A DNA stretch of 38,698 nt from Candidatus Pelagibacterales bacterium (lineage in GTDB: Bacteria > Pseudomonadota > Alphaproteobacteria > Pelagibacterales > Pelagibacteraceae), in assembly GCA_004213215.1 (NCBI GenBank), contig SHAO01000003.1, forward strand, positions 1 through 38,698. The letters are read 5' to 3'. Numbering within the stretch: the stretch's first letter is position 1; each line of letters begins with the position of its first letter. The notes beneath the pieces are model-generated. The model searched no databases. It had not been told where the DNA came from and saw only the letters and a program-made list of their open reading frames with translations. Of the stretch, positions 1-38,698 are shown piece after piece. The translations under genes were made by a program, and so were the position numbers.

Positions 1-70
1 ATGCAGCGGCAGCATCATTCAATGTATATTTTTCTTTGTAGGGTAGTAAAATTGCTATCTCTTTTTTCAT
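1..70 (-). CDS. 5' fragment of a minus-strand CDS, possibly a glycosyltransferase-like protein; runs off the left edge
   Basis: Minus strand from 70: ATGAAAAAAGAGATAGCAATTTTACTACCC... = MKKEIAILLPYKEKYTLNDAAAA. Its ATG overlaps the TGA of the upstream GIY-YIG ORF (ATGA). Family guess rests only on 23 aa. Confidence 0.55.
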   Translation of the reverse strand, partial: MKKEIAILLPYKEKYTLNDAAAA

Positions 71-318
71 TTATAGCGTCTTTTAATAAAATTCCTAAAT
101 TTTCTATTTTTCTTTATATAATATTCTCTAGATTTTGCTTCACTTATTGTAGTACACTTCTCTGTATATATGATTTTCCATGTTCTTCCTCTAGTAAATT
201 TGGCACCCTTTCCTGTATTGTGTAAATTTAATCTCTTTTTAAGATTGTTTGTATAGCCAACATATGAAATCACTTTTGACTTCTTTTTAGTGATAATTAC
301 ATAAACAAAATAAGCCAT
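67..318 (-). CDS. GIY-YIG domain endonuclease-like protein (UPF0213/YhbQ-like)
   Basis: FVYVIITKKKSKVISYVGYTNNLKKRLNLHNTGKGAKFTRGRTWKIIYTEKCTTISEAKSREYYIKK is typical of small single-domain GIY-YIG proteins. Confidence 0.88.
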   Translation of the reverse strand: MAYFVYVIITKKKSKVISYVGYTNNLKKRLNLHNTGKGAKFTRGRTWKIIYTEKCTTISEAKSREYYIKKNRKFRNFIKRRYK

Positions 319-329
319 TTATACTATTT

Positions 330-404
330 TGGCGGTCCCACGGGGAATCGAACCCCGATTAGGTGATTGAAAACCACCTGTCCTAACCGTTAGACGATGG
401 GACC
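330..404 (-). tRNA. tRNA-Glu (anticodon TTC), CCA encoded
   Basis: Minus strand GGTCCCATCGTCTAACGGTTAGGACAGGTGGTTTTCAATCACCTAATCGGGGTTCGATTCCCCGTGGGACCGCCA; 7-bp acceptor stem, T-arm GGTTCGATTCC, anticodon loop TTTTCAA. Confidence 0.95.
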
Positions 405-465
405 TATTAAATTAATCTAGTATTTATTATATATTTAATGTTGTTTCAATGATCAAAATAAAATA

Positions 466-2034
466 ATGGAAAATTTAAAAATTAAAATCAATCAAGCTGT
501 TGAGGCTTTTAAATCTGGGAGATTGCTAGAAGCAGAAGATTTAACTAAAGAACTAATTTCCTCAAATCCTAAGGTTGCTTTTTTATATAATCTAATGGGT
601 ATAATTCTATATGAACAAAAAGAAGTAGAAAAAGCTCTTGAGTTCTATAAAAAAGGTATCGCAATAGATCCTGACTTTGCTGAAATTTATAATAATTTAG
701 GTCTATTGTATGCAAACAATAATTTGGGTGCAGATAAAGCGGAAAGCTATTATAAAAAATCTCTATCGATTAATAGCAAAAACCCCGAAACTTATAATAA
801 TTTAGGCAGCTTGTATAAATCACTTGATAAATATGAAGAAGCCATTTCATGTTATAATAAAGCAGTTAACATAAATAAAAAGTCCTTTTATGCTCACCAT
901 AATTTAGGAAATATCTATACAGCTTTAGGAAATTTTGAAGAAGCAAAAAAGTATTTCAAAGAAGCAATAAAAATAAATCCTAATTATGCTAATTCACATA
1001 GGACACTTAGTAGAATAATCAAGTATTCAGAAGATGATGAACATCTCCATATTATGGAAAAAATATACAATCAAATAAATGATACTGATGTTGAAAATAA
1101 AACTAATATTTCTTTTGCTTTAGGAAAAGCTTATGAAGATATTGAAAAATTTGATAAGTCGTTTAGTTTTTATAATAAAGCAAATAATCTATATAAAGAT
1201 AAAATTAATTTTTCTATAAAATATGAAATAGAAAAATTTAAAAAGATTCAAGACACTTTTAATAATAAAACTTTTAAAAAATATGCTGGATGTGGAAATT
1301 CAGATTCAAAAGCTATTTTTATATTAGGTATGCCAAGATCTGGCACAACATTAGTAGAGCAAATTTTATCCAATCATCCTGATGTTTTTGGTGGTGATGA
1401 ATGTGAATTTATACAAAACCTACTAATAAAAAACTTTGGAAAAAAAATTGACAATATTCAATTATATTTTGATGGATTAATAAACTTTGATAAAAAAAAA
1501 TTTAATGAGATGGGTTTAGAATATGTAGAAAAAATGAAAAATATCTCTAAAAATTTTAAAAGACATACAGATAAAATGCCAGAGAATTTTTTGTGGATTG
1601 GCTTTATTAAACTTATACTACCAAAAGCTAAAATAATACATTGTTTTAGAAACTCAAAGGACAACTGTTTATCAATATTCAAAAATCACTTTCCTGGTGG
1701 AAAAATTAATTATTCTTACGATTTAGCTATGATAGTTGAGTATTATAATCTTTATTTTGATTTGTTAAAATATTGGAAAACTTTGTTACCTGATTTTATT
1801 TTTAATATTAAATATGAAGATATTATTTTAAATCCAGAAAAGGAAATTAAAAAATTATTAAAATTTTGTGAACTTGATTGGAATAATAGTTGTTTAAATT
1901 TTCACAACAACAAGAGAATCGTTAAGACAGCAAGTGATGTCCAAGCTAGAAACAAACTGTATAATAGTTCTATAAATTCATGGAAGAATTATGAAAATTA
2001 TTTAGCAAAATATTTTAATAAACTGAATAGTTAG
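466..2034 (+). CDS. TPR-repeat protein with C-terminal sulfotransferase domain
   Basis: Multiple TPR units (e.g. AEIYNNLGLLYANNNLGADKAESYYKKSLSINSKNPETYNNLGSLYKSLDKYEEAISCYNKAVNI), then the PAPS-binding loop motif FILGMPRSGTTLVEQILSNHPDVFGGDE. Confidence 0.92.
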   Translation: MENLKIKINQAVEAFKSGRLLEAEDLTKELISSNPKVAFLYNLMGIILYEQKEVEKALEFYKKGIAIDPDFAEIYNNLGLLYANNNLGADKAESYYKKSLSINSKNPETYNNLGSLYKSLDKYEEAISCYNKAVNINKKSFYAHHNLGNIYTALGNFEEAKKYFKEAIKINPNYANSHRTLSRIIKYSEDDEHLHIMEKIYNQINDTDVENKTNISFALGKAYEDIEKFDKSFSFYNKANNLYKDKINFSIKYEIEKFKKIQDTFNNKTFKKYAGCGNSDSKAIFILGMPRSGTTLVEQILSNHPDVFGGDECEFIQNLLIKNFGKKIDNIQLYFDGLINFDKKKFNEMGLEYVEKMKNISKNFKRHTDKMPENFLWIGFIKLILPKAKIIHCFRNSKDNCLSIFKNHFPGGKINYSYDLAMIVEYYNLYFDLLKYWKTLLPDFIFNIKYEDIILNPEKEIKKLLKFCELDWNNSCLNFHNNKRIVKTASDVQARNKLYNSSINSWKNYENYLAKYFNKLNS

Positions 2035-3779
2035 TTTAAAGCAACATCTTCTATCATAAACTCAACTTTTCTTTCACCTCTCCACTCATTTAGACGTATT
2101 TTTCCTGCTATATTAATTCTTTTTTTATTTTTATTTATAAGAAAAGGTTCAAGTGGACCATTAATGGCATTCCATGCAAAACTTTTGAATACGGTACCGT
2201 CTTTACCAACCAAAACAGACTTTATATGATTATTTGCAACTATATTAGCAGAAATAACTTTTATATTTTCAATAACAAATTTTGGCTCAGTATTACCTGA
2301 CCCAAATGGAGATAAAGAATTAATTTCTTCAAAAAAAACTTCATTTAGTGCACTTGGAGCAATAATCGAATCCAAATACAAGTTTGCACTACTAGTACGA
2401 TTAATATTTGATTTTTCAAAATTTTTATTTAAAAAATCTCTAAATATTGGAATTTTATCTTTTTTTAATACAAAACCACCAGCCATTTTATGTCCCCCAC
2501 CTTTTTGTAGTATTCCTGACTGAACGGCTTTAATTATTTGACTTCCAATATCAAAACCAACTATAGATCTTGCAGATCCTTTTCCAATATTTTGTTTAAG
2601 TGAAATTAATATAGTTGGTTTGTTGTATTTTTCTTTAATTCTTGATGCAACAATTCCAATTACACCTTCATGCCAATCATATCCAGACAAAACTAAAACA
2701 GGATGATTGTGATAATTTTTAACCTCTAAACTAATTTGTTCTGATAAAATAAATTCTATGTTTTGTCTTTCTTTATTCGATTTATCTAAATCGAGCGCTA
2801 TTTGGTAAGTTTTTTTTGGATCATTAGAGAATAAAAGCTCTGCTCCGTGAGAAGCTTTTCCAACTCTACCACCAGCGTTTATTCTTGGTCCTAGTCTGAA
2901 TCCTAAGTCAAATGTTGTTGGCTGTGAATCAATATTACACAAGTCATATAAAGTTTTTAAACCTAAATTTGATCTTTTTTTAATAACTTTTAAACCTTGT
3001 TTAACTATTGCTCTGTTTAAACCAATTAATGGAACAACATCACAAACAGTACCCAATGAAACTAAATCTAAAAAATTTAAAATATTTGGTTCTTTTATAT
3101 TATTTTTTTTAAAAAAATTTTTATCTCGCAATTTTTTATTTAAAGCAACTAAAAAAATAAAACAAACGCCTGCTGCACATAGGTAATTAAGATTTGATAT
3201 ATCATCATAGCGATTTGGATTAACTATAGCGTATGCATTGGGAAGTTTAACATCTGATTGATGATGGTCTAATACAATAACATCAACACTTTTTTTTTGA
3301 GCATAATTAATAGGTTCAAAAGATAAAGTACCACAATCAACTGTAAAAATAATTTTAGATCCATTAGAAATGAGATTTTCAAAACCTAGAGTACTTGGTC
3401 CATATCCTTCGGTTTGTCTATCCGGTATATAAGTTTCAACTTTTTGATTTATAGAAAGAAAATATCGAACAAGTAAGGCTGTTGAAGATGCGCCATCAAC
3501 ATCATAATCTCCAAAAATACCTATTCCTTCATTTTCAATAATACTTTTATATGTTCTATCAACAGCATTTTTCATATCTTTTAGATTAAAGGGATTTGGT
3601 AAAAGATTTTTAATTTTTGGATCTAAAAATTCAGAAATTTCATTAATATTTTTTTTCCTAATAGATAAAAGTTTAGCTACAATTTCTGTTAAAGAAAAAT
3701 TTTCTGAAAATTTTGTAATATCTGTTGAATTAAATTTTTTAAAAAGCCAATTTTTACCACTCACAGAGGAAAAATTCAT
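2031..3779 (-). CDS. recJ: Single-stranded-DNA-specific exonuclease RecJ
   Basis: DHH-family motifs GIFGDYDVDGASSTALL, VLDHHQSD, GPRINAGGRVGKASHGAELL, KGSARSI, GGGHKMAGGF. Confidence 0.96.
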   Translation of the reverse strand: MNFSSVSGKNWLFKKFNSTDITKFSENFSLTEIVAKLLSIRKKNINEISEFLDPKIKNLLPNPFNLKDMKNAVDRTYKSIIENEGIGIFGDYDVDGASSTALLVRYFLSINQKVETYIPDRQTEGYGPSTLGFENLISNGSKIIFTVDCGTLSFEPINYAQKKSVDVIVLDHHQSDVKLPNAYAIVNPNRYDDISNLNYLCAAGVCFIFLVALNKKLRDKNFFKKNNIKEPNILNFLDLVSLGTVCDVVPLIGLNRAIVKQGLKVIKKRSNLGLKTLYDLCNIDSQPTTFDLGFRLGPRINAGGRVGKASHGAELLFSNDPKKTYQIALDLDKSNKERQNIEFILSEQISLEVKNYHNHPVLVLSGYDWHEGVIGIVASRIKEKYNKPTILISLKQNIGKGSARSIVGFDIGSQIIKAVQSGILQKGGGHKMAGGFVLKKDKIPIFRDFLNKNFEKSNINRTSSANLYLDSIIAPSALNEVFFEEINSLSPFGSGNTEPKFVIENIKVISANIVANNHIKSVLVGKDGTVFKSFAWNAINGPLEPFLINKNKKRINIAGKIRLNEWRGERKVEFMIEDVALN

Positions 3780-4720
3780 TTTTTATGTTTATTTTTTATT
3801 ATTTTATTTGTTTTGCTACTATAATGAAGCACTAGTGTTTCAGAAGAAAAATTTTTACCTAAATCTTTTATACCATTAACTAAACTTCCACTAGTTACTC
3901 CTGTAGCGCAAAATATAGTATCTCCTTTAACCATATCATCTATTGTATACTTTTTTTTTATATTTTTAATGCCCAATTTTATAGCTCTCTTTTTTTCTTC
4001 AGAATTTCGAAACACCAATCTAGTGTGCATTTGACATCCAAGACATTTTAATGCAGCGGCAGAAAGAACTCCTTCTGGAGCTCCACCAATTCCTATATAA
4101 ATATCAATACCCGTTTTCGAATTAGCTACAGAAATGGCTCCAGATAAATCTCCATCAGTAATAAAATTAATCTTTACCCTCATATCTTTTAAGGTTTTTA
4201 TTATAGAGTTGTGTCTAGGTCTTTTTAAAACGCAGGCGGTCAATTTACTAGGGTCAATTTTTTTAAACTTTGATAACTGTTCAATATTTTTTCTCACAGA
4301 AAAATCAAGATTCAATATTCCATTTGGTAAATTTGGACCTATTGCAATTTTTTCCATATACATATCAGGCGCATTAAGCAAACTACCTCTGCCGGCTGCC
4401 GCAAGAACTGATAATGCATTTGGTAAATTTTTAGCTGTAAAATTAGTACCTTCAAGCGGATCAACTGCAATATCAAATTTTTTACCTTTCTGCGTACCTA
4501 CTTTCTCGTTAATATACAACATTGGGGCTTCATCCATCTCACCTTCACCAATAACAATTTTACCTTTCATATCAATTTTATTTAATTCGAATCGCATTTC
4601 ATCAACAGCAGCTTGATCAGCGGCTATTTTATCGTTCTTGCCTTTGAATTTAGAAGCACCATAAGCCCCTCTTTCAGTTACCAAAGAAAATGATTTTATA
4701 AAGCTTTTACTTATAATCAT
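3776..4720 (-). CDS. glpX: Class II fructose-1,6-bisphosphatase
   Basis: GKIVIGEGEMDEAPMLYINEKVG, DIAVDPLEGTNFTA, GIGGAPEGVLSAAALKCLG motifs. Confidence 0.95.
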   Translation of the reverse strand: MIISKSFIKSFSLVTERGAYGASKFKGKNDKIAADQAAVDEMRFELNKIDMKGKIVIGEGEMDEAPMLYINEKVGTQKGKKFDIAVDPLEGTNFTAKNLPNALSVLAAAGRGSLLNAPDMYMEKIAIGPNLPNGILNLDFSVRKNIEQLSKFKKIDPSKLTACVLKRPRHNSIIKTLKDMRVKINFITDGDLSGAISVANSKTGIDIYIGIGGAPEGVLSAAALKCLGCQMHTRLVFRNSEEKKRAIKLGIKNIKKKYTIDDMVKGDTIFCATGVTSGSLVNGIKDLGKNFSSETLVLHYSSKTNKIIKNKHKK

Positions 4721-6013
4721 TTAAACTTCTTCAATTCTTATAAAAGTAGGTTTTTTTAAAACAAATTTATTTTTAGTTAAATTTGAAAAAAGATTTATAT
4801 AATTTTTTTCTAAGCTTTTGTGAGTTATAATAATTATTGTAGCCTTTTTATTTTTTTTATCTGGATTTTGTAGTAAATTTTTAATTGATATTTTATTTTT
4901 TGCAAAAATATTTGTAATTGACGATAAAACACCTGGAATATCTTTTACATCAATCCTTAAATATGAGGAACTTATATGTTTTTTAATATCAAATTTAACA
5001 ATTTTTTTTCTAGATTTTGATGATATTCCAAAAGGATATTTTATGTTACCTCTTAGCACTGAACAAAGGTCTGATATTATTGCAGAAGTAGTTGGTCCGG
5101 GACCAGCTCCCTCTCCCTGTAAAATAGTTTTTCCAACTGGAGAACCCTCAATTACTACAGCATTTAAAACTCCATCTATATTTGATAATATAGAGTTGCT
5201 TTTAATTAAACACGGATGCACACGTTCAATAAGCTTGTTCTTTTTAATTTCAGAAATCGATAGTAACTTAATTTTATAACCAAATTTTTTTGTGTATAAA
5301 ATATCAGTTAAATTAATATTTTGAATACCTTCAGTTAAAATATTATCTTTTGAAATAGTTATGTTAAAAGCGATAGATGATAATATTCGTATTTTTGCAG
5401 CTGAATCATTTCCGTTAAGATCAGATATTGGGTTACTTTCTGCAAAACCTAATTTTTTAGCATCATTTAGAACATCATAAAAATTTTTATTACTGTTTTG
5501 CATAGAGGAAAGTATAAAGTTAGTTGTACCGTTAAGAATTCCATAAACTTTATTAATCTTATTAGCTATAAGACCTTCTTTTATAGATCTTATAATAGGC
5601 ATTCCTCCTCCAACAGAAGCTTCGTACTCAAGATTAACTTTATTTTGCTCTGCTAAAGTTGCGAGCTGATCTCCATGCTTTGCTATCAAGGCTTTATTTG
5701 CTGTAATAACATGTTTTTTATTTCTTAAAGCAGAAAAAACCAATTTTTTTGCTATACCTTCAGATCCACCAATTAATTCTACGATGACATCAATTTCTTT
5801 TCTTAAAGGTAAATCCAACGGATTTTTGATCCATTTAGACTTTGGAATTTTAATTAATCTTTTTTTATTTAAATTTTTAGCAGAAATATATCTTACAAAT
5901 GGTATTCTTCCAGTTTTAACGGATATGTGATAATTATTTTTTTCTAAAGTTTTATAAAAATAACTACCTATATTACCAAATCCAGCAATTGCTATATTAA
6001 CTTTTTTTTTCAT
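4721..6013 (-). CDS. hom: Homoserine dehydrogenase with C-terminal ACT domain
   Basis: IAIAGFGNIGSYFYKTL nucleotide-binding site; GILNGTTNFILSSM; KLGFAESNPISDLNGNDSAAKIRILSS; C-terminal LRIDVKDIPGVLSSITNIFAKNKISIKNLLQ. Confidence 0.96.
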   Translation of the reverse strand: MKKKVNIAIAGFGNIGSYFYKTLEKNNYHISVKTGRIPFVRYISAKNLNKKRLIKIPKSKWIKNPLDLPLRKEIDVIVELIGGSEGIAKKLVFSALRNKKHVITANKALIAKHGDQLATLAEQNKVNLEYEASVGGGMPIIRSIKEGLIANKINKVYGILNGTTNFILSSMQNSNKNFYDVLNDAKKLGFAESNPISDLNGNDSAAKIRILSSIAFNITISKDNILTEGIQNINLTDILYTKKFGYKIKLLSISEIKKNKLIERVHPCLIKSNSILSNIDGVLNAVVIEGSPVGKTILQGEGAGPGPTTSAIISDLCSVLRGNIKYPFGISSKSRKKIVKFDIKKHISSSYLRIDVKDIPGVLSSITNIFAKNKISIKNLLQNPDKKNKKATIIIITHKSLEKNYINLFSNLTKNKFVLKKPTFIRIEEV

Positions 6014-6018
6014 AATAA

Positions 6019-6600
6019 TTAATTTGGTATATCATTAATATCTGGATATGGTTTAAAAAAATTTTTATCTTTAACTTTTTTAACTATAGTAGAAAAACTG
6101 GATGAAATAATATTATTATTTTCTACAATAAATTCTTCATTGCTGCCTTTTTTTATCATTTTTTTTTTATTTTTTTTGACATTTTTTTCTTCACGCTTAA
6201 TATTTTTCTGTAACTTTTTTTCTTCCTTTTCCATTCTTTTTTGATTTAATTTTGCTTGTTTAATTTTTTGTTTTTCTTCTTTAAGAGCTAATTTGGCTTT
6301 AATTTTTTCCTCTTTTCTTTTTCTTTTTTCTTCCATCTGCACTTGTTTAGATAAATTTTTCTCAATTTTAACTCTTTTTTTATCTTTTTTTTGCGATTGT
6401 AAAATAATTTTTTCTAACTCTGAGTTCTTTTTTTTCAATTTGCCTTTGGTTTCTCTTATCTCAACAATCATTGTTTTTTTAAAATAATCTTCTTTTTCTT
6501 TCTTGTTAATACAAGCATGATCACCACACCAGTATACAGATTCCTTTGAAGTGCAGCCAGTAATGCTAAATAAAAAAAATAAAAAAAATAATATTTTCAT
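6019..6600 (-). CDS. Predicted lipoprotein with long Lys/Glu-rich charged helix, function unknown
   Basis: Signal peptide and lipobox MKILFFLFFLFSITGC; YWCGDHACINKKEKEDYFKKTMIVEIRE; about 100 residues of K/E/Q-rich sequence. A complete ORF tightly packed between hom and argC. Confidence 0.75.
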   Translation of the reverse strand: MKILFFLFFLFSITGCTSKESVYWCGDHACINKKEKEDYFKKTMIVEIRETKGKLKKKNSELEKIILQSQKKDKKRVKIEKNLSKQVQMEEKRKRKEEKIKAKLALKEEKQKIKQAKLNQKRMEKEEKKLQKNIKREEKNVKKNKKKMIKKGSNEEFIVENNNIISSSFSTIVKKVKDKNFFKPYPDINDIPN

Positions 6601-7616
6601 ATTAAACCTGTGGTTTCCTTTAAATTATAAGCAACATTCATATTTTGCACTGCTTGTCCTGAAGCTCCTTTTATTAAATTATCTATTGTAGATAAAATAA
6701 TTACCTTATTTTTTTCTCTATTTGTGCATACTGAAATATAACAAAAATTAGTATTCACAACTTCATTTGTGCTTATAGGTGTATTAAATTTTGCAAACTT
6801 AATAAAAAAATTATTTTTATGATAATTTTTTAAAAATTTATAAATTTTATTTGCATCTATTTTTTTATGTGTTTCTAAATATATAGTAGACAAAATACCT
6901 CTAAACATTGGAATAACATGGGGAGTAAAAAAAACTTTAACTCTTTTTTTAGATACTTTAGATAATTCTTGATCTATTTCTGCCATATGCCTATGACCCC
7001 CTACTCCATATGCAGTAACTGAATTAAATAAATTCTTAAATTTTCTTTCAACATTTTTTCCACCACCAGAATATCCAGATTTTGAATCTATAATAATATT
7101 ATTTGTATTTATCATTTTTTTTTCGACCAATGGAAGTAAAGGAATTTGAATGGATGTTGGGTAACATCCTGGACATGAAATAATTTTATAATTTTTTAAA
7201 TATTTTCTAGAAAATTCTGTAATTGAATATATAGATTTAAATACTAATTCTTTGCACTTATGATTGAAACCATACCATTTTTTATAAAGGTTTAAATCTT
7301 TTAATCTAAAATCAGCAGATAAATCAATAAGTTTAACACTGTTTGGTATAATTTTTGCTAATTTTTGTGCCTCTCCATTTGGTAATGCTGTAAATAATAC
7401 TTTAATTTTATTCCAATTTATATTTTCTACTTTTGTTAATTTAGGAAGGTTTTTTCTTGATATTTTTTTATCGAATGAGTAAATTTTTTTACCAACCGAC
7501 TTATTAGCACACACATAAAGTATATTTACGTTTGGATGTTTTGATAGAATTTTTACTAATTCTAAACCAACATATCCTGTTGCTCCAGCTACAGCTACAT
7601 TTATAGAATCTTTCAT
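6597..7616 (-). CDS. argC: N-acetyl-gamma-glutamyl-phosphate reductase
   Basis: VAVAGATGYVGLELVKIL; ISCPGCYPTSIQIPLLPL (active Cys); DSKSGYSGGGK; HRHMAEIDQEL. Confidence 0.96.
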   Translation of the reverse strand: MKDSINVAVAGATGYVGLELVKILSKHPNVNILYVCANKSVGKKIYSFDKKISRKNLPKLTKVENINWNKIKVLFTALPNGEAQKLAKIIPNSVKLIDLSADFRLKDLNLYKKWYGFNHKCKELVFKSIYSITEFSRKYLKNYKIISCPGCYPTSIQIPLLPLVEKKMINTNNIIIDSKSGYSGGGKNVERKFKNLFNSVTAYGVGGHRHMAEIDQELSKVSKKRVKVFFTPHVIPMFRGILSTIYLETHKKIDANKIYKFLKNYHKNNFFIKFAKFNTPISTNEVVNTNFCYISVCTNREKNKVIILSTIDNLIKGASGQAVQNMNVAYNLKETTGLI

Positions 7617-7664
7617 TTTTTTTTTATATCAGTTATTGGTCTTAAGAGATATTGTAATAAAACT

Positions 7665-8105
7665 TTATCTTTTAGAAAATTGAAAGCTTCTTCTTGCTTT
7701 TCTATGACCGTATTTTTTACGCTCAACAGCTCTCGAATCTCGTGTGGTGAGTTTTGTTTTTTTTAAAGTTGGTTTAAGCTCAGGCTCGAATTGTACTATT
7801 GCTCTTGATATACCATGAATTATTGCTCCAGCCTGACCAGATAACCCCCCTCCTTTAACTGAACATCTAACATCGAATTCATTCATTCTTTTAATAGCAG
7901 CAAAAGGTCTAAATATAGCAATTTGTAAATTTGGTTTCTTAAAATAATCAACCATATTTTTTCCATTTACATGAATGTTTCCTGAACCTTTTTTAAGCCA
8001 AACTTTTGCAATAGATTTTTTTCTTCTACCCGTAGCATATTTAGAATCTTTAAAATCTAGTTTAATCTTTTTATTGTCCGTATTTATTATTGGTTGAGTT
8101 TCCAT
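7665..8105 (-). CDS. rpsI: 30S ribosomal protein S9
   Basis: YATGRRKKSIAKVWLKKGSGNIHVNGK; C-terminal LTTRDSRAVERKKYGHRKARRSFQFSKR. Confidence 0.97.
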   Translation of the reverse strand: METQPIINTDNKKIKLDFKDSKYATGRRKKSIAKVWLKKGSGNIHVNGKNMVDYFKKPNLQIAIFRPFAAIKRMNEFDVRCSVKGGGLSGQAGAIIHGISRAIVQFEPELKPTLKKTKLTTRDSRAVERKKYGHRKARRSFQFSKR

Positions 8106-8106
8106 A

Positions 8107-8568
8107 TTAGTTTAATGAAATAAAATTTTTCTTATTTATTTTAGCAAAATCTACTACGATTGGATTTTGTGATTCATGAGGATGATTAGTTCCCTTATAA
8201 ATTTTTAATTTAGAAAGTTGCTTTTTTGCTAATGGACCACCAGGCATCATTCTCTTGACAGCTAGTTTTAAAACTTGTTCAGGTTTTTTTTTCATTAGTA
8301 ATGACGGAGTAGTAGATTTAATTCCACCAGGATATCCTGTATGTCTATAATATTTTTTATTATCAATTTTTTTACCTGTAAATTTTATTTTTTCTATATT
8401 TGTAACTACAACGAAGTCACCGTTGTCCATATGTGGTGTGTATTGGTTTTTATTTTTACCTCTAAGAGCCATAGATATGTAAGCAGCTAATCTACCCACG
8501 ATTGCATTCTCAGCATCTATTAAAAGCCAGTTATTTTTTACTTCATCTTTTCTAACAAAATTAGTCAT
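8107..8568 (-). CDS. rplM: 50S ribosomal protein L13
   Basis: WLLIDAENAIVGRLAAYISMALRGKNK; KYYRHTGYPGGIKS; VKRMMPGGPLAKKQLSKLKIYKGTNHPHESQNP. Confidence 0.97.
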   Translation of the reverse strand: MTNFVRKDEVKNNWLLIDAENAIVGRLAAYISMALRGKNKNQYTPHMDNGDFVVVTNIEKIKFTGKKIDNKKYYRHTGYPGGIKSTTPSLLMKKKPEQVLKLAVKRMMPGGPLAKKQLSKLKIYKGTNHPHESQNPIVVDFAKINKKNFISLN

Positions 8569-8648
8569 TATAGTTGCGCATAAATACTGAGATTAACAGA
8601 TAAAGTCAAATTATATAGACGATAAAAAGCTTTATTTTTCCTCATAAT

Positions 8649-8674
8649 ATTAGTTAAATAAGTTCTTATCTAAT
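8649..8674 (+). promoter_or_regulatory. Candidate leader hairpin upstream of metY (unclassified)
   Basis: ATTAG...CTAAT outer stem with inner ATAA-GTTC-TTAT stem, about 18 nt before the metY ATG and next to TATAGGGA. AT-rich background makes chance pairing plausible. Confidence 0.3.
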
Positions 8675-8691
8675 TCAATATAGGGAAAAAA

Positions 8692-10020
8692 ATGGCTAAA
8701 GATATAAAAAATCCAGAAACAATTGCGTTACATGGTGGTGAATACAGGAGTGACCCAGCAACCACCGCTGTAGCTGTTCCAATTTATAGAACAACTTCTT
8801 ATCAATTTAAAGATACTGGCACAGCTGCTAACTTATTTGCACTTAAAGAATTTGGAAATATTTATACACGTATAATGAATCCAACAAATGATGTTTTAGA
8901 AAAAAGAGTTGCCGCTTTAGAAGGTGGTCTTGCTTGCGTGACTGTTGGATCTGGGCAAGCTGCATCAACTTTTGCAGTTACAAATTGCTGTCAAGCAGGT
9001 GATAATTTTATCAGCTCAACTGACCTTTATGGAGGAACAGTAAATTTATTTACTCATACGTTAAAAAAACTTGGAATAGAAGTTAGATATGCTGATCCGT
9101 CTGATCCAAAAAACTTTGAAAAACAAATTGATGAAAAAACAAGATGTATTTATGCTGAAACATTACCGAATCCATACCTGCGTGTTTTTCCAATAAAAGA
9201 AGTGTCTGATATAGGAAGAAAACATAATATTCCTTTAATTATGGATAATACTGCTGCTCCAGTTATATGCAAACCAATAGAGCATGGGGCTGCTGTTGTT
9301 ATACATTCTTTAACAAAGTTTATAGGTGGACACGGTACGGTAATAGGAGGATGTTTAGTTGATGGTGGTAATTTTGATTGGACCGCAGATCCAAAAAGGC
9401 AACCACTTTTTAATGAGCCTGACCCAAGTTACGGCGGAGCTGTTTGGGGAAAAGTTGTTCCCGAACTTACAGGAGCAAATGTTGCATATGCTGTTCGTGC
9501 TAGAGTAGTTTTACTAAGAGACTTAGGTTCTGCTTTATCACCAGATAATGCCTTTGGAATAATTCAAGGTTTAGAAACAGCACCCTTAAGAATGAAACAA
9601 CATTGTTCAAATGCGCAAAAAGTTGTTGATTTTTTATTAAAAAATAAAAATGTCGAAAGAGTTATTTATCCAAATATTCACAAAGGTGAAATTGGAGATA
9701 GAGCTAAAAGATATTTTAAAGGTGGTAATGGTGGTTTAGTTGGAGTTGAGGTTAAAGGAGGAGTTGAAGCAGGAAAAATATTTATAGAAGCTCTAAAAAT
9801 GTTTTATCATGTTGCTAATATAGGAGACGCAAGAAGTTTAGCAATACACCCTGCTACCACAACACATAGTCAATTAACCAAAGAAGAATTATTAGCTGCT
9901 GGTGTAACACCTGGTTATGTTAGACTATCCATAGGCATAGAACACCCTGATGATATAATTGCAGATTTAAATCAAGCTTTAGATGCTTCAGGTAAGGGTA
10001 AATTAAAAGCTGTTAGTTAG
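8692..10020 (+). CDS. metY: O-acetylhomoserine aminocarboxypropyltransferase/sulfhydrylase (PLP-dependent)
   Basis: PETIALHGGEYRSDPATTAVAVPIYRTTSYQF; FGNIYTRIMNPTNDVLEKRVAALEGG; VVIHSLTKFIGGHGTVIGG (PLP Lys); HPATTTHSQL. Confidence 0.94.
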   Translation: MAKDIKNPETIALHGGEYRSDPATTAVAVPIYRTTSYQFKDTGTAANLFALKEFGNIYTRIMNPTNDVLEKRVAALEGGLACVTVGSGQAASTFAVTNCCQAGDNFISSTDLYGGTVNLFTHTLKKLGIEVRYADPSDPKNFEKQIDEKTRCIYAETLPNPYLRVFPIKEVSDIGRKHNIPLIMDNTAAPVICKPIEHGAAVVIHSLTKFIGGHGTVIGGCLVDGGNFDWTADPKRQPLFNEPDPSYGGAVWGKVVPELTGANVAYAVRARVVLLRDLGSALSPDNAFGIIQGLETAPLRMKQHCSNAQKVVDFLLKNKNVERVIYPNIHKGEIGDRAKRYFKGGNGGLVGVEVKGGVEAGKIFIEALKMFYHVANIGDARSLAIHPATTTHSQLTKEELLAAGVTPGYVRLSIGIEHPDDIIADLNQALDASGKGKLKAVS

Positions 10021-11053
10021 TTCTTGAGTTTTTAAATAGTAGAATTAGAGATACTGTTATTAAAAAAATTGATCCAATTTGGTGCATAGATGCTAAAATT
10101 ATTTGTGCACCATAAATAACTGTAAAAATTCCCAATAATATTTGTAAAATAATAACTATAAAAATCAGTAAAATTGTATTTCTTAAATAAGAAAAATCTT
10201 TATTTTTGTAAATTTTAAATGTCATGAAACTAAATATCAAAAATATTAAATACGCCATATTTCTATGGATAAATTGAACAATTGATGCAGTTTCAAAAGC
10301 ATTAATTGAAAACAAATCCTTAATATTAGAGTCATCAGGAAAATAACTTTGATTCATTAAGGGCCATGTTTGATATATTTGACCCGCATCTAATCCCGAT
10401 ACTAATGCACCTATGCTAACTTGAATAAGAATTAATGTTATAAATAAAAATGGTAAATATTGTGGGAATTTAGCTTTATTTTCAAAGTTTTGCTGATATT
10501 TATATTTAAGATAATTCCACATCAATAAAATAAAAATTATAAAAGCCAATGTCAAATGTAACGACAGGCGATAATGACTTACATCAGTTCTTTCAGTTAA
10601 GCCGCTTTGAACCATATACCAGCCAACAAATCCCTGAAGCACTATAAGTATTAATATTAGATAAAGTGAAAATAAAGTTTCTTTTTTAATAGATTTTTTA
10701 AAAGTAAAATAAAATAATGGAATTAAATAAAAAAGACCAATAATGCGACCTAATAATCTATGAGCATACTCCCACCAATAAATTACTTTGAATTCGTCTA
10801 AAGTCATAGATGAATTGAGCAATTGAAACTCTGGTATTTTTTTATATAAATTAAAAGAATTTTCCCAACTTGTTAGTGAAAAAGGCGGTAATATACCGGA
10901 AATTAAATCCCATTTAGTTATAGATAAACCTGAATCGGTAAGTCTAGTTAATCCACCAACAATTATCATTAACCCAACAAGGAAAGTTATTAACAACAAC
11001 CAGTAAGAAATATAAGTATTTTTATTTTCTACATCCATGAAATTAATATACAT
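10013..11053 (-). CDS. ctaA: Heme A synthase (COX15/CtaA)
   Basis: Multi-pass membrane protein with VGGLTRLTDSGLSITKWDLISGILPP, YWWEYAHRLLGRIIGL, LQGFVGWYMVQSGLTERTDVSHYRLSLHL, FIHRNMAYL. Confidence 0.95.
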   Translation of the reverse strand: MYINFMDVENKNTYISYWLLLITFLVGLMIIVGGLTRLTDSGLSITKWDLISGILPPFSLTSWENSFNLYKKIPEFQLLNSSMTLDEFKVIYWWEYAHRLLGRIIGLFYLIPLFYFTFKKSIKKETLFSLYLILILIVLQGFVGWYMVQSGLTERTDVSHYRLSLHLTLAFIIFILLMWNYLKYKYQQNFENKAKFPQYLPFLFITLILIQVSIGALVSGLDAGQIYQTWPLMNQSYFPDDSNIKDLFSINAFETASIVQFIHRNMAYLIFLIFSFMTFKIYKNKDFSYLRNTILLIFIVIILQILLGIFTVIYGAQIILASMHQIGSIFLITVSLILLFKNSRTN

Positions 11054-11092
11054 ATCTATTATTAAAGTAAAAATTACTAATTTGTCGCCATA

Positions 11093-11374
11093 ATGAATAA
11101 AAAAAAATTAATATTAGCGAGAAATAAAATAGATCAGCTTGACAACAGTATTTTTAATCTACTAAAGCAAAGAACAAGAGTAGTTAAGGATATGTTAAAA
11201 TTAAAAAGATATAAAAACCAAATAGTTGACCAGAAAAGAATTAATATAATTATCAAAAAGATAAGAAAAAAATCTATAAAGCATGGAATAGACCCTAAAA
11301 TAACTACACGAATATGGAAATCTATAATATGGTCATATGTAAATTTTCAAAGAAAAAACTTTAAAAAAAAATAA
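11093..11374 (+). CDS. Chorismate mutase (AroQ type)
   Basis: 93 aa: RNKIDQLDNSIFNLLKQRTRVVKDMLKLKRYKNQIVDQKR. Confidence 0.85.
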   Translation: MNKKKLILARNKIDQLDNSIFNLLKQRTRVVKDMLKLKRYKNQIVDQKRINIIIKKIRKKSIKHGIDPKITTRIWKSIIWSYVNFQRKNFKKK

Positions 11375-11566
11375 CTATTTGCTGTGTGGTGGTAATTTTT
11401 TTTCCACAAATACTTCGTGCTTTCTTGTATCAGGATTATATTTTTTTACTTTTAATTTTACCTTTGCTTTTTCACCAGCATTAGGTTTTTTTACATAATA
11501 AAAAAAAGAGCTATTAGGTTTAGCTTCTGGCACGAGACGAACTTTTACAGATGTTTTTTTAGCCAT
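11375..11566 (-). CDS. rpmG: 50S ribosomal protein L33
   Basis: MAKKTSVKVRLVPEA...FFYYVKK...LKVKKYNPDTRKHEVFVEKK. Confidence 0.93.
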   Translation of the reverse strand: MAKKTSVKVRLVPEAKPNSSFFYYVKKPNAGEKAKVKLKVKKYNPDTRKHEVFVEKKLPPHSK

Positions 11567-11964
11567 TATTTTAATTTCTTTAATTCTTCTATAATTTTAG
11601 AAATATTTTTTACTTTCTTTTTAATAAATTTTGCAGTTTCTAAATTAGGCTTAGTTATACCAATATTTATATGATCGTCAATAGAACCACTTTGTTGCAT
11701 ATTTAATATTTTCTTTACTCCATTAATGGTCAAACCTCTTTCTTTTAGTAAAAACTTGATGTGCTTAATTACTTTAAATACTTTATTAGAGTAATATCTT
11801 CTTTTACCAGCTCTAATACTTGGTTTAATTTGTTTAAATTGAGTCTCCCAATATCTAATTGTGTGAGTTTGTAGGCGTCCAGTTTTTTTATCGATAAGAC
11901 CAAGTTCTTTGGTCACCTCACCTATAGTTTTGTAAGCATTGATAGATTTTTCCTTGCTATTCAT
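11566..11964 (-). CDS. MerR-family transcriptional regulator
   Basis: YKTIGEVTKELGLIDKKTGRLQTHTIRYWETQFKQIKPSIRAGKRRYYSNKVFKVIKHIKFLLKERGLTINGVKKIL. Position next to ihfA is common in alphaproteobacteria. Confidence 0.92.
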   Translation of the reverse strand: MNSKEKSINAYKTIGEVTKELGLIDKKTGRLQTHTIRYWETQFKQIKPSIRAGKRRYYSNKVFKVIKHIKFLLKERGLTINGVKKILNMQQSGSIDDHINIGITKPNLETAKFIKKKVKNISKIIEELKKLK

Positions 11965-12253
11965 TTTTGTTTAATTTTTTTTTAAATGATAAAGCTGGTT
12001 TAAATTTTACTACTTTTCTTGAAAAAATCTTAGCTTCGACTCCAGTTTTAGGATTTCTACCTATTCTTTCCTTTTTATTTAAAATACTAAAGGTTCCAAA
12101 TGATGTAATTTTAATTTTATTAGATTTGATTATTGCTGTGATTATTGATTCAAAAAAGTTATCAACTATTTTTAATGAAATATTTTTTGAAAAACCAATA
12201 TTTTTATATATTTTATTAGAAAGATCCTTCCGAGTAAAATTCTTATTTACCAT
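11957..12253 (-). CDS. ihfA: Integration host factor alpha subunit
   Basis: HU/IHF fold: FTRKDLSNKIYKNIGFSKNISLKIVDNFFESIITAI...GTFSILNKKERIGRNPKTGVEAKIFSRKVVKFKPALSFKKKLN. Confidence 0.92.
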   Translation of the reverse strand: MVNKNFTRKDLSNKIYKNIGFSKNISLKIVDNFFESIITAIIKSNKIKITSFGTFSILNKKERIGRNPKTGVEAKIFSRKVVKFKPALSFKKKLNKNE

Positions 12254-12276
12254 TTTTAAAAATATTATCCGTTTAG

Positions 12277-13281
12277 TTAAGCGTCTACAGTAATTAAGTT
12301 AGATTCTATCTTTTCTATTAAATTACCTTTAACTATCTTATTACAAACTTCTATTGAATTTGCAAAACCAATCGAATCTGTTGAACCATGGCTTTTAACC
12401 ACTGGACTTTGAAGACCTAAAAAAATTGCACCGTTATATTTTCTTGGATCGAGTTTATTTTTAAATTTCTTAAGTGATTTGTATGAAAGTAGCATAGATA
12501 ATTTGTTTAAAGAGTTTTTAAGATTTTTTGTTATGAAATTTGCTGTACCCTCTGCTGTTTTTAAAGCTATGTTTCCTGTAAAACCATCAGTAACTATTAC
12601 ATCAACATTGCCATCCATTATATGGTTGCCTTCAATATACCCATCAAATATAAAATTTTTTGTTTGATTATCTTTTAAAATTGAAAATGTTTTTTTTAAA
12701 ATATCATTTCCCTTGTATTCTTCCAAACCAACATTTAACAAAGCAACTTTAGGTTTATCATTCATAAAAAGTGATTTAAATAAAGATGATCCCATACAAG
12801 CAAAATCTGTGAGATTTTTTTCACTACATTCAATATTTGCTCCTAAATCTAAAACTATACTCATATTGTTCTGATTAGGCCATAAAGCAGCAAGAGCAGG
12901 CTTATTTATTCCATCAATTGTTTTTAAAAGAAGCCTAGATATTATTAATAAAGCGCCGGTATTACCAGCTGATAAAGATATATCAGATTTTTTTTCTTTA
13001 AGAGATTCTATTGTTTTCCACATGCTAGTTTCTTTACTTTTTTTAGCACCAGCTAAAGGGCTTTCATCATCTACGATAATATCATTTGAATTAATTATTT
13101 CACAGTAGTTTCTAATATTTTTCTTTTTACTAATTTCTTTATCTAAAATGTCTTTTTTTCCGTATAAGTAAAAAAAATTATCTTTATTTGATTTTAAAGA
13201 TATTTCTATACCTTCAATAATTTTTTTTGGTGAATTTTCGCCACCCATAGCATCAATAGCAATTTTAACTTTCTTTGACAT
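12277..13281 (-). CDS. plsX: Phosphate acyltransferase PlsX
   Basis: KIAIDAMGGENSPKKIIEGI; SAGNTGALL; DGNVDVIVTDGFTGNIALKTAEG. Confidence 0.95.
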   Translation of the reverse strand: MSKKVKIAIDAMGGENSPKKIIEGIEISLKSNKDNFFYLYGKKDILDKEISKKKNIRNYCEIINSNDIIVDDESPLAGAKKSKETSMWKTIESLKEKKSDISLSAGNTGALLIISRLLLKTIDGINKPALAALWPNQNNMSIVLDLGANIECSEKNLTDFACMGSSLFKSLFMNDKPKVALLNVGLEEYKGNDILKKTFSILKDNQTKNFIFDGYIEGNHIMDGNVDVIVTDGFTGNIALKTAEGTANFITKNLKNSLNKLSMLLSYKSLKKFKNKLDPRKYNGAIFLGLQSPVVKSHGSTDSIGFANSIEVCNKIVKGNLIEKIESNLITVDA

Positions 13282-13305
13282 AATAAAATATAATATTTGA
13301 AACTA

Positions 13306-13485
13306 CTATTTTTTCGGTTCTAAAATTTGCTTGCCGTTATAAAGACCTGTTTTTAAATCAACATGGTGCGATAGTCTAAATTCGCCTGATTTTTTATCTT
13401 CAATTATGTTAATCGAAGAAATTCTATGATGTGACCTTCTTTTATTTCTTCTAGCTTTTGATGTTTTTCTCTTTGGTACAGCCAT
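13306..13485 (-). CDS. rpmF: 50S ribosomal protein L32 (59 aa, absent from the supplied ORF track)
   Basis: Minus-strand translation [59 protein letters not shown]; typical L32 N-terminus and plsX linkage. Confidence 0.95.
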
Positions 13486-13494
13486 TTTTTATAT

Positions 13495-14019
13495 CTATTT
13501 ATAATTAAATTTTAATTCTCCTTGTAATACACTATCGTGGGATAAATCAAAACAAAAAGCTTCATATTTATTGAAATATTCTATTATTTCAGCATTATTT
13601 ATGATGTTTTTTATATCATTTAACTTCAAGTATTTGTTAAAAAATATAGTTTTATCAGTTTTAGTCATAGATCTATACTTTTCGCAGTCTAACAAAATGT
13701 TATAAAAAGTTTTTGTAAGAGATTTCATATTTTTATTTATAACGGTGTCACCATAACCTATCTCACGCATATTTGTTTCAATATTATTAAAAATTAAATC
13801 AAACACTTTTTGGTGAAAATTTTTATATATTTTATGATCTTTACTATTTTTAGATTTAATAAATATAAAAGAAATATGTATAAAGACTAGGTGAATTCTA
13901 TTTTGAAAAGTATCTATCAAATCAAATGTAGTGTAAAATAATTTATTTCGTGATAATAAAAGGATACTATTATATAAATTATTAATTTGAGTATTGATTT
14001 TATCTACTTGTTTAGACAT
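13495..14019 (-). CDS. Ubiquinol-cytochrome c chaperone (CBP3/UQCC) family protein
   Basis: LYNSILLLSRNKLFYTTFDLIDTFQNRIHLVFIHISFIF and VFDLIFNNIETNMREIGYGDTVINKNMKSLTKTFYNIL resemble the alphaproteobacterial CBP3-like family, usually found next to bamE. Confidence 0.82.
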   Translation of the reverse strand: MSKQVDKINTQINNLYNSILLLSRNKLFYTTFDLIDTFQNRIHLVFIHISFIFIKSKNSKDHKIYKNFHQKVFDLIFNNIETNMREIGYGDTVINKNMKSLTKTFYNILLDCEKYRSMTKTDKTIFFNKYLKLNDIKNIINNAEIIEYFNKYEAFCFDLSHDSVLQGELKFNYK

Positions 14020-14469
14020 ATGAAAAAAATTGTATATTTACTATTAATTTTACTTTTTACCAGCAATTGTCAAGGTGAAAAAATAGTAAAAACTCATGGC
14101 ATAGCATATTTAGAAAAAAGGGAAAAATTATTAATTGTTAATACGTCAAATAAAAATGATGTAGTTAATATTTTTGGACAACCTTCTACAAAAGGTATGA
14201 ATAGTGATAACTTATGGATTTATATTGAGAGAACAATGACAAAAGGAAAGCTTCTAAAACTTGGAAGAAATTACCTTACAAAAAATAATGTCTTAGTGCT
14301 AGAATTTAATAAATATGGTATTCTTGAAAAAAAAAAATTATCTTCCCTTGATGATATGAAAGAAATTAAATTTGCTAAAAGTATTACTGAGAATGAAATA
14401 AGAAAGCAAAACTTTGTATACAGCTTCCTTTCTAGTGTTCGTCAAAAAATGGAAAATAAAAAAAAATGA
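14020..14469 (+). CDS. bamE: BamE (SmpA/OmlA) outer membrane assembly lipoprotein
   Basis: Start re-assigned to 14020: MKKIVYLLLILLFTSNCQG (lipobox), then VNTSNKNDVVNIFGQPSTKGMNSDNLWIYIE typical of SmpA/OmlA. Confidence 0.88.
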   Translation: MKKIVYLLLILLFTSNCQGEKIVKTHGIAYLEKREKLLIVNTSNKNDVVNIFGQPSTKGMNSDNLWIYIERTMTKGKLLKLGRNYLTKNNVLVLEFNKYGILEKKKLSSLDDMKEIKFAKSITENEIRKQNFVYSFLSSVRQKMENKKK

Positions 14470-16563
14470 TTAATGAGCGATTACAGCTAATAATAGTAGA
14501 GCTACTATGTTAGTTATCTTAATCATTGGATTTACAGCAGGGCCAGCTGTATCCTTATATGGGTCACCAACAGTATCACCAGTAACTGCAGCTTTATGAG
14601 CTTCAGATCCTTTTCCTCCAAACTTTCCATCTTCTATATATTTTTTTGCATTATCCCATGCTCCACCCCCAGCAGTCATGGATATAGCAACAAATAAACC
14701 TGTTATAATAACTCCAAGCAGCATGGCTCCTACAGACGATAATGCGGCTTCGATGCCACCAATCATATATATTATGAAGTATAGGGCTATAGGCGATAAT
14801 ACAGGTAATAGAGAAGGAACTATCATTTCTTTTATAGCTGCTTTTGTTAATAAATCAACTAAACGACCATAATCAGGTTTTCTTTTTCTTTTCATAATAC
14901 CTGGAATTTTTTTAAATTGTCTTCTAACTTCAACTACAACAGCTCCTCCCGCTCTACCAACTGCTTGCATAGACATAGATCCAAATAAGTAAGGTAGCAT
15001 TCCACCCACTAATAATCCAACTACAACAAAAGGATTTGAAAGATCAAAATCTACAGAAATATTTTCTAGTGGAGAGCCACTAACATTTGAAAAAAATTTT
15101 ATATCTTCTGTGTAAGCGGCAAATAAAACTAAAGCTCCTAGACCAGCAGAACCTATAGCATAACCTTTTGTTACTGCCTTTGTTGTATTACCAACAGCGT
15201 CCAATGCATCTGTTGTTTTTCTTACTTTTTTAGGTAGATTTGACATTTCAGCAATACCTCCAGCATTATCAGTTACAGGACCATAAGCATCTAACGCAAC
15301 TACCATTCCAGCTAAAGCTAACATTGTGGTAACAGCTATTGCTATACCAAATAAGCCTGCAATATGATTTGTATACAATATTCCGCTTACAATTATCAAA
15401 GCTGGTAATGCTGTAGCTTCTAAAGAAACAGCTAATCCCTGTATAACATTCGTTCCGTGTCCTGTTGTTGAGGATTTAGCAACACTAATTACTGGTCTAT
15501 ATTTAGTTCCTGTATAATATTCAGTAACCCATATTAAAAGTCCAGTTATAACTAATCCAATAATTCCACACAGGTAAAGTCCAAAACCATTAAATTCTGC
15601 ATTTGAAGATTTATAAGAATCTTCTAAACCAATAATTTTGTCTGTTACAGGATAAAGAATTATTGCAGAAAAAATAGCTGTAGCTATAAATCCTTTATAA
15701 AGAGCACCCATTATATTTTTACTTTTCCCTAAACGAACAAAAAAAGTTCCAGCTATGGAAGTAAGTATACAAGCTCCACCAATTGCCAGGGGATAAATCA
15801 TCATATTTAAATTATCTATAAAAAAAATTGAAGACAGCACCATTGTAGCTACTATTGTTACTGCATAAGTTTCAAAAAGATCTGCTGCCATTCCAGCACA
15901 ATCACCTACGTTGTCACCTACATTGTCAGCTATTACTGCGGGGTTTCTAGGATCATCTTCTGGTATACCAGCTTCTACTTTACCAACTAAATCAGCTCCA
16001 ACATCAGCTCCTTTTGTAAAAATACCACCACCTAATCTTGCGAAGATAGATATTAATGAAGCACCAAATCCTAAGCCCACAAGTGCATTAATTACTTCCC
16101 TGCTTTCAATGTTTAATTTTAATAAAATTAAATAGTAAATAGCTATAGACAATAAAGCTAAGCCAGCAACCAACATTCCAGTGACAGCACCTGACTTAAA
16201 TCCTATATTTAAACCATCTTTCAAACCTTTTCTAGAAGCTTCTGCAGTTCTTACATTAGCTTGAACTGAAACAAGCATTCCAATATAACCAGCAGCTCCT
16301 GATAAAAAAGCTCCAATGAAATAGCCTAGACCAACCCAAACTCCTAAAGCATATGTTATAATTATTAAAATAATAAAACCAACAACTGCAATTGTTTTAT
16401 ACTGTCGATTTAAATAAGCACGGGCACCTTCTTGTATAGCGCCTGCAATTTCTTGCATTTTTGCGTTTCCTGGATTAGCAGCCATAATTTGTTTTCCAAC
16501 TACATAGCCATATAAAATTGCTAGAAAGCCAGCTGCTATTATGAGATTTAATATACCAATCAT
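14470..16563 (-). CDS. hppA: Membrane-bound H+/Na+-translocating pyrophosphatase
   Basis: 697-aa multi-pass protein: [95 protein letters not shown]. Confidence 0.98.
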
Positions 16564-16633
16564 TTTTAATATGTAATTTAATTAAAAAACGCAAAATGCC
16601 AAAAAAAAGGATAAAAGGCAACAACTATCTTCA

Positions 16634-17038
16634 TTATACTTTTTCAATTCGGCTGAACTTAGATATCTTGTCTAAAATAGCGTTTAAAAATTTTTTTTGC
16701 GAGACGTTTACAAAAAAATCCGATGCCTTTAAATATTCAGTTATAACAACTTTTACGGGAGTTTTATGCATATACATAAATTCGTATATTGCAGCTTCGA
16801 TCATTATTTTAATTATTAGATCAGTCTTATTAGTATTCATATCATCTTTTAGTTTTTTATTTATTAATTCCTGGATCAACTCTTTTCTTTCTATTGTGCC
16901 ATTAACAACATCTTTGATGAATTTCTTATATCGATGTTTAGAAAAAGTAATTTCAGATTCTTTATTAAGTTGATGAGTATATAATTTTTGGATCACAACA
17001 ACTCTAGGATTATCTTTGGGTGATACAGGATCGCTCAT
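16634..17038 (-). CDS. nusB: Transcription antitermination factor NusB
   Basis: RVVVIQKLYTHQL; KTDLIIKIMIEAAIYEFMYMHKTPVKVVITEYLKASDFF; FLNAILDKIS; adjacent to ribH. Confidence 0.9.
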   Translation of the reverse strand: MSDPVSPKDNPRVVVIQKLYTHQLNKESEITFSKHRYKKFIKDVVNGTIERKELIQELINKKLKDDMNTNKTDLIIKIMIEAAIYEFMYMHKTPVKVVITEYLKASDFFVNVSQKKFLNAILDKISKFSRIEKV

Positions 17039-17042
17039 TTGT

Positions 17043-17432
17043 TTATTTTTTAATGGATTTAAGTACAGATAAAACTGCAGAAGCTGCTTCTTGACCTTTT
17101 TTTCTTCGTGACATAGCTTGTTTCAGATTTAAACAAGTAATAATTCCATTACCTATTGGTTTTTTACTTTCTATAGAAAGCTTCATAATTGCATCTATTG
17201 AAGCTTTTGAAATAAAGTCAAAATGAGGTGTTTGACCTTTTATTACACATCCAATTGCAATAAATCCATCATATTTTTTAATATTATTTGCTATAACTAC
17301 TGGTATTTCAAAAACTCCAGGAACTTGTATTAAACTTACTGGTTGTGATAACTTTTTTTTAGCACTATTAAGCAATCCTAAAGATATTTTGTCATAATAG
17401 TTAGCCATAACTATTAGTATTTTTTTTTTCAT
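17043..17432 (-). CDS. ribH: 6,7-dimethyl-8-ribityllumazine synthase
   Basis: VPGVFEIPVVIANNIKKYDGFIAIGCVIKGQTPHFDFISKASIDAIMKLSIESKKPIGNGIITCLNLKQAMSR. Confidence 0.94.
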   Translation of the reverse strand: MKKKILIVMANYYDKISLGLLNSAKKKLSQPVSLIQVPGVFEIPVVIANNIKKYDGFIAIGCVIKGQTPHFDFISKASIDAIMKLSIESKKPIGNGIITCLNLKQAMSRRKKGQEAASAVLSVLKSIKK

Positions 17433-18523
17433 TTAATAATTTCCTGTTTAGTAATTTTAATACCGTAACCTTCTAAACCTATTACTTTTTTTTTGGATTT
17501 AGTTACTAATATCATTTTTTTAACATTTAAAGCTTTAATTATTTGTGCACCTATACCATAGTTTCTAATTAATTTATCTTGTCCTTTTTCATAAAATCTT
17601 TTACTTTTATAGCCTCTTAATGTTTCAGAAACTGATTTTAAATTAGTATCTCTTATAAAGATTAAAACACAGTCTTTATGATTTTTGAAGTGTTCAATTG
17701 TTTTATTAAATGAATTAGGCAATTTTTCACCCATTAAATAATTTTTCACAATATTTGATGATATAACTCTTACTCTTGGATTTTTATTTTTTTTAATATC
17801 ACCTTTTATTAAAGCAAAGTTTTCAGATCCATCTAATAAGTTTTCAAAAACTTTAATATTGTAATTTTGATTTTTAATTTTAATTGTAGATGATTTTTTA
17901 AGTTTAATTAATTTTTCACGATTTAAACGATAAGCAATTAAATCATCAATTTTAGCAATTTTTAATTTATGTTTTTTTGCAAAATTTAATAATTGCTTTC
18001 CCTTAGCCATAGTTCCATCGTTATTCATGATTTCACAAATTACAGCTGAGGCTCCGCACTTTGATAGTTTAGAAATATCAACAGATCCTTCAGTATGTCC
18101 AGCTCTTACTAAAACACCACCATTTTTTGAAATAAGTGGAAATACATGACCGGGAGACACTATATCTTTATGAGAGGAATTTTTTTTAATAGCAGTTTTA
18201 ATAGTACGAGCTCTATCATGAGCTGATATTCCTGTTGTAACACCTTTTTTTGCTTCTATCGAAACTGTAAAAGCTGTCTGGGTTCTTGAGTTATTGCTGG
18301 GTGACATTAAAGACAAATTTAATTTATTAACTTGATGTTGAGTTAAAGCCAAGCATATAAGTCCTCTGCCATATCTAGCCATAAAGTTTATTGATCTAGG
18401 AGATACTTTAGATGCAGGTATAACAAGATCACCTTCGTTTTCCCTGCTTTCATCATCAACCAAAACAAAAATCTTACCTTTTTTAGCATCTTTTAAAATC
18501 TCAGTAATTTTAGAAAATTTCAT
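17429..18523 (-). CDS. 3,4-dihydroxy-2-butanone-4-phosphate synthase fused to a degenerate GTP cyclohydrolase II-like domain (RibBX-like)
   Basis: N-terminal RibB motifs FVLVDDESRENEGDLVIPA, GLICLALT, VSPGHVFPLISKNGGVLVRAGHTEGSVDI. C-terminal GCHII-like region keeps RNYGIGAQIIKALNVKKMILVTKSKKKVIGLEGYGI but lacks the Zn-Cys cluster. Confidence 0.93.
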   Translation of the reverse strand: MKFSKITEILKDAKKGKIFVLVDDESRENEGDLVIPASKVSPRSINFMARYGRGLICLALTQHQVNKLNLSLMSPSNNSRTQTAFTVSIEAKKGVTTGISAHDRARTIKTAIKKNSSHKDIVSPGHVFPLISKNGGVLVRAGHTEGSVDISKLSKCGASAVICEIMNNDGTMAKGKQLLNFAKKHKLKIAKIDDLIAYRLNREKLIKLKKSSTIKIKNQNYNIKVFENLLDGSENFALIKGDIKKNKNPRVRVISSNIVKNYLMGEKLPNSFNKTIEHFKNHKDCVLIFIRDTNLKSVSETLRGYKSKRFYEKGQDKLIRNYGIGAQIIKALNVKKMILVTKSKKKVIGLEGYGIKITKQEIIK

Positions 18524-19113
18524 TTTTTTTTATTTAAAATTTTTTTTATATATTTGCTTAAAATATCAAATTCAATATTTACTATGTCTTTATTTTTAAG
18601 ATAAATTAAATTAGTTAACTTAAGAGTATGTGGAATAACAGCTATTTGAAAACTATTTTTAAAAATTTTAGAAATTGTTAAGGACACTCCATTAACAGTA
18701 ATAGAACCCTTTTGAATTAAATATTTCATAAGAATTTTTGATATTTTAAAATTAATAACCCAAGATTTACCAACAATACTAATTTTATTTACAGTAGCTG
18801 TAGAATCAACATGCCCTTGCACAAAATGCCCAGACATACGTTCTCCAAATTTTAAAGATTTTTCTAAGTTAATTACATCACCTTTTTTTGAATATTTGAA
18901 TATTGTTTTACTTAATGTTTCTTTAGAAATAAAAAATTTACTCAAGTTTCTATTAAACTCTTCTAAAGTTAAACAGGCACCAGAACACGAAATTGATGAG
19001 CCTATTTCGCTCTTTTTAAATTTCATTTTAGATAAAATATACAAGGTGCAATTTTTATTTTTTTTATAAATCTTACTTATTTTACCAGTATTTTTAATTA
19101 TACCATTAAACAT
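18520..19113 (-). CDS. ribE: Riboflavin synthase alpha subunit
   Basis: [67 protein letters not shown]. Confidence 0.95.
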   Translation of the reverse strand: MFNGIIKNTGKISKIYKKNKNCTLYILSKMKFKKSEIGSSISCSGACLTLEEFNRNLSKFFISKETLSKTIFKYSKKGDVINLEKSLKFGERMSGHFVQGHVDSTATVNKISIVGKSWVINFKISKILMKYLIQKGSITVNGVSLTISKIFKNSFQIAVIPHTLKLTNLIYLKNKDIVNIEFDILSKYIKKILNKKK

Positions 19114-20216
19114 TATTTAATTTTATATGTTATTAGCTTATCACCAAAAAGATTAACTTTATCAAATATAGTTTTTTTATTTTTTAAAAATTTATTTAAA
19201 CTTTTTTTAATATTATACATTCCATTTTTTCCTAAATTCTTATTTGATATAAAAAGTTTGAAATCATCAACAAGATTATTATATAAAAAATTAGTAGTTA
19301 ATTTTATTCCCGATTCAACAAAAACTCTCTGAAAACCTAATTTTCTTAATTTAGTAAGAATTTCTTTTAAATCTAGATTTTTATCAGAATCAAGAGACAC
19401 TTTATAGATTTTAACACCCAGATTTTTAAGACGTTTTATCTTTAGTTTGTTAAAATTATTATAAAAAATAATTGTACGATTTTTGTTTTTTTTATTTAAA
19501 ACATTAGCGTTTATTGGTATTTTTAAATTGTTATCTAATATAATTTTAACCGGACTTCTTTGTCTTAAACCATTTATTCGACAATTTAATTTAGAATTAT
19601 CTTTAATAATTGTTTGACTGCTAGTAATTATACAATCATGATAAGATCGCATTAGATGAACTCTAGATCGTGAATAACTATTTGTAATCCACTCTTTTTT
19701 TTTATTGACTGTAAAAAAATCATTTGAAACTGCAATTTTACATGTAACAAATGGAAAAGGTGTTGTTTTATATTTAATATAACTTCTATAAAAATATTTT
19801 AATTTATTTTCACTGTTACCTTTATTGACCAAAATTTTATTTTTTTTTAATAGATAAATACTTTTATTAAAAGATCTTTTATCGGGGTCGTTAACTGAGA
19901 AAAAAACTTTTTTAACACCCTTCTTTATGATCAATTTTGTACAAGGAGGTGTCTTTCCATAGTGAGAACAAGGTTCTAATGTTACATATAATTCTGAGCT
20001 TTTAAGCTTTGATTTAGATAAATTTAATGCTTTTTGTTCTGCATGAGGTCTGCCATTTATGCTTGTACAACCAATGCTTATTACAGAGTTATTTTTTGTT
20101 ACAACACAACCAACAGAAGGGTTTTCTCTTGTATTCCCTAAATTTTTTTTAGCTTGTCCTAAAGCAAGCTGCATAAAATAAGAATGTGGTTTTTTTTTAT
20201 TCTGATTTATAAACAT
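19113..20216 (-). CDS. ribD: Bifunctional diaminohydroxyphosphoribosylaminopyrimidine deaminase / reductase RibD
   Basis: Deaminase motifs [41 protein letters not shown], followed by a reductase domain. Confidence 0.95.
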
Positions 20217-20661
20217 TCAAGTTGCCAATGAATTGTTCAAAATCTTTTGCTTCTTTAAAATTTTTGTATACTGAAGCAAAACGAACATAGGCTACTTGAT
20301 CTAAACTAGCGAGACCATCCATTATAAACTTTCCTACTGTTGATGTTGGAATATCATTTTCGCCAAGGCCCTCAAGATTTCTTACAATTTTTGAAATAAA
20401 TTTTTCAATAGATTCGCTATCAATAGGTCTTTTTCTTAATGATATTGTAATTGATTTTGCTATTTTATCTCTATCAAAAGGCTCTTTATGTCCATTACTT
20501 TTAACCACAGTTAGCTCTCTAAACTGTACTCTTTCAAAAGTAGTAAAACGTTCTTTTCTTTCACATCCACAGACTCTCCTTCTTCGTATAGCTGTACCGT
20601 CTTCGGTGGGTCTTGAATCTACAACTGATGTATCTTTTTCTCTACAAAAAGGACAAAGCAT
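20197..20661 (-). CDS. nrdR: Transcriptional repressor NrdR (atypical zinc ribbon)
   Basis: [54 protein letters not shown] plus ATP-cone region. Confidence 0.95.
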
Positions 20662-20663
20662 AT

Positions 20664-21980
20664 TTATTTTTTTATCAAATGATTATAAATAGGAAATTTT
20701 GCGCATAGTAAAATTACTTCCTGCTTAACTTTGTTTTCAATTTTACTATTATCTTCAGGATTTTTTGATAAACCTTCAACAACTTCAGTGATTAGTTCTC
20801 CAACTTTTTTAAACTCATTCAAACCAAAGCCTCTAGTAGTAGCAGCTTGCGTTCCAAGTCTAATACCAGATGTAATTGTCATTTTTTGTGTATCAAAAGG
20901 AATACCATTTTTATTACAAGTAATGTTTGCTTTTCCTAAACTAGTTTCTGCCGCTTTTCCAGTAGTATTAAAAGGTCTTAGGTCAACTAACATTAAATGA
21001 GTGTCAGTACCCCCAGAAAATATTTTAAAACCATTATTCTTTAAAGTTTCAGATAAAATTTTCGCATTAGCAAGAACAGATTTAATGTAGTTTTTAAAAC
21101 TTGGTTTTAAAGCCTCTTGAAAAGCTACAGCTTTAGCAGCAATTACATGCATTAATGGACCACCTTGATAACCAGGAAAAACTGCAGAATTTACTTTTTT
21201 TATTATGTCTTCTCTATTTGTTAAAATAATCCCTCCTCTTCCACCTCTTAAAACTTTGTGTGTTGTTGACGTTACAACGTCCGCATGTTCAATTGGGTTT
21301 GGATGCCCTTTTCCAGCAACCAATCCTGAAAGATGAGCCATATCTACCATAAGATATGCATTTACTTTATCAGCAATTTCTCTAAATTTTTTAAAATCAA
21401 TAATTCTTGAATAGGCACTTCCACCAGCTATTAATAGTTTAGGCTTATGCTCTTTAGCTAAAGATTCAATTTGGTTATAATCAAGCAATCCAGTTTCTTT
21501 ATCTACATCGTAGTGAAATGATTTCAGCCATTTTCCAGAAATTGAAACTTTGGCTCCATGTGTTAAATGTCCGCCAGAATTCAAACTCATACCAAGTATA
21601 GGGTCTCCAGGATTTAAAAGCGCAAGATATACAGCACCATTTGCTTGCGCTCCAGAATGAGGTTGGACATTTGCATATTTGCAATCAAATAATTTTTTTA
21701 CTCTTTCTATTGCTAAATTTTCAGCTTTATCAACAAATTCACAACCACCATAATATCTTTTTGAAGAATAACCTTCTGCGTATTTATTTGTCATAATTGA
21801 TCCTTGAGCATCTAAAACAGCTTTGGATACAATATTTTCAGAAGCAATTAATTCGATATGCTGTTGCTGTCTTTCTAACTCTAATTTAATAGAGTCATAT
21901 AAGTCAGGATCGGTTATTGATAGATCATTATCAAAAAAACTTTTAAAATCATTAGAGGTATAATTTTTTAATTCAGACAT
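20664..21980 (-). CDS. glyA: Serine hydroxymethyltransferase
   Basis: [63 protein letters not shown] (PLP Lys). Confidence 0.98.
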
Positions 21981-21983
21981 ATA

Positions 21984-22433
21984 CTATATTTTTTTAATTC
22001 TCTTTAAGTGTCTCCCAAAATCAAAATCAGTATTTAAAAATGTGTTTACACATTTTAATGCAATATTTTTATTTATTAATCTTGCTCCTAAAGTCATTAC
22101 ATTTGCATTATTATGCTTTCTGCTTAATTTTGTTGTTCTAATATTATAGCATAATGCAGCTCTAATATTTCTGTGTTTATTAGCAGTCATAGCCATCCCT
22201 GTTCCAGATCCACATATTAAAATCCCCAATTTATTAGTAGACTTTTTCATTTTTTTTGAAAGCAAATGAGCGTAATCAGGATAATCAACAGATTTAGTAT
22301 TTTTTGTTCCAAGATCTAACACTTTATTTCTCTTTTTTATTAAAAATTTCTTAATTATTTCTTTTAATTTAAAACCCGCATGGTCAGATGCTAAAATTAC
22401 CATTTTTATTTTTACTTTTTTATTTAATTCCAC
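21984..22433 (-). CDS. rpiB: Ribose-5-phosphate isomerase B (RpiB/LacA/LacB family)
   Basis: VILASDHAGFKLKEIIKKFL; VDYPDYAHLLSKKM; GILICGSGTGMAMTANKHRNIRAALCYN; HNNANVMTLGARLI. Real start is probably the internal MVILASDH. Confidence 0.93.
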   Translation of the reverse strand: MELNKKVKIKMVILASDHAGFKLKEIIKKFLIKKRNKVLDLGTKNTKSVDYPDYAHLLSKKMKKSTNKLGILICGSGTGMAMTANKHRNIRAALCYNIRTTKLSRKHNNANVMTLGARLINKNIALKCVNTFLNTDFDFGRHLKRIKKI

Positions 22434-22510
22434 AAAATATGTTTAATTTATACTACATGTATATAGTATAAAAAAATATACCACAATATTTTGATTTAGA
22501 TTTATATTAC

Positions 22511-23170
22511 TTATTGAAACTTATAATCGGTTAAACAAGCCACTAAATGGACTCTATTTTCTTCTCCACCATTAAACGCGTTATGGTATTTGATATTATT
22601 AGTAATATAAACAGAGCCATCGGCTGGCAAATGTTTAGCAAAGTTTTCTATAACCATTATACACCCAGGATTAGTAATGATAGGAATATGTAATCTTGGT
22701 TCAGGATCTCTATGCCAACTTAATGTAGAACGAGGTTCTTTTAATAAAATTCTAATTCTACCAAGTTTAAATTTTTTTTTTAAAGATTCATACACTTCTT
22801 TAAAATAGGTATTTTCAAAATCTTTAACAAATTCTGTATATGAAGATTCGTCTATTTTTTTATCTCTTGAAGATTCTTTTCCAGTATGATCAGGTTTTGT
22901 CCAATAAACACCTCTAGCATTATTACCTTTAATAGAATTTGGATCTCCAGGGATTTGATTTAGACATATGGCACCAAAATTACTAATGCCACCTGCATTA
23001 TCATATTTTTTAATTTTAAGAACTTGTTTTAAAGCTCCTCTAAGCTTCGTTAGATCAAATTTAAGATCTGGAACCGTATAAAAATCACTATGGTTATTCA
23101 TTATGTTAAATAAATATAATACATTATTTATATCATTAAGTGTATATTTGATATGCTGGATTTGTCGCAA
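22511..23170 (-). CDS. Aspartyl/asparaginyl beta-hydroxylase-like cupin-fold protein
   Basis: LSWHRDPEPRLHIPIITNPGCIMVIEN (HxD) and YHNAFNGGEENRVHLVACL (distal His/Arg) match the iron/2OG beta-hydroxylase pattern. Start possibly at an internal Met (MNNHSDFY). Confidence 0.72.
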   Translation of the reverse strand: MRQIQHIKYTLNDINNVLYLFNIMNNHSDFYTVPDLKFDLTKLRGALKQVLKIKKYDNAGGISNFGAICLNQIPGDPNSIKGNNARGVYWTKPDHTGKESSRDKKIDESSYTEFVKDFENTYFKEVYESLKKKFKLGRIRILLKEPRSTLSWHRDPEPRLHIPIITNPGCIMVIENFAKHLPADGSVYITNNIKYHNAFNGGEENRVHLVACLTDYKFQ

Positions 23171-23226
23171 TAGAAATGAAATTTATAATAATATAAACTT
23201 TAAAGTGAATTGAGAATGATTATCAG

Positions 23227-24213
23227 ATGAAAAATATAGGTTCTTATCCAAAAGTGAGATTAAGAAGAAATAGAAAAGCTGAATGGTCTAGAAGACTTGT
23301 TAGTGAAAACAGCTTATCTACAAATGATCTTATTTGGCCAATTTTTATTAAAGAAGGAAAAAATATAAAAGAACCAATTAAGTTAATGCCGGGAGTTTAT
23401 AGGTACTCTTTAGACAAAATTGAAAGTCTAGTTGAAAAAGCAATAAGTAAAAAAATTCCTATGTTAGCGTTATTTCCTCAAACACCTAATTTTAAAAAAA
23501 ATGCAAGAGGCACCGAAGCTTTAAATAAAAATAATCTTGTTTGTAAGGCTCTAAAACTGATAAAAAAAAATTATAAAGATATTGGAATCATGTGTGATGT
23601 AGCTTTAGATCCATATACGGATCATGGTCATGACGGCATATTAAAGAAAAATTATGTAGATAATGACGAAACTGTTAAAATGCTAGTTAGACAATCTTTA
23701 CTACAAGCTGAGATGGGCTGTGATGTAATTGCTCCCTCAGATATGATGGATGGTAGAATTGGAGAAATAAGAAAAAGTTTAGATAAAAATGGATATAAAT
23801 TAGTTCAAATTTTATCTTACGCTGTTAAATATGCCTCAAATTTTTATGGACCATTTAGAGATGCTGTAGGTTCAAAAAATTCCTTAAAAGGAGATAAAAA
23901 AAACTATCAAATGGATTTTAGAAATTCTAAAGAGTCATTAAGAGAGGTTGCTCTTGACATAAGTGAAGGAGCTGATTTTGTTATGATTAAACCAGGTCTT
24001 CCCTATCTAGATATTATTAAACTAATTAAAGATAATTTTAAAATACCAGTTTTTGCTTATCAAGTATCTGGTGAATATAGCTTAATAATGAATGGAATAA
24101 ATAAAAAGATATTAAATGATGATGCTATATATGAAAGTCTCATATCATTAAAGAGAGCTGGAGCTAGTGCAATTGTAACCTATTTTGCTGATAGAATTGC
24201 TCATAAATTATAA
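23227..24213 (+). CDS. hemB: Delta-aminolevulinic acid dehydratase (porphobilinogen synthase)
   Basis: RLRRNRKAEWSRRLVSEN; CDVALDPYTDHGHDGI; CDVIAPSDMMDGRIGEIR; MIKPGLPYLDII. Confidence 0.97.
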   Translation: MKNIGSYPKVRLRRNRKAEWSRRLVSENSLSTNDLIWPIFIKEGKNIKEPIKLMPGVYRYSLDKIESLVEKAISKKIPMLALFPQTPNFKKNARGTEALNKNNLVCKALKLIKKNYKDIGIMCDVALDPYTDHGHDGILKKNYVDNDETVKMLVRQSLLQAEMGCDVIAPSDMMDGRIGEIRKSLDKNGYKLVQILSYAVKYASNFYGPFRDAVGSKNSLKGDKKNYQMDFRNSKESLREVALDISEGADFVMIKPGLPYLDIIKLIKDNFKIPVFAYQVSGEYSLIMNGINKKILNDDAIYESLISLKRAGASAIVTYFADRIAHKL

Positions 24214-24216
24214 ATT

Positions 24217-24792
24217 TTAACTAAAAAAATTTTCTAAGATATTTCTAAATAAAGGAAATTTAAGACGATTAGGTATTATAAAATTTTCCATTAAAAGGTT
24301 TCTATTAAATGATAAAGATTTTTTAATATCATTATTAAAATTTTGTTTTACCTCATCTTCAAAACCTAGTTCCTTAATTAAAGATAATTCCCAATCTATG
24401 TATGAATCTATCCAATCATCAAATGATAAACTATTTAGCATTTTTTCAAATGAGCTATAAATTTTTTTATTTGTTTCTCTTTCAGGTAATAAAATTCTTA
24501 AAATAGATGTAGCAGACAGAATACAAACTGACTTTTTTTTATCATCAAAAAAAAAAGGAGCAATAGGTTTTAATAACTCTACATTAAAATATCCAGTTCT
24601 ATTTTCATTTTTTGATTTCCAATTTAATAAAATTTTATTTCCGGTGATAAAGTTTCTTTTTTGTTTTCTGGATGACCCACCATAAACTAGACCCGTGTAC
24701 TTTCCATGCTCGAAAGTAAAAGCTTCAATTATTATAGAATTTTCATCAAAATTACTCTTTGACAATAAATATCCTTCATCTTTCCAGTACAT
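24217..24792 (-). CDS. recO: DNA repair protein RecO (shortened)
   Basis: MYWKDEGYLLSKSNFDENSIIIEAFTFEHGKYTGLVYGGSSRKQKR...GNKILLNWKSKNENRTGYFNVE; adjacent to rnc. Confidence 0.85.
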   Translation of the reverse strand: MYWKDEGYLLSKSNFDENSIIIEAFTFEHGKYTGLVYGGSSRKQKRNFITGNKILLNWKSKNENRTGYFNVELLKPIAPFFFDDKKKSVCILSATSILRILLPERETNKKIYSSFEKMLNSLSFDDWIDSYIDWELSLIKELGFEDEVKQNFNNDIKKSLSFNRNLLMENFIIPNRLKFPLFRNILENFFS

Positions 24793-24794
24793 AA

Positions 24795-25463
24795 TTAATT
24801 AATATTTTTATACTTTAAAAGTTTATATGCTGCATCTTGCTCGGCTTGCTGTTTTGAATTTCCTATACCAATAAAACGTTTACTATTTTTTATAGAAACA
24901 GAAATTTTATAAGTTGGATTATGCTTTGGTCCATCAGAAAAAACTAAACGATACGAGGGAAGTTTTTTATAATTTTTAAGTGAATGTTCTTGTAATTTGG
25001 TTTTCGAATCTAAAATTGTAATAGTGGATTTGTCAATATTTTTTTTCCAAATCTTGAGGATAAAATCTTTAACATAATTAAATCCTTGATCAATATATAA
25101 AGCTCCAATAAGTGCTTCACAACAATCACTAATAATCTTTTCATCTTTTTTATTAATTCTCCTTTTTTTATCTCCAACTAAAATATATTTATGTAAACCA
25201 ATAGACCAACCTACCTCACAGCAAATCTTTCTATTAACAAGACTAGCAAACCTTTTGTCCAAAACTCCTTCACTTTCATCTGGATAAAGATCAAAAAGCT
25301 TTTTTGACAAAACTAAACCAATAACTCTATCACCAAGAAACTCAAGTTTTTCATTATTATTTTTTTGATTGGCACTTTTATGTGTTAAAGATAATTTTAA
25401 TAAAGATTCTTTTTTAAATTTAATTTTTAAATCTTTTTGAAATTTATTAATATTTGTGATCAT
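24795..25463 (-). CDS. rnc: Ribonuclease III
   Basis: LSLTHKSANQKNNNEKLEFLGDRVIGLVLSKKL; CEALIGALYIDQGF; C-terminal dsRBD KSVSIKNSKRFIGIGNSKQQAEQDAAYKLL-like sequence. Confidence 0.96.
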   Translation of the reverse strand: MITNINKFQKDLKIKFKKESLLKLSLTHKSANQKNNNEKLEFLGDRVIGLVLSKKLFDLYPDESEGVLDKRFASLVNRKICCEVGWSIGLHKYILVGDKKRRINKKDEKIISDCCEALIGALYIDQGFNYVKDFILKIWKKNIDKSTITILDSKTKLQEHSLKNYKKLPSYRLVFSDGPKHNPTYKISVSIKNSKRFIGIGNSKQQAEQDAAYKLLKYKNIN

Positions 25464-26188
25464 AGGATTTTTTTAAAGAAACGTTTAATTCTTATACTTT
25501 CATTCCAGTTCCAAAATTTAAAAATTGATCCCTTTTTTTTATCATTAGAAAAAAAGATAAATTGAGCTTTACCAACAAAATTATTAATATGAACATATCC
25601 AACAGATCCTAGAAAACGACTGTCTTTTGAACAATCCCTATTGTCACCCATAAAAAAATAACTATTTTTAGGAACTATAAATTTATCGCTATATATCATT
25701 GTTCCATCTTTTCTATATGAAGCTATATATTTTATTCCATTAGGAAGAGTTTCTTCAAACAAATTACTTTCTAAAATTTCATTTCCACAATATATATTTT
25801 TCGTTTCTGCTAACTTTATTTTCTTAACTTTCAAATTATTTATATATAGATCTTTATCAACGATTTGAATAATGTCTCCCGGTAAACCGATCAATCTTTT
25901 GATATAATCTGTTCTATTATCCTCTGGAGTTTTAAACACAATAACATCTCCTCTTTTGGGAAATTTTGTGAAAATTCTTTCATCTAAGACTCGTGGACTA
26001 AATGGAAAAGAATGTTGGCTATACCCATAAGAATATTTTGATACAAATAAACGATCACCAACTAATAAATTGGGTTCCATTGAAGATGAGGGAATATAAA
26101 AAGGTTGAAAAAAAAAACTTCTAATAAAAATAGCAATTAATAAAGCCAAAAGTAAAATTTTAACATTTTCTATAATTTTTTTTTTCAT
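25460..26188 (-). CDS. lepB: Signal peptidase I
   Basis: FFQPFYIPSSSMEPNLLVGDRLFVSKYSYG (catalytic Ser); RGDVIVFKTPEDNRTDYIKRLIGLPGDII (Lys); FFMGDNRDCSKDSRF. Confidence 0.96.
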   Translation of the reverse strand: MKKKIIENVKILLLALLIAIFIRSFFFQPFYIPSSSMEPNLLVGDRLFVSKYSYGYSQHSFPFSPRVLDERIFTKFPKRGDVIVFKTPEDNRTDYIKRLIGLPGDIIQIVDKDLYINNLKVKKIKLAETKNIYCGNEILESNLFEETLPNGIKYIASYRKDGTMIYSDKFIVPKNSYFFMGDNRDCSKDSRFLGSVGYVHINNFVGKAQFIFFSNDKKKGSIFKFWNWNESIRIKRFFKKIL

Positions 26189-26581
26189 TAGTTATAAGAT
26201 ATTATCACTGTAGCTTGTGCCCAAGGCTCATCATCGGACAGCGACAAATATATAAAGTACTTTTTAGTCTTAATTTTTTTTTTTTAAAAAAGCATCAGTA
26301 GATCCACTTAACTTTATAGATGGTTTACCAAACTTATTATTCAATACTTCTATATTTTTAAAATCTATACCTTTTCTGATACCTGTACCCAATGCTTTGC
26401 TTAGAGCTTCTTTAGCAGCAAATCTTTTAGCATAGAATGCCGAAGAATTTTTTTTCTTTTCACAATAAATAATTTCATTTTTTGAAAATATTCTTTTTTT
26501 AAAAGCTTCACCATTTTTCCTTAATGATTTTTTCATTCTTTTAACATTGACAATATCTGTGCCTATACCAAAAATATTCAT
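26188..26581 (-). CDS. acpS: Holo-[acyl-carrier-protein] synthase, interrupted by a +1 frame change at a 12-A homopolymer (track ORF covers only 26270..26581)
   Basis: Frame 0: MNIFGIGTDIVNVKRM...RFAAKEALSKALGTGIRKGIDFKNIEVLNNKFGKPSIKLSGSTDAFLKKKN*. The +1 frame right after the A-tract: IKTKKYFIYLSLSDDEPWAQATVIISYN*, the conserved AcpS C-terminus; its TAA overlaps the lepB ATG (TAATG). Confidence 0.92.
26274..26285 (-). repeat. 12-A homopolymer on the coding strand of acpS at the frameshift site
   Basis: Plus strand TAATTTTTTTTTTTTAAAAAAGC; coding strand GCTTTTTT-AAAAAAAAAAAA-TTAAGAC. Confidence 0.95.
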
Positions 26582-26582
26582 A

Positions 26583-27308
26583 TTAACTTTTAATTATATT
26601 TTTAAACTTTTTAATTGAGCTTTTTAAACCAACGAATAGAGAATCTGAAATAATAAAATGACCAATATTAAGTTCAGAAATATATTTAATTTTTGAAATC
26701 GTGTAAGCCGATTTATAATTAAGTCCGTGTCCTGCGTGTGCTTCCATACCAATTTTTACAGCGTATGCTGCTGATTTTTTTATCTTTAAAAATTCTGATT
26801 GTGACCTTTTTCTTTTATTAAACAAATTACAATATTTTCCCGTATGAATTTCAACAGCGTCGGCACCAAGTATTTTTGAGGTTGTTATATCAAAAATTTT
26901 TGGTTCAACAAATAGAGAAACTCTTATTTTATTTTTTTTTAGTGAAATAATTATTTTTCTTAACAAATTTTTTTGGGAATAAAGATTTAATCCACCTTCA
27001 GTTGTGAGTTCTTTTCTTTTTTCTGGCACGATACAAACATAATCGGGTTTATATTTTTTTGCTATTTTTAACATTTCTCTTGTGGGAGCCATTTCTAAAT
27101 TTAAAGGTATTTTTATTTTTTTTTTTATTGCTTTTAAATCACTCTCTTTAATGTGTCTTTTATCTTCTCTTAAATGAATAGTTATGGAATCTGCACCACT
27201 TTGTTCAGCTATCAAGGCAGCCTTCAAAGGTTCAGGGTAAATTTCACCTCTTGCATTTCTAATAGTAGCAACATGATCGATGTTTACACCAAGTCTTTTA
27301 TTAATCAT
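26583..27308 (-). CDS. pdxJ: Pyridoxine 5'-phosphate synthase
   Basis: RLGVNIDHVATIRNARGEIYPEPLKAALIAEQSGADSITIHLREDKRHI; GMEAHAGHGLNY; ELNIGHFIISDSLFVGL. Confidence 0.97.
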   Translation of the reverse strand: MINKRLGVNIDHVATIRNARGEIYPEPLKAALIAEQSGADSITIHLREDKRHIKESDLKAIKKKIKIPLNLEMAPTREMLKIAKKYKPDYVCIVPEKRKELTTEGGLNLYSQKNLLRKIIISLKKNKIRVSLFVEPKIFDITTSKILGADAVEIHTGKYCNLFNKRKRSQSEFLKIKKSAAYAVKIGMEAHAGHGLNYKSAYTISKIKYISELNIGHFIISDSLFVGLKSSIKKFKNIIKS

Positions 27309-27309
27309 T

Positions 27310-27891
27310 TTACAAATTTCTACTACCAGGTTTATGCGGTTCTATTTTTTGAAGTTCTGAGGGAATTTCATTTTCTTTAAATGTTTTAATATCAATCTTG
27401 ACCTGGGATATAATTTCACTTTTAATTAGTATATTACTATCAGATCTATCTATAATACATGCATAACCCAATAATTTAGAGTTATTTCTCTTTATTAAGT
27501 CAGCGCATTCTAAGGCTGATTTTCCTGTTGTAACTACGTCTTCAACAATAAGCACATTTGATTTTTTTGGAATTTTAAAACCTCTTCTTAATACTAACTC
27601 TCCATCGACTCTTTCACAAAAAATTGTTTCTACAGATAGTTGTCTTCCAACCTCGTATCCAACAACAATACCACCAACGGCTGGAGACAAAATAATATCA
27701 ATTTTATCAAAAAACTTACGTATTTTTTCACATAATGAAGAACATATAATTTCTGCTTTATTTGGATGACTTAATAATTTAGCACATTGTACATATTGAT
27801 CACTGTGCAAACCGGATGAAAGAATAAAATGACCCTCTAGTAATGCTTCAGTTTCTTTTAAAATTTTTAAAGATTCTTTGTAAGAGAGCAT
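27310..27891 (-). CDS. pyrE: Orotate phosphoribosyltransferase
   Basis: GHFILSSGLHSDQYVQCAKLL; ILSPAVGGIVVGYEVGRQL; VLIVEDVVTTGKSALECADLI (PRPP motif). Confidence 0.95.
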   Translation of the reverse strand: MLSYKESLKILKETEALLEGHFILSSGLHSDQYVQCAKLLSHPNKAEIICSSLCEKIRKFFDKIDIILSPAVGGIVVGYEVGRQLSVETIFCERVDGELVLRRGFKIPKKSNVLIVEDVVTTGKSALECADLIKRNNSKLLGYACIIDRSDSNILIKSEIISQVKIDIKTFKENEIPSELQKIEPHKPGSRNL

Positions 27892-29590
27892 CCTTTTTCC
27901 TATGTCTTATTATCTTAAATTTATATTCTTTTAATTTTAGTTCAGTTATTAAATTTTTATAATTTTTTAAATCCTTAACTTGTATATCAAATATAAATTC
28001 TAAATAATCAGTCTTTTTAGCTATGATTTCCATATGTTTTATATTGTTTTGATGAAAACCAATTAAACTACTTACTTCACCAAGTTTTCCTGGAAGATTT
28101 GGTATTTTGATGCATAAACTGCTAAAATACATTTTTTCAGAATTTTCATTAGTATTTTTTCTATTTTGCCAATATTTTCTTATAGAGGCCCTAGCTTTAC
28201 CTGTTTTTGTATAAGAGAGCCATTGAAGTGATGGGGAGGCGCTTTCTAATCCAAAAATATTAACTAGATCTCCATTTTTTAGAACACTTTGTAAAGGTGA
28301 GCCTCTTCCATTAATATCACAAGAAACTAATCTATCACCAATTTTTGTGTGTACTGCATAAGCAAAATCTATTGGCGTTGCTCCTCTAGGTAATTTAATA
28401 ACCTCACCCTTTGGAGTAAAACAGAAAACATTATCTTGAAACATTTGAAGTTTTGTATATTCCAGAGAATGTTCTGTGTTATTTTCTTTTTCCATAATTT
28501 CTACTAGATCTCTTAGCCAATCATATTCTTTAAGGGCCAAATGACTTACTTTTTCAGAAGATTTATATATCCAATGTGATGCTATACCGCGTTCAGCAAA
28601 ATCATGCATCTTTTGAGTTCTGATCTGTATTTCAATTCTTTCTTTGTTGGGGCCAATAACCGAAGTGTGAATAGATTTATAACTATTGATTTTTGGAGTT
28701 GATATATAATCTTTAAATTTTCCAGGAATAGCAGACCAGTTTGAATGAAAAAGTCCGAGCGTTTTATAACAAGTATCTATATCATCAACAATAACACGAA
28801 AACCAATAATATCTGTAAGTTGTTCAAGAGATACTCTTTTTGACTGCATTTTTCTCCAAATTGAAAAAGGAGTTTTTTCACGTCCAATTATTTTGGCTTG
28901 AACACTATTGTTTTTTAAAACTTCAATAAACTCTTTTGAAATTTCTTGAAAATTTTTTTCTCTAATTTCTTTATTTGTAGAAATTTTATCAACTACAAGA
29001 TTTCTTGCTTCAGGATTCAGTTTTTGGAAAGATAAATCTTCAAGTTCATCACGTATGGAATTCATTCCCATTCTATCTGCAAGGGGCGCATATATTTCCA
29101 TCGTTTCTTTTGCTTTTCTTATTCTTTTTTGTAAATCTGGAACAGAATTTAAAGTTCTCATATTATGTAGTCTGTCAGCTAATTTAACGAGCAATACTCT
29201 TATATCCTTTGAAGTAGCTAAAATAAGTTTCCTAAAATTTTCAGTTTTTGAATTAGACATAGCCTTACCCTCTAACTCAGATATTTTTGTAACACCCTCT
29301 ACTAAGTCAGCTACTTCCTTACCAAATTCTTTCTCTACGGTTTCGTATGTTGCCTTTGTATCCTCAATAGTATCGTGTAATAAACCAGTAGTTATTGTTG
29401 CGCTATCAAGTTTTAAATCTGTTAAAATATCTGCAACAGCAATAGGATGTATGGTAAATGGTTCTCCAGAATCTCTCTTTTGGTCCTTATGGGCATTTAA
29501 AGCAAATGTGTAAGCTTTTGATAATGTTTCAGGATTAAAAAAACGATTATAAACTTTTACCTTTTTGATTAAATCTTTTTGATTTAACAT
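27848..29590 (-). CDS. RelA/SpoT-family (p)ppGpp synthetase/hydrolase, short form
   Basis: HD hydrolase (LLHDTIEDTKATYETVEKEFGKEVADLVEGVTKI), synthetase (KFKDYISTPKINSYKSIHTSVIGPNKERIEIQIRT), TGS (KLPRGATPIDFAYAVHTKIGDRLVSCDING), C-terminal ACT (IKIPNLPGKLGEVSSLIGFHQNNIKHMEI). Confidence 0.95.
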   Translation of the reverse strand: MLNQKDLIKKVKVYNRFFNPETLSKAYTFALNAHKDQKRDSGEPFTIHPIAVADILTDLKLDSATITTGLLHDTIEDTKATYETVEKEFGKEVADLVEGVTKISELEGKAMSNSKTENFRKLILATSKDIRVLLVKLADRLHNMRTLNSVPDLQKRIRKAKETMEIYAPLADRMGMNSIRDELEDLSFQKLNPEARNLVVDKISTNKEIREKNFQEISKEFIEVLKNNSVQAKIIGREKTPFSIWRKMQSKRVSLEQLTDIIGFRVIVDDIDTCYKTLGLFHSNWSAIPGKFKDYISTPKINSYKSIHTSVIGPNKERIEIQIRTQKMHDFAERGIASHWIYKSSEKVSHLALKEYDWLRDLVEIMEKENNTEHSLEYTKLQMFQDNVFCFTPKGEVIKLPRGATPIDFAYAVHTKIGDRLVSCDINGRGSPLQSVLKNGDLVNIFGLESASPSLQWLSYTKTGKARASIRKYWQNRKNTNENSEKMYFSSLCIKIPNLPGKLGEVSSLIGFHQNNIKHMEIIAKKTDYLEFIFDIQVKDLKNYKNLITELKLKEYKFKIIRHRKKDALLQRIFKNFKRN

Positions 29591-29602
29591 ATAAATATTA
29601 TA

Positions 29603-30115
29603 TCAAGATTTATTAACCTTTAATATAGAGTTCTTGTCCTCTTTTGGAAGTTTATCTATCAAGACACTTATAGACTCTTTAGTTTCAGGGTGTTTCCAAT
29701 GAGGAAGTATTTCTTTAATTGGGTATAAAACAAAATTTCTATTAATAAGCTGAATGTGGGGCACTTTAAATTCTAAATCTTTATACTTAAAATTTATAAT
29801 TTGACCTTTGTAATCAATTATATCTATATCACATGTGCGGGGATCATTTTTTTTTTTTCTCTTCCTTTCAAGAGACTCCTCAATAAAAATTAATACGGAG
29901 GCTAAATCTATCGGGGGAAGATCTGTTTCCATTTCAGCTATAATATTAATAAACTTAGGGTTTTTTTCATTAGGATATGAAGGAGATTCATAAAAACTAG
30001 ATTTGCTTTTTAATTTAATTTTATATTTTTCTAGAGCAGAAACTGCTATCTCAATATTCTGAAATCTATCTCCAAAACTAGATGGTAAATTTGATCCTAA
30101 ACCTAATAAAATCAT
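29603..30115 (-). CDS. folK: 2-amino-4-hydroxy-6-hydroxymethyldihydropteridine pyrophosphokinase
   Basis: ILLGLGSNLPSSFGDRFQNIEIAVSAL; FINIIAEMETDLPPIDL; RKRKKKNDPRTCDIDII; VPHIQLINRNFVLYPIKEI. Confidence 0.94.
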   Translation of the reverse strand: MILLGLGSNLPSSFGDRFQNIEIAVSALEKYKIKLKSKSSFYESPSYPNEKNPKFINIIAEMETDLPPIDLASVLIFIEESLERKRKKKNDPRTCDIDIIDYKGQIINFKYKDLEFKVPHIQLINRNFVLYPIKEILPHWKHPETKESISVLIDKLPKEDKNSILKVNKS

Positions 30116-30121
30116 TTTATA

Positions 30122-30592
30122 TTAACTAGATCTTCTAAAAAATCTCGCTTTTTCTCTATTCCAATCGCGAGTTTTTTTAGTATGTCTTTTATCATACTCT
30201 TTTTTACCTTTTGCTACAGCAATTTCAACTTTTGCTTTTCCCTTTTTAAAATATAGTTTTGTTGGTATTAACGTAAAACCTTCTCTATTAATTCGTCCAA
30301 TAAGTTTGTTAATTTCTTTTTTGTTTAAAAGTAACTTTCTGTTACGCAGTGGCTCATGGTCATTGTAACTCGACTCTTTATAGGATGACACATGTGAGTT
30401 TACTAAAAATATTTCACCATTATGATCGTATGCATATGCATCTGAAATATTTACTTTTCCTGTTCTGATTGATTTAATTTCTGAACTTTTAAGAACTATT
30501 CCAGCTTCAAAAAACTCTTTAAAAAAATAATTAAAAGCTGCTTTTCTATTTTTTGAAATTATCTTTAAACCAGTTTTGGTTTTATGCTTCAT
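30122..30592 (-). CDS. smpB: SsrA-binding protein SmpB
   Basis: [81 protein letters not shown]. Confidence 0.97.
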
Positions 30593-31476
30593 TGTTTAAT
30601 TAAACCAGCATTAACCATTGCAGATTTAACAACTTTCTTTGTTGGTTCTGTTATTTTAACAAGAGGAAGTCTTACATCATCTAAACAGAGTTTCAATAAA
30701 CTTGCTGCATATTTTACTGGTGATGGATTGCTTTCTATAAATAAAGAATTATGAATAGGTTGTAAAAGTTTATCTAACTTTTCAGCTTCTTTTAAATCAC
30801 TTTCCATTTTGGATACAGAAAGTTTTTGAAATTCTGAACATAGTTTTGGAGCAATATTGGCCGTAACACTAATAGATCCTACTCCACCACGTTTATTAAA
30901 TTCAAAAGCATTATCATCATTGCCAGTTAATTGAATAAAATCATTTCCCATTTTTTCTTTTTGTTGATTTACTCTATCTAAAACTCCTGTTGCATCTTTT
31001 ACACCAACGATATTTTTTAATTCAAAAAGTCTAGCCATAGTATCAACGTTCATATCAACAACTGATCTTGATGGTATATTATAAATAATTATTGGAATTC
31101 CACAGTTATCATTAATTGCTTTATAATGTTGGAACAAACCTTCTTGGGTAGGTTTGTTATAATAAGGTGTAACTACAAGTGCGCCATCGACTCCAGCTTT
31201 TTCTGCAAATTTTGTTAAAGATATTGCTTCACTTGTAGAGTTTGATCCTGTGCCTGCTATTATTTGAACTTTACCTTTTGCTTCTTTAACACATAACTCT
31301 ATGACTCTCTCATGCTCTTCATGGCTTAAGGTTGGAGATTCTCCAGTTGTTCCTGCTGGCACAAGTCCTGAAGTGCCATTTTTTAAATGATGATGAATTA
31401 AAGAAATATAAGCTTCCTCATCAAGAGAATTATCCTTAAATGGTGTTATTAATGCTACATTTGATCCTTTAAACAT
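30589..31476 (-). CDS. dapA: 4-hydroxy-tetrahydrodipicolinate synthase
   Basis: [74 protein letters not shown] (Schiff-base Lys). Confidence 0.96.
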
Positions 31477-31509
31477 AAATCTTTATAACATAAATTCATC
31501 TAATTTTTT

Positions 31510-33729
31510 ATGAAGAAACTGTTTAAACATAAAGTATTATTTTTAGGTTTTTCTATAATTTTAACAGTAAATAGCGTAGCTGCTGCTGATAAATTAATCC
31601 CAAAAGCTAAACCAAAGCCGGATGAGGAAATAGTTTCACAGGTCAAACAAAAAAAACATATATATCCTAAAAAAAAGCCCGCAGAGAAGATAGAAAAAAT
31701 CTCAAACGAAGTAATTGAAATTACTGATAACAATAAAGATTCGGTTGCTATATATCCTCAAAAAAAACCGATAGTTTTTAAAAAATCAATAGATAAAACG
31801 GTATCTAAATCATTAATACTATCTAAAAATGATTTTAAAATTGCAAAGGAAGTTTTTAAAGCTATAGATAAAAAAAAATGGCAAACAGCAATTAAACTTT
31901 CAAAAAAATCCAAAGATAAGAGTTTATTTAAACTGGTTTATTGGATCTATCTAAAAAAACCAACTAATTCTGCTAGTTTCTATGATTATTTAACTTTTAT
32001 TAATAACAATCCTTATTACCCTAGGATCAATAGATTGAGATACCTAGCAGAACATAAAATCAATTTAAATAAAACTTCACCATCTGTAATAAAAAAATGG
32101 TTTGGCGATTTAGGCCCATTAAGTGATTTTGGAAAAATAAAACTTGGTGAAATTTATTTATTAGATGGAAATATAGAAAAAGGTTCTCAATTAATAAAGG
32201 AAGGCTGGATAAAAGCTAGACTTTCAAAAGCAGATTTAAAATATTTGAGAAAGAAGTATAAAAAAATAATTACTGTATCAGATAATATTGCAAGAGCGGA
32301 TTGGCATGCTTGGGAAGGTAAACACTGGGATGTCCAAAGAATGCTAAGATATTTGCCTAAAGATGAAACAGCTTTATATAGAGCCAGACAATTACTAATG
32401 AGTAGATCTTATGGTGTTGATAACGCTATAGCAAAAATTCCAATTAGTTTAAAAAATGATATTGGTTTAAAATACGACAGATTAAAATGGCGTAGAAGAA
32501 GAGGTAGATTAGAAGGTTCGCTTGAAATTTTATTTAAAACACCTAATGATAAAAATAAATTAGTACGTCCTGACAAATGGTGGAAAGAAAGATCTATATT
32601 AACTCGCTCATTAATTTATAAAAAGAAATATGCATTAGCTTATAAAGTAAGTAGTAATCATTTTTTAGACGAGGGTCCTGAATACGCCGAAGCAGAATGG
32701 CTCTCAGGGTGGATAGCTTTAACATTTTTAAACGACCCAAATATGGCCTTACAACATTTTAAAAATTTTTATGATAACGTTGGTTATCCCATAAGTTTAT
32801 CAAGGGGTTCTTATTGGATAGCTCGAACATATAAAAAAATTAACAATAAACAAAAATCTGATGAATGGTTCAAAGAATCTTCAAAATATCTTAATACTTA
32901 CTATGGGCAATTAGCTTTTAATGAAATTAATAAAGAAAAACCTTTTACTCTTCAAGAAGAACCAGAAATCTCTAAGGATTATCAAAAAACATTTAATAAA
33001 AATTTATTGGTTAAGTCAGTACGTTTATTAAATGAGTTAGATAAAACAAAATATTCTAAAGATATACTTAAGCATTTAGCGCAACTAAATGTAGATGAGG
33101 GAAGTGAAATTTTAGCAGGTAAACTTGCAATAGAAATTGGAAGATATGATTATGCTATTCAAATTGCAAAAAAAGCTTCTTACGAAAAAAGATTTTTTAA
33201 CAAAATAAACTATCCAATAATTGAAACACCAGGTATTGTTAATAAAAAAAGAATGCCAAAGCCTGAACTTGTTTTATCTGTCATAAGACAAGAAAGCGAG
33301 TTTGATTCAAAGGCTAACAGTTCTGCTGGTGCACAGGGCATGATGCAACTTATGACTTACACAGCTAAACTTGTTGCGAAACAAGCAAAACTTCCTTATT
33401 CAAAAAGTAAACTTAAAAGCGACCCTAGCTATAATATAAAATTAGGTTCTTACTATCTGTCTAGTTTGCTCGAAATTTATGAAGGTTCATATCCATTTGC
33501 ATTAGCTGCATATAACGCTGGCCCTAAAAGAGTTAAGTATTGGAAAAAAATAAATGGAGACCCTCAGAAAGGAAAAATTAGTTATGTCGATTGGATTGAA
33601 CTTATTAAATTTAAAGAGACAAGAAATTATGTTCAAAGAGTTTTGGAAAATATTAATGTGTATAGATATATGTTAAGCGGTAAGCCAATAATAATATACG
33701 ATTTCTTTGAAGATAAACCTCATTATTAG
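31510..33729 (+). CDS. Soluble lytic murein transglycosylase (Slt family)
   Basis: Signal peptide; alpha-superhelical domain (ARADWHAWEGKHWDVQRMLRYL, RRGRLEGSLEILF); C-terminal SLT domain VLSVIRQESEFDSKANSSAGAQGMMQLM...YNIKLGSYYLSSLLEIYEGSYPFALAAYNAGPKRVKYW...RNYVQRVLENINVYRYM. Confidence 0.95.
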   Translation: MKKLFKHKVLFLGFSIILTVNSVAAADKLIPKAKPKPDEEIVSQVKQKKHIYPKKKPAEKIEKISNEVIEITDNNKDSVAIYPQKKPIVFKKSIDKTVSKSLILSKNDFKIAKEVFKAIDKKKWQTAIKLSKKSKDKSLFKLVYWIYLKKPTNSASFYDYLTFINNNPYYPRINRLRYLAEHKINLNKTSPSVIKKWFGDLGPLSDFGKIKLGEIYLLDGNIEKGSQLIKEGWIKARLSKADLKYLRKKYKKIITVSDNIARADWHAWEGKHWDVQRMLRYLPKDETALYRARQLLMSRSYGVDNAIAKIPISLKNDIGLKYDRLKWRRRRGRLEGSLEILFKTPNDKNKLVRPDKWWKERSILTRSLIYKKKYALAYKVSSNHFLDEGPEYAEAEWLSGWIALTFLNDPNMALQHFKNFYDNVGYPISLSRGSYWIARTYKKINNKQKSDEWFKESSKYLNTYYGQLAFNEINKEKPFTLQEEPEISKDYQKTFNKNLLVKSVRLLNELDKTKYSKDILKHLAQLNVDEGSEILAGKLAIEIGRYDYAIQIAKKASYEKRFFNKINYPIIETPGIVNKKRMPKPELVLSVIRQESEFDSKANSSAGAQGMMQLMTYTAKLVAKQAKLPYSKSKLKSDPSYNIKLGSYYLSSLLEIYEGSYPFALAAYNAGPKRVKYWKKINGDPQKGKISYVDWIELIKFKETRNYVQRVLENINVYRYMLSGKPIIIYDFFEDKPHY

Positions 33730-33733
33730 TTTT

Positions 33734-33825
<92 letters not shown>

Positions 33826-33866
33826 TACTAATGTATTTACCTTTATTTTAATTAGTTTTCAATTTA

Positions 33867-34757
33867 TTGATAGCAGTAATAATGAATAAAAAAACGTTAA
33901 ATGGAATTTTATATAGTGGCATTGGATCTTTTTGGTGGGGTGTAATTGGAGTTTTATACTTTAAATCAGTTTCTTTTATTAGTCCCCTAGAACTTACAAT
34001 TCATAGAACTGTTTGGACAGCATTTATATTAATTTTTTCAATATCAATATATTCCCGCTGGGGTAAAGTCTTTAATATAATTAAAAATAAAGAAAAAACT
34101 TTATTATTAGTTTTAACAAGCATACTAATTGTTACTAATTGGTATACATGGATATATGCAGTCACCGTAAACAAACTTATTGATGCAGCTTTTGGTTATT
34201 ATATTTTTCCAATACTAAGTGTTTTTTTAGGTATTTTATTTTTAAAAGAATCTCATAGTAAAATGAAGCTCTTTTCAGTTGGATTAGTAATAGTTGCTAT
34301 AATTTTTTTGCTTTTAGATATTAAATCAACTCCATGGATAGGATTAATCGTTGCTTTAACGTGGAGCACATATACTTTAATAAGAAAAAAAATTAATATT
34401 CCCACTGACTTAGGTTTGTTTATTGAGAGTGCATTTATGACACCATTTGCTCTTATAATTTTTTATTTTATAACAAAAAATGGAAATAATTTTTTTGGGC
34501 AAAATGATTTAAGTTTATCAATATGGCTTTTTTTTGCTGGGGCAAACACTCTTATACCCTTAGCATTGTATCTTCACGGCTCTTCATTGGCCGGTTTAGG
34601 AGCAGCAGCTATGATTTTTTTCCTAGCTCCTTCAGGCCAATTTTTACTAGGTTATTTTTACTTTGGTGAAATGCTTGATGTTAATAAGTTAATAAGCTTC
34701 ATTATTATTTGGATTGCTGTGGCAATTTATTTGAAAGATTTGGCTAAAGATAACTGA
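33867..34757 (+). CDS. rarD: RarD-type EamA/DMT permease
   Basis: GILYSGIGSFWWGVIGVLYFKSVSFISPLELTIHRTVWTAFIL; TNWYTWIYAVTVNKLIDAAFGYYIFPILSVFLGILFLKE. Start may be the internal MNKKTLNG. Confidence 0.9.
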   Translation: MIAVIMNKKTLNGILYSGIGSFWWGVIGVLYFKSVSFISPLELTIHRTVWTAFILIFSISIYSRWGKVFNIIKNKEKTLLLVLTSILIVTNWYTWIYAVTVNKLIDAAFGYYIFPILSVFLGILFLKESHSKMKLFSVGLVIVAIIFLLLDIKSTPWIGLIVALTWSTYTLIRKKINIPTDLGLFIESAFMTPFALIIFYFITKNGNNFFGQNDLSLSIWLFFAGANTLIPLALYLHGSSLAGLGAAAMIFFLAPSGQFLLGYFYFGEMLDVNKLISFIIIWIAVAIYLKDLAKDN

Positions 34758-34816
34758 TTTAAACTGCTATAAAATAACACTTTTATTATTATAAATATTA
34801 AATTATTTTAAAAAAT

Positions 34817-36070
34817 ATGAAAAAAAAGTATTCGATATTTTCTTTAATAAAAAACTCATTTAGCTACCATGAAAATTGGCAAAGAGCCTGGAGGGATCCT
34901 GAGCCCAAAAAAGAATACGATGCTATTATCGTTGGTGGCGGTGGACATGGTTTAGCTACTGCATATTATTTAGCAAAAGAACATAACTTAAAAAATATTG
35001 CTGTTGTTGAAAAAGGATGGATTGGTGGTGGTAACACCGGAAGAAATACTACTATAATAAGATCAAACTATCTTTGGGATGCAAGTGCAGGCCTCTATGA
35101 TCATGCGTTAAAAATCTGGGAAAATTTATCTCAAGAGTTAAACTATAATGTCATGTTTAGTCAAAGAGGAGTTATGAATTTAGCTCATAATCAACATGAT
35201 GTAAGAGAATTAAAAAGAAGAACCCATGCTAATAGACTTAATGGTATAGATTGTGAATGGCTTAATGTAGAGCAGGTAAAAAAATTCTGTCCTATTATTA
35301 ATTGTTCTCCTAATATTCGTTACCCAGTTATGGGTAGTACATTACAAAGAAGAGCTGGGACAGCAAGACATGATGCAGTTGCTTGGGGTTATGCAAGAGG
35401 CGCTGATGGCATGGGAGTTGATATTATTCAAAATTGCGAAGTAAATGGAATAAAAAGAAACAAAGATTCAATTGAGGGAATAGAAACAACGAAGGGCTTT
35501 ATTAAAACTAAAAAAGTTGGTGTTGTAGCGGCTGGACATTCTAGTGTAATTGCAAACATGGCGGGCCTAAGACTTCCTCTTGAAAGTAAGCCTTTACAAG
35601 CATTAGTTTCTGAACCAATAAAACCAATAATAGACACAGTTGTTATGTCTAATGCTGTTCACGCTTACGTAAGTCAATCAGACAAAGGTGAGCTTGTTAT
35701 AGGAGCAGGAACAGATTCTTATATATCGTATACGCAAAAGGGTACTCATGAAGTTATTGAAGGTACTTTAAAAGCTATTTTAGAACTTTATCCAATTTTT
35801 AGTAGGCTTAGAATGCTTAGACAATGGGGTGGCGTTGTTGATATTTGCCCAGATGCAAGTCCCATAATAAGTAAAACTTCAATTAAAGGACTTTATTTTA
35901 ATTGTGGATGGGGAACTGGTGGCTTTAAAGCTACTCCTGGATCAGGTCACTTGTTTGCTCATACTATAGCAAAAGACGAACCACATATCTTAAATGCAGC
36001 ATTCAATATTAACAGATTTGTTAGCGGAGATCTCGTTGATGAACATGGAGCAGCAGCAGTAGCTCATTAA
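34817..36070 (+). CDS. soxB: Sarcosine oxidase beta subunit
   Basis: Dinucleotide motif [81 protein letters not shown]; directly followed by soxD and soxA. Confidence 0.95.
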
Positions 36071-36071
36071 T

Positions 36072-36344
36072 ATGTTTATAATTAAATGTCCATATTGCGG
36101 AGAAAGAGATCACAATGAATTTAGCTATGGTGGGGAAGCCCATTTAGTAAGACCTAAACAACCAACTGAATTAAGCGATGATCAATGGGCCGAATACTTA
36201 TTTATGAGAAAAAATATAAAAGGACTTCAATATGAAAGATGGAATCATTCTCACGGATGTAGACGCTGGTTCAATGCTGCTAGAGATACATCAAACGATA
36301 AAATACATTCCGTTTATAAAATTGGAGAAAAACCTACTAAATAA
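36072..36344 (+). CDS. soxD: Sarcosine oxidase delta subunit
   Basis: IKCPYCGERDHNEFSYGGEAHLVRP...WAEYLFMRKNIKGLQYERWNHSHGCRRWFNAARDT. Confidence 0.96.
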   Translation: MFIIKCPYCGERDHNEFSYGGEAHLVRPKQPTELSDDQWAEYLFMRKNIKGLQYERWNHSHGCRRWFNAARDTSNDKIHSVYKIGEKPTK

Positions 36345-38698
36345 TGACAAACAAATATAGATTATCTTCTGGTGGACAAATTAATAGAAGCGAAAATATT
36401 TCTTTTAAATTTAATGGAAAAACTCTGCACGGTTACAAAGGTGATACTTTAGCATCAGCTCTGTTAGCAAATGGTATTCATTTAGTTGGTAGAAGTTTTA
36501 AATATCATAGACCAAGAGGAATATTAACATCCGGCGTTGAAGAACCTAATGCCTTAGTTCAAATCATTAAAGATAAAGGTAAAACTGATCCTAATTTACG
36601 GGCTACCCAAATTGAAATTTATGAAGGTCTAAATGCAACAAGTCAAAATTGTTGGCCATCGGTTAATTTTGATTTAGGATCAGTTAATAATTTATTTTCT
36701 CGTATTATCCCCGCTGGTTTTTACTACAAAACTTTTATGTGGCCCGCGAGTCTATGGGAAAGTGTATATGAATATTTTATCAGAAGAGCAGCTGGTTTAG
36801 GAAAATCTCCTACAAAAAAAGATCCTGATATATATGATCATTGTTATTATCATTGTGAAGTCCTTATTGTTGGTGCCGGGCCAGCTGGATTAGTGGCAGC
36901 AAAAACAGCTTTAAATTCTGGAAAAAAAGTACTTTTAGTCGACGAAAGACCAAATTTTGGAGGAAATCTAAATTTTTCAAACAATGATTACAATAAAATA
37001 AATGAATTACTTCCATTTGAATGGATAAAAAAGATTTGTCTAGAATTACAAAATAATAAAAATATTAAAATATTAGATAGAACGAGTGTTGCCGCTTATC
37101 ACAATTATAACTATTTAATCATGACACAAAATTTAACTGATCATTTACCTGATAAAGATAAAAAAGATAAAATAAGACAACGTTTGTGGAAAGTTAGAGC
37201 AAAAAAGGTAATTTTAGCAACAGGATCTATTGAAAGACCAATGGTTTTTGATTGTAATGATAGACCTGGAATAATGCTTTCTTCAGCAGTTAGAAAATAT
37301 GCTAATACGTATGCTGTAAAATGCGGTAACAATATTAGTTTTTTTACAAATAATGATGATGCATACGAAACAGCGATAACTTTACATAACAAGGGTGTTA
37401 AAATTAAATCGATAATAGATATTAGAGAAAAATCAGAAGGAACACTACCAAAAAAATGTAAAGAACTAGGTATCGAAATACATTGGAAAAGTGCTGTAAC
37501 TTATACAGAAGGATATAAAAAAATTAACAAAATACATGTAATGAAGTTATCAAAAGACAACAGCAGTGTTGTTGGAAATAAATTAAAAATAGATTGTGAT
37601 TTATTATGTGTCTCCGGTGGTTATACACCAGCAGTGCATTTATTTACACAATCAGGTGGCAAGCTAGATTATAACGAAGAAAAACATTATTTTTTTCCTA
37701 AAAAAAGTAACCTTAGCCAGATATCTGTTGGTTCATGCAATGGGACTTTTGGATTAAAAAATATCATCTCAGAAACTCAAGAAAAGACTAGAGAATTTCT
37801 TAATATTAAAGAAAAAGAACAGTTTAATGTTTTAGAACCTAAAAGTGGAACTTTTGAAAACATATGGTTGATACCAAGTAGTAAAATTGCTGGAAAAACT
37901 AAATCTTTTGTTGATTATCAAAATGATTCTACAGCAAACGATATAAAACTTGCCCTCAGAGAAGGTTTTAAATCAATAGAACATGTAAAAAGATATACAA
38001 CAACCGGAATGGCTACCGATCAAGGAAAAATTGCAAATATGCATGCATTAGGAATTGTATCTGAAATCACAAATACTAAACTAGGTGAATTAGGTACAAC
38101 AACTTTTCGACCTCCCTACTCTCCAATAACCTTTGGTGCCCTTGTAGGAAGAAATGTTGGTCAATTTTTTGATATCACGAGAAAGACACCAATGCATGAT
38201 TGGCACGAAAAAAATAATGCAAAATTTGAAGATGTTGGTCAATGGAAAAGAGCTTGGTATTACCCTTCGATTAATGAAAGTATGTATGATGCCGTTCAAA
38301 GAGAATCTAAAGCTGCTAGAACAAAAGCTGGGATTTTGGACGCCTCTACTTTAGGAAAAATTGACATCCAAGGAAGTGATGCCTCTGAGTTTTTAAATCG
38401 TGTTTATACAAATGCATGGAGTAAGCTGCCTATAGGAAAATGTAGATATGGTTTAATGCTTAATGAAGATGGAATGGTATATGACGATGGTGTTACAACA
38501 CGTTTAAGTGAAAATCATTATGTAATGACTACCACAACAGGTGGCGCAGCTACTGTAATGGCTAAACTTGAAGACTTTCTACAAACAGAATGGCCTGAAT
38601 TAAAAGTTTATTTAACTTCTGTAACTGATCATTTCGCGACTGTAAGTGTTTGTGGTCCTCATAGTAAAAAAATATTAGAAAAAGTAACACAAAATATC
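36344..38698 (+). CDS. soxA: Sarcosine oxidase alpha subunit (3'-truncated by the window edge)
   Basis: TAATG overlap with soxD; open frame of 785 codons to the window end. N-terminal 2Fe-2S-like ISFKFNGKTLHGYKGDTLASALLANGIHLVGRSFKYHRPRGI; FAD motif VLIVGAGPAGLVAAKTALNSGKKVLLVDE; GCV_T-like C-terminal part. Absent from the ORF track because no stop is in the window. Confidence 0.95.
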   Translation, partial: MTNKYRLSSGGQINRSENISFKFNGKTLHGYKGDTLASALLANGIHLVGRSFKYHRPRGILTSGVEEPNALVQIIKDKGKTDPNLRATQIEIYEGLNATSQNCWPSVNFDLGSVNNLFSRIIPAGFYYKTFMWPASLWESVYEYFIRRAAGLGKSPTKKDPDIYDHCYYHCEVLIVGAGPAGLVAAKTALNSGKKVLLVDERPNFGGNLNFSNNDYNKINELLPFEWIKKICLELQNNKNIKILDRTSVAAYHNYNYLIMTQNLTDHLPDKDKKDKIRQRLWKVRAKKVILATGSIERPMVFDCNDRPGIMLSSAVRKYANTYAVKCGNNISFFTNNDDAYETAITLHNKGVKIKSIIDIREKSEGTLPKKCKELGIEIHWKSAVTYTEGYKKINKIHVMKLSKDNSSVVGNKLKIDCDLLCVSGGYTPAVHLFTQSGGKLDYNEEKHYFFPKKSNLSQISVGSCNGTFGLKNIISETQEKTREFLNIKEKEQFNVLEPKSGTFENIWLIPSSKIAGKTKSFVDYQNDSTANDIKLALREGFKSIEHVKRYTTTGMATDQGKIANMHALGIVSEITNTKLGELGTTTFRPPYSPITFGALVGRNVGQFFDITRKTPMHDWHEKNNAKFEDVGQWKRAWYYPSINESMYDAVQRESKAARTKAGILDASTLGKIDIQGSDASEFLNRVYTNAWSKLPIGKCRYGLMLNEDGMVYDDGVTTRLSENHYVMTTTTGGAATVMAKLEDFLQTEWPELKVYLTSVTDHFATVSVCGPHSKKILEKVTQNI

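Follow-up and report, generated by a model that had tools for sequence, protein, structure and literature searches.

The acpS Locus and Its A12 Tract

The window analysed here, which is the whole stretch of 38,698 nucleotides, is contig C23 of a 979-kb draft genome (G000; 53 contigs, 78% complete) of a member of the Pelagibacteraceae (SAR11). Its minus strand carries, in this order, the genes pdxJ (26583..27308), acpS, lepB (25460..26188) and rnc, with pdxJ as the operon neighbour upstream of acpS. The product of lepB is signal peptidase I (TIGR02227, 160.5 bits), and acpS, an essential fatty-acid gene, encodes the holo-ACP synthase AcpS.

As assembled, acpS (26188..26581, minus strand) is broken in its reading frame. 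The zero-frame ORF (26270..26581, minus strand) encodes 103 amino acids ending in AFLKKKN, with the Pfam domain PF01648 over residues 5-95, and its stop codon lies directly after a tract of 12 adenines (A12; T12 on the plus strand) at 26274..26285. The coding strand around this tract, which is preceded on its 5' side by T6, reads GCTTTTTTAAAAAAAAAAAATTAAG. In another frame, the minus strand from 26274 to 26191 is open and encodes the C-terminal tail IKTKKYFIYLSLSDDEPWAQATVIISYN, of which a tryptic peptide begins YFIYLSLSDDEPWAQATVIISYN. Shortening the tract from A12 to A11 gives a single AcpS of 130 amino acids ending in this tail, and its stop codon overlaps the lepB ATG at 26188 by one A, forming the sequence TAATG. 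The splitting of the gene at A12, its restoration to one intact ORF by A11 and the overlap with lepB had all been described in the initial annotation of this DNA, and the coordinates given here bear them out.

The joined protein is an AcpS. With one A removed, it matches TIGR00516 over its full length with 112.7 bits (cut-off 59.8) and aligns end to end with solved AcpS structures. The 103-aa ORF also scores above the same cut-off (99.2 bits), with only residues 3-93 matched.

Conservation of acpS in Relatives

The gene was compared with that of 16 relatives from the same genus or near it, with one genome per species, all of them belonging to species other than the source. In all 16 acpS is intact, and the homologous tract, whether A10, A11 or interrupted, keeps the frame, with codons such as TTA AAA AAA AAA ATT (A11), CTT AAA AAA AAA ATT (A10) or forms with other bases in the tract. 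Since the relatives are in frame at A10 or A11, the window carries one extra A with respect to the in-frame A11. Consistently, a homology survey placed the frame break at 26276-26289 against all 16 relatives, each alignment being split at the tract. As a separate observation, individual acpS genes of genus relatives (L002-L019) may hold several A tracts of 9-13 bases, whose lengths vary between species and which are in frame where the gene is intact.

The tail is 74-89% identical to that of the 16 relatives, which agrees with the earlier proposal that the downstream frame encodes the conserved AcpS C-terminus. As these relatives align across the break and the tail is homologous, the downstream frame is not a chance open frame. 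The mean amino acid identity reaches 84% in the tail versus 72% in the upstream part, and the differences fall mostly in third codon positions (0.12/0.09/0.55 for the three positions here; 0.14/0.09/0.43 among the relatives). Judged by this pattern, purifying selection on the acpS tail is strong and matches that in the intact relatives.

A profile search with PF01648 detected a single match in the 78% of the genome that is available, and thus no second phosphopantetheinyl transferase (PPTase). In the family, nearly every genome that has any match has one, and two are almost never found. By comparison with relatives, acpS is a functional, single-copy gene under selection and is not decaying. 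A search for the exact acpS locus in viral contigs gave no match.

Broken and Unbroken Poly-A Tracts

The genome of the source was rebuilt from stretches, comprising all but the last 670 bases of contig C7. It contains 135 A/T tracts of 10 bases, 47 of 11 bases, and 12 of at least 12 bases, so that the acpS tract ranks among the longest. Frame breaks were surveyed by tblastn in about 1 Mb of DNA from relatives of the genus, leaving out the indel-ridden genome G019. Among the homology-covered coding tracts, none of the 184 with 10-11 bases was broken, and neither were 16 of the 18 with at least 12 bases. The remaining two are the A12 described here and another A12 in the acpS of G007. The fact that 16 of 18 such long tracts were assembled in frame indicates that consensus errors are not commonplace at A12, which counts against the explanation of the break as a simple indel that is favoured below.

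Other internal coding tracts of A12-A13 in the source genome are also in frame according to a coding-frame model or to inspection. They lie in folK, nadD and genes for NifS-like, YmdB-like, hemF-like, XdhC-like and glycosyltransferase-like proteins, the names other than folK being a reading of the protein sequences. The tract of folK (29603-30115), an in-frame A12 at 29847..29858 on the minus strand, serves as a control of equal length on the same contig. No complete copy of folK was found to be broken in any genome; that of G004 is matched in part, lies at the edge of a contig and contains one stop. The second control, rnc, was broken in G019 only. In that genome, a region of contig C2 at about 51-70 kb (L201, L202) shows many breaks in conserved genes, several of them away from long homopolymers, and looks to be a portion of low assembly quality.

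The acpS of G007, a different species within the genus, is broken at a different A12 (L118:7581-7592, on G007:C116), in the region encoding YCEKKK, where either A13 or A10 would restore the frame. A third broken acpS was found in G276, from another genus of the family, at an A10 tract in which A9 would fit the frame (L263; G276:C7:26122-26509). The three breaks are not shared, being located at different positions of the gene or in different genera, and all of them occur in fragmented drafts. In every single-contig genome of the family that was examined acpS is unbroken, which is weak evidence because these genomes belong to other genera.

Two further interpretations of the survey were considered and rejected. 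Both breaks at tracts of at least 12 bases lie in acpS, which might suggest a special target, but this gene contributes 8 of the 18 tracts in a sample biased to acpS contigs, and the excess is not significant. General indel noise in the source assembly does not account for the break either, as within the 186 kb covered by relatives homology supports no frame break other than that of acpS; the other break calls in those 186 kb were read as gene junctions or attributed to a fused ORF in G019. Apparent frame changes that the coding model reported at A8-A10 proved to be mostly junctions of tightly packed genes, tracts of at least 9 bases having been inspected singly. A second apparent poly-A break in the source genome was noticed at G000:C44:1643-1651, where a C-methyltransferase (Methyltransf_13/23/14) is split at an A9 and its Methyltransf_14 domain continues in the other frame.

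Origin of the Extra Base

The domains of MutS and MutL (MutS_I, PF01624; DNA_mis_repair, PF01119) were detected in none of 60 Pelagibacterales relatives, of which 19 reach a completeness of at least 90%; of 14 control genomes, 11 were positive with the same profiles. Published work on single amplified genomes of SAR11 likewise reports that mutS and mutL have been lost (PMC12374537). Where MutS and MutL are absent, poly-A runs should slip in vivo too, and a cellular origin of the slippage is plausible.

According to the best reading of these data, the observation of a split acpS is correct and its explanation is ordinary, namely an indel of one base in an A tract that is among the longest in the genome. 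It is proposed, with a probability of about 0.8, that A12 is a non-fixed +1 homopolymer indel, either an artefact or a transient allele, in an ordinary acpS. An ancestor with A11 would have gained one A without its fixation in the species, and the slip would be that of a polymerase, either during amplification or sequencing or inside the cell. Polymerase slippage produces breaks of this kind, tied to tract length and each confined to a single genome. The chances that A12 arose from a slip in amplification, sequencing or assembly are about even, and its origin as a real but recent and transient allele, through replication slippage in a MutS/MutL-less lineage, is suggested tentatively. We infer that A12 is not the stable sequence of the species, and no recoding device is needed to explain it. 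If the allele were transient, low-level slippage rescue could soften its cost.

Of the readings put forward in the initial annotation, a single-base error or recent indel is thus the best supported, given that breaks within the genus appear only at the longest tracts, differ between genomes and are confined to fragmented drafts. Slippage rescue stands as a possible but improbable reading, and recent decay is contradicted by the evidence considered next.

Alternative Explanations

A stable A12 whose expression depends on slippage has been considered as the main alternative. RNA polymerase slippage on T6A12, with a net change of −1 (to A11) or +2 (to A14), would yield some in-frame acpS mRNA, which would be enough because little of the enzyme is needed. 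The essential, single-copy nature of acpS and the selection on its tail fit this proposal, as do eight genes of Blochmannia vafer that are broken in this way (PMC3017870) and the 12-50% of corrected transcripts given for endosymbionts in the summary of PMC5009743. Moreover, the rate of slippage climbs exponentially with run length (PMC5574713). However, the break is shared by none of the 16 relatives, the other A12 genes of the source genome are in frame, and the direction required is the disfavoured one: the frame needs −1 or +2, whereas single-base insertions dominate homopolymer slippage in both E. coli and Buchnera, even if deletions increase with length in Buchnera (PMC5574713). In addition, an examination of poly-A runs, presumably shorter than A12, showed no rescue by deletion with E. 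coli RNA polymerase (PMC6260861). Slippage-dependent expression is consequently regarded as unlikely.

That acpS has recently become a pseudogene, compensated by a second PPTase or by import, would explain the broken frame of the assembly, but is very improbable. A second intact acpS, which would have spoken for a pseudogene, is lacking from the available 78% of the source genome, and the tail bears no sign of decay. Even more doubtful is a functional protein of 103 amino acids with a dispensable tail. The truncated form still scores as ACPS with 75 bits, the match reaching as far as position 92 of the 111 in the profile; nevertheless, the lost tail contains 9 of the 37 invariant alignment columns and is more conserved than the rest of the protein. 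By alignment in the present analysis, it also includes the residues corresponding to Ser102 and His103 of the Bacillus anthracis AcpS, which contact phosphates of the bound CoA part (PMC3447402). The selected tail, the single copy and the conserved columns together make both a dead and a truncated but working AcpS unlikely.

Least credible of all is a +1 ribosomal frameshift at AAA AAA AAU UAA joining the two frames, since a pause at the zero-frame stop directly 3' of the tract is conceivable but all 16 relatives read straight through and keep no out-of-frame site that could be a programmed shift site, and poly-A sites usually favour −1 shifts, which do not restore the acpS frame here.

Implications

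Under the preferred explanation of a non-fixed indel, annotators of SAR11 drafts should not take single-base breaks at tracts of A12 or longer for gene loss. What retains interest is whether out-of-frame alleles of essential genes circulate in SAR11 populations devoid of mismatch repair. Should A12 prove to be present in the cells, the tolerance of slippage that insect endosymbionts display would gain an example from a free-living organism that lacks mismatch repair. The acpS gene, which holds several long A tracts, would then be well suited to measuring this tolerance. A broader scenario, put forward as speculation with little likelihood, is that in free-living SAR11 without MutS/MutL the A tracts of acpS drift in and out of frame, cells with a broken allele being kept alive by RNA polymerase slippage until it reverts; out-of-frame essential genes would in that case exist in natural populations beyond endosymbionts.

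Comparison with Known Systems

With one A removed, the protein resembles the AcpS of group I phosphopantetheinyl transferases (TIGR00516, PF01648) in its full-length match, and the gene shares with those of its relatives the operon position beside lepB and rnc, the one-base frame break being its sole difference.

Transcriptional slippage at poly-A frameshifted endosymbiont genes was described by Tamas et al. (2008), as cited in PMC3017870, and endosymbionts of similar AT content rescue such genes according to PMC3017870 and PMC5009743. The acpS gene resembles these frameshifted genes of Buchnera and Blochmannia in several respects: it belongs to an AT-rich genome, a long A tract in it has gained or lost one base, and it is otherwise intact, with no sign of decay or of relaxed selection downstream. 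On the other hand, breaks in the endosymbionts can be conserved across populations or species, while that of acpS is private to one draft genome, as the 16 relatives are in frame and the breaks of G007 and G276 affect other tracts. Corrected mRNA has been measured in the endosymbionts, and the comparison here is one of DNA sequences; the source organism is free-living and without MutS/MutL.

A conserved out-of-frame layout with a shift site, characteristic of programmed ribosomal frameshifting, is absent from the 16 relatives, which are all in frame. As in homopolymer contingency (phase-variable) loci, the length of a homopolymer turns the reading frame of acpS on or off. Such loci typically switch surface or restriction genes under selection; acpS, in contrast, encodes a housekeeping enzyme, and its tracts are ordinary Lys codons of an AT-rich genome.
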